In this document: positions 1-64,000 of the stretch, in pieces
How positions within the stretch are numbered: the first letter of the stretch is position 1
Layout: each line of letters starts with the position of its first letter
Assembly (NCBI RefSeq): GCF_015169395.1
Contig: NZ_CP063458.1
Location: 6,696,001-6,760,000 of the forward strand
DNA: 64,000 bases
Origin: Humisphaera borealis
Lineage (GTDB): Bacteria; Planctomycetota; Phycisphaerae; Tepidisphaerales; Tepidisphaeraceae
Reading direction: 5' to 3'
The notes under the pieces: model-generated
Databases searched by the model: none
What the model was told of the DNA's origin: nothing
Seen by the model: only the letters and a program-made list of their open reading frames with translations
Position numbers and translations under genes: made by a program

Positions 1-774
1 GTAGGCGATCCGCACCACGCCGTCCACCTTGTGAAGAATCCGGGAGATGACGACTTCGCCGCGGTCGGCAACGGGAATCTGCAGCAGCGCCCGGCCGTCG
101 ATGTTGGGATTGGTGACTTCGAGCGCAACGCGTGAGAGCGGCGGGGCGGGAGGATTGCGCTCGGCGATAATCTTTGCCTCGCGATCGAGATCGATCTTGA
201 AGATGCTCCTGAACAGCAGCATCGTGAGGATGATTCCGACAATGCCGAACGGGTAGGCGATTGCGTATCCGGCGACCGCTGACGAGGAGGATGAGAAGCC
301 CTTGGCTTCGCGAAGTGCCTGACCTGCCGCAGCAAGGCTTGGAGTATTGGTCGTGCCACCGGCGAACAGCCCCACGGCGCTTTCCATGGGTACGCCACCC
401 ACCTTGCAGACGACGATCGTCAGCAGAACGCCGAGCAGCACGATCGACGCGGCGGCGACGTTAAGCGGCAGCCCCTGCTTTCGGAGGGAGGCAAGGAACC
501 CGGGACCGGCCTGTGCGCCGATGGTGTAGACGAACAGAATCAGTCCGAAGTCGCGGGAGAATTCGATCACCTGCTCGCTCAGCGCCTTGTCGCCGAGCCA
601 GTGCCCGAAGGTCAGCCCCGCGAACAGCACGCCCCCGATCCCGAGAGACACGCCTCGAAATCGCAACGCGCCCAGGGCCAGCCCGAGCACCGCGACGACG
701 CACAAAGCAAAAACGGTCAGCGCGACCGATTCGGGTTTCAGGAGGGAAAAGAACCAATCTCGAAAGACGTGCAT
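1..774 (-). CDS. YidE/YbjL/AspT-family putative transporter, N-terminal part (runs off the window)
   Basis: The minus-strand frame opens at the ATG at 774 and is open to the window edge, giving 258 residues. It begins MHVFRDWFFSLLKPESVALT and continues through five or six hydrophobic segments, including a GTTNTPSLAAAGQAL stretch typical of the AspT/YidE/YbjL duplication domain, which carries Gly/Pro-rich re-entrant motifs. After about residue 190 it becomes hydrophilic with a DLDREAKIIAER stretch, consistent with entry into a TrkA-C (RCK_C) domain. Family members are about 550 aa inner-membrane proteins; AspT itself is an aspartate:alanine antiporter. The substrate here is unknown. No clear Shine-Dalgarno lies before 774, so the start is a best guess. 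Confidence 0.8.
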   Translation of the reverse strand, partial: MHVFRDWFFSLLKPESVALTVFALCVVAVLGLALGALRFRGVSLGIGGVLFAGLTFGHWLGDKALSEQVIEFSRDFGLILFVYTIGAQAGPGFLASLRKQGLPLNVAAASIVLLGVLLTIVVCKVGGVPMESAVGLFAGGTTNTPSLAAAGQALREAKGFSSSSSAVAGYAIAYPFGIVGIILTMLLFRSIFKIDLDREAKIIAERNPPAPPLSRVALEVTNPNIDGRALLQIPVADRGEVVISRILHKVDGVVRIAY

Positions 775-930
775 GGCGACAACATTTCCGATCAGCGAGT
801 AATGCGCGGTTCCTGCTGATCAACCTATCGGCAGATTGTTAAGGCAGCTGCCACGATCCGCGTCGGTGTGACAACCCGTTTCCGATATCGGATTTCGACC
901 TACCGGAAACAGCCGCACATCGGACACCGA

Positions 931-3402
931 TCATTTCAACACGATGCCGGCATCCTTCAGAGCCGTGTTCATCGCGATCGCCAGATCGCTGCGCGTGGCC
1001 GACCAGCTTTCGAACTCGTTTGTCCAGGCGCGCAGCTCGAACTTGATGGCGTCCCCGCCCAGGCCCAGGAGCGTGGCGCGCGGCGGAGGTTCTTCGGCCA
1101 CCTTGGGATGTACCGCAGTCACCTTCGCCCAGAGCGCGATCACCTGGCGCGGCTCGGCCGCGCCGCCGACGGCAATCTCGAGCTCGATGTCGCGACCGCG
1201 GCCGGACAGCGTCCAGTTGGTGAGCGGATCGGAGATCAGGCGGCCATTGGGCATGATGATCTCGGCCCCGCTGCCCAGGCGGATGACGCTGGCGCGAATA
1301 CCGATTCGTCGGACCGACCCGGTGTCGCCGCCGATCTGAATGACGTCGCCCACCTTGATCGGGCGTTCGAAAAGCAGGATCAGACCGGAGACAAAATTGT
1401 TGAAGATGTTCTGCAAGCCGAAGCCCAGACCCACGCCAAACGCGCCGGCGAGAATCGTGAACTTGGTCATGTCGTAGCCCAGCATCTGCACGGCCGTCGT
1501 AAAACCGATCAGCAGGATGATGTAGTGCAGCATGGTCGACACGGCATAAGGCAGGCCGCGGGCCATGTGGAAGCGGGGGTACACATCTTCCTGGAGAACG
1601 AAGCGGATAAACTTGGATATCAGCAGCGACGCCCACACCGTCAGCAAGAACGCCACCACCTGCCCCAGCGACAGCGAAAACGTGCCGACCGACAGTGTCG
1701 CGGTGAGAACGGACATCACGGCGTCAACGAAGATCTCCCGAACCGTCAGCATGTCGAGCGTGCCCAGCACCCATGCCACCAGCGCCAACCAGTTGACCAG
1801 TCGGCAGGTGCGGACCCAGACCAGCCTGCGGTTCTTGTTGATCGCCTGAAGCAGTGCCACCGGTCGCGTGCGGACGATCGCCATCACCAGTCCTTCGATG
1901 ATGCGCGTGGCTGCGTAAAGGATGACCGCAAGATACGCGCTGCCGAGGACGGCATGACCCAGCAGCGTGCCCAGGCCCACATAGCCGAGGGCCGTTGCCA
2001 GCGACGCCACGATGAACAGGATCGCGAACGCACGACAGGTCAGGACAATCAGTGCTTCGACCGTTTCGGAGTAGTTGATCGCGGCGCGCACCCGGCCGGA
2101 ACGGATGTACCAGATCAGCAGCCCCGCGCCGGCGACCATCTCGGCCAGCAGCAGTAACTGGTAGATGCGCGGTTCGGTCGCCGCGACCTCGCGGCACCGG
2201 TCAATCGTGAAGAAAATGCCGAGCGCGAACAGGATGGGAAGCAGCCGACGATCGAGCAGACGCCGCACGACGATGATCGTCGGTGCCAGCGCCAGTGCGA
2301 CCACGATCGTCCAGAGCAGCCGGGGCGCGTGCGGGTACAGCCAACCTGAGAAAATCAGCGCCGTAATGGTTGCCGTCGCCACCGGCGACTCGAATGCAAG
2401 CGCCGACCGCTGCAGGCTGGGGTCTTCGACGGCCCAGCGCCGCGCCCAGCGGCGGATGCGGAAGAAGACCGGAATCAGCAGAAGCCAGATCCCTGCCTGC
2501 AACGCAAAAGCCATCGACCGCCTCAAGCTGTAGGCTCGAAACGCGTTCCACTGGGTTTCGATGGTCTGCTGCGTATCGGCGTTGACGGCACCCCGGCCGG
2601 TCCAGTCCCAGATCGCGGGATTGTCGCGCGTCAGTAGCCTGCTCCGCGCCGCAGCCAGCGCGTTGGCGACGGCGGCCTGCGAATTGCCGACGCGGACAGC
2701 AGTTTCGCGGACGCGGCTTTGCACGCTTAGAACCTTGGTTCGCCGTGCCTCGACCGTCTCTCTGGCCTGCTTGAGCGCCGCCACGACTGACTCGGCCTGC
2801 TGGATCAGTTCCGGCGGCTCCCTGCTGGCGCGGATGCTGTCGAGCGTGGGGAGCCAGAAGTTGTTCGACATCCCCGCGAGCGTCGACGCATTGTCCTGCA
2901 ACAGCTTGGCCCGGATCGCCAGGTCTTCCTTCCACTCGTTGAGCTGCTCTGCCAGACCCTTCCATTCGGATTCCAGGCTGCGCAGGTCGCTCAGCGAAGG
3001 CGTGGCGCGAAGGAGTCTGGACGTTTCGGCAGACCGCGCGTCGACATCGCGAATCAGCTCCACCAGTTTCTCGTCGATTAACGGCACGATATTGTCGGCC
3101 GCCGACTCCGATTCGATTCCCTTGGCGATCTGAGCGTCAGGATCGGCCTTGACGTTGATGTCGGCAATCGGAATGGGCGGGGGAGGCACCACGACCGCGG
3201 GCTGGGTCGCGACCGCCGCGGGTACCGTTGCGGGGAGGGCCGGTGTCGTGGCGGGCTGTGTATCAGGCGCCGCCGGAGGAACGGACGCCGGGACCGACGC
3301 CGGCGAAGTCGCGGGCGCGGTCGACTGCGCCCGCACGTCGATCGCGACGAGGGTAAGAGCCAGAAGCAGGCAACGTGTAGCGAACCAAGATCTATCGGGC
3401 AT
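931..3402 (-). CDS. Large MscS-family mechanosensitive channel
   Basis: An 823-aa protein. The start chosen is MPDRSWFATRCLLLALTLVA, which makes a good signal peptide; a longer open frame would run into ligA. After the signal comes a Pro/Ala/Thr-rich linker, then a predicted periplasmic alpha-helical/coiled region (roughly residues 60-290), several membrane segments (about 300-640) and the MscS core. The core shows the Gly-rich pore helix FGVGLGFGLQNIFNNFVSG followed by the beta domain with GDTGSVRRIGIR. The architecture resembles the large MscK/YbdG/KefA-type channels rather than the 286-aa MscS. Such channels open under membrane tension and release solutes on hypo-osmotic shock. It lies 115 bp downstream of ligA on the same strand. 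Confidence 0.9.
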   Translation of the reverse strand: MPDRSWFATRCLLLALTLVAIDVRAQSTAPATSPASVPASVPPAAPDTQPATTPALPATVPAAVATQPAVVVPPPPIPIADINVKADPDAQIAKGIESESAADNIVPLIDEKLVELIRDVDARSAETSRLLRATPSLSDLRSLESEWKGLAEQLNEWKEDLAIRAKLLQDNASTLAGMSNNFWLPTLDSIRASREPPELIQQAESVVAALKQARETVEARRTKVLSVQSRVRETAVRVGNSQAAVANALAAARSRLLTRDNPAIWDWTGRGAVNADTQQTIETQWNAFRAYSLRRSMAFALQAGIWLLLIPVFFRIRRWARRWAVEDPSLQRSALAFESPVATATITALIFSGWLYPHAPRLLWTIVVALALAPTIIVVRRLLDRRLLPILFALGIFFTIDRCREVAATEPRIYQLLLLAEMVAGAGLLIWYIRSGRVRAAINYSETVEALIVLTCRAFAILFIVASLATALGYVGLGTLLGHAVLGSAYLAVILYAATRIIEGLVMAIVRTRPVALLQAINKNRRLVWVRTCRLVNWLALVAWVLGTLDMLTVREIFVDAVMSVLTATLSVGTFSLSLGQVVAFLLTVWASLLISKFIRFVLQEDVYPRFHMARGLPYAVSTMLHYIILLIGFTTAVQMLGYDMTKFTILAGAFGVGLGFGLQNIFNNFVSGLILLFERPIKVGDVIQIGGDTGSVRRIGIRASVIRLGSGAEIIMPNGRLISDPLTNWTLSGRGRDIELEIAVGGAAEPRQVIALWAKVTAVHPKVAEEPPPRATLLGLGGDAIKFELRAWTNEFESWSATRSDLAIAMNTALKDAGIVLK

Positions 3403-3517
3403 GCCACCGTAGCTTAGCGGGAATCGAAGCGTAGTCGACGCCGGAAACAGCCACGCAAGCGGTGCGATCGACCACAGGATCGCAGCATTTCGCTCGCGCG
3501 TATTCGCCGGACCCGCC

Positions 3518-7350
<3,833 letters not shown>

Positions 7351-7354
<4 letters not shown>

Positions 7355-7428
7355 GGTCCGCCTTGGCGGACGCGAGGGGTCGCAGGCGACCCGGGCCGGC
7401 GCTACGCGTCCGCCAAGGCGGACCCTAC
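7351..7428. repeat. 24-bp perfect inverted repeat carrying both convergent stop codons
   Basis: Arms at 7351-7374 and 7405-7428 are perfect reverse complements with a 30-bp loop. The TAG of the upstream plus-strand gene (7352-7354) and the TAG of the minus-strand gene (7425-7427) sit at the same place in the two arms. It would fold as a strong hairpin from either strand and may act as a bidirectional terminator, though no T-tract follows. Confidence 0.85.
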
Positions 7429-8741
7429 TTCAGCTCAAAGCACACCAGTTCCTTGGGGCCCTTGGCATACAGCCTGCCCGCATATAGCAACGGCGTCGAC
7501 CAGACCTGCCTTACATCATCGAACGCCTGAAACTGGCTGAGCAACTGAATTCCGGTCGGAGACACGCGGGTCAGGCTCAGTTTTCCCTCTTCGCTCATGA
7601 CGATCATCTTGTCGCCGGCGGCTTTGACGATCGATCCGCCCATGCCGGGGTTGAGCGCGCTGTCGTCAGCCTTCCACCGGCGACCGCCATCGGGCCAGGC
7701 AATCGCGATCAGGGAGCCGGGATCGCTGTTGCCGATGAGGGTGTCGCCGTCCAGGATCAGCCCCTGGAACTTGCTCTTGATATCCTTCTTCGCCCAGAGC
7801 TTCTGCGCCGCCGCGGGGGAGAGCTTGAGCATCATCCCGCCCATGCCATAGGCGCTGCTGACATAGAGATGCCGGTCGCGGTAGACCGGGGTGGTCGAGT
7901 TCACGCCGTAGCTGGTGTTCCAGGCTTCCCGCCAGATCGTAGCGCCGGTCTGGGGGTTCATTCCCAGGACGGCGTCGGCGGCGAAGACGACGAGCTGTTT
8001 CGTGCCATCGACATCGACGACCATCGGATGGGCATAGCTCCCTGATCCCGTCGCCTGGCTCTTCCAGGCGAGTTCGCCGGTCTCGACACTCAGGGCGACG
8101 GCGATGCTCGCGCCGCCGCCGGCCTGCACGATAACCTTGCCGTCGTAGATCAGCGGGCTCGACGCGGTTCCCCATTGCGGCGTCTCTCCGCCGACGGCCG
8201 CCAGCGCGTTTTTCTTCCAGACCGGCTTGCCGGACCTGATATCCCGGCACGCCACTTCGCCCAATCCGCCATAGGTATAGATGCGATCGCCCACCACGGC
8301 TGGCGTGGCGCGCGTGCCTTCGTAATCCTTCGTCCAACCGGCGTCGGATTCGTCGGTCCAGACCAGTTCCCCGGTCTGGGCGTTGAAGCAGCTCAGGTTG
8401 TCCTTGCCCTTGTTGAGCGAGAACAGATACAGGCGGTCCCCGACAGCGATCGGACTGGAGAAGCCCAATCCGACATCGGCCGTCCAGAGCCGCTTGAGGC
8501 CTTCCGTCGGCCAGGCGTCGCCGACCGCTTCACGGCTGATGCCGTCGCCACGAGGGCCGCGCCAGGCCGGCCAATCTTCGACGGCGGCGAACTTCTCGCC
8601 TTCGGCCGGCTTGTAGGTCTGCCGCACGCCGATGGACGTGTTGAGGTCCTGTCCCCGACATCCGCCCAGCCGCCCCAACAGCAGCGCGCCGCTGACGCAG
8701 GCCAGGACAACCGTCACGCTGATCCACCAGACGTTCTTCAT
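7425..8741 (-). CDS. PQQ-like beta-propeller repeat protein, membrane-anchored or secreted
   Basis: A 438-aa protein. The start MKNVWWISVTVVLACVSGA at 8741 is preceded by GGGAG at good spacing; the longer open frame upstream is repeat DNA. A hydrophobic N-terminus is followed by repeated propeller blades with motifs such as FNAQTGELVWTDE and NPQTGATIWREAW, typical of the PQQ-like/quinoprotein alcohol dehydrogenase superfamily. An AWRGPRGDGIS stretch at the beginning of the domain is common in planctomycete outer-membrane-assembly-like (BamB-like) propellers. No PQQ ligands or heme site can be assigned, so an enzymatic role is not supported. A similar gene lies immediately upstream at 9018-10487. 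Confidence 0.85.
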   Translation of the reverse strand: MKNVWWISVTVVLACVSGALLLGRLGGCRGQDLNTSIGVRQTYKPAEGEKFAAVEDWPAWRGPRGDGISREAVGDAWPTEGLKRLWTADVGLGFSSPIAVGDRLYLFSLNKGKDNLSCFNAQTGELVWTDESDAGWTKDYEGTRATPAVVGDRIYTYGGLGEVACRDIRSGKPVWKKNALAAVGGETPQWGTASSPLIYDGKVIVQAGGGASIAVALSVETGELAWKSQATGSGSYAHPMVVDVDGTKQLVVFAADAVLGMNPQTGATIWREAWNTSYGVNSTTPVYRDRHLYVSSAYGMGGMMLKLSPAAAQKLWAKKDIKSKFQGLILDGDTLIGNSDPGSLIAIAWPDGGRRWKADDSALNPGMGGSIVKAAGDKMIVMSEEGKLSLTRVSPTGIQLLSQFQAFDDVRQVWSTPLLYAGRLYAKGPKELVCFELK

Positions 8742-8854
8742 CGCAAAAATCTCCCAAGGCAAGTCGGGGAATGATAGGTCAAGTGGTGGGGCAATGGACA
8801 GCCGTGACGGAAGATCGTGAGTCCCCCTTGTCCTCCTAAGGTACCTCAGGAGGA

Positions 8855-8982
8855 TATGTGATTTCTTAAGGAGCCGCGCACGGAGTGTACTCACGGAGTA
8901 AGCGGAACCGCAGAAGGTTCGGGGCTCCTTCCCGCTTACTCCGTGAGTACACTCCGTGCGCGGCTCCTTAAGAAATCACATA
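8855..8982. repeat. Palindromic repeat family A, copy 1
   Basis: A roughly 50-bp inverted repeat (arms about 8855-8904 and 8931-8982) around a 26-bp loop, with core GAGCCGCGCACGGAGTGTAC. The same arms recur at 14064-14178 and 54665-54767. It lies between two co-oriented PQQ-like genes. Confidence 0.9.
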
Positions 8983-9017
8983 CTCTCAGGCTGACAAAAC
9001 TTGCGATCCCGCCTGCA

Positions 9018-10487
9018 TCACTCCCCCCGCAGGTCGTAACAGATGATCCTCGGATCCTTCTTCGATCGGCCGTCCGGGTTGTTCTGGCAGATGTACAAAA
9101 GTCCATGGCTCAGCACCGGCGGCGTCCAGGTCTCTGACGCCGCGAACAACCAGGCGCGCTGCTTTTCCTTGAACTCTTTCGGCGTCAGCTCCACTCGCAG
9201 CAGATGGCCGAACTCGCCGAGCATCCACATCTTTCCGTCGGCCTGCAGCAGGTGCGCGCGGTACGTCCCGGCGATCAGCAGGCGTTCGCCGACGGGTTCC
9301 TTCCATTCCGGCTGCATCTTCCACTGCTCTTTGCCGGTCGCGGCATCGACGCAGGCCAGGAATGCGTCGTTCGGTCCGTGCCCGTCCACGCCGTACAGGA
9401 ATCCGTCCTGGTGAATTGCCACCATGAAGTGCGTGCCGAATCCCTTGTTTTCCCACAGTAGCTTGGGTTTGAAATCGGGCGTAATCTCAAGCATCGCGCC
9501 GCCGGACCCGTAGCACTCGGAAATGAAGACGCGGTTGCCGATCACGAGGGGGTTGGACGCGTTAACCGATTCGCGCCGATCGCCGCGCCAGGGGAAGGCA
9601 AAGTCGAGCTTTCCGTCGGCCGGATCGATGCAGAGCAGCCCACCGGTGACCGGCTCGCCAATGTTGGTCTCGCCGCCCGCGAAGACCAATACGCGCCGCT
9701 TGCCATGCAGGGTCGCCGGCACCGGCGACGCATAGCTCATCGCCCAGTCTTTTCCGGTGCCCCACACGAGCCCGCCCGACTTGCAGTCCAGCGCGATCAC
9801 GCACGGGCCATCGGGCACCGCGCCGGCGTTGATGATCAGCTTGTCCCCTTCGATCAACGGCGTACTGCCGAGCCCGAAGAAGCCGGCGCGCAGCTTGAAC
9901 TCCTTCCGCAGGTCACGCGACCACCGCAACCGGCCGGTCGTCAATTCCAGGCAGTGCAGTTTGCCTTCGTTGCCGAACACGTAGACCGAATCGTGGCCAA
10001 TGACGGGCGTGGCGCGCGGGCCGTCCGAGTAGCCGTAGCGGTCGCGGTAAGCCGTGGCGTAATCGAACTGCCAGTAGCGCTCGCCGCTGGTGGCCGCGAC
10101 GCAGTCCACGGTGTCGCGGTCGCCCACGCGATGAAACAGGATCAGGCGGTCGCCGATGACGGCGGGAGCCGCGTAGCCGGACCCCTTGTTCATCTCCCAG
10201 ACCGCACGCGGGCCAGCCGCCGGCCAGGCGTCGAGCAGTTTGGTCTCCGGGATGACCATGTTGTGGTTCGGCCCGAGGAAGCTGGCCGAGTCCTCCGTCC
10301 TGGCACCAGCGGCGAGAGGCCGGGGCGCGGCGTGGAACGTGGCCTGGCCGTTGGGCTTGGCCGGCGGCGCGTCCATCGCCGCCAATGTGTGAACGGTCGG
10401 CGGAGCCGGATCGGCCGCGCGGACATGGTTTGCATTTGCAATCGATCCTAGGATTGCAAATGCAGTGAAGATCACTCGTCGTGACAT
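9018..10487 (-). CDS. Secreted PQQ-like beta-propeller protein
   Basis: A 489-aa protein starting at ATG 10487, preceded by AAGGAG. The N-terminus MSRRVIFTAFAILGSIANA gives a signal peptide ending near VRAAD. Propeller blades include VAATSGERYWQF, LELTTGRLRWSRD and VDAATGKEQWKM. An FLGPNHNMVIPE stretch corresponds to the WRGP/FRGP-type entry seen in its neighbour. It probably acts in the periplasm or on the cell surface. Length and blade number match the gene at 7425-8741, and the pair may be an old tandem duplication. Enzymatic activity is not established. Confidence 0.85.
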   Translation of the reverse strand: MSRRVIFTAFAILGSIANANHVRAADPAPPTVHTLAAMDAPPAKPNGQATFHAAPRPLAAGARTEDSASFLGPNHNMVIPETKLLDAWPAAGPRAVWEMNKGSGYAAPAVIGDRLILFHRVGDRDTVDCVAATSGERYWQFDYATAYRDRYGYSDGPRATPVIGHDSVYVFGNEGKLHCLELTTGRLRWSRDLRKEFKLRAGFFGLGSTPLIEGDKLIINAGAVPDGPCVIALDCKSGGLVWGTGKDWAMSYASPVPATLHGKRRVLVFAGGETNIGEPVTGGLLCIDPADGKLDFAFPWRGDRRESVNASNPLVIGNRVFISECYGSGGAMLEITPDFKPKLLWENKGFGTHFMVAIHQDGFLYGVDGHGPNDAFLACVDAATGKEQWKMQPEWKEPVGERLLIAGTYRAHLLQADGKMWMLGEFGHLLRVELTPKEFKEKQRAWLFAASETWTPPVLSHGLLYICQNNPDGRSKKDPRIICYDLRGE

Positions 10488-10544
10488 GGCTGCTCCTTGA
10501 CGCCGATCCTATCAGGCCGCCACCACCAGAACAGGTCGTCGCCC

Positions 10545-10931
10545 TTACCGGCGCAGCCGCACGCGAATCGGCCCCTTCGCGGCACTCAGATCAACTACCC
10601 GCCCGCGCTGCGTGATATCGACCAGGCCCCGATCCACCAGCCGCCTGGCCGCCCGCCGGGCATCCTCCATGAGCTCCCGCCAGCCGGCCGGATCGACAAG
10701 TCGCGCCGCTTCCGAAGGGCAAACCGTCGCGCCGACAGTCCGGCACGCCAGCAGATCGAGCAGGGCACGCTCGAGCTTCAGATCGACTTCGCCCACCCCT
10801 CTGCGCCGACACGCGTCGGAGCAATATTTCACGCCACCCCAATCGCGAGCCCATTTCTTCCGCCAAGTGATCCTGCGGCCGCAGGCGACACAGGCCTTTT
10901 CCGGCAGGGTTTCACGCGACGGGTTTGCCAT
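10545..10931 (-). CDS. DUF2256-DUF3253 fusion, small zinc-binding protein
   Basis: A 128-aa protein with start [18 protein letters not shown] at 10931; the upstream extension in the same frame is unconvincing. The first 45 residues match DUF2256: a CxxC pair (ACVACG), the [13 protein letters not shown] segment, then YCSDAC, together a likely four-Cys zinc site. The rest matches DUF3253, a winged-helix-like region with [20 protein letters not shown]. The two domains are often fused in bacteria; function is unknown, with nucleic-acid binding a plausible guess. It is divergent from the replication-initiator-like gene that follows. Confidence 0.85.
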
Positions 10932-11110
10932 GGCAACACAATAGTCGCGGGCGACAAGGGGCGCCCCGACCATCTTCCATCCTCGTCGACGATGCGCAAA
11001 ACGTCGTCCGATGAATTGCGTAACGGCTGGCACCCTAACATCTGCGCCTCGGCCGCGACAATTTGCCGTGGTGCGACTTTGGGTATCCTGTCGCGAGCAT
11101 GTCCAAGGTT

Positions 11111-11119
11111 TGTGGATAA
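11111..11119. promoter_or_regulatory. Perfect DnaA-box 9-mer
   Basis: TGTGGATAA is the complement of the consensus DnaA box TTATCCACA. It lies about 90 bp before the likely start of the replication-initiator-like gene. A single 9-mer can occur by chance; a second one is at 28432-28440. Confidence 0.4.
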
Positions 11120-11202
11120 CCCGGTCACAACCTACAACCCGTAGTGTGTCCGCAGACAGATTCGACAACCCCGCCGCCCCCCTTCATTCGCACCAGATCC
11201 GC

Positions 11203-12360
11203 GTGGATACAGCCGAAGAGCTGGTCACCGTGCAGATCGGCGGCGAAGGGTCTGTTCCCGGGGGATTCGCCAAGTTTTTCAATCGAGTGGTCGATTCCGA
11301 GGCGTGGGCCCACCTCTCCGACGCCGGGCGTGCCGCTTACATTCCGATGGTTCGCTTCGCGGACCACCGCAATCAGTACCGAGTGCAAATCGGCCAGGCC
11401 TCGCTGATGAAGTACGCCGGGCTGTCTCGGTCGTCGATCAAGCGCGCGATCAAGGACCTACTGCAGAGCAAACTGCTTGTACTCGTGGAGCAGGGCGGGG
11501 TTACGCCTGACGGGCGGAACGAATCCAACCTCTACCAGCTGATGGTCCCGGTCGACCCACGACCCCGACTTGGCACACCTGAAACGCCAACGGCGATCCC
11601 GTGGACCCACCGCAGCGCGGCAGGCATGGCAAGGGACGAAGCTCTCCGTCCGAACCCCCTCCCGGTCCAGCCGCGAACCCCCTCCCGGTTCGAAGTCGAA
11701 CCCACCGCCGGGCCCGCCGAGAACCCGGTGGCGGGTCGGTCGCGAACCCCGTCCGGGGCGCGAAGAACCCACCCGGGTACGGTCACCGCTGACCCCCAAT
11801 TAAGAAGCATCAAAGAAGTAGAAGACAACAACACGTCGTCACGCCTACCCCAACCTGTGGTACCCGTTCGGGAAGCGTCTACCGATGCTGCTGCTCTTTT
11901 GGTGGAGAATGGCGTAGAGGCACCAGTCGCTCGGAAGCTCGCCGGCGAGTTTCCCGTTTCGCGAATCGTCGATGTCATCGACACGATGAGGTTCCGCGCC
12001 GCACGCGGCAAGTGCGATAACCCCGGCGGATTCATCCGAGATGCGCTGGTCAAGCAGTGGCAAACGCCCCGTGCGGTGGTCGATGCCCGGGCCAAGGCCG
12101 AGGCCGCGGAGAAGTCCCGCATCGCGTCGGAACGGCAACGTCAGGCCGAGCAGGCAAAGGTCGCGACGGTGAACGCCGAGGACCGTCAGACCGAGCAGCT
12201 CATCGCCGCGCTGGACGACGACGAGCTGGAAATGCTCGCGATGGAGGTCCTGAAGAAGTACGACGGCAACACGGCCGTCCTGGCCGTCCTCACCCGCAAG
12301 CCGCCACGGCAGTGCCGCCTGATGAAGATGGAGATCGCGGGGATGCTGGGGCGGGGTTGA
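11203..12360 (+). CDS. Replication-initiator-like protein with helix-turn-helix domain
   Basis: Start is uncertain. GTG 11203 gives 385 aa beginning VDTAEELVTVQIGGEG, just before the conserved region; the frame is open further upstream to 11011. The N-terminal part contains a winged HTH of the HTH_36 type used by plasmid and phage replication proteins (KYAGLSRSSIKRAIKDLLQS). A Pro/Arg-rich linker of about 45 aa follows, encoded by six 23-bp DNA repeats. The C-terminal part has GKCDNPGGFIRDALVKQW, similar to the NPxGxxRxAL motif of plasmid initiators, then an Ala/Glu-rich helix. No plasmid genes surround it, so it may be a domesticated or leftover initiator. DNA-binding role fairly likely; initiator role is inference. 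Confidence 0.6.
   Translation: MDTAEELVTVQIGGEGSVPGGFAKFFNRVVDSEAWAHLSDAGRAAYIPMVRFADHRNQYRVQIGQASLMKYAGLSRSSIKRAIKDLLQSKLLVLVEQGGVTPDGRNESNLYQLMVPVDPRPRLGTPETPTAIPWTHRSAAGMARDEALRPNPLPVQPRTPSRFEVEPTAGPAENPVAGRSRTPSGARRTHPGTVTADPQLRSIKEVEDNNTSSRLPQPVVPVREASTDAAALLVENGVEAPVARKLAGEFPVSRIVDVIDTMRFRAARGKCDNPGGFIRDALVKQWQTPRAVVDARAKAEAAEKSRIASERQRQAEQAKVATVNAEDRQTEQLIAALDDDELEMLAMEVLKKYDGNTAVLAVLTRKPPRQCRLMKMEIAGMLGRG
11652..11777. repeat. Six iteron-like direct repeats, 23-bp period, inside a coding sequence
   Basis: Units starting GAACCC begin at 11652, 11675, 11698, 11721, 11744 and 11765 (steps 23, 23, 23, 23, 21), each with a CCGG-like element about 10 bp in. Because 23 is not a multiple of 3, the repeat is read in a different frame each time (NPLP, RTPS, EPTA and so on). 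The conservation is therefore at the DNA level. Confidence 0.85.
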
Positions 12361-12386
12361 ATGCTGTTTGCCGGCCTGGCTTGGCG

Positions 12387-12535
12387 GGCCGAAGATTCAC
12401 CACGAAGCCGGGAAGGGCCATGAAGAACTACGGGCCCGCGCAGTCGCTCCATCTGTCATCCTGAGCGCAGCAAGGAACAACTCTTCTTCGTGCCCCTTCG
12501 TGTCGTTTATTCCTTCGTGGTGAATCTTCAGGCCG
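12387..12535. repeat. Inverted repeat between convergent genes
   Basis: Arms around GAAGATTCACCACGAAG (left, from about 12388) and CTTCGTGGTGAATCTTC (right, ending about 12530) flank a centre that includes a TCATCCTGAGC segment also seen at 18.8 kb. It separates the plus-strand gene ending at 12360 from the minus-strand gene ending at 12551, so it may also work as a terminator. Confidence 0.75.
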
Positions 12536-12550
12536 CTGAACCGGCGAGGT

Positions 12551-13987
12551 TCACGCCAAGACCTGCTTCACCACGTCCCCGCTCACATCCGTCAGCCGGA
12601 AGTTCCGCCCCATAAACGGGTAGGTCAGCCGCTTGTGGTCGAGGCCGAGCAGGTGCAGCGCGGTGGCGTGCAGGTCGGGGACGCTGACTCCGTTCTCGAC
12701 GACGTTGTAGCCGAAGTCGTCCGTCACGCCGTGGACCACGCCACCCTTCACGCCGCCGCCGGCCAGCCAGACGCTGAACGCGCGGGCGTGATGGTCGCGC
12801 CCCTTGCCGGCCTCGGCGGTGGGAGTGCGGCCGAACTCGCCGCCCCAGATCACCAGTGTGCTGTCGAGCATACCGCGGCTCTTGAGGTCGCGCAGCAGCC
12901 CGGCGATGGGCACATCGGTCTCGGCGCAATGCAGGTCGTGGTTCTTCTTGAGGTCGTCGTGCGCGTCCCACGCCTTGGGGCCTTCGTTGCCGCCGCTGTA
13001 GAGCTGCACGTACCGCACGCCACGCTCGACCAGCCGGCGGGCCAGCAGGCAGTTCCGCCCGAAGTGCTGCGATACCTTGTTGTCGATGCCGTAAAGGCTT
13101 TGCGTGGCGGCGGATTCTTTGCTGAGGTCCACCGCCTCGGCGGCGTGGGACTGCATGTGATACGCCAGCTCGTAGCTGGCGATCCGCGCCGCCAGCGCGC
13201 TTTCGCCGGGGTTCTCGGCCAAGTGCTTTTCGTTCCACTTGGAGAGTAAGTCGAGCCGGGCGCGCTGCTGCTGATCGCTCACGCCGGCCGGCGGATTAAG
13301 GTATGCGATCGGCGTCGCGCCCGACCGGAACGGCACGCCCTGGTAGTTGGCGGGCATGAAGCCGTTGGACCAGTTCATCGCGCCGTTGACCGGCGCGCCC
13401 TGGTGGTCCATCAGCACGACGAACGACGGCAGGTTGGCGTTCTCGGTCCCCAGCCCGTACGTCACCCACGACCCCATCGCCGGCCGCCCGGCGAAGCGCG
13501 ACCCCGACTGCATCTGGAACAGCGCCGGCCCGTGGTTGTTGCTCTCGCAGTGCATCGACCGGATGACCGCCAGCTCGTCGGCGAGCTTGGCGACCTCGGG
13601 GTATTTCTCGGAGATGTCGATCCCGGCCGAGCCGTACTTCTTGAACGCGTACGGAGACGGCATGGCGGCGTTCTTGGTCTTGCCCGCCATGAACGCGTCT
13701 TCAGGCCGAAAGGTAGGGATCGGTTTGCCGGCGTATTTTTCGAGCGTGGGCTTGGGGTCAAAGAGATCGATGTGGCTCGGCCCGCCGTACATGAACAGGA
13801 AGATGACGGCCTTGGCTTTCGCCGCGTAGTGGGGAACATTCGCGCCGCTGATGGATGCCGCCGAAGCCAGCGGGACACCGTTCTCGGCGGCGCGCGCCGC
13901 ATCGGCACCCATCATGCCGCGCAGGGCAAACAGCCCAAACCCCGCGCCGGTGTTGGCGAGCCATTGTCGGCGTGTCCAATTCAACAT
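12551..13987 (-). CDS. DUF1501 domain protein (Tat-exported)
   Basis: A 478-aa protein with start MLNWTRRQWLANTGAG at 13987; an upstream extension is repeat DNA. The twin-arginine signal TRRQW is typical of DUF1501 proteins, a planctomycete-rich family distantly related to sulfatases/alkaline phosphatases. Characteristic pieces are FLFMYGGPSHIDLFDPKP, MHCESNNHGPALFQMQSG, WGGEFGRTPTAE and a C-terminal DLHATALHLLGLDH. The partner gene upstream (14224-16554) encodes a cytochrome/DUF1549/DUF1553 protein; this pairing recurs throughout the phylum and suggests a shared extracytoplasmic process. Biochemical activity is unknown. Confidence 0.95.
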   Translation of the reverse strand: MLNWTRRQWLANTGAGFGLFALRGMMGADAARAAENGVPLASAASISGANVPHYAAKAKAVIFLFMYGGPSHIDLFDPKPTLEKYAGKPIPTFRPEDAFMAGKTKNAAMPSPYAFKKYGSAGIDISEKYPEVAKLADELAVIRSMHCESNNHGPALFQMQSGSRFAGRPAMGSWVTYGLGTENANLPSFVVLMDHQGAPVNGAMNWSNGFMPANYQGVPFRSGATPIAYLNPPAGVSDQQQRARLDLLSKWNEKHLAENPGESALAARIASYELAYHMQSHAAEAVDLSKESAATQSLYGIDNKVSQHFGRNCLLARRLVERGVRYVQLYSGGNEGPKAWDAHDDLKKNHDLHCAETDVPIAGLLRDLKSRGMLDSTLVIWGGEFGRTPTAEAGKGRDHHARAFSVWLAGGGVKGGVVHGVTDDFGYNVVENGVSVPDLHATALHLLGLDHKRLTYPFMGRNFRLTDVSGDVVKQVLA

Positions 13988-13997
13988 CGCGTCTCTT

Positions 13998-14042
13998 TCC
14001 CCCTCTCCCCTGTACTCGGGGGAGAGGGTTGGGGTGAGGGGC
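13998..14042. repeat. Short palindromic repeat, CTCTCCCC...GGGGAGAG type
   Basis: CCCCTCTCCCC and GGGGGAGAGG arms flank TGTACTC, followed by GGTTGGGGTGAGGGG. In the minus frame it would be read as LTPTLSPEYRGEGE, a phrase found as spurious protein starts in many bacterial genomes. It lies just upstream of the DUF1501 start. Confidence 0.75.
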
Positions 14043-14063
14043 CGAACCGAGACAACGGGAGTC

Positions 14064-14178
14064 TTTAAGGAGCCGCGCACGGAGTGTACTCACGAAGTAA
14101 GCGGGAACCGTGACGGTCCGGGCCCCATCCCGCTTACTGCGTGAGTACACTCCGTGCGCGGCTCCTCAAGAAATCACA
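14064..14178. repeat. Palindromic repeat family A, copy 2
   Basis: Same arms as 8855-8982 with a few changes (CACGAAGTAAGC, CTTACTGCGTGAG). It sits between the co-oriented cytochrome/DUF1553 and DUF1501 genes and is flanked on the right by a GAGGTACTCCGAAGA motif that also occurs at 20.08 kb. Confidence 0.9.
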
Positions 14179-14223
14179 ACCTCTGAGGTACTCCGAAGAA
14201 CCTACGCACAGGGCAGAGCAGGA

Positions 14224-16554
14224 TCAATCCACATACACAAACTCATTACTGTTCATCAGCACGTGGCACAAATCCGCCAGCGCCAGCTTCGCCGATTCAT
14301 CCCGCTTGCCGGCTTCCTTATGCATCGCCGTCTGCTGCGCGACGAACGCCGTCGCGTCCTTCAATCGCTCGGCGTCGATCGGGCGGGCCAGGGCCAGTTC
14401 GTACGCGAGCGCGATCTGGCCGGGGATGTCGTTGGGCACCGCGCGCTGGACTCGTACTGCGAAGTACCGCGCCTGCTCGTTCACGAACTCATCGTTCATC
14501 AGTACCAGCGCCTGCGTCGGCACCGTGCTCACGCCTCGCTCACTGCACATCTGGCTGTTTTCCGGGGCGTCGAAGAGTTCGAGGATCGGCAGCCGCAACT
14601 GTCGCTTGGCGTAAACATAGACGCTCCGCCGCCAGTGCTCGCTCGACTCCTTCGTCACGGTCGGCCACTTGTTGCGCTGGCTGGCGACGAGCAGTTCCGG
14701 CGGGATTCGCGGCTTGATGCCGGGGCCGCCCATCGTGTCATTCAGGTTCCCCGAGACCGCCAGCACCGCGTCGCGAACCGCCTCGGCCTCGAGCCGGCGT
14801 TTGCCCATCCGCCATAGCAGCCGGTTCTCAGGGTCGGCAGCGAACGCGCCCTCGCTGAACTGCGACGACTGCTGGTACGTCGCCGACGTCATGATGAGCC
14901 GGTGCATCGGCTTGAGCTGTCCGCCGCGGGCGACGAGTTCCGTCGCGAGCCAGTCGAGCAGGAGCGGATGGGTCGGCCGTTCGCCGCTGAGGCCGAAGTT
15001 GCTCGTCGTCGGCACGATGCCCCGGCCGAAATGATGCTGCCAGAGGCGATTGGCCATCACGCGCCAGGTCAGCGGGTGGTCCGGCGACGCGAGCCATCGC
15101 GCCAGCTCCGCCCGGCGGCCGGTGGAGGGCGCGTCCTTCGCCGGCTCGGCAAAGTGGGCGGCGACCGACGCCAGCGCGACGGGCACGCCGGGCTGCACTT
15201 CCGGGCCGATGTTCTTCCAGTCGCCGCGCCACAGCAGGTTCGTCTTGCGCGTTTTGGCCGAGGTTTCGACCATCGCCATGATCGCCGGGGCTTTGGGGTC
15301 GGGCTTGGCGGGTTTGGTAGCGGGTTTGGTAGCGGGCGCGGTGGTCGCCCCGGGAGCGCGGAGCCCCAGCTCCGCATTTTTGCCGGCGGAGCTGGGGCTC
15401 CGCGTTCCCAGGACCGGCCTGCCCGCGGCATCGAGCGAGACTTCTTTCTTCGTCGCGCTGTTAAAGACCGCCAGCAGCCGGTAGTAATCGGTCTGCGGGA
15501 TGGGGTCGTACTTGTGGTCGTGGCAGCGGGCGCAGCCGATCGTCAGGCCGAGAAAGACTGCCGACGAGGTGGAGATCAGGTCGTCGAGTTCATCGAGGCG
15601 GTGCTTCTCGGCCTCCTGGCCCATGTTGTCTTCGTTGCTCGGCCCGTTGCGGCAGAAGCCCGTCGCGGCAAGCGCGCCAGCGTCTCCTGGTGCAACTTCA
15701 TCACCGGCGAGCTGCTCGGCGATAAACCGGCCGTACGGCTTGTCGGCATTGAAGCTGGCGATCACGTAGTCGCGATAACGCCAGGCATTGGGGCGATCGA
15801 GGTCGTTGTGAAAGCCGGAGGAGTCGGCGTACCGCGCCAGGTCGAGCCAGTGACGCGCCCACCGCTCGCCATACCGTGGCGAAGCCAGCAGCCGGTCGAT
15901 CAGCTTCTCGTAGGCGTCGGCGGAATCGTCGGCGACGAACGCGCGAACCTCTTGCGGCGTCGGTGGCAGGCCGGTCAGGTCGAACGTCGCCCTGCGGATG
16001 AGCGTCACCCGATCCGCCGTCGGCGACGGCTTCAATCCCCTGGCCTCCAGCTCGGCCAATACGAACGCATCGATCGAATTGCGCGCCCACGCCTTGTCCT
16101 TCGTGGCTGGCGGATCGACGCGTTTCATGGGCTGAAACGACCAGTGATTCTGCGAGGGTAATGTCGTCGGCGCGGCCGGCGGCGCAGTGGCCTTCAGGCC
16201 GTTAATCCATTGGGCGATCGTGGCAATATCATCCGCCGCCAACTGCTTCTTCGGCGGCATGTGCGGGTCGGACTTGGCGTCGAGCAGCTGAACCAGCAGG
16301 CTCTGCGAAGCCGCCCCGGCGACAACGACGGGGCCGGAACTCGCGCCTTCGAGCACCTTCGCGCGCGAGGTCAGGTCCAGACCCGACTTCTTCTTCGCGC
16401 CACCGTGGCACTCGACACAGTGGGCGGCCAGGACGGGTTGGACGGATTTGTCGAAGGCGGGATCGATGTCGGCGGCGCGGGTGGCGGACGACAACGCACT
16501 GAAGGCGAATATGATCAGGCAGGCGCGGAAAGTGTCTGTCCGTAGTCGATGCAC
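14224..16554 (-). CDS. Planctomycete cytochrome c-DUF1549-DUF1553 protein
   Basis: A 776-aa protein with start MHRLRTDTFRACLIIFAFSA at 16554, a signal peptide. Next comes a PSCyt1-type cytochrome domain with the heme c site C46-V-E-C49-H50, then a WSFQPM stretch opening the DUF1549 (PSCyt2) domain (about 150-360) and a C-terminal DUF1553 (PSD1) domain (about 480-750) with RELAN-like features such as WRVMANRLWQHHFGRG and STVPTQALVLMND. A second CxxCH (CARCHDH) lies within DUF1549. It is predicted to act outside the cytoplasm, possibly in electron transfer linked to degradation of large substrates. It is co-directional with the DUF1501 gene at 12551-13987. Confidence 0.95.
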   Translation of the reverse strand: MHRLRTDTFRACLIIFAFSALSSATRAADIDPAFDKSVQPVLAAHCVECHGGAKKKSGLDLTSRAKVLEGASSGPVVVAGAASQSLLVQLLDAKSDPHMPPKKQLAADDIATIAQWINGLKATAPPAAPTTLPSQNHWSFQPMKRVDPPATKDKAWARNSIDAFVLAELEARGLKPSPTADRVTLIRRATFDLTGLPPTPQEVRAFVADDSADAYEKLIDRLLASPRYGERWARHWLDLARYADSSGFHNDLDRPNAWRYRDYVIASFNADKPYGRFIAEQLAGDEVAPGDAGALAATGFCRNGPSNEDNMGQEAEKHRLDELDDLISTSSAVFLGLTIGCARCHDHKYDPIPQTDYYRLLAVFNSATKKEVSLDAAGRPVLGTRSPSSAGKNAELGLRAPGATTAPATKPATKPAKPDPKAPAIMAMVETSAKTRKTNLLWRGDWKNIGPEVQPGVPVALASVAAHFAEPAKDAPSTGRRAELARWLASPDHPLTWRVMANRLWQHHFGRGIVPTTSNFGLSGERPTHPLLLDWLATELVARGGQLKPMHRLIMTSATYQQSSQFSEGAFAADPENRLLWRMGKRRLEAEAVRDAVLAVSGNLNDTMGGPGIKPRIPPELLVASQRNKWPTVTKESSEHWRRSVYVYAKRQLRLPILELFDAPENSQMCSERGVSTVPTQALVLMNDEFVNEQARYFAVRVQRAVPNDIPGQIALAYELALARPIDAERLKDATAFVAQQTAMHKEAGKRDESAKLALADLCHVLMNSNEFVYVD

Positions 16555-16597
16555 ACACGCTGCTACCGGGGGTTGGGTGGAAGCGTTGCCCAGGATC

Positions 16598-16703
16598 GGT
16601 TAGCCGCGACCCGAAGGGGAGCGCGACGAACACCAACGACCACCACCGTCCAGCGACGTCCGACTTCCGCGCCGTCGCGCTCCCCTTCGGGTCGCGGCTA
16701 ACC
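16598..16703. repeat. 31-bp perfect inverted repeat
   Basis: Arms 16598-16628 and 16673-16703 (core TTAGCCGCGACCCGAAGGGG) flank a 44-bp loop. The repeat begins 43 bp upstream of the cytochrome gene start and ends 4 bp before the stop of the ABC ATPase gene, so it nearly fills the gap. Its sequence is unrelated to families A and B. Confidence 0.85.
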
Positions 16704-16707
16704 AGGC

Positions 16708-17481
16708 TCACAACCCCGTCACCACCACCGGCGGTTTGCCTTCGCGGTCAATCCGTTCCATCGGCACGCCGTACACCCTCTCGAGCAGTGTCGGCTGAAG
16801 GACTTGCGATACCGTTCCTTCGGCGGCCACCCGGCCGTCGGCGAGGAGCACCAACCGGTCGGCAAACATGCCGGCGAGGTTGAGGTCGTGAGACGCCAGC
16901 AGCACGCCAATGCCGCGTTCCCGCGCCCACCGCCGCAGCAGGCGGGCGAGCTCGACCTGGTGCTTGAGGTCGAGAAAGGTGTTGGGCTCGTCGAGAAGCA
17001 TCGCGCGGGGTTCTTGCACGAGGCACCGGCCGAGGAAGACACGCTGTCGCTGCCCGCCGGAGAGTGCCGACATGCGACGGCCGAGCAGTTCGGTCAGTTC
17101 CAGGTCGGCCGCCGAGCGCTCAACGACTTCGGCATCGCGCGGGGATTCGAGCCCGAACGCGCCCCAGTAGGGCGACCGGCCCAGCGAGAGCGCATCACGC
17201 ACGGTTTGCGTTGCATCCCACAACGGCGTTTGTGGAAGATAGGCCGCCGTTCGGGCCAAGGCGCGCGGTTGCCACTGCGGCAGCGGTTTACCGTCCCAGG
17301 TGATCGATCCCGTGGTGGTCGCGAGTTGCCCCAGAAGGCACCGCAGCAGCGTGCTCTTGCCCGAACCGTTGGGTCCCAGGAGTGCAACAATCTCACCGGC
17401 GGCGAGCGAGAGGGACAGCTCGCGCAGCACAGGCGTCGCGCCGTAAGAGGAGGTGAGATTGGTTGCGTTGAGTAGTGTCAG
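16708..17481 (-). CDS. ABC transporter ATP-binding protein, iron-siderophore/cobalamin type
   Basis: Energises uptake through the FecCD permease encoded next door. Walker A GPNGSGKST, Q-loop YLPQTP, signature LSGGQRQR, Walker B AMLLDEP and the switch ASHD are all intact. The first familiar start is GTG 17430, but that truncates the conserved first strand. Reading upstream gives LTLLNATNLTSSYGATPVLR from a CTG at 17481, with AAGGAG 9 nt before it, so I take CTG as a likely start (257 aa). The SD lies at the very edge of repeat family B. Operon order is binding lipoprotein, permease, ATPase. Substrate could be a ferric siderophore, heme or B12; no riboswitch is visible. Confidence 0.9.
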   Translation of the reverse strand: MTLLNATNLTSSYGATPVLRELSLSLAAGEIVALLGPNGSGKSTLLRCLLGQLATTTGSITWDGKPLPQWQPRALARTAAYLPQTPLWDATQTVRDALSLGRSPYWGAFGLESPRDAEVVERSAADLELTELLGRRMSALSGGQRQRVFLGRCLVQEPRAMLLDEPNTFLDLKHQVELARLLRRWARERGIGVLLASHDLNLAGMFADRLVLLADGRVAAEGTVSQVLQPTLLERVYGVPMERIDREGKPPVVVTGL

Positions 17482-17493
17482 ATGACAGTTCTC

Positions 17494-17649
17494 CTTTTAG
17501 CGCCATCCCCGAAGGGGTGGGCTCGGCGCAGATTGCGCGACGATCAGAATGAACCCGACAGCGCTCATCATTCCCGTCGATCCATCTCGAACTTCTCTAT
17601 CCGTCGCACGGGTCGCGCCGATCCCACCCCTTCGGGGATGGCGCTAAAA
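17494..17649. repeat. Palindromic repeat family B, complete copy 1
   Basis: Arms TTTTAGCGCCATCCCCGAAG...GTGGG (from 17494) and the reverse complement (17623-17649) enclose about 100 bp. The same arms with a different centre are found at 63641-63776. It lies between the permease and ATPase genes of one operon. Confidence 0.9.
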
Positions 17650-17680
17650 AGGGTAGTCACATCGGTGACCGATCCACTCA

Positions 17681-18709
17681 TCACCCGCGGCGCGTCTTCA
17701 GCAACAGCATCAGGAAAAACGGTCCACCAACCAATCCCGTGAGAACGCCGACCGGCAGTGCCGTCCCCGCAGCGCCGGGACGGGAGAGCACTCTCGTCGC
17801 TGCATCGGCGACCGCAAGCAATCCGGCACCCAGCGCCGTGGCCAGCGGCAGCAGCTTGCGGGGGTCGTTGCCGACGAGCAGTCTCGCCAGGTGCGGGCAG
17901 ACGAGGCCGACGAAACCGATCGGCCCGCTGACCGACACCGCCGCCGCCGTCACCAGGCTCGCGACGATCAGCGCGGTCCACCGCAGGCGGTTCACGCGAA
18001 CGCCCAGGGCTTCGGCCTCGGCGTCGGACAGGGCGGCGACATGCAGCTTGCCGCCGGCGTAGAGCATGACCGCCCAGCCGATCGCCACGCAAACGGCGGC
18101 GGCGACCTTGTGGCCGGTTGGCAGCGTCTGCTGCAAGCCGCCGACGAGCAGCGCGAGCGGTCCGCCGGGGGTGGCGGGGTCTTTCACGAGCGCGTTGAGC
18201 AGCAGGAAGACGGCACCGTTGACGGCATTGACGATCACGCCGACGAGCAGAAGCGTGACGGGTTCCAGCCGGCCGCGCTGCGTCGCCAGCAGAAAGACGA
18301 TGGCTACCGTTGCCACCGCGCCGACGAAAGCGAACACCTGCTGGCCGAGATACTGCTCGCCGGCCATGAACGCGAGCAGGGCGGTCGCCGCGGGAAACTG
18401 CCAGAGGTACGAGAACAGCGTCGCACCGGAACTGACGCCAAGCAGGTAAGGGTCTGCGAGCGGGTTTCTAAGAACCGCCTGGTAGACGACGCCGGCCGAA
18501 GCGAGCGCCGCGCCGACGAGCGAGGCGAGAAGCACGCCGTCCAGGCGAATGCGGTAGATCACACGGTCGGCAGGCCAGGCAATCTGTCCGGTCGACCCGA
18601 CGGCCAGGCACGCCGCGGCGAGCAGCATCCAGACGGCGACGCTAAGCAGCAGTGTGACGAAGAGGCGGCGTCCGCTCCACCGCGCATCGCCGGAGGCGAG
18701 GGAGGTCAT
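17681..18709 (-). CDS. FecCD-family ABC transporter permease
   Basis: A 342-aa polytopic membrane protein with start MTSLASGDARWSG at 18709. About ten hydrophobic segments, with the family motifs RLDGVLLASLVGAALASAG, NPLADPYLLGVSSGA and GPIGFVGLVCPHLARLLVG near the ATPase-coupling region. This family imports ferric siderophores, heme or cobalamin. The start codon overlaps the stop of the binding-protein gene in an ATGA, a sign of translational coupling. Downstream, the ATPase gene is separated by a family-B palindrome. Confidence 0.95.
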   Translation of the reverse strand: MTSLASGDARWSGRRLFVTLLLSVAVWMLLAAACLAVGSTGQIAWPADRVIYRIRLDGVLLASLVGAALASAGVVYQAVLRNPLADPYLLGVSSGATLFSYLWQFPAATALLAFMAGEQYLGQQVFAFVGAVATVAIVFLLATQRGRLEPVTLLLVGVIVNAVNGAVFLLLNALVKDPATPGGPLALLVGGLQQTLPTGHKVAAAVCVAIGWAVMLYAGGKLHVAALSDAEAEALGVRVNRLRWTALIVASLVTAAAVSVSGPIGFVGLVCPHLARLLVGNDPRKLLPLATALGAGLLAVADAATRVLSRPGAAGTALPVGVLTGLVGGPFFLMLLLKTRRG

Positions 18710-19980
18710 GCGGCCTCCGGCGTGGAAGAGATCACCACGGAGGCACGGAGACACGGAGGGCAGCGCGCAGCATGTCGCTCCCACTTGTCATCCTGAGTCC
18801 TCACGCGGCGCGACGCACCCGCGTGCGATGAAAACATCTCCGGTGCCACGGGTCGGCGGTACTCCGCAGACCCGTGCGCGAGTCGGGCCAAGACACGGGT
18901 CTCCGGAGTACCGGCGACCCGTGGCACCGGTTCGCGAGTCACTTTCAGAACAGGTACCCCGAATGGCCCCAGGATGACAGATGGCAACATGCTCCAGGTT
19001 GCCCTCCGTGTCTCCGTGCCTCCGTGGTGATCTCTTTCCTCGTTTGCCGACTTCTCCGGATGCAATGCCGCCGCAAACCGCTCGGCGATGTTGCCCACGT
19101 TCAGTCCCGGCCAGAGCAGATATTCCTCGGTCAGATAATGGACCTGTCCCGCGTTCTGTGCCGCGACCGGCATCGTCTGCCAGAAGTCCCTGGCCTTGGC
19201 GACCACCTGTGGCGACGCGGCGGGAAGCAGGTTCAACACGGCATCGGGGTTCAGGTTCAGCAGCAGCTCGCGGTCGAGGGTGGGATAGCTGTTGTCGTCG
19301 TAGCCGGGACCGGAAAGCACGTTCTTCCCGCCGGCGATCGTCAGGACGTCGTCCAGAAAGTTCCCGCCGCCGACGGCTTCCAGCGGGGTGTCGGTTCGGC
19401 TGATGAGCGTCCGCACCGGCGGCTTGCCGGCGACGCGCGCCGCGACCGCCGTCAGTTGCGCGCGGAGCTTTGTCGCGGCGGCCGTCGCCTTGGCAGGTTC
19501 GCCGATCGCCGTGCCGAGTTGGTCAAGTGCCTTATAGATATGGTCCAGGCGGTTGATCTCGACGTTGATCAGCCGAATGCCATAGCCCGCCGCCCGGTCG
19601 GCCAGGCCGGTGGGCATCTTGTCGGCGCGGAACTGGACGATCAGCACGGCCGGCCGAAGCTCGGCGATCTTCTCCCAGTCGATGGTCCGATAATCACCGA
19701 CGCCCGGCAGGTCGCGCGTTTCGCCGCGGGTCTGATCGAAGTTGCTGACGGCGACCAGGTGGTCTTTGGCACCCATGCCCACGATCAGGTCTGTCGCCGC
19801 CGGCGAGATGGAGGCGACCGTCACTTTGCCCGGCGAGGTGGCGGGGTTCTGCGCCGATCTGCGGTCGCAACCGACGACGGCCCCCACGACGACGACCAGG
19901 CAGAAACAAAGTACCACCACCGAGCCCCAAGCCCCGCGGCAACCGGCGGCAGAGCTTTGATTTAGGGTCGGAATCGCCAT
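18706..19980 (-). CDS. Periplasmic-binding lipoprotein of FecCD-type ABC transporter, with repeat-derived C-terminal tail
   Basis: A 424-aa frame with start MAIPTLNQSSAAG at 19980 (ATG 20010 is possible). A long hydrophobic stretch ends in a VVGC lipobox. Two helical-backbone BtuF/FhuD lobes follow, with ASISPAATDLIVGMGA, TIDWEKIAELRPAVLIVQ and LLLNLNPDAVLNLLPA. The expected protein ends around LHPEKSANEE. The frame then continues for about 107 codons through nested palindromic repeats (HHGGTETRR ... CPPCLRASVVISS) and stops in an ATGA overlapping the permease start. Function as the substrate-binding component is clear; the tail is almost certainly repeat-encoded. Confidence 0.88.
   Translation of the reverse strand: MAIPTLNQSSAAGCRGAWGSVVVLCFCLVVVVGAVVGCDRRSAQNPATSPGKVTVASISPAATDLIVGMGAKDHLVAVSNFDQTRGETRDLPGVGDYRTIDWEKIAELRPAVLIVQFRADKMPTGLADRAAGYGIRLINVEINRLDHIYKALDQLGTAIGEPAKATAAATKLRAQLTAVAARVAGKPPVRTLISRTDTPLEAVGGGNFLDDVLTIAGGKNVLSGPGYDDNSYPTLDRELLLNLNPDAVLNLLPAASPQVVAKARDFWQTMPVAAQNAGQVHYLTEEYLLWPGLNVGNIAERFAAALHPEKSANEERDHHGGTETRRATWSMLPSVILGPFGVPVLKVTREPVPRVAGTPETRVLARLAHGSAEYRRPVAPEMFSSHAGASRRVRTQDDKWERHAARCPPCLRASVVISSTPEAA
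18727..19034. repeat. Three nested palindromes inside the 3' end of the binding-protein gene
   Basis: Outer arms (18727-18762 and 18999-19034) have the core CACGGAGGCACGGAGACACG. Middle arms are TGTCATCCTG (18786-18795) and its complement (18970-18979). Inner arms (18841-18875 and 18893-18930) have GGTGCCACGGGTC and match imperfectly. The three layers look like successive insertions of repeat DNA at the centre of an older palindrome. Confidence 0.85.
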
Positions 19981-20079
19981 TGCCGCAGAGCGTAGAAGCG
20001 ATCGAGGCATGGTGTCAAACCGAGGTGCGACCAGGGATCGGCGCAGACACTCCAAGGGTCATGCAGCTTGCAAGAGCCC

Positions 20080-20147
20080 GAGGTACTCCGAAGCGCCGGA
20101 TTCTCGTCGTGATCGAGCCCTGTGAATCCGGGTCCTCGGAGTACCTC
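20080..20147. repeat. 24-bp imperfect inverted repeat
   Basis: Arms 20080-20103 and 20124-20147 (core GAGGTACTCCGA, then CCGGATTC) lie upstream of the binding-lipoprotein gene and the divergent gene at 20264. The GAGGTACTCCGA core also follows family A copy 2 at about 14185. Confidence 0.8.
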
Positions 20148-20263
20148 AGACCCCGGCGTCGCAACGGCGCGAATGGTGCGAGACTTCACGCAGTTCCGCG
20201 CAATCCAACTTTCACACGATTCCATTCAAGAATCCCGGTTGTCGTGGACCGATAGTTTTCAGC

Positions 20264-21205
20264 ATGACAACCCTCAGCACACTCATCGGAGCGTCTCATC
20301 CGTCCTTCGGTCTCGGCGGGTCGGCTGGGGCGAAGTCTGGTTTCTGGAAGCGTATCGGCGGCGTCTTCCGGTGGCGCCGTAACAGCGCGGCCGAACTCGG
20401 ATCCGAACGAAGCACTGCCGAGTCGGAAGCCAACGACGAACAGACCGAGGTCGCCGTCGCGGCCGCCGCGATGAACAAGGTCGTCGATGACGACGAACTC
20501 GACGCGCTCGGTTTTGAGCTGCAGCCTCACGGTGCCCACACGATTGACGAAGACCTCGACGCCGGGTTCGGCGACCTGCTTCCCCCGGAACCGCCGTCCC
20601 GCCGCCAGGTCCGCACCAACAGCAAGCCCGACTCGGCGGTTGACGAAGTCCGTGCCGGCATGAGCGCACTGGCGTCGCTGCTCACCGGCATCCAGCAGCA
20701 CATGGAGAAGCAGGACGCCCGCCAGGAAGAGCTCGCCGAGCGGCAACGCGAAGTCGTCGCCTGCCTGAGCCACCTGCCGATGGCGTCGGCGATCCAGAAT
20801 GAATCGCTGTCGGCGATTCGCGAACAAATCACCCAGGGCGTCGCCACGCAGACGCGCCTCTGCTCGGCCCTCGAGCGCCTCGGCGGCCTGCAGGAGACGA
20901 CCGGCGACGCGCTGACGTCGATCACCCGGCGCATCGACCAGATGGACGCCCGCGACGCGAATTTCGCCAGCAGCATGGAGAAGGTGTGCGATGCGATGCA
21001 GACCGTCAGCCGGGCGAGCGAAACCGGCGCGATCGTGCTGGAACGCGTCCGCAACACCCTCGCCAGCCAGCAGGACGGCATCAGCACCACCCTCGACAAG
21101 CACCAGAACCGGTTCAACGCACTGATGGCGGTTGCGATCGCGGTCTCTGTCGCCGCACTGGCGGTGGTCGCGGGTGTGGGATATTTGGTGCTGTCTAAGC
21201 TGTGA
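20264..21205 (+). CDS. Hypothetical coiled-coil protein with C-terminal membrane anchor
   Basis: A 313-aa protein with no family I recognise. Residues 1-40 are Gly/Ser-rich with a basic patch (WKRIGGVFRWRR). Residues 45-125 are acidic and Pro-rich, probably disordered. Residues 130-285 are long heptad-like helices with many Gln/Glu/Arg (MEKQDARQEELAERQREVV and later TTLDKHQNRFN). The last 25 residues are strongly hydrophobic (ALMAVAIAVSVAALAVVAGV) and end in SKL, giving a tail anchor. The layout suggests a cytoplasmic scaffold tethered to the membrane. It is divergent from the ABC transporter operon. Confidence 0.75.
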   Translation: MTTLSTLIGASHPSFGLGGSAGAKSGFWKRIGGVFRWRRNSAAELGSERSTAESEANDEQTEVAVAAAAMNKVVDDDELDALGFELQPHGAHTIDEDLDAGFGDLLPPEPPSRRQVRTNSKPDSAVDEVRAGMSALASLLTGIQQHMEKQDARQEELAERQREVVACLSHLPMASAIQNESLSAIREQITQGVATQTRLCSALERLGGLQETTGDALTSITRRIDQMDARDANFASSMEKVCDAMQTVSRASETGAIVLERVRNTLASQQDGISTTLDKHQNRFNALMAVAIAVSVAALAVVAGVGYLVLSKL

Positions 21206-21225
21206 CTTTTGGCGCATCCAGCATT

Positions 21226-21391
21226 GGTGGGGCAGTCATTCTTGTCTGCCGCGTTCCCGCGATGCCGGCATTCCTGCCTGCTTGAGCGGGAACGCGTCCC
21301 ATCGGCGAATCACACGTCGCTTCGATGATCTCGACCGGGCAGGAATGCCCGGCCCCCGGTCATCGAGGCAGGCAGGAATGCCTGCCCCACC
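21226..21391. repeat. Imperfect inverted repeat (GGTGGGGCAG...CTGCCCCACC)
   Basis: Outer arms GGTGGGGCAG with CATTC and TGTCTGCC at 21226, and GGCAGGAATGCCTGCCCCACC ending at 21391. Inside are further short complementary pieces such as GCGGGAACGCG and GGAATGCCCGGCC. It lies between two convergent genes. Confidence 0.75.
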
Positions 21392-21400
21392 GGGGTTCCA

Positions 21401-22288
21401 CTACATCGCGCGTAATACTTCCCCGATCGCCTCGACCACATCCCGCGCCAGGACACTGCGCGGTCCGAGCTTCTTCCCGGCGATCTCACCCGCCCGGCCG
21501 TGAATCCACGCGCCAAGGCTTGCCGCTTCGAAGCGTTCCATGCCCTGGCCGATGAGCGAGCCGATGATTCCCGCCAGCACGTCGCCGGTGCCGCCCTTGG
21601 ACAGACTGCTGTCGCCGGTGGTGTTGACGTAAACCCGCCGGCCGTCGGCGATGACGGTTCGCTTTCCCTTCAACAGCACGACCTGCTTGAACGCCCGCGC
21701 GGCGGCGACGGCGACGCGCAGTCGGCCGGCGTCGTCGGTCGGAACCCGGGGCGGTCCGCCGGCAGGATCGCTCCCGCCGATCAGCGGCATCAGCCGGGCC
21801 ATCTCGCCGGGGTGCGGCGTGAGGACGGCGCGGAGCGACGTCGTCGCCGGCCATTCCCCGCTGGCGGCGATCAGATTCAGGGCGTCGGCATCCAGCACTG
21901 CGGGTTTATCGACCGTCAGCAGTCGCCACAGCCGCAGCCGCGCCAGGCGCGCGGTCCCCATCCCCGGGCCGACCACCAGGACGTCGGCCTTGTTGGCCGC
22001 CTCGGCCAGCATCGTTCGGTTCGGGTTCTCGCCCAGCGGAAGGGATGTCAGTTCCGGCGTGATCGACAGCGCGAAGGGTACCATCGCCCGCGGAAGCGCC
22101 AGTTGCACCAGACCCGACCCCGTCCGCAGCGCCGCCGTCCCGGCGAGCACCGGAGCGCCCAGCATCGCATCGGATCCGCCGACCACCAGCACCCGGCCGA
22201 ACAGGCCCTTGTGGCCGTCGTCCGGCCGATCGGGCAGCGGCGGGGGATTGGGGACAACTTCAAGATCGGTCGGCATTTCATCGCTCAT
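21401..22288 (-). CDS. nnrD: ADP-dependent NAD(P)H-hydrate dehydratase
   Basis: A 295-aa protein of the YjeF C-terminal/ribokinase-like family. It repairs NADHX/NADPHX, the damaged hydrated cofactors, using ADP. Motifs present: GRVLVVGGSDAMLGAPVLAG, VVGPGMG, AVLDADALN, LTPHPGEMARL, LLKGKRTVI and the anion-hole/catalytic loop KGGTGDVLAG. The usual YjeF N-terminal epimerase domain is not fused here and is not seen nearby, so it may be encoded elsewhere. Start is ATG 22288. Confidence 0.95.
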   Translation of the reverse strand: MSDEMPTDLEVVPNPPPLPDRPDDGHKGLFGRVLVVGGSDAMLGAPVLAGTAALRTGSGLVQLALPRAMVPFALSITPELTSLPLGENPNRTMLAEAANKADVLVVGPGMGTARLARLRLWRLLTVDKPAVLDADALNLIAASGEWPATTSLRAVLTPHPGEMARLMPLIGGSDPAGGPPRVPTDDAGRLRVAVAAARAFKQVVLLKGKRTVIADGRRVYVNTTGDSSLSKGGTGDVLAGIIGSLIGQGMERFEAASLGAWIHGRAGEIAGKKLGPRSVLARDVVEAIGEVLRAM

Positions 22289-22368
22289 GGCCTAGGATGG
22301 TATCAATTGCCGATGCCGACGCGGGAGCGTTCACGGATCAAGAAAACCATATGCGAGGATATGTCTCA

Positions 22369-23679
22369 ATGAACCGTCGATACTTTGCCAAGCTGCTCGT
22401 GCTCGCATCCACTGCCCTTGTGACCGTCCCCGCCTTCGCCCAGGACCGCGAAAAGGGTGTCGGCGACTTTCCGAAGCTCTCGGCCGACCGCGACTGGCCC
22501 TGGTGGCGCGGGCCGACGCGCAACGGCATCGCCGCCGAAGCCCCCAACGCGAACCTGCCGACACAGTGGAGCGAGACCGAAAACGTGATCTGGAAGGCCG
22601 ATGTTCCCGGCCGCGGGCATGCCTCTCCCATCGTCGTGGACGGCAAGATCTACCTGACGACGGCCGACGAGCAGAAGCAGGCGCAGTCGATCGTCGCGTT
22701 CGACGCTGCGACCGGCCGCCAGCTCTGGAAGTCCGACATCAGCCAGGGCGGGTTCCCGCCGGAGATTCACAAGAAAAACACCCACGCCTCGCCCACCGTC
22801 GCCTGCGACGGGGAGCGGCTGTTTGTCACGCTGCATCACACCAAGGCGGTGCACTGCATCGCGACGGACCTGACCGGCAAGGTGCTTTGGAAGACGACGT
22901 TCGCCGCGTTCGACCCCGGCCAGTATCCGTTCGGCTATGCGCCGTCGCCGGTGGTCTACCGCGATACCGTCATCGTCGCCGCCGAGTCGGACGGCGAACG
23001 GTGCATTGCCGCACTCGACCGGGCGACCGGCAAGCAGGTCTGGAAGACGGCTCGAACCACCAACACCAGCTACAGCACGCCGTCCATCGGGTTCGTCGCC
23101 GGCCGCGATCAGCTCCTGATGAGCGGCGGCGATCAGATCACCGGGTATGACCCGGCGACCGGCAAGCAGCTCTGGACCGCCCCGGGCACCGCCGCCGCCA
23201 CCTGCGGCACGGCGGTCTGGGAAGGCGACATCGTCATTGCCAGCGGCGGGTTTCCCAAGAGCAACACCAGCGCCGTCAAGGCCGACGGCAGCGGCAAGGT
23301 CGTCTGGAGCGTTCCGCAGAAACTCTACGAGCAGTCGCTGATGGCCTACCATGGGCACGTCTACGGTCTGCTCGGCAACGGCATGCTCTATTGCTGGCGG
23401 ACCGCCGACGGCAAGGAGATGTGGAAGCAACGGTTCCTCGGCCCGGTGAGCGCGTCGGGCGTCGTCGCCGGCGGGCACATCTACTGGGCTAATGAGCGCG
23501 GTACCGTCTACGTCTTCAAAGCCAACCCCGAAAAACTCGAAATGGTCGCCCAGAACGTGCTCGGCGATGAATCGATGGCCAGCCCCGCGATCGCCGGCGG
23601 CCGGATCTACCTGCGCGTCGCCCACAACGGCGACGGCGGGCGCAAGGAAACCCTGTATTGCATCGGGAAGAAAGAGTGA
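22369..23679 (+). CDS. Secreted PQQ-like beta-propeller protein
   Basis: A 436-aa protein. The start MNRRYFAKLLVLASTALVT at 22369 gives a signal peptide cleaved near AFAQ; ATG 22351 is an alternative. The mature part opens with WPWWRGPTRNGIA and carries repeated blades (FDAATGRQLWKSD, LDRATGKQVWKT, YDPATGKQLWTA). It is the third such propeller in this window. Related planctomycete proteins are annotated as outer membrane protein assembly-like or dehydrogenase-like, but no catalytic ligands are apparent. A porin gene follows 14 bp downstream and may be co-transcribed. Confidence 0.87.
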   Translation: MNRRYFAKLLVLASTALVTVPAFAQDREKGVGDFPKLSADRDWPWWRGPTRNGIAAEAPNANLPTQWSETENVIWKADVPGRGHASPIVVDGKIYLTTADEQKQAQSIVAFDAATGRQLWKSDISQGGFPPEIHKKNTHASPTVACDGERLFVTLHHTKAVHCIATDLTGKVLWKTTFAAFDPGQYPFGYAPSPVVYRDTVIVAAESDGERCIAALDRATGKQVWKTARTTNTSYSTPSIGFVAGRDQLLMSGGDQITGYDPATGKQLWTAPGTAAATCGTAVWEGDIVIASGGFPKSNTSAVKADGSGKVVWSVPQKLYEQSLMAYHGHVYGLLGNGMLYCWRTADGKEMWKQRFLGPVSASGVVAGGHIYWANERGTVYVFKANPEKLEMVAQNVLGDESMASPAIAGGRIYLRVAHNGDGGRKETLYCIGKKE

Positions 23680-23693
23680 ACGGCCCGATGTGA

Positions 23694-25058
23694 GTGAACG
23701 CCTCGCTGGCCACAGCACGTCTTGCCGATGTTTTGCCGTACCTCGCCAACCGATTGTTCCCGCTGCTGGTCGCGACCACCTTTGTTGCCATCGTCGGACA
23801 CTCGGCCCGGGCCGATGACGAAAGCTATTCGGAGCTTGTCCGCCGCGTTCATGAGCTCGAAGCACAGGTCGAAAAGCTCGAGACCCGCGATCGCGTGGAA
23901 AGGTTCGAAACCGCCCGGATCGATCGCACGATCGACGCCATCGCCCGCGACGCCGAACGCCGCAGCCAATTGCTCCTCCAGTCCGGCGCGACGGCCGGCT
24001 ACCGCAACGGCTTTTTCATCTCCAGCGACGACGGCAACTTTCGGTTCCATCCCAGCCTGCTGTTTCAGTTTCGGGGCGTCAGCAACACCAACGACACCGA
24101 CAGCCAGTCCGGCTTCGAAGTACGCCGCACCCGGCTGCGGCTCGACGGCCACCTCTTTTCCCCCGATCTGACTTACGGCTTGATCTGGGATACGGCGCGG
24201 CAGGGGGGTGCCGTCAGCCTGCTGGACGCCTGGGCGGCGTATCGATTTGCGCCCGACTGGCAATTCAAGATCGGGCAGTTCCGCGAGTCGTGGTTCCACG
24301 AGTGGGATGTCGCCCCGCAGAACCAGTTGACCGCCGAGCGCAGCCTGGTCGCCCAGGAGGTCGGCGGCAACCTCACCGATCGCGTGCAGGGGCTGAGCCT
24401 GACCTACGGCGGCGTGGGGACGAACCCGATCCGGGTCGAGGTCGCACTGCACGATGGGGCCAATTCGCAGAACACCGACTTCCGCGACAATGTCGGGCTT
24501 ACTGCGAACGCCGCCAACTTCGGCGTCGGCGGGCGGTTCGAATACCGGATCGCCGGCGACTGGAGTTCCTACGCCGATTTCTCCGCCCGCGAAAACAAGC
24601 AGCCGCTGCTGGTGCTGGGCGGCGGGTTTGATTTCACCCAGCGAGGCGACCTCGATACCACCCTCGCCACGGTCGATGCGACATTCGAGACCGCCACCGG
24701 CTGGTGCCTCTACGCCTCGGCGACCGGCAAGTTTGCCGACACCGCACAGGGCCAGCGCCGCGACTACGGTTTTCTCGCGCAGGCGGGTTATCTGCTGACG
24801 CCCGAGTGGGAGGCCTTCGCCCGGTATGACGTGCTGTTCCCGGACGGCGACGAAGCCGGGCCGTCGCAATACGCCGAGATCACCGTCGGCGTGAATCGCT
24901 ATCTAGGCCCCGGCGGATCGGCCGGCCACCGCGCCAAGATCACCCTGGACGCCGGATGTCTTCCGGACGGAGCCCCCTCCAACCTGACCGGCATCGGTGC
25001 GATCGCAGGGCACGAACGGCAGTTCATCATTCGTGCGCAGTTTCAATTGCAGATCTGA
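23694..25058 (+). CDS. OprO/OprP-like phosphate-selective porin
   Basis: A 454-aa outer-membrane protein with GTG start at 23694. A hydrophobic signal ending near SARAD is followed by a short coiled coil (LVRRVHELEAQVEKLETRD), common in trimeric porins of this family. The beta-barrel part has typical Porin_O_P features: FRFHPSLLFQFRGVSN, a SGFEVRRTRLRLDGHL strand pair, FKIGQFRESW and a C-terminal strand ending in an aromatic-poor FQLQI. It probably forms a channel for anions such as phosphate. It lies just behind a propeller gene, so the two may serve one surface process. Confidence 0.88.
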   Translation: MNASLATARLADVLPYLANRLFPLLVATTFVAIVGHSARADDESYSELVRRVHELEAQVEKLETRDRVERFETARIDRTIDAIARDAERRSQLLLQSGATAGYRNGFFISSDDGNFRFHPSLLFQFRGVSNTNDTDSQSGFEVRRTRLRLDGHLFSPDLTYGLIWDTARQGGAVSLLDAWAAYRFAPDWQFKIGQFRESWFHEWDVAPQNQLTAERSLVAQEVGGNLTDRVQGLSLTYGGVGTNPIRVEVALHDGANSQNTDFRDNVGLTANAANFGVGGRFEYRIAGDWSSYADFSARENKQPLLVLGGGFDFTQRGDLDTTLATVDATFETATGWCLYASATGKFADTAQGQRRDYGFLAQAGYLLTPEWEAFARYDVLFPDGDEAGPSQYAEITVGVNRYLGPGGSAGHRAKITLDAGCLPDGAPSNLTGIGAIAGHERQFIIRAQFQLQI

Positions 25059-25129
25059 GAGACGTCGCAAGCGACCGCCGTCCTGTCTTTGCCACCGGGT
25101 CACGTTCCCTGCTGCGTTGACGTAGTCGC

Positions 25130-25333
25130 CGGCCGGGCGAGAAGCCGGCGGACTGGGCGGCGTGGGTGAACAAGCCGATCGAGGCGGCGGAGATGGACGC
25201 GACGAAGCTGAGCGTCGCACGGGGCAGGCCGTACGGCTCGGCGAAGTGGACCGCAGCGACGGCGAAGAAGCTGGCGCTGGAGTAGACACTCCGCAACCGC
25301 GGCCGGCCGCGGAAGGCACGGGAGGACGACTAA
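25130..25333 (+). pseudogene. Remnant of a REP-associated tyrosine transposase (RAYT) C-terminus
   Basis: In the plus frame from 25130 the sequence encodes RPGEKPADWAAWVNKP, then SVARGRPYGSAKW, KKLALE, an in-frame TAG at 25283, and TLRNRGRPRKARED before TAA at 25331. This matches the C-terminal end of RAYT (Y1-type TnpA_REP) proteins, which have RGRPFG and LRPRGRPRK signatures. Catalytic HUH and Tyr regions are absent. It fills the gap between the porin and the two-TM gene. Confidence 0.75.
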
Positions 25334-25381
25334 CAGAGTGATGTCTGATCTCTCCGTTGGCGTTTCCCTCTCTTCTTTTTC

Positions 25382-26311
25382 TTAGGTGCTGGACAGCCTC
25401 TTTTCATCTTTGGCCGTACGGTGAGCTTCCCTAAGTTCGTCGCCAAGGCTCTTAATCTTTATCTCCAGATCTTCGTCGGACATATTAGCGGAAGGCGGAT
25501 ACCATGGCTCGAACTTCCTTTCGCGCTCAGCCTTTGTCTTTGCAATTATGTCGATAGCCTCTTTCACTAGTTCTCCGCTAAAGCCAAATAACGGAAGAAC
25601 GTTGTAGCCAGCCTTGAAGGATAAAATGGCTACGACAGCGCCTACTAGAAGGCCAAGAGTTGGCGGAAGTATCACCGTCCAAACGGATTTCTCCTTTTCG
25701 AGCAAATCCCCAAGCGGAGCGGAAACAATGTCCAAGCCTTTCTTCTTTACCGCGACCACGGCATGTGGTGATTCTGCACCCTCAAAAATATACTCACCGA
25801 GAAATACTGGGTTTGTTCGATTTACCACCTTGAGATTGTATTCAATTCTAACAGAGCTTGCAGGGCCAGTAGCGGGCTGTGTCTGAGGCGTTATGGGCAG
25901 TATAGGCGTAGGGCTTGGCGGCGTAGTTGCTTTGTCTTGCAACAACTTCGGCCGTTGACCATCTTTGCCGGTGAATGCGACTTCGACGGCTACGTCTTCA
26001 TAGTCCAAATCACTCTTATTGAAAAGGTAGACACTTACTGTGCTCACATTGTCCACAGGCTTGCCGTCGATGGCTATGTGGAGTGACTTGCCTTGTAGAT
26101 CGGGCTTGCGAAAGAGGCTAGGCGATGACGCGACTGAATAGGTGAGCTCACGCATCCGGCCACTGTGCTGAGTCAAGCCACAGGTGACTGGGATGGTGAC
26201 GAATGCCGTAAGTATCACCCCAATGATGGTGGTGATGAATGGGTTGTGGTGCCACTTCGATCCCCGTGCCGATGGCGAGGTCGATGCCGACTTATCTGAT
26301 TCTTCCACCAT
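25382..26311 (-). CDS. Two-TM membrane protein, possible effector of the neighbouring RT module
   Basis: A 309-aa protein with no recognised family. TM1 is about residues 25-46 (FITTIIGVILTAFVTIPVT) and TM2 about 210-232 (LPPTLGLLVGAVVAILSF). Between them lies a mainly beta-strand extracytoplasmic domain with a Pro/Thr-rich loop at 128-150. The C-terminal 75 residues are charged and probably cytoplasmic. Base composition is visibly lower in GC than flanking housekeeping genes, as for the RT and XRE genes upstream. It starts 254 bp after the RT stop on the same strand, with a hairpin between. Some retrons use two-TM effector proteins; a link here is inference. Confidence 0.6.
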   Translation of the reverse strand: MVEESDKSASTSPSARGSKWHHNPFITTIIGVILTAFVTIPVTCGLTQHSGRMRELTYSVASSPSLFRKPDLQGKSLHIAIDGKPVDNVSTVSVYLFNKSDLDYEDVAVEVAFTGKDGQRPKLLQDKATTPPSPTPILPITPQTQPATGPASSVRIEYNLKVVNRTNPVFLGEYIFEGAESPHAVVAVKKKGLDIVSAPLGDLLEKEKSVWTVILPPTLGLLVGAVVAILSFKAGYNVLPLFGFSGELVKEAIDIIAKTKAERERKFEPWYPPSANMSDEDLEIKIKSLGDELREAHRTAKDEKRLSST

Positions 26312-26533
26312 GCTAGGGAGTGTACCAACAATGGATCAGTGGGCAACGCTTGTCCACCATTGACGACATCTATGACCATTGAGCTGGGTAGAATAGACGG
26401 CGTCAAAGTACGGAATCGCTCCCCCATGGTCTCGTTCTGAAGGCCGGCTGCGACGCCCAGAGGTCGCCCATTACTGTGTCGCTTGGCGGCGCGAAGGGCT
26501 CGTGTCATCCCGTTCTTGCATAACGAGTCAAGC

Positions 26534-26565
26534 GTGGGCGGGAGGGTGTAGATCTCTCCCGCCAC
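26534..26565 (-). terminator. Hairpin directly after the RT stop codon
   Basis: GTGGGCGGGAG and CTCCCGCCAC arms (one bulged G) flank a short loop and abut the RT stop at 26566. No T-run follows, so it may attenuate rather than terminate transcription into the two-TM gene. Confidence 0.5.
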
Positions 26566-27579
26566 TCATGTCTCTGTTGAATCGAGGTCGCTCTTTTGCA
26601 TGCGAATCAAAGTTTTCTTCTGTACGACTAGGCCGCGCGAGCGGCCGACCGCCATCGCCTGCGTCCAGTTGACTTCTCGGAACCGTTGCAAAAGCTGACG
26701 TTTGCGGTCGCGGTTAATCCAACCAACAAATTGGACGCGTCCCCGGACTTGGCTCTCAGTGTAAAAGGGTCCGTCAAAATGGCGGTCGTTCGAGAGTTCA
26801 CCCGCATCCGCAAGTTGGCGCTCTAATTCCAATACATACTGTTCGCGCACATCAAGCCGACCGTTTCTTACACGAAGCTGCGTGATTGTCATTTCGTCCT
26901 CAGAGAGCCGTCCGAATCGACTCTTCTCCAACTGGAGCTCGAATCCGTTGCCGGTGACGATCCGTTCGAGCAAAGCAGATACTCCGCATGACTCAGGTGA
27001 CAGATCGAACGATCCCGAGATGGCGATGTCGTCAACGAATCTCGAATACGAAAGTCCCATACTTCGGCATGCCCCGGCGATTCGCGCGTCAATCGGATGA
27101 AACAGTTGATCGGCAAGAATGGGGCTCGTCGGCAGTCCGAGCGCCAACTTATAGTCGTAGGTGGTGAGCTTCGTGCAAAGACGGCTAACATCTGGCGAGC
27201 AATTCAGTCGCTTGCTGAAGAGCTGATAGACCCGCCTGTGACCGATGGAGGGGTAAAAGTTGCTGATATCCGCTGAGAACAAGTAGTTTGCGTTGAGATG
27301 GCACGACGCATTGGTCTTGATGTTGCGACCACTGATTCCCCCATGACTGTACGGCGACACGTTAAGTACAGGCAGCAGAACAACACGAAGCAAACGTGTT
27401 TGAATCTGCTTCAGCTTCCCCTTTACATTCAGCACTTCGCGTTGCTTGTTCGGCCGCGTCGGATCGTTGAGGAGCAACGTCTCTATCCAATCGTCGGGCC
27501 TGTCCGCGACGTCGCGAAGTACCGAGAGCGAGACGCCGAGCCTATATGCTAGATTCTTTGGCGTCTTTAGATTCAGCAT
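26566..27579 (-). CDS. Retron-like reverse transcriptase
   Basis: A 337-aa RNA-directed DNA polymerase. Start ATG 27579 has GAGAGG 3-8 nt upstream and lies 38 bp inside the end of the XRE gene, suggesting translational coupling. RT motifs: motif A with D104 in SADISNFYPSI, motif B LGLPTSPILA (149-157) and the catalytic F181-V-D183-D184 (FVDD in place of the more usual YADD). NASCH (90-94) matches the NAxxH signature of retron RTs. The retron VTG position reads ITQ (232-234), so the C-terminal RNA-recognition region is divergent. Length fits stand-alone retron or defence RTs, with no maturase or endonuclease domain. Together with the upstream structured RNA candidate it suggests an unusual retron. 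Confidence 0.9.
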   Translation of the reverse strand: MLNLKTPKNLAYRLGVSLSVLRDVADRPDDWIETLLLNDPTRPNKQREVLNVKGKLKQIQTRLLRVVLLPVLNVSPYSHGGISGRNIKTNASCHLNANYLFSADISNFYPSIGHRRVYQLFSKRLNCSPDVSRLCTKLTTYDYKLALGLPTSPILADQLFHPIDARIAGACRSMGLSYSRFVDDIAISGSFDLSPESCGVSALLERIVTGNGFELQLEKSRFGRLSEDEMTITQLRVRNGRLDVREQYVLELERQLADAGELSNDRHFDGPFYTESQVRGRVQFVGWINRDRKRQLLQRFREVNWTQAMAVGRSRGLVVQKKTLIRMQKSDLDSTET

Positions 27580-27880
27580 GAACCTCTCCCCGGTCGAAAA
27601 GGCCTAGTTGTGACCGAAACGCCGATGCAAGGCTCTGCGCGGCGTCGCGCACGGGTGCCGGAAGTGCGTTTACGTCCCCGTGAAGGCACCAGGTGACGAC
27701 GAACAAGTCAGCGTCAAACACGTCCCGGTACCGCGCAGCAAGTTCAATTGACGGGAGAGCCTTCCCTTTCTCCACGTTACATAGATGAACTGGCGAGATA
27801 TCGAGGAGGTCTGCCGCTCTCTTCTGGCTCAGGCCGCGAGCTTCTCGGATCTGCTTGGCTGTCTCTCCAAGACGATTCAT
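27542..27880 (-). CDS. XRE-family HTH regulator of the RT module
   Basis: A 112-aa protein. Start ATG 27880 has GAGG about 6 nt upstream. Residues 5-60 form a Cro/C1-type HTH (TAKQIREARGLSQKRAADLL, then SPVHLCNVEKGKALPS). The remaining 50 residues are helical and of unknown role, with a hydrophobic VFDADLFVVTWCLHG. It sits between a 77-aa ORF and the RT gene. HTH proteins accompany some retron RTs as accessory partners. It could repress the module's promoter, be an antitoxin, or be the RT-controlled effector. Confidence 0.85.
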   Translation of the reverse strand: MNRLGETAKQIREARGLSQKRAADLLDISPVHLCNVEKGKALPSIELAARYRDVFDADLFVVTWCLHGDVNALPAPVRDAAQSLASAFRSQLGLFDRGEVHAESKDAKESSI

Positions 27881-27909
27881 TTCGGCCTCGTTTTTTGGTT
27901 TGGGAGGTC

Positions 27910-28143
27910 TTATTCGTGTTCAATAATCCCGCCAATCAGGCACATCGCTTTCGACGTTTCGGACAATGCCGTTGCAATGTCGGGCACATCGAGGGTCAAC
28001 GCGTCAGTGACGTTATCACGGATCCGATATAAGACCTCCCGACTAGTTTGCCCCGTATCCAAGTCTTCCAAAGCAGACCAGAATTCAATGATCTGCTGTT
28101 GGACCTCCGATACGGGTGACGATCTGGCAAGAAAACTTCTCAT
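27910..28143 (-). CDS. Small hypothetical protein, first ORF of the RT module
   Basis: A 77-aa predicted helical protein beginning MRSFLARSSPVSEVQQQIIE, ATG at 28143. AGGAG lies 5 nt upstream, inside the second arm (a2) of the inverted repeat that bounds the candidate ncRNA, so pairing of the arms would hide it. It is 29 nt upstream of the XRE gene on the same strand. No known family is recognised. It could be a structural accessory or a leader peptide; its neat SD and spacing support real translation. Confidence 0.6.
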   Translation of the reverse strand: MRSFLARSSPVSEVQQQIIEFWSALEDLDTGQTSREVLYRIRDNVTDALTLDVPDIATALSETSKAMCLIGGIIEHE

Positions 28144-28147
28144 CTAT

Positions 28148-28367
28148 TCTCCTATGAGGGGAACTAGGAGTTCCACAACGGAACCCACCACTCAAAGGAC
28201 TGCCTGACGCGAGTACACGACGAGACAGTGCTAGGAGATGACGCCACGACCCGGACACGACGACCGAGTGGGTCGGCACGTGTGGGGAATGGGTCCCGGC
28301 GCAATTCTCATTGCGCCGTTTCAGGCCCTTAGCGGGCAACGTCCAGACATCGGACGTGCATAGGAGA
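28148..28367 (-). ncRNA. Candidate retron-type msr-msd RNA
   Basis: A structured stretch of about 220 nt with no ORF, upstream of the RT operon on the same strand. A perfect 9-bp pair (TCTCCTATG at 28359-28367, CATAGGAGA at 28148-28156, read on the minus strand) bounds it as the a1/a2 repeats bound retron RNAs. Inside, in minus-strand order: ACGTCC-7-GGACGT, GCCC-5-GGGC, a strong GGCGCAAT-3-ATTGCGCC hairpin, then longer imperfect pairings such as GGGACCCA with TGGGTTCC and CGACC-5-GGTCG, and a TCGTCGTGT direct repeat. A promoter-like sequence lies just upstream. The usual AGC branch-G context after a1 is not obvious. Identification is by layout, not homology. Confidence 0.5.
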
Positions 28368-28388
28368 GAAGCCAGATTGTCGACGGTA

Positions 28389-28416
28389 ATTAAACCATCG
28401 CTTTAATAAACTGCAA
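28389..28416 (-). promoter_or_regulatory. Putative promoter of the RT module RNA
   Basis: On the minus strand TTGCAG (28411-28416) is 16 bp from TTTAAT (28389-28394). A start 7 bp downstream would be near 28382, just before arm a1. The surrounding 80 bp are AT-rich, unlike the rest of the window. Confidence 0.45.
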
Positions 28417-28431
28417 GTACCAAATACGGAT

Positions 28432-28440
28432 TGTGGATAA
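28432..28440. promoter_or_regulatory. Second DnaA-box-like 9-mer
   Basis: TGTGGATAA in the AT-rich segment upstream of the RT module. Isolated, so probably chance, but it lies beside the putative promoter and could bind DnaA. Confidence 0.25.
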
Positions 28441-28603
28441 GTTTTTCCGCAATACAGCATGTAGTGGTTGGGTTGATCCAGCCTTTGAGCGGTGGCGCCT
28501 TTGGTGCTGACGAGCGAAAATCCTGGAAAAGCGATCATCGATCGACGACATCGGCTGATTAATGGGCTACAATTAGGTGCTCTATTAACATAAGGAGGCT
28601 ACT

Positions 28604-28843
28604 ATGCGTGACGAGTTTGGGCGCGTGAAGGTCTGTACGGATGGGACAGCCGGGCCGTACGTGATGATTTCTCCGTCGCTTGATGAGCGTGTGTCTGAGG
28701 CGTTAAGGGCGGCTGGGATCACGTTCATTGTTGACCGAGACGCCGTCCGGGTTGACGGTCAGCCCGCCGCCGTCGTTTTCAATTTTGGGACCAATGGCGC
28801 GCCGCCCGGGCAAATCCAAGCTGTCCTTGACGAAATTGAATGA
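28604..28843 (+). CDS. Small hypothetical protein, divergent from the RT module
   Basis: A 79-aa protein starting ATG 28604 with a strong AAGGAGG 7 nt upstream. It begins MRDEFGRVKVCTDGTAG and contains alternating beta/alpha segments (SEALRAAGITFIVDRDAVRV), suggesting a compact ferredoxin-like fold. No family is recognised. A TACAAT at 28568-28573 may be its -10 box. The next gene starts within 20 bp, and the two probably form a two-gene operon divergent from the RT module. Confidence 0.7.
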   Translation: MRDEFGRVKVCTDGTAGPYVMISPSLDERVSEALRAAGITFIVDRDAVRVDGQPAAVVFNFGTNGAPPGQIQAVLDEIE

Positions 28844-28862
28844 CGAACGGGAGGATTCGCAA

Positions 28863-29078
28863 TTGGAAGACTACGTAAAACGAGAACACGGCACCTACAA
28901 AGGTCATCGTATCCGGGAGGTAATGAAAGGGACCAACTCGACGCACAGTGGTCTGAACGACTTCGAGGTATCCATTCCATCACCACCAGGCAATATCCCT
29001 GATACCTGGATTCCTCAGATCAAGTGTCATGCCACGCTTGAGCAAGCAAAGGCGTGGATTGACAAACAGCAGAAGTAG
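28863..29078 (+). CDS. Small hypothetical protein, second gene of the pair
   Basis: A 71-aa protein. The frame is open further upstream, but GGGAGGA at 28849-28855 places the start at TTG 28863, 7 nt on, giving LEDYVKREHGTYKGHRIREV. It ends in an amphipathic helix (CHATLEQAKAWIDKQQK). No family is recognised. Composition is lower in GC than the flanking genes, in line with the accessory block. Confidence 0.65.
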   Translation: MEDYVKREHGTYKGHRIREVMKGTNSTHSGLNDFEVSIPSPPGNIPDTWIPQIKCHATLEQAKAWIDKQQK

Positions 29079-29223
29079 GGGTTTCACATCGCCGTTTGTT
29101 CGAGAGAAGTGTGGGCGGAAATGGAGAGATCGGGCATCACTGTTCCTATTTGGGCAGCGGAAGGGGCGGGGGTAGGGACCCTCCCGCTTGAACCTTCCGC
29201 AACCGATTTGTAGCCTGAACCTG

Positions 29224-30090
29224 ATGCGATCCATCTCCCTGACACTGGCGATGTTGATGGTCTTGGCGGGGTGTGCGACGGGTGGCAAAGCGGGTGGCAC
29301 CAACCATGGCTCTGGGGGTGACCCATCGCCGCGGCCGGTCGCGATCGACCCGGCGAAGGTGATCGACCTGTCTTACGCGTTCGGCGACCAGACGATCTAC
29401 TGGCCGACCGCCGAGCCGTTTAAGCTGCGGCGGGTTGCCTACGGCCGCACGCCGGGCGGGTACTTCTACGCCGCCAACAACATCAGCATGGCCGAGCACG
29501 GCGGAACGCACATGGATGCGCCGATCCATTTCGCCGAGGGCAAACGGACCAGCGGCGAGCTTCCGCTGTCCAACTGCATCGGCCCGGCCGCCGTCATCGA
29601 CGTGCGGGCCGCCGACGCCGACTACCTTCTGACCGTTGACGACCCGCTGGGCTGGGAGCGGGCGCACGGCCGGCTCCCGCGCGGCGCGATCGTCATCATG
29701 CACAGCGGCTGGGGCGAGCGGTGGTCGGACAAGAAGCGGTACCTGGGCACCGACGTGCCGCTGGACGTGGCCTGGGACCGCCGAGCGCTTGCCGGCATGT
29801 CGAAGAGCCGAGCAGGCGCTCGGCGGTCCCGGGGGGCGAATCACGATTGGCTCATTGAACGTAGTTCTCATACGAGCACTCTTCTTCGGGTGCTTCGTGC
29901 CTTCGTGCCCTTCGTGGTGAAACCGGACTTCCAGAAAGCGGCGGGCGAAAAAAGGTTTGCAACTTTTCGCCTGCTACTTAACATATACCGTACAATATCG
30001 CGGGCGTCGGCCGGGGTTTTGGCAGCCCTGTCGGCGGCCGGTCAGGCTTCGCCTTGGACCGGTCTCCGTGCGCGGCACTGGCGGGTGTGA
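29224..30090 (+). pseudogene. Truncated cyclase-family (kynurenine formamidase-like) lipoprotein
   Basis: Start MRSISLTLAMLMVLAGCATG at 29224 is a lipoprotein signal with lipobox LAGC. The mature part is a clear cyclase/metal-dependent hydrolase: IDLSYAFGDQTIYWP, the signature HGGTHMDAPIHF and RGAIVIMHSGWGERW. Homology stops at about 29778, after YLGTDVPLDVAWD. From there the frame runs into a GGGACCGCCGAGCGC hairpin and then repeat DNA, stopping at 30090. The C-terminal half, including residues of the second half of the fold, is missing, so this is most likely a disrupted gene. Confidence 0.85.
29774..29830. repeat. 15-bp perfect hairpin at the cyclase break point
   Basis: GGGACCGCCGAGCGC (29774-29788) and its complement (29816-29830) mark where cyclase homology ends. 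A related GAGCAAGCGCTCGGCGGTCCC-like half lies near 54790. Confidence 0.8.
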
Positions 30091-30790
30091 TCCGCTGGGG
30101 CAGGCGTTGACTCCGCGGAGAAAGAGGAGAGCCGGGCGATCGGGGACGATCGCGCCGGACGGTCTGGTTTTGGCGGGCAGAAGCGATGGACAGACCAGGA
30201 GACGAAGGGACGACGTGCGCAGGCTGATCGATCACTTGGGTTCGTTCGGCAATGTCGCGCTGGGTTCGTTCGGCGAACAAGCCGCGGGCGCAGTGTACCC
30301 GCGAAGCCCCGGGTCCCGGGAGTGAGCTTGGGTTCGTTCGGCCAAAATGCGAGGACTGAGGATGAGCGTCTCCTGGTGTGTGACGCATCTCGCACGGCTT
30401 GGAAAGCCGTGTCACGGACAGCGGTTCGCGTACAGATTGGACAGGGCGTCCTGGGTTCGTTTGGCGGCATCGCGTTGGGTTCGTTTGGCGAAAGGGAGGT
30501 GATTAAGGATGGACGCCCTCTGGTGTGTGATGTAGCTCGCACGGGCTGGAAGCCCGTGTCACTGACGGGGTCGTTCAACGGGGTCGCCTTGGGTTCGTTC
30601 GGCAATGTCGCGCGAAGTCATTGGGCGTTCGACGTTCGGCGTTGGGCGTTCAACGTTGGGCGTTCGCCTTGGGTTCGTTCGGCAGGGTCGTGGCGACACG
30701 GGCGGGACGCCCATGCCACGCGATTCCTGGGTTCGTTCGGCGACGGTGCGTCGGGTTCGTTTGGCGGCGGGCGTGTCGTGAGACGACCCC
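29940..30790. repeat. Long composite repeat, copy 1, with nine GGGTTCGTTYGGC units
   Basis: The first ~300 bp (from CGAAAAAAGG through ACTTAACATATACCG to GATCGATCACTTGGGTTCG) is homologous to 36743-37030. A cluster of 13-mers GGGTTCGTTYGGC follows at 30238, 30262, 30330, 30453, 30478, 30591, 30671, 30729 and 30753, interspersed with a hairpin unit CTCGCACGGCTTGGAAAGCC. All six frames give low-complexity peptides (NEPN-like on the minus strand), so I see no gene in 30091-30877. Confidence 0.85.
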
Positions 30791-30877
30791 CGATCCTTGC
30801 TCTTTCAGGGTCCACGGTAAGATACTTGCGGTAGGCGTATCGTCGAATGATTGCTTGAATCCGCCAAAGGAGCGCTC

Positions 30878-32140
30878 ATGCGCCTTGTCACCTGTCTCTT
30901 TGCCCTGTTGGTTTTGGTTGGCCCGGCAGTCGTCCGGGCGCAGGCTCCGGCTGCGCCCGCGAGCCCGCCGGCCGCGCCGACGTTCAAACCCGAAGAGCTC
31001 GAACAGATCCTCGCGCCCATCGCGCTCTATCCCGACGACCTGCTGGCGCAAACGCTGATGGCGGCGACCTACCCGCTGGAGGTCGTGCAGGCCCAGCGCT
31101 GGGCCGACGCCAACAAGGCGCTCACCGGCGATACGCTCGCGAAAGAGCTGGAAAAGCAGACGTGGGACCCCAGCGTCCGGTCGCTCGTCAACTTCCCCGA
31201 CGTCCTGAAGATGATGAGCGAGAAGCTCGACTGGACCGTCAAGCTCGGCGACGCCTTCCTGGCCCAGCAGAAGGACGTCATGGACACCGTGCAGAAGCTG
31301 CGGGCCAAGGCGCAGGCGGCGGGGAACCTCAAGACCACCGAGCAGCAGAAGGTGACGACCGCGCCCGCCGCTGCGGGCACCACGCAAACGATCATCATCC
31401 AGCCGGCGCAGCCGCAGGTGGTCTACGTGCCGGTCTACAACCCGACGGTGGTCTACGGCGTCTGGGCGTACCCGGCGTATCCGCCTTACTACTACTATCC
31501 GCCTTACTACCGGCCGAGCCCGGGCATTTCGTTCGGCGTGGGCCTGGCGGTGGGTGTGGCGTGGGGATACGCGTGGGGCAACTGCAACTGGGGTCGTAAC
31601 GACATCGACATCGACATCAACCGCAACGTAAACATCAACACGAACATCAATCGCAACCAGTACAAGGCCGACTTCAACAAGACGAATGTGAATGTCGGGA
31701 GCAACAACTCGAGCTGGCAGCACAATCCGACGCACCGCCAGGGGACGCCTTACCGTGACACGACGTCGGCCCAGAAGTACGGCCGACCGGCGTCGCCGTC
31801 GCGCGACGCGTATCGGGGCTATTCGTCTCCGTCGGGGGCGGGATTTGCGCCGGGCGCAGGGTCGGCCGACCGCGGTTACCAGCCGGCGACGCCGCGGGAC
31901 GTCTCCCGGCCGCAGCCGGCGGCGGTGGACCGGACAGGCTCCACGTTTGACCGGTCAGGCTCCACCTACGACCGATCTACCCCGGCGGCAACGAGGACGC
32001 CCAGCGCCGCGGAACAATCCGGCTCACGCGGCAGCGCCTTTCAGGGCGTGGACCGCGGTGCCGCCAGCACCCGCAGCCAAAGCTCGCGCGGCAGCAGCAG
32101 CCGTGGGTCGGCGGCAAGCCACGGCGGACGCGGACGATAA
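30878..32140 (+). CDS. DUF3300 domain protein
   Basis: A 420-aa protein. Start MRLVTCLFALLVLVGPAVV at 30878, with AAGGAG upstream, gives a signal peptide. Residues 30-190 form the DUF3300 domain (LEQILAPIALYPDDLLAQTL, WDPSVRSLVNFPDVLKMM). Next come a PQVVYVPVYNP segment, a Tyr/Pro-rich YYYYPPYY stretch and a Gly-rich hydrophobic patch. An Asp/Asn repeat (DIDIDINRNVNINTNINRN) and a Ser/Arg-rich disordered tail complete it. Predicted exported; function unknown. DUF3300 and DUF2950 genes are commonly adjacent, as here. Confidence 0.93.
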   Translation: MRLVTCLFALLVLVGPAVVRAQAPAAPASPPAAPTFKPEELEQILAPIALYPDDLLAQTLMAATYPLEVVQAQRWADANKALTGDTLAKELEKQTWDPSVRSLVNFPDVLKMMSEKLDWTVKLGDAFLAQQKDVMDTVQKLRAKAQAAGNLKTTEQQKVTTAPAAAGTTQTIIIQPAQPQVVYVPVYNPTVVYGVWAYPAYPPYYYYPPYYRPSPGISFGVGLAVGVAWGYAWGNCNWGRNDIDIDINRNVNINTNINRNQYKADFNKTNVNVGSNNSSWQHNPTHRQGTPYRDTTSAQKYGRPASPSRDAYRGYSSPSGAGFAPGAGSADRGYQPATPRDVSRPQPAAVDRTGSTFDRSGSTYDRSTPAATRTPSAAEQSGSRGSAFQGVDRGAASTRSQSSRGSSSRGSAASHGGRGR

Positions 32141-32165
32141 CGAAGAACCTTGCAGAGGAACCAAC

Positions 32166-33098
32166 ATGTCTCTTCGATTGACTGTGATCCGAATCTGGGC
32201 CGTCGGTGTCGTCGCGGCGTCGGCCGGCATTCTCGGCGGATGCGGCTCGGCGCCGGCCGTCTATTCTTCGCCGCAGCTCGCGGCCTCGGCACTCGCCGAC
32301 GCCACCCGAAGCGGGTCCAAGGAGAAGCTCTCTGTTGTCCTGGGGACCCAGGGTGCCGACGTCATCTCGTCCGGCGACGAGGTGATGGACCAGAACGACA
32401 TGAAGGCATTCGTCGTCGCGTACGACCGCCAGAATGAGGTCGTCGCCGAGGCCGGCGGATCGCAGACGCTGCTGGTCGGGCAGGACCGCTGGCCGTTCCC
32501 CGTGCCGATCGTCAACCGCGACGGCGGCTGGCGGTTTGATGTGGAGAAGGGCCGCGAGGAAATCACCAATCGCCGCGTCGGCCGCAACGAACTCAATGCG
32601 ATCAACGTCTGCCAGGCGATCGTCGATGCCCAGCACGAATACGCCCGGCAGGCCGGCGGCGACCCGCAGTATGCGCAGAAGTTTGTGAGCGATCCCGGCA
32701 AGCGCAACGGCCTGTTCTGGCCGGCAGCAGATGGAGCGGCACCCAGCCCGCTGGGGCCCCTGGTCGCCGCCGCCACCGAGGAAGGCTACGACCTGCAGGC
32801 GATCAAGTCGGGGAAATCCGCTTATCACGGATACCGGTACCGGATACTCACGTCGCAGGGCGCGGCCGCCCCCGGCGGCGCGCGCGACTATGTCATCGAC
32901 GGCAAAATGATCGGCGGGTTCGGCGTGGTCGCGTACCCCGCGGAGTATGGCGTGACCGGCGTGATGACCTTCATCACCAGCCACAACGGCGTCGTCTACC
33001 AGGCCGACCTGGGCACCGATACCGCGAAGGTGGCGCAGGCGATGACGGTGTTCAATCCTGACAGCACGTGGACGAAGGTGGCGGAGGACGGGAAGTAG
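32166..33098 (+). CDS. DUF2950 lipoprotein
   Basis: A 310-aa protein starting ATG 32166. Its N-terminus MSLRLTVIRIWAVGVVAASA ends in a LGGC lipobox. The DUF2950 body shows SSPQLAASALADATRSG, WPFPVPIVNRDGGWRFDVE, ELNAINVCQAIVDAQHEYA and YHGYRYRILTSQG. Its start is 25 bp after the DUF3300 stop, so they very likely form one operon. Function of the family is unknown; both products would be at the cell envelope. Confidence 0.94.
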   Translation: MSLRLTVIRIWAVGVVAASAGILGGCGSAPAVYSSPQLAASALADATRSGSKEKLSVVLGTQGADVISSGDEVMDQNDMKAFVVAYDRQNEVVAEAGGSQTLLVGQDRWPFPVPIVNRDGGWRFDVEKGREEITNRRVGRNELNAINVCQAIVDAQHEYARQAGGDPQYAQKFVSDPGKRNGLFWPAADGAAPSPLGPLVAAATEEGYDLQAIKSGKSAYHGYRYRILTSQGAAAPGGARDYVIDGKMIGGFGVVAYPAEYGVTGVMTFITSHNGVVYQADLGTDTAKVAQAMTVFNPDSTWTKVAEDGK

Positions 33099-33176
33099 GC
33101 ACCCGCGGCAATCATGCCGGCACTGCGGCCGGCGGCGCCGAGCCCGGCGCACACGCAACAGGGCCATCCAACGAAA

Positions 33177-33205
33177 TGCCCCCGGCGGTGGATTCGCCGG
33201 GGGCA
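33177..33205. terminator. Bidirectional hairpin between convergent genes
   Basis: TGCCCCCGGCG and CGCCGGGGGCA are perfect arms around a 7-nt loop. It lies between the DUF2950 stop (33098) and the stop of the large surface-protein gene (33238). Confidence 0.7.
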
Positions 33206-33237
33206 GGTGATATCGATCCAACTCCGACAATCGTCAT

Positions 33238-36200
33238 TCAATCGTCGTTCAGAATCGTCCCCACGCCCTGGCTGTCGGCGATCGTCGCACCGAGGGGGCT
33301 GGTCAGGTTCACAAACACCGTTTCGTTGCCGCCCTTGCGGGTGTCGCCGACGATGGTGACCGTGATCGTTTTGCTCGTCTGCCCGGCGGCGAAGGTGATC
33401 GTGCCGCTCCTGGAGACGTAGTCGTTGAGGGCCGCCTTGGCAGTGCCGTCGGCGGTCGCAAAGTTCACACTGACAGGCGTGCTCGAAGCACGGTCCAGCG
33501 TGACGGTGAACGTCATCGTCCTGGTGCCGCTGTTGCCTTCGAACACATTGGGGGCGTTGTTGATCCTGATCTTCGGAAGGGGGTCGTTGTTGACGACCGT
33601 CCCCTTGCCCTGGCCGTCGCCGATGATCGCCATGGTCGGTGCGCTGAGGTTGACGAAGAACGTTTCGTTCGCTTCGTAGATCGTGTCGCCTTTCACCTGG
33701 ATCGTCAGCACGGCGGTTTTGCCGAACGCGGGGATGGTGAAGGTGCCGACCTTGGCGGCGAAGTCGGCGCCTGACGCGGCAGTGCCCGACGCGGTGCCGT
33801 ACTTGAAGGTCACCGGCTGATTGACCCTTCGATCCAGCTCGACGACGAAGTTGAGGTTCTTGAAGCCGCTGTCGCCTTCGGTGACCGTGGCGTCTGCGAT
33901 GTACAGCGTCGGCGGGGGAACGTCGTCGTTGACAATCGTTCCGACGCCCTGGCCGTCGTCGATCACGAGTTTGTCGGGGTTCGAAAGATTGATGACGAAA
34001 TCCTGATCGGACTCGATATCCGTGTCACCGTGGATGTTGACAGTGACGGTCTTGGTCAGCTCGCCTTCGGCGAAGTCGACGGTGCCGTTGGCGGCGAGGT
34101 AGTCGAAGCCGGCCTGGGCGATCGCGCCCGGGGTTGAGCCGTTGGCCGTGGCCCATTGGACCGACGCCGTGCCGCTGCCGTCGGTCCGGGTGACGTCGAA
34201 CGTGAAGACGGTCGTGCCGGTGTTGCCTTCGGCGAGCGAGACATCGCCGATGGAGACCGTCGCGGTGGACTGCACCTCGAACGCACCGATGTCGGCGGTG
34301 CCGGAGGTGCGGTCCCGGCCGCGCTGGTCGGTGTTCGTTCCGACCGGGATCAATGCGTCGTTACCGGCGTCGATGGCGGGGCTGGTGGCTTGCAGCGCGA
34401 TCGTTTTTGTGGGGCCGCCGTTGTCGGCCAGTGGCTCGAGGTCGGGGTTCTCTATCGAATTACCGCCGGTGAAGCCTGATGGCATGCGAATCAGGTTGTT
34501 GGCGCCGCTGATGCTGGTGTTGCCGCCCCCCAAGTTCTGGATCACAAGGCCCCAGGGGACGGTATCGACGTTGGGGTCTAGGTCTTCGCCGACAATGCTG
34601 TTGTTAATGGACACGTTGGCGACGATCAGGCTGCTGTCGTTCAGAGAATGAATATGCAGCGTCTGCTGATAAGGGGACTGCGGACTGGTGAGGTTGTTGC
34701 CGGATATCGTGGCGAAGTTGAGGTTGAGGGTTCCGTTGTAGTTGAAGATCGCGCCGCCGAGGCCCTTGCCCTGGGTGGAACTGGAGTTGCTGGCGCTTAC
34801 GCCGCCGATGGCGGAGTTTTCGGTGAGGGTGGAGTTGAGGACGCTGACGATGCCGGCGTTGTTGAAGACCGCGCCGCCGAGGCCCGCACCGCCACCAGCG
34901 CCGGTGATGCCGAAACCGGACCGTATACCATCGCCCGCACCGAAGCCGCCGGTGCCCGGGGTGCCGCTCGAGACGCTGCCGCCGCCGCCGCCAAAACCTC
35001 CTTTGCCGGCGACGCCCAATCCGCTCCCGCCGCCGCCACCGAAGCCTCCGTCGTGGCCTCCGCTGCCGCCGCCACCACCGCCGCCAAAGCCCGTCGCGGC
35101 GCTTTGCGTGGCACCGCCGTTGGGCGGGCCGCCTTCAAGTCCGGTGCTATCGCCCCCGAGACCGCCGCCGCCGCCTGTGCCGCCGGCACCGCCGCCGGCA
35201 CCCGATCCACCCTGTGCGGTGTTGCCCGATAGCGTGGAAGAGACGATCGAGACGGTGCCGCCGTTGTTAAAGATCGCGCCGCCCATTCCCCCCGCGCCGC
35301 CGCCGCCGCTGCCGTTGCCGCCCTTGTGGCGGAAGTCGCTGATCGTGAGGTGCTTCAGTGTCAGGCTGCCGGTGGGTGCGACATAGAACCCGCGGCGGTT
35401 CGACGTCGCGCCGCCGCCGGCGATGGTCACGCCGTCGTCGCCGGTCAGGCCTTCGATGGTGACGTCGGTGGTGATGGCGAAGGCACTCGGGCCGGCGGTG
35501 CCGTCGCCGGTGGTGGTCACATTGATCGTTTGCCCGGCCAGTCCGGGCGCGAAGGTGATGGTGCTCGCGTCGGCGTTGGAATTGGCGTACGCGAGCGCCT
35601 CGCGAAGGCTCGTGCCCGCGCCGAACGCCGGGTCACTGGTGCCGTCGTCTTCATCGACCGAGGTCGTGACGATCGGGCTCGGGGTGCGGGAGATCGTCAG
35701 CCGATAGTCCTCGACCTCGCCGCCCGACGCGGTGCCCGTCGGCAACATGCCCGGCGTCGACGCGGACGTGAGCCGGAACCGCGCGTAGGTCGTCCCGGCT
35801 TTGGCCGACCCGGGAACTGTCGCCGCCAGTGCGTTGTTGCCGACCGAGACCGCGACGTTGTCGGCGACCTTGTCGGCGGCGTCGAACGTGCCGTTGCCTT
35901 CGAAGTCGATCCAGGCGTTAAGAAAGCCTGCGGTCTGGCTCGACAACTGCGTCGAGAGATTCACATTCAAGCTCGCCGACGGGCCCGACAGCGTCTGGTC
36001 CTGCAGCGAAGCGGCGCCGATAAAGACGCCGTCATCATTGGCGTCGCCGTTGGCGACCGCTGACGGCTGGCCGTCACTGTCATTGGTACGTCCGGTGCCC
36101 AGGATGATGCCCGAGAACGCTACGTGGGCAGGCCCGGAACTGGCTGACAGCGTACCGAAGCTGTCGGGCGCGTCGCCGTAATCGAAGGCAATCATCAGCC

Positions 36201-36303
36201 GGCGGACTTCGAGCGACTCGATTTTCGCGACGGCGCTGAAAGCCCCATCGCGCAGGAGCCGTACGGATCGAGACCGCTTGCGACGGTCGATAAGGCGAAG
36301 CAT
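33238..36303 (-). CDS. Large secreted surface protein with GEVED and Calx-beta domains
   Basis: A 1021-aa protein. Start MLRLIDRRKRSRSVRLLRD at 36303 has AAGGAAA upstream. The N-terminus carries ESLEVRRLM, the planctomycete LExRxL-type motif just before the mature part. Domain order: a GEVED domain (DYGDAPDSFGT ... GEVEDYRLTI), a parallel beta-helix/polymorphic region with IFNNGGTVSIVSSTLSGN repeats broken by very Gly-rich tracts, a choice-of-anchor Q type segment (PAIDAGNDALIP ... DIGAFEVQ), then three Calx-beta domains each ending in DxQGxGTIxNDD. It probably binds Ca2+ and serves in adhesion or matrix. The Gly tracts may be prone to length variation. Confidence 0.9.
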   Translation of the reverse strand: MLRLIDRRKRSRSVRLLRDGAFSAVAKIESLEVRRLMIAFDYGDAPDSFGTLSASSGPAHVAFSGIILGTGRTNDSDGQPSAVANGDANDDGVFIGAASLQDQTLSGPSASLNVNLSTQLSSQTAGFLNAWIDFEGNGTFDAADKVADNVAVSVGNNALAATVPGSAKAGTTYARFRLTSASTPGMLPTGTASGGEVEDYRLTISRTPSPIVTTSVDEDDGTSDPAFGAGTSLREALAYANSNADASTITFAPGLAGQTINVTTTGDGTAGPSAFAITTDVTIEGLTGDDGVTIAGGGATSNRRGFYVAPTGSLTLKHLTISDFRHKGGNGSGGGGAGGMGGAIFNNGGTVSIVSSTLSGNTAQGGSGAGGGAGGTGGGGGLGGDSTGLEGGPPNGGATQSAATGFGGGGGGGSGGHDGGFGGGGGSGLGVAGKGGFGGGGGSVSSGTPGTGGFGAGDGIRSGFGITGAGGGAGLGGAVFNNAGIVSVLNSTLTENSAIGGVSASNSSSTQGKGLGGAIFNYNGTLNLNFATISGNNLTSPQSPYQQTLHIHSLNDSSLIVANVSINNSIVGEDLDPNVDTVPWGLVIQNLGGGNTSISGANNLIRMPSGFTGGNSIENPDLEPLADNGGPTKTIALQATSPAIDAGNDALIPVGTNTDQRGRDRTSGTADIGAFEVQSTATVSIGDVSLAEGNTGTTVFTFDVTRTDGSGTASVQWATANGSTPGAIAQAGFDYLAANGTVDFAEGELTKTVTVNIHGDTDIESDQDFVINLSNPDKLVIDDGQGVGTIVNDDVPPPTLYIADATVTEGDSGFKNLNFVVELDRRVNQPVTFKYGTASGTAASGADFAAKVGTFTIPAFGKTAVLTIQVKGDTIYEANETFFVNLSAPTMAIIGDGQGKGTVVNNDPLPKIRINNAPNVFEGNSGTRTMTFTVTLDRASSTPVSVNFATADGTAKAALNDYVSRSGTITFAAGQTSKTITVTIVGDTRKGGNETVFVNLTSPLGATIADSQGVGTILNDD

Positions 36304-36742
36304 GAGGTTTCCTTCGAAAACGTCCCTACGCGACCCAGACAGCAACCCTGGCTGTTGGACCGCACCCACGGGACGAAATGCGGAGCGCTGAGACTATCAA
36401 CTGCGAATCAGATGACAAGATTTTTGTCAGCGGAACGCGTTGCCGGATCGATCCGGTGCCAGAGTGCGGGATACCCCCAGCCCGCGACCGCCAAAGCAGC
36501 CCATGCGACGACCGCGTTTTCTCCCGGCTCGGCCTGGGAAAACGCTCCGGACGAGTCGAAACAACCGCACGCGCAGAAGACGGTGCCGCGCGACGATGCT
36601 TCGGCCCGAATGGCGGGGCGGACGGCTTCGGGCCCGGCGACAATCTTCAAACCTCCGGTCTTCACGGCGGCACCCGAAAGACACACTCCTGACAAAAGTC
36701 TGCGCCGCATCACCGCATCGACGCGTCGATCGGGAATCGCCG
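36304..36742. other. Intergenic stretch upstream of the surface-protein gene
   Basis: Several frames are open in both directions, but none has a good ribosome site plus recognisable protein. Codon patterns do not favour one. The promoter of the minus-strand surface-protein gene is expected here. Confidence 0.4.
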
Positions 36743-37380
36743 GCCGAAAAAGGGTTGCATTTACCTTCCCGTCACTTAACATATACCGAACAATATCGCG
36801 GTGCCGGCCGGGATTCGTGACGGGATCGGTCGGCGGGTTCTCTCTGTGCGCCGCCCCGACGGGTGTGATCCGTCGTCGCTGGCGTCTACTCCGCAGAGAG
36901 AGAGATGAAGCCGGGCGATCGGTGTCGATCGCGCCGGGCGGTCTGGTTTTGGTCGGTAGAAGAGACGGAGAGACTCCGAGACGGAGAGACGAAGTGCACA
37001 GGCTGATCGATCACTTGGGTTCGTTCGGTGACCCGCGCGAGGCCATCAGGCGTATGGCGTTGGACGTTCGGCGATCGTCCACCTGCTCGGGTTCGTTCGG
37101 CAGAGCTGCGCTGGGTTCGATTGGCGAAGGTGGGACTGAGGATGGAGGTCTCTTGGCGTGCGACACCTCTCGCACGGCTTGGAAAGTCGTTTCACCGATA
37201 GTCGCCTTGGGTTCGTTTGGCGATGTCGCGCCGGGTTCGTTTGGAAGGAGGAGGTGACTGAGGACGGACGTCTTTTGGTGTGTGACGCCTCTCGCACGGC
37301 TTGGAAAGCCGTGTCACGGACAGTCGCCTTGGGTTCGCTCGGCGATGTCGCGCCGGGTTCGTTTGGCGGCAACGCGCTGA
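36743..37380. repeat. Long composite repeat, copy 2
   Basis: Begins GCCGGCCGAAAAAGGG and shares with copy 1 the ACTTAACATATACCG box, the GGGTGTGATCCG box, a GCCGGGCGATCG...CGATCGCGCC hairpin, GGTCTGGTTTTGG and AGGCTGATCGATCACTTGGG, in the same order and orientation. GGGTTCGTTYGGC units (some with one change) follow at 37018, 37090, 37112, 37209, 37233, 37331 and 37355, with two CTCGCACGGCTTGGAAAG units. It ends a few bases before the stop of the DUF1552 gene. No gene is visible in it. Confidence 0.85.
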
Positions 37381-37384
37381 CTGG

Positions 37385-38695
37385 CTACACCTCGAAGCCC
37401 TTTACGCCGGTGCCGTCGTTCGTGCCGAACTGGTTGGTGTCGACGCCCATCTTGCGCGCCATGGCCACGAACAGGTTACACAGGCGGGCGTTGTCGTTGC
37501 CCTTGCCGCCGGCGGCGACATGGCCGGCGTGCTTGTAGCCGCCGCCAGCGACCAGCACCGGCAGGTCGCGCCAGCTGTGGCTGCTGGCGCTGCCGAGGTT
37601 GCTGGTGATGAACACGGTCGTGGTGTCGAGGACCGAGCCGTTGGCGTCCTTGGCTGTCTTGAGGGACTTGAGCAGGTTCGCGTGTTCCTGGAACTCGGCC
37701 TTTTCGATGAGCGACAGTTCTTCGATCTTCTGTTCGTCCTGGCCGTGGTGGCTCAGGTCGTGCCAGCCGGTATCGACGCCGGCGATCTTGGGCACTTCGC
37801 CGCCGCCGGCGGTCTTGAGGGTGATGAACCGGGTGCTGTCGGTCTGGAGCGCCAGGACGATCATCTCGTTCATCAGGCGGGCGCGGCCGATGATCTCGGT
37901 CCGGTCGGGGATGTCGGTGGGTGCCTTGATGGCGACCTGTGGCTTGGGCTTGTTGACCCAGCCTTCGGACGCCTGCAGCCGGCCTTCCAGTTCGCGGACG
38001 CTGGTGAGGTACTGGTCGAACTTTTCGCGGTCGCGTCCGCCGAGCTTGCTGCTGAGCGTTTTGGCCCGGCCGTTGACGGTGTCGAGGATGCTGCGGCCGC
38101 GCTGGACCTCGCGCATCTGTTGTTTGACTTCGCTGGGCGTGCCGTTGACGAACAGCCGTTGGAAGAGCTTGGAGGGTGAGCCGTCGGCCGGGATGTTCAC
38201 GCCGCTGCCCGACCAGGAGATGGAGTCGCCGTTGCCGCTGGCGTTGAGGGTGAGGTAGGGGAAGCGGGTGTCGGGTGTGAGCTTTTCGATGAGGTACTGA
38301 TCGAAGGAGATCGAGTTCTTGAAGCCAGGCAGGCCGGGGTGCTTGGCCGAGGTCAGGATGGTGAGCTCGGACGTATGGCCGTTGGCGCCGTTCTGCTCGG
38401 GGTGGGACAGGCCGGAGAAGACGGTGAAGTCGGACCGCAGGTCCTTGAGGGGTTCGAGGTAAGGCGTAAGGGTGTAGTCGCGGCCGGTCTCTTTAGGGAC
38501 GAGGAAGGGGGTGTGAATGCCCAGGCCGTGGTTGATCGCGACGAACCGCCTGGGGGCGTTGGTCGCCGCCGCCGCCTGAGCCGGCGTCGCCAGCGCCGGC
38601 AGCATGGCGTCAAACCAGGGCAACGCCAGCGAGACGCCCGCCGCGGAAAGGAACGAGCGACGGGAGAGATGCTTTTTGGTGATGGCGATGGGCAT
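37385..38695 (-). CDS. DUF1552 domain protein (Tat-exported)
   Basis: A 436-aa protein with start MPIAITKKHLSRRSFLSAAG at 38695; the longer frame upstream is repeat-derived. The twin-arginine signal SRRSFL precedes a DUF1552 body with RRFVAINHGLGIHTPFLVP, HPEQNGANGHTSELTIL, SWSGSGVNIPAD and SNLGSASSHSWRDLPVLVAGG. DUF1552 proteins are nearly always encoded next to DUF1592/DUF1588 cytochrome proteins, as here with the gene 38837-41263 just upstream. Function unknown; predicted periplasmic. Confidence 0.95.
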   Translation of the reverse strand: MPIAITKKHLSRRSFLSAAGVSLALPWFDAMLPALATPAQAAAATNAPRRFVAINHGLGIHTPFLVPKETGRDYTLTPYLEPLKDLRSDFTVFSGLSHPEQNGANGHTSELTILTSAKHPGLPGFKNSISFDQYLIEKLTPDTRFPYLTLNASGNGDSISWSGSGVNIPADGSPSKLFQRLFVNGTPSEVKQQMREVQRGRSILDTVNGRAKTLSSKLGGRDREKFDQYLTSVRELEGRLQASEGWVNKPKPQVAIKAPTDIPDRTEIIGRARLMNEMIVLALQTDSTRFITLKTAGGGEVPKIAGVDTGWHDLSHHGQDEQKIEELSLIEKAEFQEHANLLKSLKTAKDANGSVLDTTTVFITSNLGSASSHSWRDLPVLVAGGGYKHAGHVAAGGKGNDNARLCNLFVAMARKMGVDTNQFGTNDGTGVKGFEV

Positions 38696-38743
38696 GATGG
38701 ATTTCCAACGGCGTAGAAGCTTCTGGGTCGTCTGGGTCGTCGA

Positions 38744-38783
38744 TTTCACCACGAAGGCACGAGGGCACCAAAGCACGAAGAAG
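38744..38783. repeat. Single arm of the CACGAAGGCACGAGGGCACC repeat
   Basis: TTCACCACGAAGGCACGAGG and the following GCACCAAAGCACGAAG belong to the same phrase seen reversed at 29.9 kb (CGTGCCTTCGTGCCCTTCGTGG) and 12.5 kb. No second arm is visible here. Confidence 0.65.
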
Positions 38784-38836
38784 ACATCAGACGGTGACTC
38801 TTCGATACCGTCTTGAGATCGAGCACCGGAATGCCG

Positions 38837-41263
38837 TCACTTGCTCCTGAATACCTCGCTCTGCACGACTTCGTGGACCAAATCCCGGAAGCCGTAGTTC
38901 TTCCCCGCTACGGCCTTGGTGATGCGGTCGATCTCCAGGCGGTCGCTAAAGCCCATGCCGCGGCCGGTGGCGTAGGTGGCTACTTTTTCTGCCAAGCCGC
39001 GCGTCAGCATGTTCTTATCGGCCAAGAGAATCTTCTTGTAGTCGGCCAGGCTGCTGAAGGGCTTGCCGTCCGAGGTGACTCCGGTGGCGTCGACCGGCGG
39101 GCCGACGCGCCAGCTCACCCGCTTGCCGCCGGTCTCGGTCGTGGGAGGCGACTTGAACTGCGTGCCCAACGAACGGTAGTTCTCGCGGTAGCCGCCCATG
39201 ACGTCGTAGCTCTCCAGCGCGAAGCCCGGCGGATCGATCACCTGGTGGCAGGAGTTGCAGGTCTCATTGGTGCGGTGCTTGTCGAGCTGCTGGCGGAGCG
39301 TGGTCGCGCCGCGGATGTCGGGCTCGACACCCGGAACGCCCGGCGGCGGCGGCGGGGGGTGGAAGCCGATGATCCGCTCCAGAATCCACGCCCCGCGAAC
39401 GACCGGCGATGTCGTTGTTCCGTTGGCCGACACCTTGAGTATGCTCGCCTGGGTCATCACGCCGCCACGCTTGTATTCGGGCTTGAGCGAGACCTTGCGC
39501 ATTTCAGTGCCGATGACGCCGTCGATGCGGTAATGCCGGGCGAGCCGCTCGTTCAGCATCGTCCAGTCGGAGTCGATGAAGTTCAGCAGGCTGAGGTTCC
39601 TGGTGAGGACCTCGTCGAAGAACAGCTCGGTCTCGCGAACCATCGCGTCTTTCAACTGGTCGTCGTACTCGGGATACAGCTGCTTGTCGGGAACGGTGAA
39701 GTCGATCTCGCGAAGGTTCAGCCATTGCCCGGTGAAGTTCTTCGTGAAGCGGCTGCTCCGCTTGTCGGCCAGCAGGCGTTCGGTGTGGGCGCGGAGGCCG
39801 GCGGGGGTGGTCAACTGCTTTTTGGCGGCGGCGTCGATCAGCGCGGCATCGGGCAGCGTTCCCCAGAGCATGTAGCTCAGCCGGCTGGCGATGCCGTAGT
39901 CGTCGAGCTTGCCCGGCTGTTCGACAAGATAGAGAAAGTCGGGGCTGCACAGGACGGCGACGTGCGCCGTCCGCATCGCGTGTTCGAATGTGCTCCCGGA
40001 CGCCAACTCGGCCTTGGCCAGTTCCAGGAACGGCGCGACATCGGCCGGCGTAATGGGTCGGCGGAACGCGGTCTCGACAAACTTCGGCAGGATGCGGGCG
40101 GCCTCGGCGGCGGGGTCTTTCGCGAGGATCTGGTAGTTGGGCTTGTAGTACTTGTTTTTCCGCTGGTTCTCCGGGACGGCGTCGGTCGCGAGCAGATCGC
40201 CGAAGCGGACCTTATGGCCCCGGGTCGGCCATTCGGGCAGGAGCGGACCTTCGATCTCCAGCTTGGTCACAGCCAGTCCAGGTCCCTTGTACGCCGCGAC
40301 GCCGTTCTTCTGAATCTCGTTGTATGGGTTGGGCAGGTTCTGCGGCATCAGGCGGATGGTGTCGCCTTTACGCAGGTTGGCTTCGAAGAGGATCGTCCGG
40401 TTCTCGTCGGGGACGAACTGGTGGTAGCTCGTCTGCACCGTCCCCGTGACGCTGTCGCTGCCCAGGTGCACGGCGAAAGTCACCGGCTTGGTTGTCTGGA
40501 ATGCCTCGCCGCTGAGGCGGATGCGGTACAGGCCTTCGGTGACGACGCGGAAGTCGCCGGGCTTGATCGCCGGGTAGCCACCTTCGTTATAGAACACCAG
40601 CGCGCCATCGGCCCGCCGGAACCAATGCTTGCCGACGAATTCCGCGTTTCGACCGGCACCGATATCGGCGACGACAGTGGCGGTCTCGGGTTTAGGGCCA
40701 CGACAGATCGCGTCATCAAGTGCCTTCCCGGCGGCCTCCATGTATCGCTGGAGCTGCACCGGCGAGAGATCGAGGGCCTCGCCGATGTTATCGAAGCCGT
40801 GGGCTTTGCCGTCCTCCGGGAGGAGGCTTTGCAGTTCGGTGCGGACATCGAGCATGTCGCGCAGGGTGTTTTCGTATTCCACCCGGTTCAGCCGACGGAT
40901 GACCGTGTGCGCCTGACCCGCCGATGCCTGCGTGAGAGGCACATTGAGCGACGCCAGGAACGCCGGCTTCTGCGGCTCGGCGGCCTTGGCCTTCTTCGGG
41001 GGTGGCATCTCTCTCCGGGCGACGCGGTCGTAGATCCGCACCCACTTGGACAGCGGGCCGGGCTTGGTCAGGTCGGTGTCGAGCTTCTCAAGATCCAGGC
41101 CACCCTTGGCACTGTTGCCGTCGTGGCAGTCGTAGCAGTGGGCTTTGAGGAACGGCTGAACCGGTTTCAGGTCTGCGGCACCGGCAACGCCGGCGTACAG
41201 CAACAGGAAGCCGAAAGCCGGGAGGCAGACGCGGGAGGGAAATCGATGGATCAATGCGATCAT
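38837..41263 (-). CDS. Cytochrome c plus DUF1587/1592/1588/1585 protein
   Basis: An 808-aa protein with start MIALIHRFPSRVCLPAFGFL at 41263, a signal peptide. Heme c site C43-Y-D-C46-H47 (PSCyt1-like) is followed by DUF1587 (RRLNRVEYENTLRDML), a carbohydrate-binding-like jelly-roll region (about 200-330), DUF1595/DUF1592 (ETAFRRPITPADVAPFLELA, AVLCSPDFLYLVE, LSYMLWGTLPDAAL), DUF1588 (RGGVMTQASILKVSANGTTT ... RGAWILE) with a second heme-type motif C669-N-S-C672-H673, and DUF1585 at the C-terminus. Typical partner of DUF1552. Predicted extracytoplasmic, redox-linked, substrate unknown. Confidence 0.95.
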   Translation of the reverse strand: MIALIHRFPSRVCLPAFGFLLLYAGVAGAADLKPVQPFLKAHCYDCHDGNSAKGGLDLEKLDTDLTKPGPLSKWVRIYDRVARREMPPPKKAKAAEPQKPAFLASLNVPLTQASAGQAHTVIRRLNRVEYENTLRDMLDVRTELQSLLPEDGKAHGFDNIGEALDLSPVQLQRYMEAAGKALDDAICRGPKPETATVVADIGAGRNAEFVGKHWFRRADGALVFYNEGGYPAIKPGDFRVVTEGLYRIRLSGEAFQTTKPVTFAVHLGSDSVTGTVQTSYHQFVPDENRTILFEANLRKGDTIRLMPQNLPNPYNEIQKNGVAAYKGPGLAVTKLEIEGPLLPEWPTRGHKVRFGDLLATDAVPENQRKNKYYKPNYQILAKDPAAEAARILPKFVETAFRRPITPADVAPFLELAKAELASGSTFEHAMRTAHVAVLCSPDFLYLVEQPGKLDDYGIASRLSYMLWGTLPDAALIDAAAKKQLTTPAGLRAHTERLLADKRSSRFTKNFTGQWLNLREIDFTVPDKQLYPEYDDQLKDAMVRETELFFDEVLTRNLSLLNFIDSDWTMLNERLARHYRIDGVIGTEMRKVSLKPEYKRGGVMTQASILKVSANGTTTSPVVRGAWILERIIGFHPPPPPPGVPGVEPDIRGATTLRQQLDKHRTNETCNSCHQVIDPPGFALESYDVMGGYRENYRSLGTQFKSPPTTETGGKRVSWRVGPPVDATGVTSDGKPFSSLADYKKILLADKNMLTRGLAEKVATYATGRGMGFSDRLEIDRITKAVAGKNYGFRDLVHEVVQSEVFRSK

Positions 41264-41416
41264 GACCTCAGCACCTTCTGGACGTCGGACTGTGCGACCC
41301 CCAGGTCGAGCCGGCCAGGGCCTGCCGGGATGGATCAGCTCCCGCGAACCGGAACTGCCGCCGGCCCGCCAATCTTACGCCAGCCACAGTTGTTGTCGAA
41401 GCGATATCCCCGGCGT

Positions 41417-42889
41417 TCAGGCAAACAGGTCCATCACCGGTTTTCCTTTGCCGTCTTTGGTGACGTAGAACGGCCTTTCCTCGGTGATGTACGCCAGCTT
41501 CGGCGATATGCCCATCGCGCGGTAGATCGTCGCGTGCAGGTCTTCGACGGTGACGGGGTTCTTGATCGCTTTGCAGGGACGTTCGTCGGCGGTCGCGCCG
41601 TAGACGTACCCCTTTTTCATGCCGCCGCCGAACATGAGCACGCTGCCCGCTTGCGTGAAGTGGCGGTGCATGCCGTACGCCTTGATGTCTTCGAGCTTGG
41701 CCGGCGGGACGGGCGAACCGCGGGTGAGAGGCTTCGCGGCGTCGGCGCCTTCAATGATCATGTCGCGGCTGAACTCGCTGGCGAGCACGATCAGCGTGCG
41801 ATCGAGCAACCCGCGCTGCTCCAGGTCGAGCACGAGCTGCGCGATCGGCGAGTCGATCATCTCCTTCATTTTCTTGAGGCGCGTGTGGCCGTTGTCGTGT
41901 GTGTCCCAGTTCAGGAACGGGATGTATTCGGTGGTCACTTCGATGAACCGCGCCCCGGCTTCGACCAGCCGCCGGGCCAGCAGGCAGCCGAGCCCGAACC
42001 GGCCGGCACCGGCGAGGTCGGCCGGCTTGGACGGGTCAACGCCGGGCGGCAGATACTTCGCCAGGCTCTCCTTCGGTTCCAGCGAGAGGTCAAACGCCTT
42101 GGCCGCCGGCGAACTGAGCAGGCGATAGGCGTTGTCCATCGCCCGGCGGAGGGAATCGCGCTGGTACGCGCTGCCGTAACGATTAACCGGACTTTCCTCG
42201 GCGAGCTTCCTGAACAGCGCGTTGCGCTGATCGAACCGCTCGGGCGTCATCCCCGCCGGCGGACGAACGGCAGTCGCGGCTTCCTGCGGCAGCGGTACAT
42301 TGAACGGGCCGTATTCGCTCCCCAGGAAGCCGGCGGTGGTGAACGATTTGAGCTCTTCTCCTTCGCCCAGGTCCAGTCGCTGCCCGATGTTGATAAACGC
42401 CGGCATCGCCGGGTCGCGCGGGCCGAGCGTCTTGGCCATCATCGCGCCGATGTGCGGGGCGGCGACGGTCTGCGGCGGCACATAACCGGTGTGCCAGTGG
42501 TACTGGTGCCGCGAGTGCAGGATCAGCCCCAGGTCGGCGACGGTCGCCGAGCGGATGAGTGTTGCGCGGTCCATCACCTTGGCGATCTTCTCGAACCCCT
42601 GCGACAGCTTGATGTGATCGACGGCGGTGTCGATCGCCGGGAAGGTGCTCAGGACGCCTTTCGGATCGATGCCCTTGGCGAAAGGTGTGTACTTCTTCGG
42701 GTCAAAGGTGTCGGTGTGCGCCATGCCACCAGCCATCCAAAGCACGATGACGGTGTCGGCGGTGGGTTTGATTTTCTCTTCGGCGGCGTCGGCGGCGTGA
42801 AGCTGGGGCGCTCCCGCGGCCAGCGCCGACAATGTCGCCGCCGAGGCGGTCTTCAGGAAGTCACGACGATTGGGGTTGGAGAGCGACAT
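41417..42889 (-). CDS. DUF1501 domain protein (Tat-exported)
   Basis: A 490-aa protein with start MSLSNPNRRDFLKTASAAT at 42889; the longer frame upstream translates an inverted repeat. NRRDFLK is a Tat motif. The DUF1501 fold is shown by VIVLWMAGGMAHTDTFDPK, a HSRHQYHWHTGYVP stretch, FGLGCLLARRLVEAGARFIE and VLASEFSRDMIIEGAD. It is only modestly similar to the DUF1501 protein at 12551-13987 and is paired with a different cytochrome/DUF1549/DUF1553 gene upstream (43025-46015), so the two pairs are separate modules. Confidence 0.94.
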   Translation of the reverse strand: MSLSNPNRRDFLKTASAATLSALAAGAPQLHAADAAEEKIKPTADTVIVLWMAGGMAHTDTFDPKKYTPFAKGIDPKGVLSTFPAIDTAVDHIKLSQGFEKIAKVMDRATLIRSATVADLGLILHSRHQYHWHTGYVPPQTVAAPHIGAMMAKTLGPRDPAMPAFINIGQRLDLGEGEELKSFTTAGFLGSEYGPFNVPLPQEAATAVRPPAGMTPERFDQRNALFRKLAEESPVNRYGSAYQRDSLRRAMDNAYRLLSSPAAKAFDLSLEPKESLAKYLPPGVDPSKPADLAGAGRFGLGCLLARRLVEAGARFIEVTTEYIPFLNWDTHDNGHTRLKKMKEMIDSPIAQLVLDLEQRGLLDRTLIVLASEFSRDMIIEGADAAKPLTRGSPVPPAKLEDIKAYGMHRHFTQAGSVLMFGGGMKKGYVYGATADERPCKAIKNPVTVEDLHATIYRAMGISPKLAYITEERPFYVTKDGKGKPVMDLFA

Positions 42890-42922
42890 AGGGACTTCGC
42901 CAGGAACGAGCAAGGTTGTGTC

Positions 42923-43012
42923 GGGTGGCATGGGCAAGCGTACTCGCTTGCCCGTGGTTCGCGCCACCGGGTCATCGACACGGGCAAGCGAGTACGCTTG
43001 CCCATGCCACCC
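42923..43012. repeat. 34-bp perfect inverted repeat
   Basis: Arms 42923-42956 and 42979-43012 (core GGCAAGCGTACTCGCTTGCC) around a 22-bp loop. Each arm also contains its own smaller palindrome, GGCAAGCG-TACT-CGCTTGCC. It fills most of the gap between two co-oriented genes. Confidence 0.9.
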
Positions 43013-43024
43013 GGAATCTTCTTG

Positions 43025-46015
43025 TTAATGCACCAACTGAAACTCGGGCTGCATCAGCACGGCCCAGAGCAGATCCGCGACTGCTTCGGCCTTGGGCGCC
43101 GGTCCGAGCAGATCCTTTGCGATGCTTCTTTCGCTTTCGGTCGGCTTGCGGCACAGCGACCGCTGGTAGACCGATTCGATCCACGCCGACGGGTCTTTGC
43201 CGGCGTCGGCGGCGAGGTTCTTCGCCGACTTCTTGAGTTTGTTGTCGAGTGTCGCGCCGTTGGTCAGTTCCAGCGCCTGGATGGTCGTCGCACTGTTCTG
43301 GCGGCACGAGACGATCTGCTCGCGGTTGGGGCGGTCGAGCGCCAACTGAAGCGGATCGGACGCCACCAGCGCCGCCCGGAACTTGCCAATACGACTGCTC
43401 ATGGCCATCAGGCCCTGAAGCTTCGGTCCCATCTCGTTGCCGATCTTGCCCGCGGCCTTTCGGCCGTTGTCGTCGATCGCCGGGCCGTCGTCGGCGGGCG
43501 CGACGCCTTTCGGCAGGACGATGGCGACGGGCCACGACTGGTCGTCGAACTTTTCGGTCTGCCAGCCGGCGGCGGGGGCGCGAGACACGCGCCAGGTCGC
43601 ATCGGCGCTCCATTCGATCGGCTTGCCGCCGATCGACATGTGCAGGCCGAACGTCATGCCGCTGCGCTCGTTGAGGTGATTGAAGACGGCGTAAAGCTTT
43701 TCGCGGTCCTCGGCCTTGAGGTTCGGCCGTTCGGTGTGACTGTCGACCGCGATCGCGATGCTGTTCTCACCCTTGCGGAGCAGCGGCTTGAGATCGACGA
43801 CCGCGCTGCGGGGTTCCTTGCCCCGTTCCCTGTCGCTGACCGCGATCGCCGGGGCTTTGCCGTTGACCATGATCTCCAGCTTCTGGCTCGCGGCGACGGC
43901 GGCGTAAGCCTGGTCGGGCAGGGCGTCGAGCGTGAAGGTTTTGCGGAAGACGACCTTGTGTCGAACCAGCGGCGCGAACGCCGGGTCGAGCTTCTCCGGC
44001 GCGGCCGCCAGCAGGGCGGGCAACTCGGGATTGCTCAGAACCAGTTCGGCACGGGCGATGACGGCCGCTTTCGCGGAAGCAGCTTCGGCGGCCTTGGCGG
44101 CGACCTCTTCGGGCTTGGCGGGGTCGGCGGTCGCAGGTTTGTCAGATGTGGGTTTGTCAGACGCGGGTTTGCCGGCCGTCGCCTTGTCGGCCGCAGGCTT
44201 GGCGCCCTTTGGGGCGCGGGCTGCGCGCTTGGCAGCGCCGGGTTTCGCCGGTGTGTCCTTTTGGGGTTCGGCGACTTTGTCGGTTGCGGCGACGCTGTCG
44301 TCCGCATCAGCCGCGCCGGCTTTGGCGGCGGGTGCCGCCGGTTTAGCCGGCGCCTTCGACTGGTTCGCAATCGCCTGTTCCGCCGATCGTCGAATTCCCG
44401 CCGCGACCGGCTCGTTCGTCCAGATCCATGCCGGCGCGCGAACTGTCGACAGCTTCCCGCCGCCGCTGAAGTCGAACTCGATCGACGAAGGCGTTCGGGC
44501 CCAATCGCCGGTCAGTGCGGCGACGGCGTCGGCCATCTGCTCGGCGGTCAGCCGACGGGCCCAGGGGCCCTTGAAGACGAACGGCGTCTTATCCCCGTCC
44601 GGCGGCGCATCAACCACCGGGAGCTGATACGCCCGCGACGTCATGATCAGCTCGATCGTGTGCTTCAGGTCGTACTTGCTCGCGACCAGATCCTCGGCGA
44701 GCCAATCGAGGACATCGGCCGACCAGGCCGGTTTGTCCATGTCGTCGACCGGATCGACCAGTCCGCGGCCCAGCAGCCGGGCCCACAGCCGATTGACGAT
44801 GTTCCGCGACAGCCGGCCGTTCTTCGGCGAGGTCATCAGGTCGGCGAAGCGCTTCAGGCGGTCGGTCTTGGAGAGCTTGGGATCAAAACCGCCGATCTCG
44901 GGATACAGGAAGCGCGCTTCGACGGTTTTGCCGAGGGCGCGGTCGCAGCGGACCATTTCCAGCGGCTTGTCGCTGTAGATCGCGGCCAGGCCGTAGGCAT
45001 CGGCGAGGGTCCAGTCGCTGACGAAGCTGTCGTGGCAACTGGCGCACTTGAGGTTGATGCCGAAGAAGGTTTGCGCGATCGACTGAGCGGCCTGCATGGG
45101 CGGCGTCATGCTCGCCGGGACGACGCCGCGCCAGACGATGCCCTTGGTGAAGCCCTCACTGTCGGGGCCGGGCGCGACGAGTTCGCGCACGAACTGGTCG
45201 TAAGGCTTGTTCAACAGCAGCGACGAGTAGAGCCAGCCGGTGATCTGCTTTCGCCCGCCGTCGATGTAACCGGTGCCTTTGTAGTCGTTGCGGAGCAGGT
45301 CGTTCCAGAAGGTGATCCAATGGTCGGCGTAGCCGATGTCGTCGGACAGGAGCTTGCGGATCAGCCGGGCTCGCTTGTCGGAGCTGTTATCGCTGACAAA
45401 GGCGTCGAGGTCGGCCGCCGACGGGAGCAGGCCGATGGTGTCGAGGTAGACCCGCCGGGCGAACAGGCGGTCGTCGACGGCGTCGGGGGTCTTGATGCCC
45501 TTGGACGAGGCGTAGGCCGCGAGCAGGCGATCGAGCGGATGGGTCGAGTCGGCAGCGGCGGGGAGGGTGACGACGCGCGGATTAAGATTCTGCGGCGGGG
45601 GCTTGGCAAACGTCACGCCCGCCGGCCAGGCCATGCCCTGATCGATCCAGGCGCGGAGCAGGCCGATCTGCTGTGGCGTCCAACGCGAGCCCTTTTTGGG
45701 CATCACGGTTTCGGCTTCGGCGGATGCGACCAACTGAACCATCGCGCTATCGGCACTCTTGCCCACGACCGCCGCCGGACCGTTGTCGCCGCCCTTGAGC
45801 AGCGACTCGCGCGTTTCGACGCTCAGGCCGCCTTTGGTCTTTCCCTTGGCGTGGCACTGGATACAGCTCGATTCCAGAAGCGGCTGGATTTCGGTCTTGA
45901 AGTCCACCCGATGCCCGGCCGGCGGCGGGAGCGCCGGTTCGGCGGCCGGCGCAGCCGATGCGAGGGAAGTCAACAGGATGAGGCAAGATGCGATCCAAGG
46001 GCCGGCAGTCGTCAT
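43025..46015 (-). CDS. Cytochrome c-DUF1549-DUF1553 protein with Ala/Pro/Lys-rich insert
   Basis: A 996-aa protein with start MTTAGPWIASCLILLTSLAS at 46015, a signal peptide. Heme c site C51-I-Q-C54-H55; DUF1549 with TFWNDLLRNDYKGTGYI and CASCHD; DUF1553 with RNIVNRLWARLLGRGLVDP and MTSRAYQLP. Between the DUF1553 core and the C-terminal part lies a ~110-residue low-complexity insert (KPAAPAAKAGAADADD and degenerate SDKP repeats), then a beta-rich domain with NSIAIAVDSHTERPN before the final LTNGATLDNKLKK segment. It is over 200 aa longer than its paralogue at 14224-16554. The co-directional DUF1501 gene follows. Confidence 0.94.
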   Translation of the reverse strand: MTTAGPWIASCLILLTSLASAAPAAEPALPPPAGHRVDFKTEIQPLLESSCIQCHAKGKTKGGLSVETRESLLKGGDNGPAAVVGKSADSAMVQLVASAEAETVMPKKGSRWTPQQIGLLRAWIDQGMAWPAGVTFAKPPPQNLNPRVVTLPAAADSTHPLDRLLAAYASSKGIKTPDAVDDRLFARRVYLDTIGLLPSAADLDAFVSDNSSDKRARLIRKLLSDDIGYADHWITFWNDLLRNDYKGTGYIDGGRKQITGWLYSSLLLNKPYDQFVRELVAPGPDSEGFTKGIVWRGVVPASMTPPMQAAQSIAQTFFGINLKCASCHDSFVSDWTLADAYGLAAIYSDKPLEMVRCDRALGKTVEARFLYPEIGGFDPKLSKTDRLKRFADLMTSPKNGRLSRNIVNRLWARLLGRGLVDPVDDMDKPAWSADVLDWLAEDLVASKYDLKHTIELIMTSRAYQLPVVDAPPDGDKTPFVFKGPWARRLTAEQMADAVAALTGDWARTPSSIEFDFSGGGKLSTVRAPAWIWTNEPVAAGIRRSAEQAIANQSKAPAKPAAPAAKAGAADADDSVAATDKVAEPQKDTPAKPGAAKRAARAPKGAKPAADKATAGKPASDKPTSDKPATADPAKPEEVAAKAAEAASAKAAVIARAELVLSNPELPALLAAAPEKLDPAFAPLVRHKVVFRKTFTLDALPDQAYAAVAASQKLEIMVNGKAPAIAVSDRERGKEPRSAVVDLKPLLRKGENSIAIAVDSHTERPNLKAEDREKLYAVFNHLNERSGMTFGLHMSIGGKPIEWSADATWRVSRAPAAGWQTEKFDDQSWPVAIVLPKGVAPADDGPAIDDNGRKAAGKIGNEMGPKLQGLMAMSSRIGKFRAALVASDPLQLALDRPNREQIVSCRQNSATTIQALELTNGATLDNKLKKSAKNLAADAGKDPSAWIESVYQRSLCRKPTESERSIAKDLLGPAPKAEAVADLLWAVLMQPEFQLVH

Positions 46016-46212
46016 GGAAGGTCCGTCGCGGAAACAGAGGTCACTCGTCGGCAACTGTGAAACAGAATACCGCCCAAACGGCCGCATGTGGCGGGGACGG
46101 AAGGCAATGTGAATGTTTCAAAGACTCGGTGTGTATCGGCTGGTGTCCAACGAAAGCAGGAATCCAATACGGTGGTCGGAACCGAATGAATTCCACAATC
46201 GCCGTCGGCCAC

Positions 46213-46240
46213 TTGCCGATCGGGCTGGTCCCGGTATAAT
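46213..46240 (+). promoter_or_regulatory. Promoter of the tRNA-Val gene
   Basis: TTGCCG (46213-46218), a 16-bp spacer and a perfect TATAAT (46235-46240). Transcription would begin near 46247, 14 bp before the tRNA. Confidence 0.75.
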
Positions 46241-46260
46241 CCTCTCCCCTGCAAAAGGCA

Positions 46261-46334
46261 GGGCGTTTAGCTCAGTTGGTTAGAGCACCAGCTCGACACG
46301 CTGGGGGTCACAGGTTCGAGTCCTGTAACGCCCA
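46261..46334 (+). tRNA. tRNA-Val (anticodon GAC)
   Basis: Seventy-four bases fold as a cloverleaf: acceptor GGGCGTT/AACGCCC with discriminator A, D-arm GCTC/GAGC, anticodon stem CCAGC/GCTGG and T-arm ACAGG/CCTGT with loop TTCGAGT. The anticodon loop is TCGACAC, so GAC occupies 46295-46297. Position 33 is C instead of the near-universal U. The 3' CCA is not encoded. Its 3' 42 bases are the attachment site of the element that follows, so the present 3' end came with the integrated DNA. Confidence 0.92.
46293..46334 (+). other. attL of the tRNA-Val integrative element
   Basis: The 42 bases from the anticodon loop to the discriminator are repeated exactly at 53507-53548. The flanking bases differ on both sides, so the repeat length is exactly 42. 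Confidence 0.92.
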
Positions 46335-46400
46335 CTTACTTAAGTGTCTGCCGAGCCTTTACTTAAGGCACCTGCCTGTGTCGGGCAGAGCGGCCAGAAG

Positions 46401-46445
46401 CGAACCGGGAAAACGGAATCTTCCGTCTTCCCGGTTCGTCTTTTT
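46401..46445 (+). terminator. Intrinsic terminator of the tRNA gene
   Basis: CGAACCGGGAA...ACGGAA pairs with TTCCGT..TTCCCGGTTCG, followed by TCTTTTT. It separates the tRNA transcript from the integrase, whose SD lies directly behind. Confidence 0.85.
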
Positions 46446-46458
46446 GGAGCTCTGCCTT

Positions 46459-47745
46459 ATGCCTAAGCTCAAATCGAACGAAATTCCGTCCTATCGCCGG
46501 CACAAGCAGTCCGGCCAGGCGATCGTCACCTTAAGCGGCCGCGACATTCTTCTCGGCGAGTTCGGAACGAGAACCAGCCGCGACGCCTACGACCGGGCCG
46601 TGGCCGAGTGGATCGGGAATGGCCGCCGCTGGCCGGAGCGTGAAGCCGACCTGTCGGTGGCCGAACTACTCACCCGCTTCTGGGAGCACGCCGCAAGGTA
46701 TTACGGCGACAGCCGGGAGCTCGACAACTTCCGGCACTCCCTACGCACCCTCCGAAAGCTCTACGAAGACACGTCCGCGTCAGCCTTCGGGCCGCTGGCG
46801 CTGAAGACCGTCCGCGACGCTCTGATCCGCGAGAACCTCTCCCGCAACTACGTCAACCAGTGTGTGGCCCGGATCCGGCGCGTCTTCCGGTGGGCGGCGG
46901 AGAACGAACTCGTGCCGTCCTCGGTCTTTCACGGATTGCAGGCCGTATCGGGATTGCGGAAGGGGCGGACCGCCGCCCGGGAGTCGCAGCCCGTCCGGCC
47001 GGTCGGTGATCACACCATCGACGCGACCCTGCAACACCTCTCGCCGACGCTCAAGGCCATGGTGCAGCTTCAGCTACGGACCGGCATGCGGCCAGGAGAG
47101 ATCTGCATGATGCGAACTTGCGACCTCGACACCACCGGCAAGGTCTGGTCGTACTCGCCGCCCGAGCACAAGACCGAACACCACGGCCACGTCCGCACGA
47201 TCTGGATCGGTCCTAAGGCCCAGGAGGTTCTTCGGCCGTTCCTCCGATTCGATACCCAAGCGTTCGTTTTCTCCCCCCTGGAGGCCGACGCCGAGTGGCG
47301 GGCGGCAAAGCGGGCAGCCCGCAAGACCGGCGTGCCGCCGTCGCAGCTACGCCGGGCGGAACGGTCCGCCGCCCGGGAGCGAGCCCGGCCGCCGGGCGAC
47401 CGCTACGACGTCAACGGTTACCGGCGGGCGATCGCCCGGGCCTGCGATGCCGCGTTCACGCCTCCCGAGCGCCTCTGCCCTCGAATCGTGGGTAGGCGGC
47501 GGGAATCCAAGCAGGCCTTCCTTCGGCGGCTGACAGCCGATGAGCTCGCCGAGCTACGCCGCTGGCAGCGGGACCATCGTTGGCACCCGCACCAACTGCG
47601 GCACTCGGCCGCCACCTATCTGCGCAAGGAATACGGGATCGAGGTCGCCCGCGTCGTGCTCGGCCACCGGTCGGCGGCGGTCACCGAAGTTTACGCCGAG
47701 ATGGACATGGCCAAAGCCAAAGAGGTGATGGCGGCGGTCGGCTAG
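46459..47745 (+). CDS. Tyrosine recombinase/integrase of the tRNA-Val element
   Basis: A 428-aa site-specific recombinase. Start MPKLKSNEIPSYRRHKQSG at 46459 has GGAG about 9 nt upstream; an upstream extension would read through the tRNA. The N-terminal region is an arm-binding domain, followed by a SAM-like core-binding domain (VAELLTRFWEHAARYY) and the catalytic domain. Catalytic residues: R211 (TGMRPGE), H378 and R381 (HQLRH), H403 (LGHRS) and Y412 (VYAEMD). An insert of about 70 aa rich in Arg separates the first Arg from the HxxR box. It likely catalyses integration at the 42-bp tRNA-Val site. Confidence 0.95.
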   Translation: MPKLKSNEIPSYRRHKQSGQAIVTLSGRDILLGEFGTRTSRDAYDRAVAEWIGNGRRWPEREADLSVAELLTRFWEHAARYYGDSRELDNFRHSLRTLRKLYEDTSASAFGPLALKTVRDALIRENLSRNYVNQCVARIRRVFRWAAENELVPSSVFHGLQAVSGLRKGRTAARESQPVRPVGDHTIDATLQHLSPTLKAMVQLQLRTGMRPGEICMMRTCDLDTTGKVWSYSPPEHKTEHHGHVRTIWIGPKAQEVLRPFLRFDTQAFVFSPLEADAEWRAAKRAARKTGVPPSQLRRAERSAARERARPPGDRYDVNGYRRAIARACDAAFTPPERLCPRIVGRRRESKQAFLRRLTADELAELRRWQRDHRWHPHQLRHSAATYLRKEYGIEVARVVLGHRSAAVTEVYAEMDMAKAKEVMAAVG

Positions 47746-47772
47746 GGGACGCCGCGGCGTGATGTTGCTGAA

Positions 47773-47809
47773 GCTCGGCGGATTGACCTCCGGCGGGCTT
47801 TTTCTTTTT
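47773..47809 (+). terminator. Probable intrinsic terminator after the integrase
   Basis: GCTCGGCGGA and TCCGGCGGGC pair imperfectly around a short loop and are followed by a TTTTTCTTTTT tract, 28 bp after the integrase stop. Confidence 0.65.
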
Positions 47810-47973
47810 CCCGGCAGGGGTCACGGCGGCAACCTCGGTCTCAGAAAAAAAACCTCAATTTTGGCGTTTCCTGCGACAAGGGTGTCGGGATCGCAGTTCA
47901 GAGTGAAAAGGTGCGTGGTATTAAGCACCGGACAGTGCATTGCGACCGGACAAGTAACCTGACGAGGCATGCC

Positions 47974-48840
47974 ATGCTCAAAGAATCCCCTCACCCACTT
48001 CTCGGCAGATTGGCAAATATCAACTCTATGGCGGCTCGGTTACAGGATCCGGTCGAGAGGGCCATGGGTCTGATCGACACCAAACGCCTGCCAATTGCCA
48101 GGATAGAGCGGGTTGCTCTTTGGGTAGGTGGCAAGCCTTCACCCAAAGTGAGGGCGGAATTGAACAAGGAATGCCCGGGTTTCAGCGTTGATGACGAGGT
48201 AGCACCTTACAACAAGCGGCTGAAATGCTACTTGGACCTTCGCACCCCCTCGCGAAAAGCGTTGGTTCTCATCGACGTGTTGGCCCGTAAACATCGTCGA
48301 AGTGCCCTGGACCGCCTGGTCGTCTCACTCACGGTTCCGACGCGTGGCCTTGCCGCGGCCGACGAACTGAAGGAGTGGCTCGATGCACGGATTGTTTGCG
48401 GACTGGATCATTTGCCCTCACTAGGACAGATGACCGGCGTCGGCCACTTTGCCTGTACCGATATCGCGGTGTCGTCGGCGGTCGCGTGTAACGGCGTGCC
48501 CGGCGTACAGGTAATTGTTGAACTTCGCGGGGAGAGAGCAATTGATCGAAGCGGACTTACTCACCCAAAAATGCTGCACAGGTTCCGAGCAGATCCCTTC
48601 CTTAAGTCATGCCTCTCCCTTTTTGAGATCGATTATCTTGCCTTAGCCCGGAGATACTTCCCGGCCGAGACTTCCATGGTCTACCGTCGCCGGGTCGCGG
48701 CAATCCTGAAGCGGGCCTATCCAACCATCCGCGAGCTTGCGACTACCTGCAAGGGTGCTGGGCAATGGGGTCATCAGACGCCACGGAGATTGCCATTGCA
48801 GCACCTGATCAAGGGTGTGTCGTGGAACCTTGCCTCATGA
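47974..48840 (+). CDS. Hypothetical protein of the integrative element
   Basis: A 288-aa protein with start MLKESPHPLLGRLANINSM at 47974 and GAGG upstream. It shows an ordered alpha/beta composition: a basic YNKRLKCYLDLRTPSRKALV segment, a central LDRLVVSLTVPT strand, VQVIVELRGERAIDRSGLTH and a C-terminal helical region rich in Arg/Leu. The VELRGERAIDRSG piece faintly recalls the 'IEWRL-A-RR-G' region of replication-initiation proteins on other integrative elements, but catalytic residues cannot be assigned. Its place behind the integrase would suit a replication or mobilisation role; this is inference. Confidence 0.55.
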   Translation: MLKESPHPLLGRLANINSMAARLQDPVERAMGLIDTKRLPIARIERVALWVGGKPSPKVRAELNKECPGFSVDDEVAPYNKRLKCYLDLRTPSRKALVLIDVLARKHRRSALDRLVVSLTVPTRGLAAADELKEWLDARIVCGLDHLPSLGQMTGVGHFACTDIAVSSAVACNGVPGVQVIVELRGERAIDRSGLTHPKMLHRFRADPFLKSCLSLFEIDYLALARRYFPAETSMVYRRRVAAILKRAYPTIRELATTCKGAGQWGHQTPRRLPLQHLIKGVSWNLAS

Positions 48841-48950
48841 GTGACCAATCTTTCTCAAAGTCTCGTAACCTCTTGAACCCCGAATAACTGGGTTTACGAT
48901 ATTCAGGCTAGATGTATCGCTCAGCGTTTGCTGAGGCATCAGCCTGTTCA

Positions 48951-48970
48951 ACCTGACCATGTGGTCAGGT
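48951..48970. promoter_or_regulatory. 20-bp operator-like palindrome
   Basis: ACCTGACCA-TG-TGGTCAGGT is a perfect inverted repeat 92 bp upstream of the DUF1580 gene. A second small palindrome, GCTGA-GGCA-TCAGC, lies just before it. It may be an operator or a short hairpin. Confidence 0.5.
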
Positions 48971-49062
48971 CCTGCCGAGAAATCACGTGGTAGTGCAGCC
49001 CGTTAACTCAAGACCCGGTGGTGAGCATCGGGTGGTAGGCCCCTTGAGGGCGAGGTGCTGAG

Positions 49063-49371
49063 ATGGCGATCAATTTGCACAGCGAGAACATCATCCACAT
49101 AGGGGAAGTTCCGAAGTTGCCCTTCATGAAGGGTCGCGGCCGGCGATTGTCCTGCGCGACGCTGTACCGGTGGATCAATAACGGTTTGCGTGGCGTGAAG
49201 CTTGAGACCGTGCTGATCGGTGGAAGCCGGTGCACATCAGTCGAGGCATGCGAGCGCTTCATAGGCGCTACGCAAGGTGGCTCCCCCGCACCGGCGGCCT
49301 GTCGGACGGCGTCGCAGCGGACGAAGGCCGTAGACGCAGCGAAGCGTCAACTCGATGCATTTGGGATCTGA
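49063..49371 (+). CDS. DUF1580 protein, probable excisionase-like factor
   Basis: A 102-aa protein starting ATG 49063 with GAGG upstream. It has the DUF1580 pattern: PKLPFMKGRGRRLSCATLYR, WINNGLRGVKLETVLIGGSR and CTSVEACERFI. The fold resembles a MerR/excisionase winged helix. DUF1580 is largely planctomycete-specific and frequent near tyrosine recombinases, so a recombination-directionality role for this element is likely though unproven. A perfect hairpin follows the gene. Confidence 0.85.
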   Translation: MAINLHSENIIHIGEVPKLPFMKGRGRRLSCATLYRWINNGLRGVKLETVLIGGSRCTSVEACERFIGATQGGSPAPAACRTASQRTKAVDAAKRQLDAFGI

Positions 49372-49386
49372 TATTCGGAAGACAGA

Positions 49387-49418
49387 GGCCCGCGTTCCTT
49401 CCTAGGGGAACGCGGGCC
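49387..49418 (+). terminator. Strong hairpin after the DUF1580 gene
   Basis: GGCCCGCGTTCC and GGAACGCGGGCC are perfect 12-bp arms around an 8-nt loop, 15 bp after the stop. There is no T-tract, so termination may be factor-dependent. Confidence 0.6.
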
Positions 49419-49433
49419 GGATTCGGCAGGGAC

Positions 49434-50450
49434 ATGGCAATGGCACCTACCACTGATGGGAATACCCCGCAGTTGATTCTTGACGCACCAGTAGTTCCGT
49501 TGCGGGTAAGGCACTACTGCGACTTCATGGAAGTTACGCTGAAGAAGGGGCTTCGCAACGAGCACTGTCGGTTGCTGAATGACTTAGTGAAACCCCATGC
49601 CGGCCGACCTGATAAGGACCGCCTGTGGATTCGGCCCACATGGAAGAATGTCGTACGTGTGCGTCAGCCTACCGTCGACGAACTGCTCATTCTGGATCGG
49701 CTCATTCCGTCTGACGAGACCAGCCCTGTGACTCTTGCGGAATTTGCCTACGACTTCTTCCCAAATGATGGAGAGCTTGAGGCTCTCACCCAATTCATGG
49801 CGAATTCGGTCGTATTCCCTCAGGGTGTTGGCGGAGGGAGTAATCCCAGACCCTATCGCACTGTCGTCTATTTCGCACCAAACGATGCGCCCGTCAGGCC
49901 CAAGTTTTACGCTGATCTTCCGTCGAAGCTCGTGCCGAACGGACGGCGCGTTCCCCACCTCTGCTACTGCGTTGATGGGAGAACTCTGGACGATTGGGGA
50001 GTGCGCCGCCCTACGGACTATTCCCACAATTTTGATAGCCGCGGCTTCCTATCCACTCACCTTCGCCTGGTGAATGGCAACCTGGATCGGCTGCTTGCAA
50101 GGGCCGCACCAGTCCTAACGTTCCGTCGTCCATGTCTTGACATTACAAGGATGCTGCGGCGTCATCTTTCATTGGTCACTTGGTCCCTTGATGGCTGCGC
50201 ACCTGGTCAAGGCGTGTACGACTACCTACGTGACTTCCCTGCATTACCTCCGGAGTTCTACGAACTGGGTCCCTTCCTTCCGGAGGCAACCCCGGTCATC
50301 CCGAACGAAATTCCTTGCCAGCCATTTTCGAGTTGTCCACCGGTCACTGGACCAAAACCGCCGGATCGGCAAGGCCGGCGTCGGTGCCGACGTGGACCCC
50401 GACCAACACACAGCGTCTGCCCGTCCTTCACCTCACAACGGCACTCCTGA
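49434..50450 (+). CDS. Hypothetical protein of the integrative element
   Basis: A 338-aa protein; start ATG 49434 (or ATG 49440 in the same frame). The main body has LRVRHYCDFMEVTLKKGL, an acidic FAYDFFPNDGELEAL, YRTVVYFAPNDAPVRPKFY and a DWGVRRPTDYSHNFDSRG segment, suggesting a mixed alpha/beta enzyme. No family is recognised. The final ~60 codons overlap the convergent gene ending at 50258 and are Arg/Pro-rich (RQGRRRCRRGPRPTHS), so this tail may be accidental read-through. A role in replication or transfer of the element is possible but unsupported. Confidence 0.55.
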   Translation: MAMAPTTDGNTPQLILDAPVVPLRVRHYCDFMEVTLKKGLRNEHCRLLNDLVKPHAGRPDKDRLWIRPTWKNVVRVRQPTVDELLILDRLIPSDETSPVTLAEFAYDFFPNDGELEALTQFMANSVVFPQGVGGGSNPRPYRTVVYFAPNDAPVRPKFYADLPSKLVPNGRRVPHLCYCVDGRTLDDWGVRRPTDYSHNFDSRGFLSTHLRLVNGNLDRLLARAAPVLTFRRPCLDITRMLRRHLSLVTWSLDGCAPGQGVYDYLRDFPALPPEFYELGPFLPEATPVIPNEIPCQPFSSCPPVTGPKPPDRQGRRRCRRGPRPTHSVCPSFTSQRHS

Positions 50451-51274
50451 TGGACCGCCGTCCGGGGATCCTTGATGCCTTCCAGCAGATAGTCGATCAG
50501 ATAGGCGCGAAGTTGGGATTCGTCGATGAACCGGGCGTCCGGAGAGCACGCGATGTCAATCCAGTTGTTCGCGTCAATGTCACGGAAGCTCACGCCGCCC
50601 GGGCGGGCGATCGCAAGGTAGGGCGGCAAGTCGTTCGTCTGTGCCAGCAGTCCCTTCAGTCCGGAGAAAGAGCTGCCATGAAGTGGCGTGAAGGTTCCGC
50701 CCGGATTGATCTTGATGTGACTGCCGAACTCCGAGTCCCGTAAGGGATTCTTGAAGATGTGAACGTCACCGATCGGGGCGTAGATGTTGTTCCGCCAGTG
50801 GCGATCGGCGTCGCCCTTCTGAAATGCAGCCCCGCCGATCACCTCTGTGCAGCCGAAGATGGTGCCGGCGTATCGCTCCGCCACGGCAAGTTGGTCGTTG
50901 AGGTAGTCGATGCTTGTCTGAAGGCCTTTGCCTTCTTCGCCCCATTCCTCATTGTCTGGTCCCTTCGCCGCCGACAGGAACCGCTCAATTCGAAGCTTTG
51001 CCCGTTTCGTATGGTAGAAGAACATCACATCTCCGGTGGTCATCCACCGAGGGGCGCTATAGGTTCGGTCGTGGCCCTTGGCAGTATCGAGGAGGAGTTC
51101 CATCTCCATGTAGCCACCGCCGGCGTTGTACGCTCGACGAAGTTCAGGAAGAGTGGACGGAAAGCTGACGTGGGCGACACAGGACTGAACATAACGGTCG
51201 CCCATTGCACCGGATAGGCGACCGTCGTGTTGGACAGTCGCAGTTCGTCGCCGCCGTCCTTGTGCCTTCCCCAT
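50258..51274 (-). CDS. Hypothetical protein, third gene of an XRE-led module
   Basis: A 338-aa protein with start MGKAQGRRRRTATVQHDG at 51274; 16 nt separate it from the 92-aa gene upstream. Recognisable pieces: YNAGGGYMEMELLLDTAKG, a GDVMFFYHTKRAKLRIERFL segment that recalls PUA/EVE-like nucleic-acid-binding folds, IYAPIGDVHIFKNPL and a CSPDARFIDESQLRAYLIDYL helix. The family is not recognised. The last ~65 codons overlap the convergent gene and are Arg/Gly-rich. Position behind a controller-type XRE gene suggests an immunity or restriction function; inference only. Confidence 0.55.
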   Translation of the reverse strand: MGKAQGRRRRTATVQHDGRLSGAMGDRYVQSCVAHVSFPSTLPELRRAYNAGGGYMEMELLLDTAKGHDRTYSAPRWMTTGDVMFFYHTKRAKLRIERFLSAAKGPDNEEWGEEGKGLQTSIDYLNDQLAVAERYAGTIFGCTEVIGGAAFQKGDADRHWRNNIYAPIGDVHIFKNPLRDSEFGSHIKINPGGTFTPLHGSSFSGLKGLLAQTNDLPPYLAIARPGGVSFRDIDANNWIDIACSPDARFIDESQLRAYLIDYLLEGIKDPRTAVHQECRCEVKDGQTLCVGRGPRRHRRRPCRSGGFGPVTGGQLENGWQGISFGMTGVASGRKGPSS

Positions 51275-51290
51275 CAGTGACCTCCGCATG

Positions 51291-51569
51291 CTATGTGTCG
51301 TCTGGTGGACTCTCTGACGGTAGCCGCTCTGGTACTCGTCCATGCTGTGCAACTAGCTTCTCTACCAGTCGCTCATCGTCTGATCGCCAGATTTCTTCGA
51401 CCCACTGGATCCTTCGATAAACGACCGGCGTCTCGTCATGGTGACGTACTGTCAGAACTCGATCTGACGGAGGTTTAACGAGAACGGGGCCGAAATCATA
51501 GCCGCTCGTCCCCTCAACCCAACCCCGCGGTGTGAGGTGCCAGTCGAAGTATTCATTGCTTAAGGACAT
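51291..51569 (-). CDS. Small hypothetical protein, second gene of the XRE-led module
   Basis: A 92-aa protein starting MSLSNEYFDWHLTPRGWVEG at 51569. It is acidic, with several Trp residues (RRIQWVEEIWRSDDERLVEK), probably a compact beta-alpha fold. No family name is known to me. It sits between the XRE gene (58 bp upstream) and the 338-aa gene (16 bp downstream), all on one strand, so it is likely part of one operon. Confidence 0.65.
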   Translation of the reverse strand: MSLSNEYFDWHLTPRGWVEGTSGYDFGPVLVKPPSDRVLTVRHHDETPVVYRRIQWVEEIWRSDDERLVEKLVAQHGRVPERLPSESPPDDT

Positions 51570-51627
51570 CCCGATCCTCGGTGGTTTGCAGCATCTGACT
51601 TGGTTCGAACGCTGCAGGCGGGGGAGG

Positions 51628-51837
51628 TCACTTCTTCAAAGAAATTGCCGGCATCAATGCCGCCGGCTGAACCCGAAGCGCCAGTGCCAGCCGCTCAATG
51701 GTCTCAATCCGGACCGATCGCTGTCCCCTCTCGATCAGGCTGATATGGGTGCGGTGCAGCCCGGCCGAGTCGGCCAACGCTTCCTGAGACATGCCCCGCG
51801 ATTCCCGTAGGTCGCGAACGATCCCTCCGAACTTCAT
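51628..51837 (-). CDS. XRE regulator resembling a restriction-modification controller protein
   Basis: A 69-aa single-domain HTH protein with start MKFGGIVRDLRESRGMSQEA at 51837; an upstream extension is unlikely. The helix pair SQEALADSAGLHRTHISLIE followed by RGQRSVRIETIERLALAL closely follows controller (C) proteins of type II R-M systems and small phage repressors. It leads the operon with the 92-aa and 338-aa genes. A C-protein role would predict delayed expression of a nuclease-like downstream gene, but no methylase is found here. It is divergent from the lipoprotein gene. Confidence 0.88.
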   Translation of the reverse strand: MKFGGIVRDLRESRGMSQEALADSAGLHRTHISLIERGQRSVRIETIERLALALRVQPAALMPAISLKK

Positions 51838-51959
51838 TGCGAACCGGGTACCTGCCACGCTTGACGAGCATCCGGGCGAAGGGGTAGACCGGGCCACAGA
51901 CAATGCGCAACATCGCCCCGTCCCGGCCGTGCCGGGTCTCGGTGACGCAAAGGAGGCCC

Positions 51960-52547
51960 GTGATAGCTCACACTCGGTTCACAGCGTTGGTCAGCATCTT
52001 CGTCCTTCAAGGATGTGTCTCGCGTCCGCCGGTGAAGTCACTTGAGGAGATAAGTGCCCCCTGGTACACGCCGGAGTTCGCGACCACGGAACACACGACG
52101 GCAGAGCAAGTCGCGGCGGCTACCAAATATGAGTGGGACCCTTATAAGCAACGGGAGTTAACCGCCTCACCACTTTTGAAGAATCGAGACCACACACCCA
52201 AGCTTGTCCATGCCGATCACTACCGCTTAGTCTTTCAAAGAACGGGCAACCTGCACGGGTACGCTATCCAGGTTTCACATGAGTCGACAGAATGGTACTT
52301 CCTTCAGGAAGCCCATGACCGACAGGGATCGGTTTTGAGAGTAGTCCTGACGGACCGCGAAGCCTCCCGAGGGGGCGTTTCTGAAGACCTCATCGTCCAA
52401 CTTGACCGGGAGTATCTGCAGGCGGCGGCGGCAGGAGGAGGGGTCGATATCCGCCTCGGCGGACAACGAGGCAATTGCCCTATCCGAGTCCCCGCTTACT
52501 TCGTCAAGGGCTTCCTATCCGCGGTGGACCAAGGACGATTGAAGTAG
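51960..52547 (+). CDS. Small lipoprotein of the integrative element
   Basis: A 195-aa protein. GTG 51960 follows AGGAGG by only 3 nt, a short spacing, but it gives a proper lipoprotein signal: VIAHTRFTALVSIFVL then a LQGC lipobox. The mature domain is mostly beta (YRLVFQRTGNLHGYAIQV, STEWYFLQEAHDRQGSVLRV) and ends VPAYFVKGFLSAVDQGRLK. No family is recognised. Divergent from the XRE module with a 122-bp shared intergenic region, so the XRE protein may control both directions. Confidence 0.65.
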   Translation: MIAHTRFTALVSIFVLQGCVSRPPVKSLEEISAPWYTPEFATTEHTTAEQVAAATKYEWDPYKQRELTASPLLKNRDHTPKLVHADHYRLVFQRTGNLHGYAIQVSHESTEWYFLQEAHDRQGSVLRVVLTDREASRGGVSEDLIVQLDREYLQAAAAGGGVDIRLGGQRGNCPIRVPAYFVKGFLSAVDQGRLK

Positions 52548-52591
52548 AGGGAGTCCGGACCCATGAGACCCGGACTCCCGCACCACGACGA

Positions 52592-53155
52592 TCAAAGGTT
52601 CTGCGGGTATTTCGCGGACTTCTTGTCAGGCCGCTTCTCGCCCAGCCTCCTGGTGCCCTCGGCAGCGGTGCCGTCCGGAGCCGCCTCCTCCCGCCAGACC
52701 TTCCCGACCACCTTTGCGTAGTGGGCGGTCAGTTCATCCGCGAGTTCCTTCTTCACCGTCGGGACCTTGCGGCCGTCCCGTCCGTTCTTGGCCTGAATGT
52801 GAACCGTCGTCGGGCTCGGGCTGAAGCCGAGGCTCGCCGCGACCGCCGTGATCGCGGGTTTTGGCCAGCCGATCGACGCGGCGTAGCGGATGAAGTCGCA
52901 CATCCCCAAGCCTCGCCAGTGCTGACGCGATCTACCTTCGGGCTTGGCCGTCCCGTCCGGGTCGGCGGCGGTGACCGGGTCGGTCCTTGCGAGTTCGACC
53001 GCCTCGGTTGCCGGGCCGGCATCGTCGACGGTAGGGGACTCCGTCACCTCTGCCGGCGGCGGCAGGGCCGTCTTCCGGGCGCGAGGTTTTGCCTTGGCCG
53101 GTCGCGGGTCGGTCGGGGCATCGGACTGCGGGGAGGGGTGCTGCTGAAGAGACAT
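52592..53155 (-). CDS. Hypothetical DNA-associated-looking protein of the integrative element
   Basis: A 187-aa protein with start MSLQQHPSPQSDAPTDPR at 53155 and AAAGGAG upstream. The first 80 residues are Pro/Ala/Lys-rich and probably disordered. Residues 85-145 form a likely small globular helical domain (MCDFIRYAASIGWPKPAITA, then VAASLGFSPSPTTVHIQAK), which looks like a helix-turn-helix. The tail is basic. The function is unknown; similar low-complexity-plus-HTH proteins occur in planctomycete genomes. It is the last gene before the right att site. Confidence 0.6.
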   Translation of the reverse strand: MSLQQHPSPQSDAPTDPRPAKAKPRARKTALPPPAEVTESPTVDDAGPATEAVELARTDPVTAADPDGTAKPEGRSRQHWRGLGMCDFIRYAASIGWPKPAITAVAASLGFSPSPTTVHIQAKNGRDGRKVPTVKKELADELTAHYAKVVGKVWREEAAPDGTAAEGTRRLGEKRPDKKSAKYPQNL

Positions 53156-53506
53156 CGAACGCTCCTTTCGGGAAGCTGCCTTGGCCGTCGTCGGACGGAC
53201 CGTAAAGGCTAAGCCTTACCCCTAGCGCGACCCGATGGCCCTGATAATCTGACCCGTTCGTTCCTTGGGCGAACTTGCCGCCGCTAGGTAGCGACCGCCG
53301 TACTTCGGGCGGCGTCTTGAGGCTCCGAGTCGGCGTCGCCAAGGCCCGGTTACCCCTAGGCCCGGCAAGACGGAATCTTCCGGCGATGGCCGGCAATTCC
53401 GCGATTTTTTGAGAATAAACGAGGTAGGTCGAGACGACTTGAACGGGCGGTCGAACGACGGTAAGATACGGCCAAATAATAGCTTCTGGTCGTTCGGCTG
53501 GGTAAA
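53156..53506. other. Right end of the integrative element
   Basis: No gene seen. It contains the upstream region of the 187-aa gene and an A/T-richer patch near 53400 (TTTTTTGAGAATAAACGAGG). Integrase arm sites would be expected here, but clear repeats were not found. Confidence 0.5.
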
Positions 53507-53548
53507 TCGACACGCTGGGGGTCACAGGTTCGAGTCCTGTAACGCCCA
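53507..53548 (+). other. attR: displaced 3' end of tRNA-Val
   Basis: An exact 42-bp copy of the tRNA-Val 3' part without the 5' half, i.e. the original chromosomal end pushed 7.2 kb away. A CCGCAAGGC...GCCTTGCGG inverted repeat at 53555-53607 follows and may be the tRNA's original terminator. Confidence 0.92.
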
Positions 53549-53690
53549 TTTCAACCGCAAGGCTTCATCTTTACAGCAATTAGAGCTGAATAGATGGGGC
53601 CTTGCGGCGTTTACGGGGGTGACATCTCGTTCAGCCGTCGCACCGCAGGTGCGTTGTGCTCCAGGCAGTTTGCATTTCAGGAGGAAGCTC

Positions 53691-54596
53691 ATGTCTCAGT
53701 CGAGAAAGTCGATCTGTACCGCTTTGCTCGGTCTCTCGCTTGCAATGCTCTGCACTGCGTCGCCGGCACAAGCGGGCGAACCGGTCATCCTCAAGCTCTG
53801 GCCTGCCAAAGCCCCCGGCGAGACGGTCGAGATCGCGGCGGAGAAACAGACCGAAAAGGAAGGCGTCGTCACCAGCATCACCAACGTGTCGGAGCCGACG
53901 CTGAAGGTCTACGCTGCGGCGAAGGACTCGGCCAGCGGCATCGGGCTGCTCGTCGCGCCGGGCGGTGGGTACAACGTGCTGGCGTGGGATCATGAAGGCG
54001 AACAGATCGCCAAATGGGCCAACTCGCTCGGCATTACCGCGGGGATTCTGAAGTACCGCGTTCCGCGCCGCCCGGGCACCGAGAAAGACCAGCCGCCGAT
54101 CGGCGCGCTCCAGGATGCCCAGCGGGCGATGAGCATCATGCGGGCCAAGGCCGGCGAATGGGGCATCGACCCGGCGAAGATCGGCATGCTCGGCTTTTCC
54201 GCCGGCGGACACCTGACGGCTTGGACGAGCACCAACTTCGACAAGCGGTCGTACCAGGCATTCGATGATGCCGACAAGCAAAGCTGCCGGCCGGACTTTG
54301 CGGTCATCATCTACCCCGGCGGGACGATCGTGAAAGACACGTTCGAACTCAAGCCCGAGATCCGCGTCAGCGATAAGACGCCGCCGAGCTTCATCGCGAT
54401 GGCGAGTGACGACCGGGTGAACAGCGACAACTGCATCGCGCTGTACAACGCAATGAAGAAGGCCGGCGTGCCGGTCGAGATGCACCTGTACGCCAAGGGC
54501 GGCCACGGTTTCGGCATTCGCCCGACGGCCGGCCCGGCGGCGACCTGGCCGAAGCGGTGCGAAGAGTGGATGAAGGTGATGGGCTGGGTGAAGTGA
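53691..54596 (+). CDS. Secreted alpha/beta hydrolase, acetyl-xylan esterase/BD-FAE type
   Basis: A 301-aa protein with start MSQSRKSICTALLGLSLAML at 53691, AGGAGG upstream and a signal ending near AQAGE. It has an esterase fold: oxyanion motif APGGGY, nucleophile S170 in GFSAGG, an acid in MASDDRV, and H272 in GGHGF. The LLVAPGGGYNVLAWDHEG opening and C-terminal WMKVMGW are typical of planctomycete bifunctional feruloyl/acetyl-xylan esterases. Substrate is inferred from family only. It lies just outside the integrative element. Confidence 0.9.
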   Translation: MSQSRKSICTALLGLSLAMLCTASPAQAGEPVILKLWPAKAPGETVEIAAEKQTEKEGVVTSITNVSEPTLKVYAAAKDSASGIGLLVAPGGGYNVLAWDHEGEQIAKWANSLGITAGILKYRVPRRPGTEKDQPPIGALQDAQRAMSIMRAKAGEWGIDPAKIGMLGFSAGGHLTAWTSTNFDKRSYQAFDDADKQSCRPDFAVIIYPGGTIVKDTFELKPEIRVSDKTPPSFIAMASDDRVNSDNCIALYNAMKKAGVPVEMHLYAKGGHGFGIRPTAGPAATWPKRCEEWMKVMGWVK

Positions 54597-54664
54597 AGAT
54601 ACGTCCTCCAGGTGGAGGGCGTCGGCCGCGAACAGACTTGTCATCCTGAGAGCATGTGACTTTT

Positions 54665-54767
54665 TGAAGAGCCGCGCACGGAGTGTGCTCACGGAGTAAG
54701 CGGGAACCGTGACGGATCGGGGGCATGCCCGCTTACTCCGTGAGTACACTCCGTGCGCGGCTCTTCG
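54665..54767. repeat. Palindromic repeat family A, copy 3
   Basis: Arms GAAGAGCCGCGCACGGAGTG... and the complement end at 54767. Here the repeat separates convergent genes (54596 and 54821), where it could act as a bidirectional terminator. An unpaired GCGCTCGGCGGTCCC element, half of the hairpin at 29774-29830, follows at about 54796. Confidence 0.9.
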
Positions 54768-54820
54768 AATCCGTCTCGTGTTCGTGCCGAGCAAGCGCTC
54801 GGCGGTCCCAGGTCGGCACT

Positions 54821-56995
54821 TCAGCCCACATTCAACCCATTCAGATAATCTTCCAGCGCCTTACGCTCAGTTTCCGACTTCTTCTGCAGCCCCACGATCT
54901 CCTTCTGTAACCCTTCGATCTGTGTCTCCTGCTCGCCGAGCTTGTTGAGCAGGCGGGTGTAGTACTCCGTGTTCTGCGCGACGGTCTTCATGTTGTCGCG
55001 GATGCGGGTCTGTTCCTGGCTGATCTGCGTGATCAAGGCCTGCTTGTCGCGGATGGTGCGATCCGTCGCCGCCTGCGCCTGCTTCAGGCCGGCTGCCTGG
55101 GCAAGGGCGTCGCGGACGTCCTGCGGGATCGCTCCACTGCGGCTGTAGACGACGACATTGCCCGTATTCAGCGGCAGGATCGCGATCTCTTCTCCTCGGG
55201 TCAGCTCCTGTTTCACCGTCAGCTTGGTGCCCTTGCCGGCGGCGACTTTTCCTTTGAAGCGGTAGAGCGAATCGGTCGTCTCATCGGCCTTGGCCGGTTC
55301 GGTCAGCTTCCAGTCGCCGCCGAACTTCGCGTGCTCGATCACCAATGTCTTGTCCTTGTCTCCCTTGTTCTCGGCGATGTAGTCCTGGGTACTGACTTGC
55401 TTGTAGGTCAGGTGGAGCACGCCTTTGACGATCTTGCCGGTGACCAGCGACTGCGTCTGGTTGCCGTTCTGCGCCTGCACGAGAATCTGCTGGTCAACGC
55501 CGTAGCTCACGAGCCGTTCCTGGCTTGGCGGAAGGTCGTCGATGCGGGCATCGCCAACATAGGCACCTTCGTCGAGGACGGTGATCGGCCCCTGGAGCAG
55601 GTGCTTGTCGGTGGTGTTTTTGACGCGAGCGCCCAGCAGCGGGTTCTTCGGCAAGACCGCCATGTTGTAGATCGAGAGCTTCTCGACCTCGATCGGGTCG
55701 GTGACGACCGGGATCATCGCGCTGGTCTGGCGGGGGAGCGTGACATTGCCGACGGTGTACTGGAACAGCTCGCCCACTTTCGCGGCCGATGCAATGGATG
55801 AAACGCTCGACTGCGGATCTATTGCGGCCATGCGGTCGACGCCGTCGGCCGGGGCCGCACCGAATGAGGCATCGGCTTTTGCCGACTTCTTCGCCATCGG
55901 GGCGCCGGGTGCCCGGCGGAGCTGTTCGACGCCGTTGGCGTCGGCCCGTTCCATCTGCTGCTTGCTGAACTCCTGAAGCTCCCGCGCTTTGCCGATGCCG
56001 GCGTCGTAGGTCTGCGGACGCAGGCTCGCGTACAGCTCCGGCTGCACCACCGGCCGGGGGATGTACAGCGGCTGATACAGGTCCATGATGAAGCTGATCG
56101 GCCTGCCGCTGACGAGCGACAACTGGATATCGGTCCAGTCGTTGTCGGTTTGGTTTTCCACGATCGCCCAGCCCTGCAGCGCACCCGAGGGCTTGCCGGC
56201 GACCGGCTTCTGGTCGCCCTTTTCCGACAGGATCAGCCGGTAGCTGGTCTTCCAGACCGGCGTTTCGACGACATACCCGATCCGAATCCGCCGTTCGCCA
56301 TCACCCTGGAAGCTGATGTTCACCGGCTTGCTGTCCTGGTCGCGCGCCGAGGCGAGCGCCGCCAGGGCTCGCTTGAGCTCTTCCTTCAGCTTCGGGTCCT
56401 GAAGTTCCAGTGAGCGGACATCATCCAGCGAGACGCTGCGGATGCCGCCGTCGGTGATCAGGTTGACGAACCAAGTGTTTATGACGGTCGCGTCTTTGCC
56501 GCTGCCGACGGGCACGGGTTTCTGTTCAACCCCGAGCACGGTGCCGGTCACGGATTCGGCCCCGACGGTAATGGCGACCTTCGCCCCGCGCAGTTGTCCG
56601 AGTAATTGCGGGACGCCGGGGTTGGACGTGATGTCGATCTGGAAGCTGCGGAGGGTCTTGGAGATCGGGTCCTGCGAAGGATAGGTGATGACGCCGATCT
56701 TCCCCTTGTCCATGTCCTGCAGGACCAGGGACTTGAGGATGTCATTGATCTGCTGGGTTTTGAAGCGGAGCTCGGTCGTGCCGTTGCCATTGACCTGCCC
56801 GAAGTGCTCGAAGTAACCCACGCCGGAGGAGTAAAGGACGACCTGACGGACCGGAACCTGTGCCTGCTGGTCGGCGACGGCCTTGGCATCAGCAGGCTTG
56901 GCCTGGCCGAACAGCACGGGAGCAGGAAGCAGGCTGACGCCGGAAACAGCTGCCGAGAGCAGGGCGGCGGCGAGAGTCTTTGGCATCTTTCGCAT
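54821..56995 (-). CDS. DUF4139-like secreted protein with C-terminal coiled coil
   Basis: A 724-aa protein with start MRKMPKTLAAALLSAAVSGV at 56995 and AAGGAG upstream; the signal ends near LFGQA. It opens with QVVLYSSGVGYFEHFGQVNG, a phrase of the DUF4139/mucoidy-inhibitor-like family, and has a beta-rich body (IRIGYVVETPVWKTSYRLIL, GWAIVENQTDNDWTDIQLSL). The last 110 residues form a long coiled coil (QALITQISQEQTRIRDNMK, LGEQETQIEGLQKEIVGLQK). Predicted periplasmic or outer-membrane-associated, function unknown. Confidence 0.85.
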   Translation of the reverse strand: MRKMPKTLAAALLSAAVSGVSLLPAPVLFGQAKPADAKAVADQQAQVPVRQVVLYSSGVGYFEHFGQVNGNGTTELRFKTQQINDILKSLVLQDMDKGKIGVITYPSQDPISKTLRSFQIDITSNPGVPQLLGQLRGAKVAITVGAESVTGTVLGVEQKPVPVGSGKDATVINTWFVNLITDGGIRSVSLDDVRSLELQDPKLKEELKRALAALASARDQDSKPVNISFQGDGERRIRIGYVVETPVWKTSYRLILSEKGDQKPVAGKPSGALQGWAIVENQTDNDWTDIQLSLVSGRPISFIMDLYQPLYIPRPVVQPELYASLRPQTYDAGIGKARELQEFSKQQMERADANGVEQLRRAPGAPMAKKSAKADASFGAAPADGVDRMAAIDPQSSVSSIASAAKVGELFQYTVGNVTLPRQTSAMIPVVTDPIEVEKLSIYNMAVLPKNPLLGARVKNTTDKHLLQGPITVLDEGAYVGDARIDDLPPSQERLVSYGVDQQILVQAQNGNQTQSLVTGKIVKGVLHLTYKQVSTQDYIAENKGDKDKTLVIEHAKFGGDWKLTEPAKADETTDSLYRFKGKVAAGKGTKLTVKQELTRGEEIAILPLNTGNVVVYSRSGAIPQDVRDALAQAAGLKQAQAATDRTIRDKQALITQISQEQTRIRDNMKTVAQNTEYYTRLLNKLGEQETQIEGLQKEIVGLQKKSETERKALEDYLNGLNVG

Positions 56996-57136
56996 GGTCG
57001 GTTCTCCTTCGCGGGGCAAGGCAGATCAGAGCAAAGATCGGGACGGAGGGAAACCCTCCGCAATCATTCGACGCCGGAAAGGAGAGAAAGTTTCAGGTGA
57101 CGAAAAATAGCGCCGTAGGTGCGGGAGGGAAACAGA

Positions 57137-57317
57137 CGTGGAGGACAGACATTCTTGTCTGTCACTCGGGACCTAAAGCAGGATTCGAATCTCAAGGCCG
57201 TCTCTTCCGACCTCCATTTGACGCGACGTCGTGCATGCAGGAAGTGAGCAGAGGAGCCCTGGCGTTCGAGAACGGGTTCCGGTCCCGAGTGACAGACAAG
57301 AACGTCTGCCCTCCACG
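57137..57317. repeat. 37-bp inverted repeat with ~107-bp centre
   Basis: Arms 57137-57173 and 57281-57317 (core GACAGACATTCTTGTCTGTC in the left arm) differ at only a few positions. The right arm touches the 3' end of lgt (stop at 57321). No gene is seen between 56996 and 57320. Confidence 0.85.
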
Positions 57318-57320
57318 CGT

Positions 57321-58367
57321 TCAGGCTATCGCGACACGTCCCGCCGGCAGCTCCTTCGGCTCGGTCATGTCGTCCGGCTTGCCCTTGAACGCGAACCAGA
57401 GGATCACGCCGACCAGCGTCAGCCAGACGGAAACGAACATGCTGAAGCTCAGGTCGAACGGCAGGAACGCCAGGGTTTTGTCCGGGCTGCCGGGGCCGAC
57501 GAACGCGGGCTCGGCCCGCATCATTTCCAGGATGAACCGCGAAGGTGCCTCGATGATCAGCATGAGTGCAAACACCCGGCCCGGCGCGTGTGGCAGCGCG
57601 TAGAACGCCACCAGGAAAAATGCGATCAGGAATGCCGTCACCGTGCTGGCAAGCTGGGCATTGAACACTCGGTTGGAATGTAGCGGGGCGACCGCTGTGA
57701 GCAGCTTGTCGCGCTCGGCGGGGGCTTGGGCATATTTGGCGGTGATGTCTGATTTCGTCAGTGGGGCAATCGGCTCGCCGCGCGGTCCTCGTCGAATCGC
57801 TTCTTCGGGGGGGAGCTGCGACGGTTCCAGCGACCGCTGATCGAAGTGCCGAATGTAGGGGTTCGTCGCGTAGGGGAACTCGATCGCGATCGGGGCGGGG
57901 AGCGTCGAACACTCGGCCCCTTCGCAGCAGCCGTTCATAAAGCACCCGACCCGGCCGAACCCCAGGCCCACCATCAGGCAGGGGGCGACGATGTCCATGC
58001 CGCGACGAATCGGCACTTTCTTGATCAGGCCGTATCCGATGCAGCAGACCGTCGCGAAGATGAACCCGCCATAAAACGTCAGCCCGCCGGAGCGAATGTT
58101 GATCGCGGCGAACAGATTCTCGCCAAAGGAGCGGGCAGGGTCGGTATAGGTGCTCCAGTTTTCCAGGACATGGCTCAGCCGGGCACCGGCGATGCCGCTG
58201 ACCAGCGCGATGATGCCGCAGTTGACGAAGATCTCCGGATCAATCCGGCTGCGGATCGAAAGGAATCGCGCGAGCGTAAGCGCCCCCAGAAATCCCACCA
58301 CGAGCATCAGCCCGTATCCGTAGATCGGGATGTCGAAGAACGGCAGGCGGAATAGTTCTTGTTGCAT
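57321..58367 (-). CDS. lgt: Prolipoprotein diacylglyceryl transferase
   Basis: A 348-aa polytopic membrane enzyme that adds diacylglycerol to the lipobox Cys of prelipoproteins, the first step of lipoprotein maturation. Start ATG 58367 (MQQELFRLPFFDIPIYGYG); a TTG at 58388 is possible. The Lgt signature GRVGCFMNGCCEG is intact, with RSGGLTFYGGF and a C-terminal FDLSFSMFVSVW TM region. Between the signature and the next TM is a hydrophilic insert of about 80 residues, making it longer than E. coli Lgt (291 aa). It is needed for the several lipoproteins predicted in this window. Confidence 0.95.
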   Translation of the reverse strand: MQQELFRLPFFDIPIYGYGLMLVVGFLGALTLARFLSIRSRIDPEIFVNCGIIALVSGIAGARLSHVLENWSTYTDPARSFGENLFAAINIRSGGLTFYGGFIFATVCCIGYGLIKKVPIRRGMDIVAPCLMVGLGFGRVGCFMNGCCEGAECSTLPAPIAIEFPYATNPYIRHFDQRSLEPSQLPPEEAIRRGPRGEPIAPLTKSDITAKYAQAPAERDKLLTAVAPLHSNRVFNAQLASTVTAFLIAFFLVAFYALPHAPGRVFALMLIIEAPSRFILEMMRAEPAFVGPGSPDKTLAFLPFDLSFSMFVSVWLTLVGVILWFAFKGKPDDMTEPKELPAGRVAIA

Positions 58368-58427
58368 GGGATGGATGGGGATAGACAAGCGTGTCCGTCC
58401 CCCAAAGATACCTCTTCCGCGACGCGC

Positions 58428-58805
58428 CTATTCCAGCACCGACGGATGATCCACCGTCTCGGCCGCCTTGTTCTTCCTGTCGCAGATCACCACCCGCGAA
58501 TGGTGCTTCTGTACTTCGTCAGGCGTCGCGAGGACGAAGCTCATGACGATCACGCGATGTCCCACCTGCGTCAGCCGGGCGGCGGCACCGTTCACGCCGA
58601 TGATTCCGCTGCCGGCTTCGCCGACGATGACGTAGGTCTCGAAGCGGTTGCCGTTGTCGCAGTCGGCGACCACGACCGCTTCGTTGGGCAGCAGGCCGGC
58701 GGCGCGCATCAGATCCGAATCGATCGTAATGCTGCCATGGTAGTTCACGTCTGTGAAGGTCACATTGGCGTGATGGAGCTTGGATTTTAAGAGCTTAAGA
58801 AACAT
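58428..58805 (-). CDS. panD: Aspartate 1-decarboxylase precursor
   Basis: A 125-aa pyruvoyl enzyme that makes beta-alanine for pantothenate. Self-cleavage site G24-S25 in NYHGSITID is conserved, as are the substrate Arg/Tyr region GNRFETYVI and GVNGAAARL. Length matches the family (about 126 aa). It lies 112 bp downstream of panC on the same strand, so the two last steps of pantothenate synthesis are encoded together. Start ATG 58805. Confidence 0.97.
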   Translation of the reverse strand: MFLKLLKSKLHHANVTFTDVNYHGSITIDSDLMRAAGLLPNEAVVVADCDNGNRFETYVIVGEAGSGIIGVNGAAARLTQVGHRVIVMSFVLATPDEVQKHHSRVVICDRKNKAAETVDHPSVLE

Positions 58806-58917
58806 CGAACCGGGGATTGTAGGGGAGGAAACGGATTAATGCATAATGCCTATTCAGCAAGGAGAACTGCGCCATCTTGCGACGGGTTGCTTACAGATCA
58901 GGCGTTAGGCATCAGTT

Positions 58918-59751
58918 TCAGGGCTCCAACACCACGTTATCGATCAGCCGGGTCTTCCCCACCCGCGTCGCGACGGCGATCACCGTCGGGCCGGTGATGG
59001 TGTCGGTGTGTTTCAATGTCTTGGCATCCACCGCTGCGACGTAGTCGATCAGCAGGTGCTTCTCGAGCATCGTCTTCTGTACCGTCGTCAGCAACCGGTT
59101 GGCTTGGCGGACGCCGTTGGCAAACTCCTGCTGGGCGGCGAACAGCGCCCGGCTGATCGCCAGGCTCTTCTCCCGCTCTTCGGGCGACAGGTAGGCATTG
59201 CGGCTGCTCATCGCCAGGCCGTCCAGGTCGCGCACGGTCGGCCCGGCCAGGATCTCGATATTGAAATCCAGCGCCTCGGCCATTGCCTCAATGATTCGAA
59301 GTTGCTGGTAGTCTTTCTGCCCGAAGATTGCCACGTCCGGCCGAACGATGTTGAACAGTTTGGCCACCACCTGGCAGACGCCCTTGAAGTGCCCCGGGCG
59401 GTGCTTGCCTTCCAGCACGGTCGACAGCGACGGCAGATCGACCACGCAGTCCACCACGCCCGACGGGTACATCTGCTCGACCGGCGGGTTGAAAACGAAA
59501 TCGACGCCGTTGGACTGGCACTTGGCCAGGTCGTCCTCGATCGGGCGGGGGTATCGGTTGAAGTCTTCGTTGTGGCCGAACTGGGTGGGGTTCACAAAGA
59601 TGCTGACGGCGACGTGCGGCGCACGACGGCGGGCGAAATCGACGAGCGACAAATGCCCGGCGTGGAGCGCGCCCATCGTCGGCACCAGGGCAAGACGGCC
59701 GAGCTTCGCCCGCTCGGCGCGGACCTCGGCGATGGTGGTAAGGACTTTCAT
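58918..59751 (-). CDS. panC: Pantothenate synthetase
   Basis: A 277-aa ATP-dependent ligase that joins pantoate and beta-alanine. MGALHAGH (26-33) is the HIGH-type nucleotide-binding motif. FVNPTQFGHNEDFNRYPR binds pantoate, GQKDYQQL is the KMSKS-like loop, and MSSRNAYLS is also conserved. Start ATG 59751; expected length. It is followed by panD and preceded by a small antitoxin-like gene and the FolK fusion, so this is a vitamin cluster. Confidence 0.98.
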   Translation of the reverse strand: MKVLTTIAEVRAERAKLGRLALVPTMGALHAGHLSLVDFARRRAPHVAVSIFVNPTQFGHNEDFNRYPRPIEDDLAKCQSNGVDFVFNPPVEQMYPSGVVDCVVDLPSLSTVLEGKHRPGHFKGVCQVVAKLFNIVRPDVAIFGQKDYQQLRIIEAMAEALDFNIEILAGPTVRDLDGLAMSSRNAYLSPEEREKSLAISRALFAAQQEFANGVRQANRLLTTVQKTMLEKHLLIDYVAAVDAKTLKHTDTITGPTVIAVATRVGKTRLIDNVVLEP

Positions 59752-59820
59752 TCGCCCGCCATTTGCGGGGATAGGGGCGGGGGCGTCAAGCGGGGAGGGC
59801 TTGGCTGTGACCTGTCAGGA

Positions 59821-60060
59821 CTATTCGCGGCGCGGTTCGTAGTCTCGCTCACGACCCTCTCGTACGGCTTGAACGACTTCTTCCCGAGTGGGTCGAACAT
59901 CGACGAACCCCAGATCGAGAGGCGATCGGGTGCGGTCGACGGATCGCAACACGAACTCGCGGCCGTCACTGCGGCGGATATACACAACGCCTTCGCTCGT
60001 CGCCGTCTGAAGAACGGAGTCGAGCCTGCACCGGAGATCGTCATCACTGAAAGTGGTCAT
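59821..60060 (-). CDS. Small antitoxin-like (Phd/YefM-resembling) protein
   Basis: A 79-aa protein with start MTTFSDDDLRCRLDSVLQTA at 60060 and GAGG upstream. The EGVVYIRRSDGREFVLRSVD stretch resembles the DNA-binding N-terminal half of Phd/YefM antitoxins or DUF2191-like proteins. No toxin gene adjoins it: both neighbours are vitamin genes. It could be an orphan antitoxin or a small regulator. Confidence 0.55.
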   Translation of the reverse strand: MTTFSDDDLRCRLDSVLQTATSEGVVYIRRSDGREFVLRSVDRTRSPLDLGFVDVRPTREEVVQAVREGRERDYEPRRE

Positions 60061-60108
60061 GGCGTTACCTCAATGACGGATAGATTTGTCCGGCGGGCAG
60101 TGCCCGCC

Positions 60109-61122
60109 CTACAGGAACAGCTCATACGCCGCATCACACCGATCCACCGTATGCTCCGGCGTGTACTTCCTGAAGCCGTACTTCTCATACATCGCCACCG
60201 CTTCCTTCAGCACGCTCGCCGTCTCCAGCGTCATGCGGGTGAATCCCATTCGCCGGGCTTCGAAAATCGCGTGATCGAGCATCCGCCGGCCCCAGCCGTG
60301 TCCTCGGGCCGAGCGGTGCAGGTACATCTTGCGCAGCTCGCAAGACCCGCCGCCGGTGGGCATCAGGCCGACGCTGCCGAGGACGTGCCCCTCGGCGTTC
60401 ACCAGCACGTCGAACCGGCCGCCCTTCATCGCATAGCTGCCTTCGAGATCGAAGAGGTCCAGATCGGTGCTGCAGGGGTCGGGCTTCAGGCCGTACTCGC
60501 GAAGCACGCCGAACACCAGGTCGCGAACGGCCGGGCCGTCGGCATTGGTGGCGGGGCGGAGAAAGAGTTGTGGTTTGGCGTCGTCACCTGCCGGCGGCGG
60601 CAACACCGGCGAACCGCCCGCGCCACGCGTCATGCGCTCGGCCAGTTCGGCGATCGTTGACTTCAGTACCGGATGCACCGCGCCCGGCGCGATCTCCGCC
60701 AACGGCTTCAGCACGAAATCGCGATGGTGCATCAGCGGGTGCGGCACCTTCAGGGCCGACGTATCGATGATGCGATCGCCGTAGAGAATCAGGTCGAGAT
60801 CGATCACCCGCGGTCCCCATTTCTCGCGGCGTTCGCGGCCCATGTCGCGTTCGACCTGCAACAACGCCTCCAGCAACGCCTGCGGGTCCAGCGTCGTTCG
60901 CACCTCGGCGACGGCGTTGACGAACGGCGGCGAATCCGCCGGCCCGCCGACCGCCGGGTTCTCCAGCAACGACGACACTTTCGTCACCTCGATGCCCGGC
61001 ACCGCCGATAGGCGTGAGATCGCGTCGCGCAAGCTGGCGGCACGATCGCCGAGATTAGCGCCGAGCGCGACGTACGCGAGAAGCGGTATCGGGGTATCGG
61101 GGTAGAGGGGTGTTTTGGTCAC
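60109..61122 (-). CDS. folK: FolK-GNAT fusion: HPPK fused to an N-acetyltransferase
   Basis: A 337-aa protein with GTG start at 61122 (VTKTPLYPDTPIPLLAYVAL). Residues 15-180 are 6-hydroxymethyl-7,8-dihydropterin pyrophosphokinase for folate synthesis: ALGANLGDR, FVNAVAEVRT, RRREKWGPRVIDLDLILYG-type catalytic loop (here RREKWGPRVIDLDLILYG) and HPLMHHRDFVLKPL. After a Pro/Gly linker, residues 205-337 are a GNAT domain: LFLRPATNADGPAVRDLVF, ELRKMYLHRSARGHGWGRRM and YEKYGFRKYTPEHTVDRCDA. The GNAT substrate is unknown. HPPK is normally about 160 aa without such a partner. Confidence 0.9.
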   Translation of the reverse strand: MTKTPLYPDTPIPLLAYVALGANLGDRAASLRDAISRLSAVPGIEVTKVSSLLENPAVGGPADSPPFVNAVAEVRTTLDPQALLEALLQVERDMGRERREKWGPRVIDLDLILYGDRIIDTSALKVPHPLMHHRDFVLKPLAEIAPGAVHPVLKSTIAELAERMTRGAGGSPVLPPPAGDDAKPQLFLRPATNADGPAVRDLVFGVLREYGLKPDPCSTDLDLFDLEGSYAMKGGRFDVLVNAEGHVLGSVGLMPTGGGSCELRKMYLHRSARGHGWGRRMLDHAIFEARRMGFTRMTLETASVLKEAVAMYEKYGFRKYTPEHTVDRCDAAYELFL

Positions 61123-61241
61123 GTTCTGCCGTTCTATGTGTGCACCGTGATTTGGCAAAGTCGCTTTGCGATCGACAGGCCGCGACCGAGACTCCGATCC
61201 ACCCCGTCGCCCCGGCACCCCATGACCCCGAAGCCCCTACT

Positions 61242-62258
61242 TCAGTCAGGCAGCGGCGCTCGCGGCTCTTTGACGTACGACGCCTCGCCACGAAGCCGTC
61301 GCGATACGTCGGCCGCGATACGCGGGTCCATCACCACGCCGGCATGGGCCGCGTCAAACGGCCCCTTCGGAAGCCAGATTGGAATCTGGCCCGGCGGGGC
61401 GGCGTTCTGCTCGCCGACGGTCAGGTCCGCCAGCCGAACGTACGGAATGATCGGGTAGTCGGGCGTATGCCCGGCATCGTTGAGTTGCTGGAGAAATGTC
61501 GATCCCCGCCGCATGTCGCGCTGCGTCGAGATGAACAGATACGTTGGCACGTCCGCCATCGCCGCGCCCTGGTGGGGCGAGGACAGCGTGAACAGTCGGG
61601 CGATTCTCAGCCGTTTGCCCGTGGGCTTGAGTAGTTCGGCCGGGTCGGTCGATGGCGCCGACGAGGGGGCGCCTTCCGGTGCAGACGATGCCGTGGTGGA
61701 GACAGTACTGGTGGGGACGGTCGTGGGAGGGAGCGTCGTAGCAGGGACGGCCGTTGCTGCCAACGTCGCCGGGCGTTCGCCGACGGCCGGCAGGGCGGCG
61801 TACCGCGCCGCCAAGCCGCCCATGGAAAGGCCGATGACGTCCACCTCCTGCGTCGCCGCGGGGTCGTCGGACGGAAACGCCTCCTCCACCGCCGCCACGA
61901 TCTTCTGCCGGCAGGCGTCGAAGTTGGTGGTGGTCAGCAGGCTGACGGTGACGACCTGCTTCTCGTCCGGCGTCAGCTTTCGAACCCAGTTGGCCACCAC
62001 CGCCGATCCCAGGCCGGGATCAAGATACCCGTCGATCACGACCACCGGCCGGCTGAGCGGTTTCCGCTCGGCCTGTATTGCCACCAATTCCTTGTCCGCC
62101 GCCGAAACCGACAGCGGGAAGGAAGAGTTTTCGGGACGGGTACCACAGCCGGCGGCGAAAAGAAGTGAGCCACAGATGAACACAGATGAACACAGATAAG
62201 AAAGAGGCAATCGGATGCCGCCTTTATCTGTGTTCATCTGTGTGCATCTGTGGCTCAT
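61242..62258 (-). CDS. Lipase-like alpha/beta hydrolase lipoprotein with repeat-derived signal peptide
   Basis: A 338-aa protein. The frame opens at ATG 62258 inside the arm of an inverted repeat; the N-terminal MSHRCTQMNTDKGG and the hydrophobic LSYLCSSVFICGSLL are translations of the two arms, and lead into a FAAGC lipobox. The body has VVVIDGYLDPGLGSAVVANW, nucleophile elbow GLSMGG, SSPHQGAAMAD and a C-terminal HAGVVMDPRIAADVSRRL carrying the likely catalytic His. A Thr/Pro/Ser-rich insert (residues about 175-210) lies before the SSPHQG part. Predicted envelope lipase or esterase. The native start cannot be told from the repeat. Confidence 0.75.
   Translation of the reverse strand: MSHRCTQMNTDKGGIRLPLSYLCSSVFICGSLLFAAGCGTRPENSSFPLSVSAADKELVAIQAERKPLSRPVVVIDGYLDPGLGSAVVANWVRKLTPDEKQVVTVSLLTTTNFDACRQKIVAAVEEAFPSDDPAATQEVDVIGLSMGGLAARYAALPAVGERPATLAATAVPATTLPPTTVPTSTVSTTASSAPEGAPSSAPSTDPAELLKPTGKRLRIARLFTLSSPHQGAAMADVPTYLFISTQRDMRRGSTFLQQLNDAGHTPDYPIIPYVRLADLTVGEQNAAPPGQIPIWLPKGPFDAAHAGVVMDPRIAADVSRRLRGEASYVKEPRAPLPD
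62167..62257. repeat. Inverted repeat GAGCCACAGATGAACACAGA...
   Basis: Arms 62167-62200 and 62223-62257 differ at about one position and each contain three ACAGATGAAC-like units. Overlaps the 5' end of the lipase-like gene. The dapL stop (62273) is 15 bp upstream. Confidence 0.88.
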
Positions 62259-62272
62259 AGGTTCCGCTAGCT

Positions 62273-63520
62273 CTAGAACTCAAACTTGTTCGCGCCCAGC
62301 CGGCTGTCGATCTCGCCGATCACGCGCTTCTCGTCGGCCTCGTCCTTCGCGATGAACGTCACGCTGAACCGCACATACGAGCCCGCGTCGTCCCAGGGGA
62401 CGGTGCTGATGAGGTTTTCAGTGATCATCCACTGCGAAAAGTTCTCGGCCTTTTCGAACGCCACACGCTGGCCGGTCTTGCCGGTCGCGGCCTTGGGGCA
62501 CTTCACGTACAGGAAGAAGCTTCCCTTCGGCTTCTTGGCGTTGAAGCCGTGCTTCTGCAGCACGCCGACGAGCGTGTCCATCCGACGGCTGTACTTGGCG
62601 GCGATCTTCTGCGTCTGCTCGGGGTGGTCGAGGCAATATGCGCATGCCTCCTGGATGCCCAGGTACTGCCCGGAGTCGGTGTTGTCTTTGACGTCGGCGT
62701 ACGCCTTGACGATCAGCGGGTTGCCGACGACGAACCCGAGTCGCCAGCCGGTCATATTGAAGCCCTTGCTCATCGAATGCAGTTCAACGCCCACGTCCAT
62801 CGCGCCCGGCGTCGCCAGGAAGCTGAGCGGCTTGCCTTCGAACACCAGGGCGGCGTACGCCGAGTCGTGGAAGACGACGATGTTGTGCTTCTTGGCGAAC
62901 TCGACCACTTCCGCAAAGAACGCCGGCGTGGCCGACGCGCCCGTGGGGTTGTTGGGGTAGTTGATGACCAGGGTCTTAGCGCGCTTCAGCACGTCGGCCG
63001 GGATGGACTTCAGGTCCGGCAGGAAGTTGTTCTGTTCCAGCAGCGGGATGTTGTGAACCTGCCCGCCGAGGTACTTCGAGTGGGTGCCGAAGACCGGATA
63101 GCCGGGCGTGGTCATGAGCGCCACGTCGCCGGGGTTGATGAACGCGTACGGCAGGATCGACAGTGCCGCCTTGGAGCCGATGGAGTGGCAGACCTGCGTC
63201 TCGGGGTTGATGCCGTCGACGTTGCAGACGTTCTTCATCCAGCGGGCGGCCGCCTGCTTGTAGATGTCGCCGCCGTTGTCGGCGTAGCCGCGGTTGCCGG
63301 GCTTCTTGCTGGCTTCGTAGAGCTTGTCGACCACATCGGGGAACGGCGGCTCATCGGGCTCGCCGACACCCATGTCGATGATCTGGCCGTTGGGGTTGGC
63401 GGCGAGCGCCGCCTTCTTGGCGCGCTTGATCTTCTCGAACTTGTAGATCTCGGTGCCCTTGCCGTAGCCGGTGCCGCCGATGCGGTCTGCGAAGAGTTGT
63501 TGGATGTAGGGGTCGCTCAT
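62273..63520 (-). CDS. dapL: LL-diaminopimelate aminotransferase
   Basis: A 415-aa PLP enzyme converting tetrahydrodipicolinate directly to LL-DAP for lysine and cell-wall synthesis. Start MSDPYIQQLFADRIGGTGYG at 63520 with AAGGAA upstream; the longer frame is family-B repeat. PLP features: NNPTGA (190-195), D219 in VFHDSAYA and the Schiff-base lysine K252 in SMSKGFNMTGWR. The DMGVGEPDEPPFPDV and GYADNGG segments are those of DapL rather than aspartate aminotransferases. Length agrees with the family. Presence of DapL fits a planctomycete. Confidence 0.95.
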   Translation of the reverse strand: MSDPYIQQLFADRIGGTGYGKGTEIYKFEKIKRAKKAALAANPNGQIIDMGVGEPDEPPFPDVVDKLYEASKKPGNRGYADNGGDIYKQAAARWMKNVCNVDGINPETQVCHSIGSKAALSILPYAFINPGDVALMTTPGYPVFGTHSKYLGGQVHNIPLLEQNNFLPDLKSIPADVLKRAKTLVINYPNNPTGASATPAFFAEVVEFAKKHNIVVFHDSAYAALVFEGKPLSFLATPGAMDVGVELHSMSKGFNMTGWRLGFVVGNPLIVKAYADVKDNTDSGQYLGIQEACAYCLDHPEQTQKIAAKYSRRMDTLVGVLQKHGFNAKKPKGSFFLYVKCPKAATGKTGQRVAFEKAENFSQWMITENLISTVPWDDAGSYVRFSVTFIAKDEADEKRVIGEIDSRLGANKFEF

Positions 63521-63640
63521 AATTCCTTGATGGTCCTGCTGGGGAAAGCGAGAGATTGTACGACCGGACGGCGCGGAGAAAAAGAGAGTCCGCGAGGAAG
63601 TGCAATGCGACAGAACGCGGCGCGATGGGACCCACCTACC

Positions 63641-63776
63641 CCTTTTTGCGCCATCCCCGAAGGGGTGGGTGTGGCGCGACTGGGGAACGTGCGCGGATTG
63701 GAAGGTCGGTCCCTGCGTGTCGAAGTACTTCTGCGATCGGCGCCGAGCCCACCCCTTCGGGGATGGCGCTAAAAGG
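63641..63776. repeat. Palindromic repeat family B, complete copy 2
   Basis: Arms CGCCATCCCCGAAGGGGTGG (from about 63649) and complement (63748-63776) enclose an unrelated centre compared with the copy at 17494-17649. It lies between the membrane-protein gene and dapL, and the rest of 63521-63829 shows no gene. Confidence 0.9.
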
Positions 63777-63829
63777 TTCAGAGGTCGCAATACCGCGGCG
63801 CGACGTTGACCCCGCAATCCCCGACCTGT

Positions 63830-64000
63830 CTATGCGTTCGGGCCCCGCGTCGCGCGGACCAGTTCGTTCACGTTTGCCTGGAGCGTGCCCCAGTAAATGG
63901 GTCCCATGATCAGAAAGCCGACCAGTAAGTTGATGTACGGGATCACCATGCAGATGCAGTAGGCCATCGCCAGGCCACGTGGGGCATTCTGCGGTAGCCC
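63830..64000 (-). CDS. C-terminal end of a membrane protein (runs off the window)
   Basis: Fifty-six codons are visible, ending at TAG 63830. They read GLPQNAPRGLAMAYCICMVI, a long hydrophobic run (PYINLLVGFLIMGPIYWG), then a polar tail NELVRATRGPNA. It looks like the last two membrane helices of a DUF4013- or DUF4870-like small integral protein, but the family cannot be fixed from this piece. Confidence 0.6.
   Translation of the reverse strand, partial: GLPQNAPRGLAMAYCICMVIPYINLLVGFLIMGPIYWGTLQANVNELVRATRGPNA

Follow-up and report, generated by a model that had tools for sequence, protein, structure and literature searches.

A putative lambda-type replicon core within an orphan initiator gene of the Humisphaera borealis chromosome

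The initiator gene and its in-gene repeats

The window analysed here is a 64,000-nucleotide stretch (positions 6,696,001-6,760,000) of the single 7.19-Mb contig of Humisphaera borealis. It contains an open reading frame at 11011-12360, with a GTG at 11146 as its probable start, encoding a protein that resembles replication initiators of the O-like and RepA_N types, of which a search of the whole genome found one copy. The features of this locus are as follows:

10545-10931, minus strand: divergent neighbouring gene encoding a DUF2256+DUF3253 protein, syntenic in a genome of the same genus (G001)
11111-11119, minus strand: perfect DnaA box TTATCCACA, upstream of the conserved coding part
11185-12357, plus strand: conserved part of the O/RepA_N-like initiator gene
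11266-11541, plus strand: N-terminal winged-helix DNA-binding domain (residues ~28-119 of the AlphaFold model), assigned by fold matches, with a pN/pS of 0.16
11652-11668, plus strand: iteron 1, GAACCCCCTCCCGGTCC, assigned by dyad score
11675-11691, plus strand: iteron 2, GAACCCCCTCCCGGTTC, assigned by dyad score
11698-11714, plus strand: iteron 3, GAACCCACCGCCGGGCC, assigned by dyad score
11721-11737, plus strand: iteron 4, GAACCCGGTGGCGGGTC, assigned by dyad score
11744-11760, plus strand: iteron 5, GAACCCCGTCCGGGGCG, assigned by dyad score
11765-11781, plus strand: degenerate sixth half-site, 21 bp after iteron 5 and outside the 23-bp register
11798-11833, plus strand: AT-rich stretch AATTAAGAAGCATCAAAGAAGTAGAAGACAACAACA, a candidate unwinding element and the least stable 36-mer in its 3-kb context
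11875-12054, plus strand: C-terminal helical domain including the NPGGFIRDALVKQW motif, a candidate contact for the helicase or its loader

The repeated unit is a 17-bp dyad, an inverted repeat of the form GRACC-N7-GGKYC; a 6-bp spacer of variable sequence separates it from the next, and five such units occupy 11652-11760. They match the pattern GRACC-N7-GGTYC at 10, 10, 9, 9 and 8 of its 10 core bases, and GAACCC recurs exactly at 11652, 11675, 11698, 11721 and 11744, at a strict 23-bp pitch. The initial annotation had counted six 23-bp iterons, of which five stand, the sixth (11765) lying only 21 bp further on, with a degenerate right half. The 7-base dyad spacer was adopted after inspecting the units, a 6-base spacer having given a weaker signal. 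With this model, a tandem pair of dyads at 0-1 mismatch is unique to the array across the 7.19-Mb genome, and the score of the array was reached by none of 1000 synonymous shuffles that preserved both protein sequence and codon usage. This rules out coding bias as the source of the array, and bears out the earlier proposal that selection acts on the DNA.

The heptamer CGAACCC also occurs within a dispersed intergenic repeat, GGGTTCGTTCGGCGA, at 30.2-30.8 and 37.0-37.4 kb of the window. The GAACCC units are not copies of this unrelated element, as the heptamer alone is common to the two, and both dyad and pitch differ. The dispersed repeat clusters at 30238-30777 and 37017-37375, often as pairs 24 bp apart with the common block CTCGCACGGCTTGGAAAGCCGTGTCAC, and has ~106 approximate copies in the 1.56 Mb sampled.

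In the AlphaFold model, which is mediocre, being built on three sequences with a mean pLDDT of 56.7, the winged-helix domain (~28-119) is followed by a low-confidence linker (124-230), and then by a helical C-terminal part. It is the iterons and the AT-rich DNA that encode this linker. Relative to G001, pN/pS is 0.16 in the N-terminal domain, 0.88 in the linker, and 0.48 in the C-terminal domain. By this measure the N-terminal domain is under purifying selection, whereas the linker is predicted to be disordered and its protein sequence is nearly unconstrained. The contrast between an almost freely varying linker protein and a constrained N-terminal domain indicates that the constraint on the linker acts at the level of DNA. 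The helix-turn-helix and NPGGFIRDAL motif previously noted in the protein are both present, and are kept in its closest homologues.

Conservation in related genomes

Homologues of the initiator, found among the Phycisphaerales metagenome assemblies that represent its relatives in the genome collection, are 65% (G001), 57% (G002) and 32-36% (G013) identical to it. Together with the window gene, this makes four array-bearing genes from three genera, all with intact frames and no stops. In each of the three homologues the dyads lie in the matching linker at a 23-bp pitch, the spacing whose loss from homologues the initial annotation would have counted against its reading. The best five-unit arrays have 43-46 of 50 core matches, exceeding all 1000 shuffles in each of the four genes, a comparison somewhat favoured by the dyad pattern having been derived from the genes tested; independent of that is the agreement of all four on 23 bp as the best period among 17-32. 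Most half-site positions are kept, with A/G, G/T and C/T alternations, while the 6-bp spacer varies. A generic scan for adjacent repeat units failed to pick up the G001 and G013 arrays, for whose detection the dyad model is needed.

The AT-rich stretch is similarly conserved, each of the four genes having one directly downstream of its array. In the window gene, G001 and G002 this segment is the least stable 36-mer of the context examined, and in G013 it ranks third. The DnaA box fared differently: the perfect 9-mer at 11111 is there as described, but it is not a conserved part of the locus, as no DnaA box at up to one mismatch was present in the analysed context of the three homologues. Perfect DnaA 9-mers number 12 across the genome, against 11 for a reversed control pattern. 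A role for the box as part of an origin is unsupported in the homologues. The genome encodes two proteins with Bac_DnaA domains (G000:C1:389407 and 1059069), and two perfect DnaA boxes lie 271 bp apart at G000:C1:3149869 and 3150140, intergenic between an ABC-transporter-like and a cold-shock-like gene.

The close form of the gene was found in four of the 26 genomes of the family, a patchy distribution that makes it unlikely to be essential across the family as a whole. Searches of phages, plasmids, IMG/VR and the wider phylum returned no close relative, with one weak plasmid match, and the dyad scan found no 23-bp dyads in the more distant homologues of G017 and G010. Directly after the latter (L076, 9151-12237; G010:C9) come genes of ParA-like and ParB-like type, and an ORF nearby was named by eye as ArdC-like, corresponding to a plasmid or integrative element.

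Relationship to known initiators

Profile and fold searches both point to initiators of the O-like and RepA_N types. PHROG families annotated as replication initiation or O-like match all four proteins, with best values between 8e-6 and 3e-4, and three of the four match phage_O_Nterm weakly, under its cut-off. Pfam RepA_N gave no match at E up to 1, and the profile search likewise revealed no Rep_3 domain. Among the best Foldseek matches in the PDB were the N-terminal domains of staphylococcal RepA (4pql, 5kbj, 4pt7 and 4pta; E ~0.01, probability 1.00), with fold Z-scores of 8.0-8.8, although the winged helices of TFIIE equalled the value of 8.8. The best viral fold match was a lambda GpO N-terminal protein (E 1.9e-5).

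The anatomy is that of the lambda design. Within lambda gene O lie four iterons of 18 bp and an AT-rich stretch of 38 bp (PMC3349717); the iterons are almost perfect inverted repeats to which O binds as dimers, thereby opening the A+T-rich region (PMC5043065). Both systems place their origin, a putative one in the window gene, within the initiator gene, with inverted-repeat iterons encoding the linker between two domains, the first of a DNA-binding type; in both the iterons are near-palindromic (18-19 bp in lambda, 17 bp in the window gene), and are succeeded by an AT-rich stretch of 36-40 bp, that of the window gene being recognised from sequence alone. Unlike lambda, the window array consists of five units at a 23-bp pitch, of unrelated sequence, and the gene is chromosomal, has no P or DnaC-type partner alongside it, and is not accompanied by phage genes; the protein itself, at 15.6 bits against 45.5, falls far under the phage_O_Nterm cut-off. 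Hence the window locus would work like the lambda origin by its anatomy, rather than by membership of the curated family.

Two other groups of initiators also offer parallels. The RepA_N initiators of pSK41, pTZ2162 and the Vibrio satellite PLE have semi-palindromic iterons and may share with the window protein an N-terminal fold of RepA_N/DnaD-like type, and some chromosomal copies are known, but the window protein does not match the Pfam RepA_N family, and its dyads do not converge on a poly-A tract. Iteron plasmids of the P1, RK2 and pSC101 type likewise have phased iterons beside an AT-rich stretch, with a DnaA box in the vicinity. However, theirs are direct repeats bound by monomers, as opposed to in-gene dyads, and the profile search returned no Rep_3 domain for the window protein. 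The likeness to plasmid initiators first proposed for this protein therefore holds insofar as it is initiator-like, with the closest designs being those of phage lambda O/ori and RepA_N, rather than the classical iteron plasmid.

The design is not confined to this clade. O-like genes turned up in many Phycisphaerae in a scan with phrog_270, intermixed with ordinary helix-turn-helix regulators. Strong in-gene arrays were present in such genes with periods of 22 bp (L106), 23 bp (L111), 18 bp (L112), 17 bp (L116) and 33 bp (L117 and L120), differing in sequence as well as period, and mostly with an AT-rich stretch behind. The O-like gene of G022 is accompanied by an adjoining gene for an IstB/DnaC-like ATPase, a gene for an HTH_17 protein, and a tyrosine integrase gene, and that of G011 has an integrase nearby. 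These two examples indicate that mobile elements of in-gene-origin design exist in the class, from one of which the orphan clade probably descends. The initiators of such integrative elements (e.g. G022, L136) share with the window gene the winged helix, in-gene iterons and AT-rich stretch behind them, but differ in iteron sequence and period (17-33 bp), in having an integrase near, and, in G022, in the adjoining DnaC-like ATPase.

A probable retained replicon core and its alternatives

The window gene is embedded in a different kind of context. The main neighbours within ~12 kb are of host type (DUF2256/DUF3253, PQQ, DUF1501, planctomycete cytochrome/DUF1553, iron-transport, LigA and NAD(P)H-hydrate dehydratase), with DUF1501 and DUF2256/DUF3253 genes directly beside the initiator. 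The DUF2256 and PQQ neighbours are common to the window and the 5-kb contig of G001, such that the gene was probably in place before the two species split, and G002 and G013 have other host-type genes nearest to theirs. No integrase, par, phage, structural or transfer genes were found among the ~12-kb window neighbours or the nearest genes of G002 and G013. Nor is there a helicase-loader gene (P or DnaC) alongside; besides DnaA, the genome has only weak IstB-type matches.

We consider the locus to be a retained and probably functional orphan replicon core of the lambda type, self-contained and lodged in the chromosome, to which we assign a probability of roughly 0.75 from sequence comparisons. 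That an origin-like iteron array is embedded in the gene for its own initiator-like protein, as originally proposed, is well supported at the level of sequence. The N-terminal winged-helix domain would bind the five 17-bp dyads in the middle of the gene, probably as a dimer; once the array is loaded, the adjoining 3' AT-rich stretch would be expected to melt, with the C-terminal domain then recruiting the replicative helicase, either directly or through a host loader. Most likely, the replicon arrived as part of an integrative element like those still present in relatives, and has outlasted the rest of it. Some members of this one Planctomycetota family may even have domesticated it as an active second chromosomal origin, firing ectopically under special conditions alongside DnaA/oriC, although this stronger version is doubtful.

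The initial annotation had instead left a choice between an active integrated plasmid and a relic, both of which are less probable than the retention of an orphan lambda-type replicon. All examined neighbours resemble ordinary host genes, which speaks against an integrated plasmid. A decayed plasmid or prophage, of which a non-working initiator gene and origin survive by chance, would explain why loader, integrase and par genes are absent nearby, why presence is patchy, and why the fifth and sixth units are degenerate; yet four genomes from three genera have kept frame and array intact and free of stops, and the N-terminal domain shows purifying selection, which likewise speaks against a dead relic, making this an unlikely account. 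Rather less likely again is that the protein is an initiator-derived regulator, one that binds the in-gene repeats to repress itself or to serve some other non-replicative purpose. Initiators commonly autoregulate, and the orphan location without replication partners would suit such a role, but a repressor needs neither the AT-rich stretch kept beside the array nor the C-terminal domain that has been retained.

Continued mobility, as an integrative element with unrecognised ends that replicates after excision, is very improbable. Other O-like genes of the class do lie near integrases, and the distant G010 relative is beside ParA/ParB-like genes, but the adjacent genes are of host type in three different contexts, and flanking genes are common to G001 and the window. 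The ~125-bp palindromic, MITE-like repeats (TTAAGGAGCCGCGCACGGAGTGTACTCACG...) at 8866-8990 and 14065-14188 bracket the rep region, yet cannot be taken as att sites or target duplications, as they belong to a dispersed family with a third copy in the window (~54663-54769) and about six in the 1.56 Mb sampled. Least credible of all is that this is the main chromosomal origin. GC and keto skew both dip locally near 6.72 Mb, at a distance of ~10-13 kb from the gene, which would fit this; against it, the chromosomal parB and two perfect parS sites are at 3.999 Mb, 2.7 Mb away, the sampled global skew minimum, albeit weak, is near 2.7 Mb, and the gene is absent from most relatives. Nor does the locus resemble an oriC, for which a cluster of DnaA boxes at the skew minimum near parS would be expected, as the gene has a single perfect box. 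The sampled whole-genome GC skew is weak and ambiguous for placing oriC, and neither proves nor excludes local firing.

A retained replicon core would extend the origin-inside-initiator design of lambda to orphan chromosomal genes of Planctomycetota, as part of a class-wide family of such initiators with diverse in-gene iterons. Should the orphan copy prove functional, a natural chromosome would here possess a phage-type origin besides its own, and the locus could serve as a basis for replicative vectors in Planctomycetota, for which, to our knowledge, few exist. Elsewhere in the window, a low-GC stretch at 24-30 kb contains a gene for a reverse transcriptase (RVT_1, 2.2e-10) on the minus strand at 26566-27579, possibly of a retron-type or defence function.

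Follow-up and report, generated by a model that had tools for sequence, protein, structure and literature searches.

A 7.2 kb element sits exactly within tRNA-Val(GAC) of Humisphaera borealis, in the window analysed here (the whole stretch of 64,000 nucleotides). Taken singly, it is of an already known kind, a tRNA-targeted integrative element, and it belongs to a planctomycete family of small elements that combine an integrase, a DUF1580 gene and usually a replication gene. We consider it highly probable that it is a site-specific integrative element of this family, with its own tyrosine integrase and a mechanism based on arm sites and an excisionase. No description of planctomycete tRNA-targeted integrative elements or phage satellites was found in the literature searched.

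Insertion site and gene content

The first-pass annotation had proposed a precisely bounded, tRNA-targeted element on the strength of exact 42-bp direct repeats, one of them inside an intact tRNA, and this reading is borne out. The repeats are identical at 42/42 positions (44/45 on extension) with a spacing of 7214, and a search of the genome (7.19 Mb, one contig) that tolerated up to three mismatches gave these two copies of the 42-mer and no third. Their match score is 42, versus 9-11 with reversed or complemented sequence. Joining the flanks in silico regenerates one intact tRNA-Val with exact ends, while the circle junction holds no tRNA; ARAGORN places the end of the tRNA at 46335, versus the 46334 used in Table 1. 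GC content is ~0.63 outside the element versus 0.56-0.60 in its middle. Concerning the unoccupied site, tRNA-Val(GAC) stands without a neighbouring integrase in about a dozen family genomes, the host flanks being common to none, and no empty tRNA-Val site sharing these flanks appeared in the genomes searched. Host-flank synteny was followed via the esterase, whose relatives have no nearby tRNA, and via the tRNA, whose relatives have neither of the flanking genes. The genomes searched also yielded no second instance of the element's gene set and no case of the genes without att repeats.

Table 1. Coordinates in the window of the features assigned to the element.
Feature	Position	Strand	Evidence
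tRNA-Val(GAC), target gene, intact copy regenerated at left end (attL)	46261..46334	+	ARAGORN, flank-joining
att core, left 42-bp copy, anticodon loop to discriminator base	46293..46334	+	
Left arm palindrome CGAACCGGGAAAACGGAATCTTCCGTCTTCCCGGTTCG, centre 84 nt after tRNA, putative integrase arm site	46401..46438	.	inverted repeat
Tyrosine integrase (int), 428 aa	46459..47745	+	Pfam Phage_integrase (PF00589) 5e-16, phrog_1 1e-33, alignment
ORF2, ~288 aa, no assigned function, variable-gene slot between int and DUF1580	47974..48840	+	
DUF1580 protein, 102 aa, winged-helix, probable excisionase/directionality factor	49063..49371	+	PF07618 3e-15
ORF4, 338 aa, no assigned function, slot of primase/Rep genes in relatives	49434..50450	+	position
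ORF5, <=364 aa (likely start near 51274), cargo	50258..51352	-	
ORF6, 92 aa, cargo	51291..51569	-	
Xre/HTH_3 regulator (likely start near 51837)	51628..51903	-	
Putative lipoprotein (LQGC lipobox), cargo, no family match	51960..52547	+	
187 aa protein, HTH-like by eye only, no family match	52592..53155	-	
Right arm copy of palindrome core GACGGAATCTTCCGGC	53362..53384	.	repeat
Promoter-like site TTGAAC-17-TAAGAT, reads towards right att core	53439..53467	+	
att core, right copy (attR), displaced tRNA 3' fragment	53507..53548	+	

The integrase that adjoins the tRNA is intact and has the full catalytic set ascribed to it earlier, with R211, K238, H378-x-x-R381, H403 and Y412 all present. In an alignment with 17 integrase relatives R211, K238, R381, H403 and Y412 are invariant and H378 is replaced by Asn in two. 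The absence of structural phage and conjugation genes was likewise upheld, since Pfam, PHROGs, NCBIfam and PADLOC gave no such domain in the element. Neither ORF2, ORF4 nor ORF5 has a relative among 298 genomes of the class or in phages, plasmids and viral contigs; in 392 genomes of the phylum ORF4 again has none and ORF5 has one marginal match, and peptide patterns from ORF4 matched nothing in 84,980 species genomes. A single-sequence structure model of ORF4 was discarded (pLDDT 32), and a 'YxDxPSK' motif common to ORF4 and a protein of the related element L085 is a mere regular-expression resemblance to which we give no evidential use. ORF6 has distant relatives on three plasmids, and the best PADLOC match of the Xre regulator is a restriction-modification controller protein.

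Planctomycetes are the source of 79 of the best 80 genome matches of the integrase, the remaining one being a MAG labelled Verrucomicrobia, so that the suggested planctomycete specificity holds almost fully for the integrase family. A same-strand tRNA lies 94-180 bp upstream in 66 of these 80, and most of the others begin at a contig edge. Across Planctomycetota we collected 91 distinct tRNA-linked integrase loci, with a median gap of 120 bp 3' of the same-strand tRNA. Perfect repeats of 42-43 nt delimit nine elements of 4-11 kb, the longest repeat under the null being 13; as these represent only 9 of the 54 loci with enough sequence, many relatives are larger or decayed. DUF1580 is carried by eight of the nine, and the gene slot that follows it is usually occupied in relatives by primase/Rep genes.

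Putative arm sites and candidate excisionase

The palindrome beside the tRNA has a counterpart at the other end of the element, where the core agrees with the left copy at 14/16 positions and has its centre 130 nt ahead of the right att core. Among the family loci, the palindrome centre lies 85.5 nt from the tRNA end with an SD of 2.5, versus an SD of 17 for its distance to int, and the palindrome scores above the 99th percentile of shuffles in 82% of 90 loci; that of L181, for example, is of the TACCGTTTT type. In the right arm, all nine bounded elements have a copy of the palindrome or half-sites at 119-152 nt ahead of the far att core, with a weak match in two (L152 and L164), and L150 was the only unbounded locus to give one. 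In 59 loci less than 60% identical, the sequence of the palindrome covaries with Int residues 1-60 (rho 0.55; 0/1000 permutations), versus rho 0.12 with the rest of Int. With DUF1580 rho is 0.16, which rules out a link between palindrome and DUF1580, and linkage as the cause of the correlation is ruled out by the low values for adjacent DNA (0.11-0.15) and for third codon positions (-0.05). The palindromes are probably arm sites of the integrase, because their sequence follows Int 1-60 and neither the remainder of Int nor DUF1580 nor the flanks. Specifically, a GTTT/GTCTT half-site tail accompanies integrases with Leu4 in 16/16 cases, versus 5/43 without Leu4. In most loci 12-30 nt separate the left palindrome from the int gene that follows, as might be the case for operators of a dimeric int repressor, but such a role is very improbable given a spacing fixed relative to the att core and not to int, the recurrence next to the far core and the covariation with the Int N-terminus instead of DUF1580.

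The DUF1580 gene is the sole copy in the genome, and no role for this domain was found in the literature searched. Its structure model (pLDDT 88) resembles the GIsul2 excisionase (Z 6.3 over 56 residues), RdfS (5.6) and lambda Xis (4.6), scores that are middling (<8) for a small common fold which is also that of BldC/BmrR. On the basis of this predicted fold, the protein is probably an excisionase. Additionally, the promoter-like site recurs in eight of the nine bounded elements, its -10 lying in most cases 47-51 nt ahead of the core, and this predicted promoter would stand upstream of int once the element is circularised.

According to the mechanism that we propose, the tyrosine integrase would insert the element into the 3' part of tRNA-Val(GAC). 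The attP of the circular form would consist of the 42-nt core between two like palindromes, each ~125-150 bp from the anticodon loop; the N-terminal 60 residues of Int would bind the palindromes as arm sites, while its catalytic domain would exchange strands at a point presumably within the anticodon loop, whereupon the tRNA would be rebuilt with the incoming 3' half. Integration would part int from the promoter-like site of the right arm and place it behind the tRNA, circularisation would bring the two together again, DUF1580 would probably serve as excisionase, and the element may still be mobile today. The family provides exact element ends, through it a domain of unknown function becomes a candidate excisionase, its 59 distinct integrase/arm-site pairs form a natural data set for an arm-site recognition code, and it may offer site-specific integration tools for a phylum poor in genetic tools.

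Nature of the element and comparison with known systems

The element had been suggested to be a satellite or a small mobilisable island. The latter is not supported, as no relaxase family was matched in the element. The former gains support for the family, with its primase/Rep and excisionase-like genes, and not for the window copy; for this element 'satellite' is plausible only, because genes for phage structure or a relaxase are missing from it and no informative relatives of its cargo were found. That a helper phage packages the element once it has excised and replicated, in the manner of minimal satellites, is a realistic possibility that we place a little below even. Vibrionaceae harbor the PICMI satellites, with the order int - variable gene - AlpA/Xis-like gene - primase, which equals that of the window element when the slot after DUF1580 is read as the primase slot (PMC10803314). 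DUF3987 primase/helicases are carried by three of the nine bounded relatives (L071, L164 and L188) and AAA_25/Toprim or Rep_trans genes by others, and L164 combines Terminase_4 (small terminase, 1e-25), Phage_capsid (1e-29) and CLP_protease (2e-23) in 10.9 kb, with no portal, large terminase or tail recognised. However, no helper phage is known, and Pfam and PHROGs recognised neither a primase nor a terminase nor a capsid gene in the window copy.

It is also quite conceivable, if somewhat doubtful, that the element is a self-contained integrative plasmid or genomic island with cargo, moved rarely by transformation or general transduction. The cargo is wholly different from element to element; it comprises a Cap4-nuclease/ABC-type defence-like operon in L085 (8.9 kb) and may be defensive in the window element (ORF5, ORF6 and the Xre gene with its controller-like match), but the latter showed no recognisable methyltransferase, nuclease or further defence gene. 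More tentatively, the family could represent phylum-wide planctomycete phage satellites in which the Int N-terminal domain is swapped together with the palindromic arms, DUF1580 is an activating excisionase, replication and defence cargo varies and ORF4 is an unrecognised replication protein. Members of the integrase family are also found on IMG/VR contigs, many of them 18-48 kb long; helicases, primases and ParB are encoded on six of these, as is at least one portal protein, but a remnant of a larger prophage that lost its structural genes is unlikely in view of the fully intact recombination module (both cores, both palindromes, promoter-like site and int), the absence of phage gene fragments and the existence of eight more intact elements in the 4-11 kb range.

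Tyrosine integrases with a regenerated intact tRNA at one end and a displaced fragment at the other are shared with the tRNA-integrated genomic islands catalogued in Islander (PMC4383910), from which there is no difference in principle; specific to the planctomycete family are the shared palindromic arms, DUF1580 and the near-confinement to planctomycetes. PICMI resemble it in their 6-7 kb scale, in the gene order of most relatives and in the defence cargo of some (PMC10803314). Like PICMI, the window element has an integrase (PF00589), whereas PICMI target fis instead of tRNA-Val, carry AlpA (PF05930 or PF12728) where the window element has DUF1580 (PF07618) with its excisionase-like fold, and possess a DUF3987/DUF5906 primase, for which the window element gave no match and the relatives L071, L164 and L188 gave one to DUF3987; for the window element, no helper is known. 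Capsid-forming PICIs have their own capsid and packaging genes. They are named in PMC11389934, and L164 resembles them in pairing int and DUF3987 with capsid, protease and small terminase, unlike them in having no recognised large terminase or portal, while the window element has no head genes. The tRNA target and a predicted far-end promoter that would read into int only in the circle recall ICEclc, in contrast to which the window element has no conjugation genes. ICEclc and related ICEs use a circularisation-activated promoter. Integrases of the lambda/Tn916 type recognise arm-type sites arranged as several direct repeats. Separate N-terminal arm-binding and core-binding/catalytic domains are common to these and, on the proposed mechanism, to the planctomycete family, whose arms each have one palindrome, at a near-symmetric distance, instead of several direct repeats.

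Ends and genes of the element

The last 42 nt of tRNA-Val(GAC), starting just 5' of the anticodon and running through the discriminator base, recur with 0 mismatches as the right core of the element, and a third copy was absent from the single-contig genome (7,189,892 bases) even when three mismatches were allowed. Reversed or complemented sequence gave a best score of 9-11 vs 42 for the real repeat. Joining the flanks in silico regenerated an intact tRNA-Val with exact ends, and the integrase, starting 124 nt past the tRNA, retains its catalytic residues. The exactly bounded element that the first-pass annotation had placed in tRNA-Val(GAC), next to an integrase with a full catalytic set, is thus borne out at the positions given there by a unique 42/42 repeat, the regenerated tRNA and the retained residues; it is real, precisely bounded and of a known kind. 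The same annotation had reported no structural phage or conjugation genes, which agrees with our searches, as no gene of the element matched capsid, terminase, portal, tail, relaxase or conjugation families. Informative relatives of ORF2, ORF4 and ORF5 were found in none of the collections searched, and the distant relatives of ORF6, on three plasmids (Paraburkholderia, Janthinobacterium, Nostoc), have no assigned function. The only DUF1580 copy of the entire Humisphaera borealis genome lies within the element. One minus-strand ORF, which begins MGVTGLEPVTPSVS, reads antisense to the displaced tRNA fragment; it is probably spurious.

Features of the window element, bounded relatives and related loci (G, genomes, G000 being the own genome; L, loci of integrase relatives)
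Feature	Coordinates	Strand	Size (kb)	tRNA	Remark
Window element	46293-53548		7.2	Val	
tRNA-Val(GAC)	46261-46334				target gene
Second left-arm hairpin	46370-46395				
Palindrome	46401-46438				
int	46459-47745				tyrosine integrase
ORF2	47974-48840	+			between int and DUF1580; no assigned function
DUF1580	49063-49371				
ORF4	49434-50450	+			after DUF1580; no assigned function
ORF5	50258-51352	-			after ORF4
ORF6	51291-51569	-			
Xre regulator		-			after ORF6
Putative lipoprotein		+			after Xre regulator
187-aa protein		-			after putative lipoprotein
Probably spurious ORF	52932-53549	-			
Palindrome core, second copy	53369-53384				
Promoter-like site	53439-53467				TTGAAC-17-TAAGAT; faces right core
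Right core	53507-53548				
G007/L059			9.1	Val	
G008/L071			5.8	Pro	
G029/L077			4.0	Arg(CCG)	smallest bounded relative
G147/L085			8.9	Val(TAC)	
L152			10.1	Pro	Gemmataceae
L152, second tyrosine recombinase	18563-19729				right end of element
L164	9807-20769		10.9	Met	Pirellulales MAG
L181			7.7	Arg	
L188			9.7	Pro	
L052, second family integrase	G000:C1:559693-560860			Val(CAC)	own genome
L051, third family integrase	G000:C1:6862853-6864220			Gly(CCC)	own genome

The integrase family and its target sites

With the window integrase as query, a match was obtained in 70 of the 160 genomes of the class, while an alignment search of the genome collection led to 499 relatives, the best 80 of which all belong to Planctomycetota save one MAG labelled Verrucomicrobia. 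A same-strand tRNA (13 isotypes) lies 94-180 bp upstream of the integrase in 66 of these 80, and most of the remaining 14 start at a contig edge. Pooling and de-duplication gave 91 tRNA-linked loci with a median tRNA-integrase gap of 120 bp. Nine loci have a perfect 42-43 nt repeat downstream, spanning the anticodon loop to the tRNA end (null maximum 13). These bounded elements are 9 of the 54 loci for which 10.9 kb or more of sequence is available downstream; the other 45 are larger or decayed, or their att repeat escaped detection. L077 consists in essence of int, a Rep_trans-like gene and DUF1580, and L152 has a second tyrosine recombinase. Concerning the own genome, the second family integrase has an internal TAG stop and represents a decayed insertion, and the third has no att repeat within 19 kb.

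tRNA-Val(GAC) is present in about 18 family genomes. In G004, G005, G015 and G022 it has a family integrase as its neighbour, and in G002 a fragment; in the remaining ones none lies within 1.5 kb of it. Relatives thus include tRNA-Val(GAC) genes with no family integrase beside them, but none of these genomes shares the host flanks of the window element. Since, in addition, the sole same-genus genome is 65% complete and without tRNA-Val(GAC), no syntenic empty site was established.

Putative arm sites and a candidate excisionase

A palindrome stands at a fixed place in the left arm, its centre 85.5 nt past the tRNA (SD 2.5, n=74), with an SD of 17 for its distance to int, and exceeds the 99th percentile of shuffles in 82% of 90 loci. 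In the bounded elements a palindrome copy, or two half-sites (L152, L164), lies 119-152 nt ahead of the far core. With strand exchange presumably in the anticodon loop, both sites would lie roughly 125-150 bp from the exchange point. The palindrome sequence is not constant from element to element. Among 59 loci sharing under 60% identity, its similarity tracks Int residues 1-60 (rho 0.553, 0/1000 permutations) but not residues 81-428 (rho 0.117, 69/1000). Sliding windows along Int confine the signal to the first 60 residues, and DUF1580 gave a rho of 0.16. A half-site tail of GTTT or GTCTT accompanies 16 of 16 Leu4 integrases vs 5 of 43 others. Physical linkage was ruled out as the cause, because DNA even nearer the palindrome gave 0.11-0.15 and the third bases of those very N-terminal codons gave -0.05. 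Given this covariation, the palindromes are best read as putative arm sites bound by the Int N-terminal domain. A second, loosely conserved hairpin (ACCTGCC...GGCAG.GCGGCC) is located between tRNA and palindrome in left arms of bounded elements, approximately 35-60 nt after the tRNA.

The right arm of eight of the nine bounded elements contains a promoter-like site pointing at the core, the end of its -10 box mostly 47-51 nt away (38 in the window element, 77 in L085). These sites have a mean score of 8.28 vs 6.17 for interior windows, and 0 of 20,000 samples reach 8.28. In the circular form the site would transcribe through attP into int. ICEclc has a circularisation-dependent promoter, a parallel to the predicted right-arm promoter feeding int only after circularisation.

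DUF1580 occurs in eight of the nine bounded elements (absent from L085) and in 47 of the 91 loci, usually in the order int, one variable gene, DUF1580. The slot after it is taken by DUF3987/PriCT/RepB primases (L071, L164, L188), an AAA_25/Toprim protein (L059), a DUF3854-containing protein (L181) or, weakly, a Rep_trans-like protein (L077); a replication role is suspected for ORF4 solely because it occupies this slot in the window element. A DUF1580 structure model built from 39 sequences (pLDDT 88) had no significant match in a plain Foldseek search. When the candidates were re-aligned, the GIsul2 excisionase came out on top (Z 6.3) together with a protein resembling small terminases, followed by BldC, the RdfS excisionase (5.6), BmrR and lambda Xis (4.6). 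Such matches point to the winged-helix group of Xis and MerR; with Z values under 8 the evidence is only moderate, and DUF1580 is probably an excisionase.

Satellite or cargo island

We regard a phage satellite and a cargo island as about equally likely for the window copy. A satellite is favoured by the relative L164, which encodes a small terminase (Terminase_4), a capsid protein (Phage_capsid) and a protease (CLP_protease). Neither a portal nor a large terminase nor any tail protein was recognised in it, and in outline it resembles a planctomycete phage satellite that forms its own capsids. Within the searched literature we found no description of such a capsid-coding relative, of palindromic arm sites covarying with the Int N-terminus, or of DUF1580 as a probable excisionase, and all three appear to be undescribed. 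The gene order of the integrase family elements is also that of PICMI satellites, whose excision or replication depends on int, alpA and prim and whose AlpA is akin to excisionases (PMC10803314). Against a satellite, the integrase family is also found on larger viral-classed contigs, some of which encode portal, helicase and primase proteins. The relative L085 (GC 0.41 vs 0.51 outside) carries a gene for a Cap4-nuclease-domain protein, behind which lie genes for a small protein and for an ATPase of ABC type, an arrangement similar to an ABC-3C defence operon. Taken together, these contigs and the defence-like operon indicate that elements of several kinds make use of this integrase.
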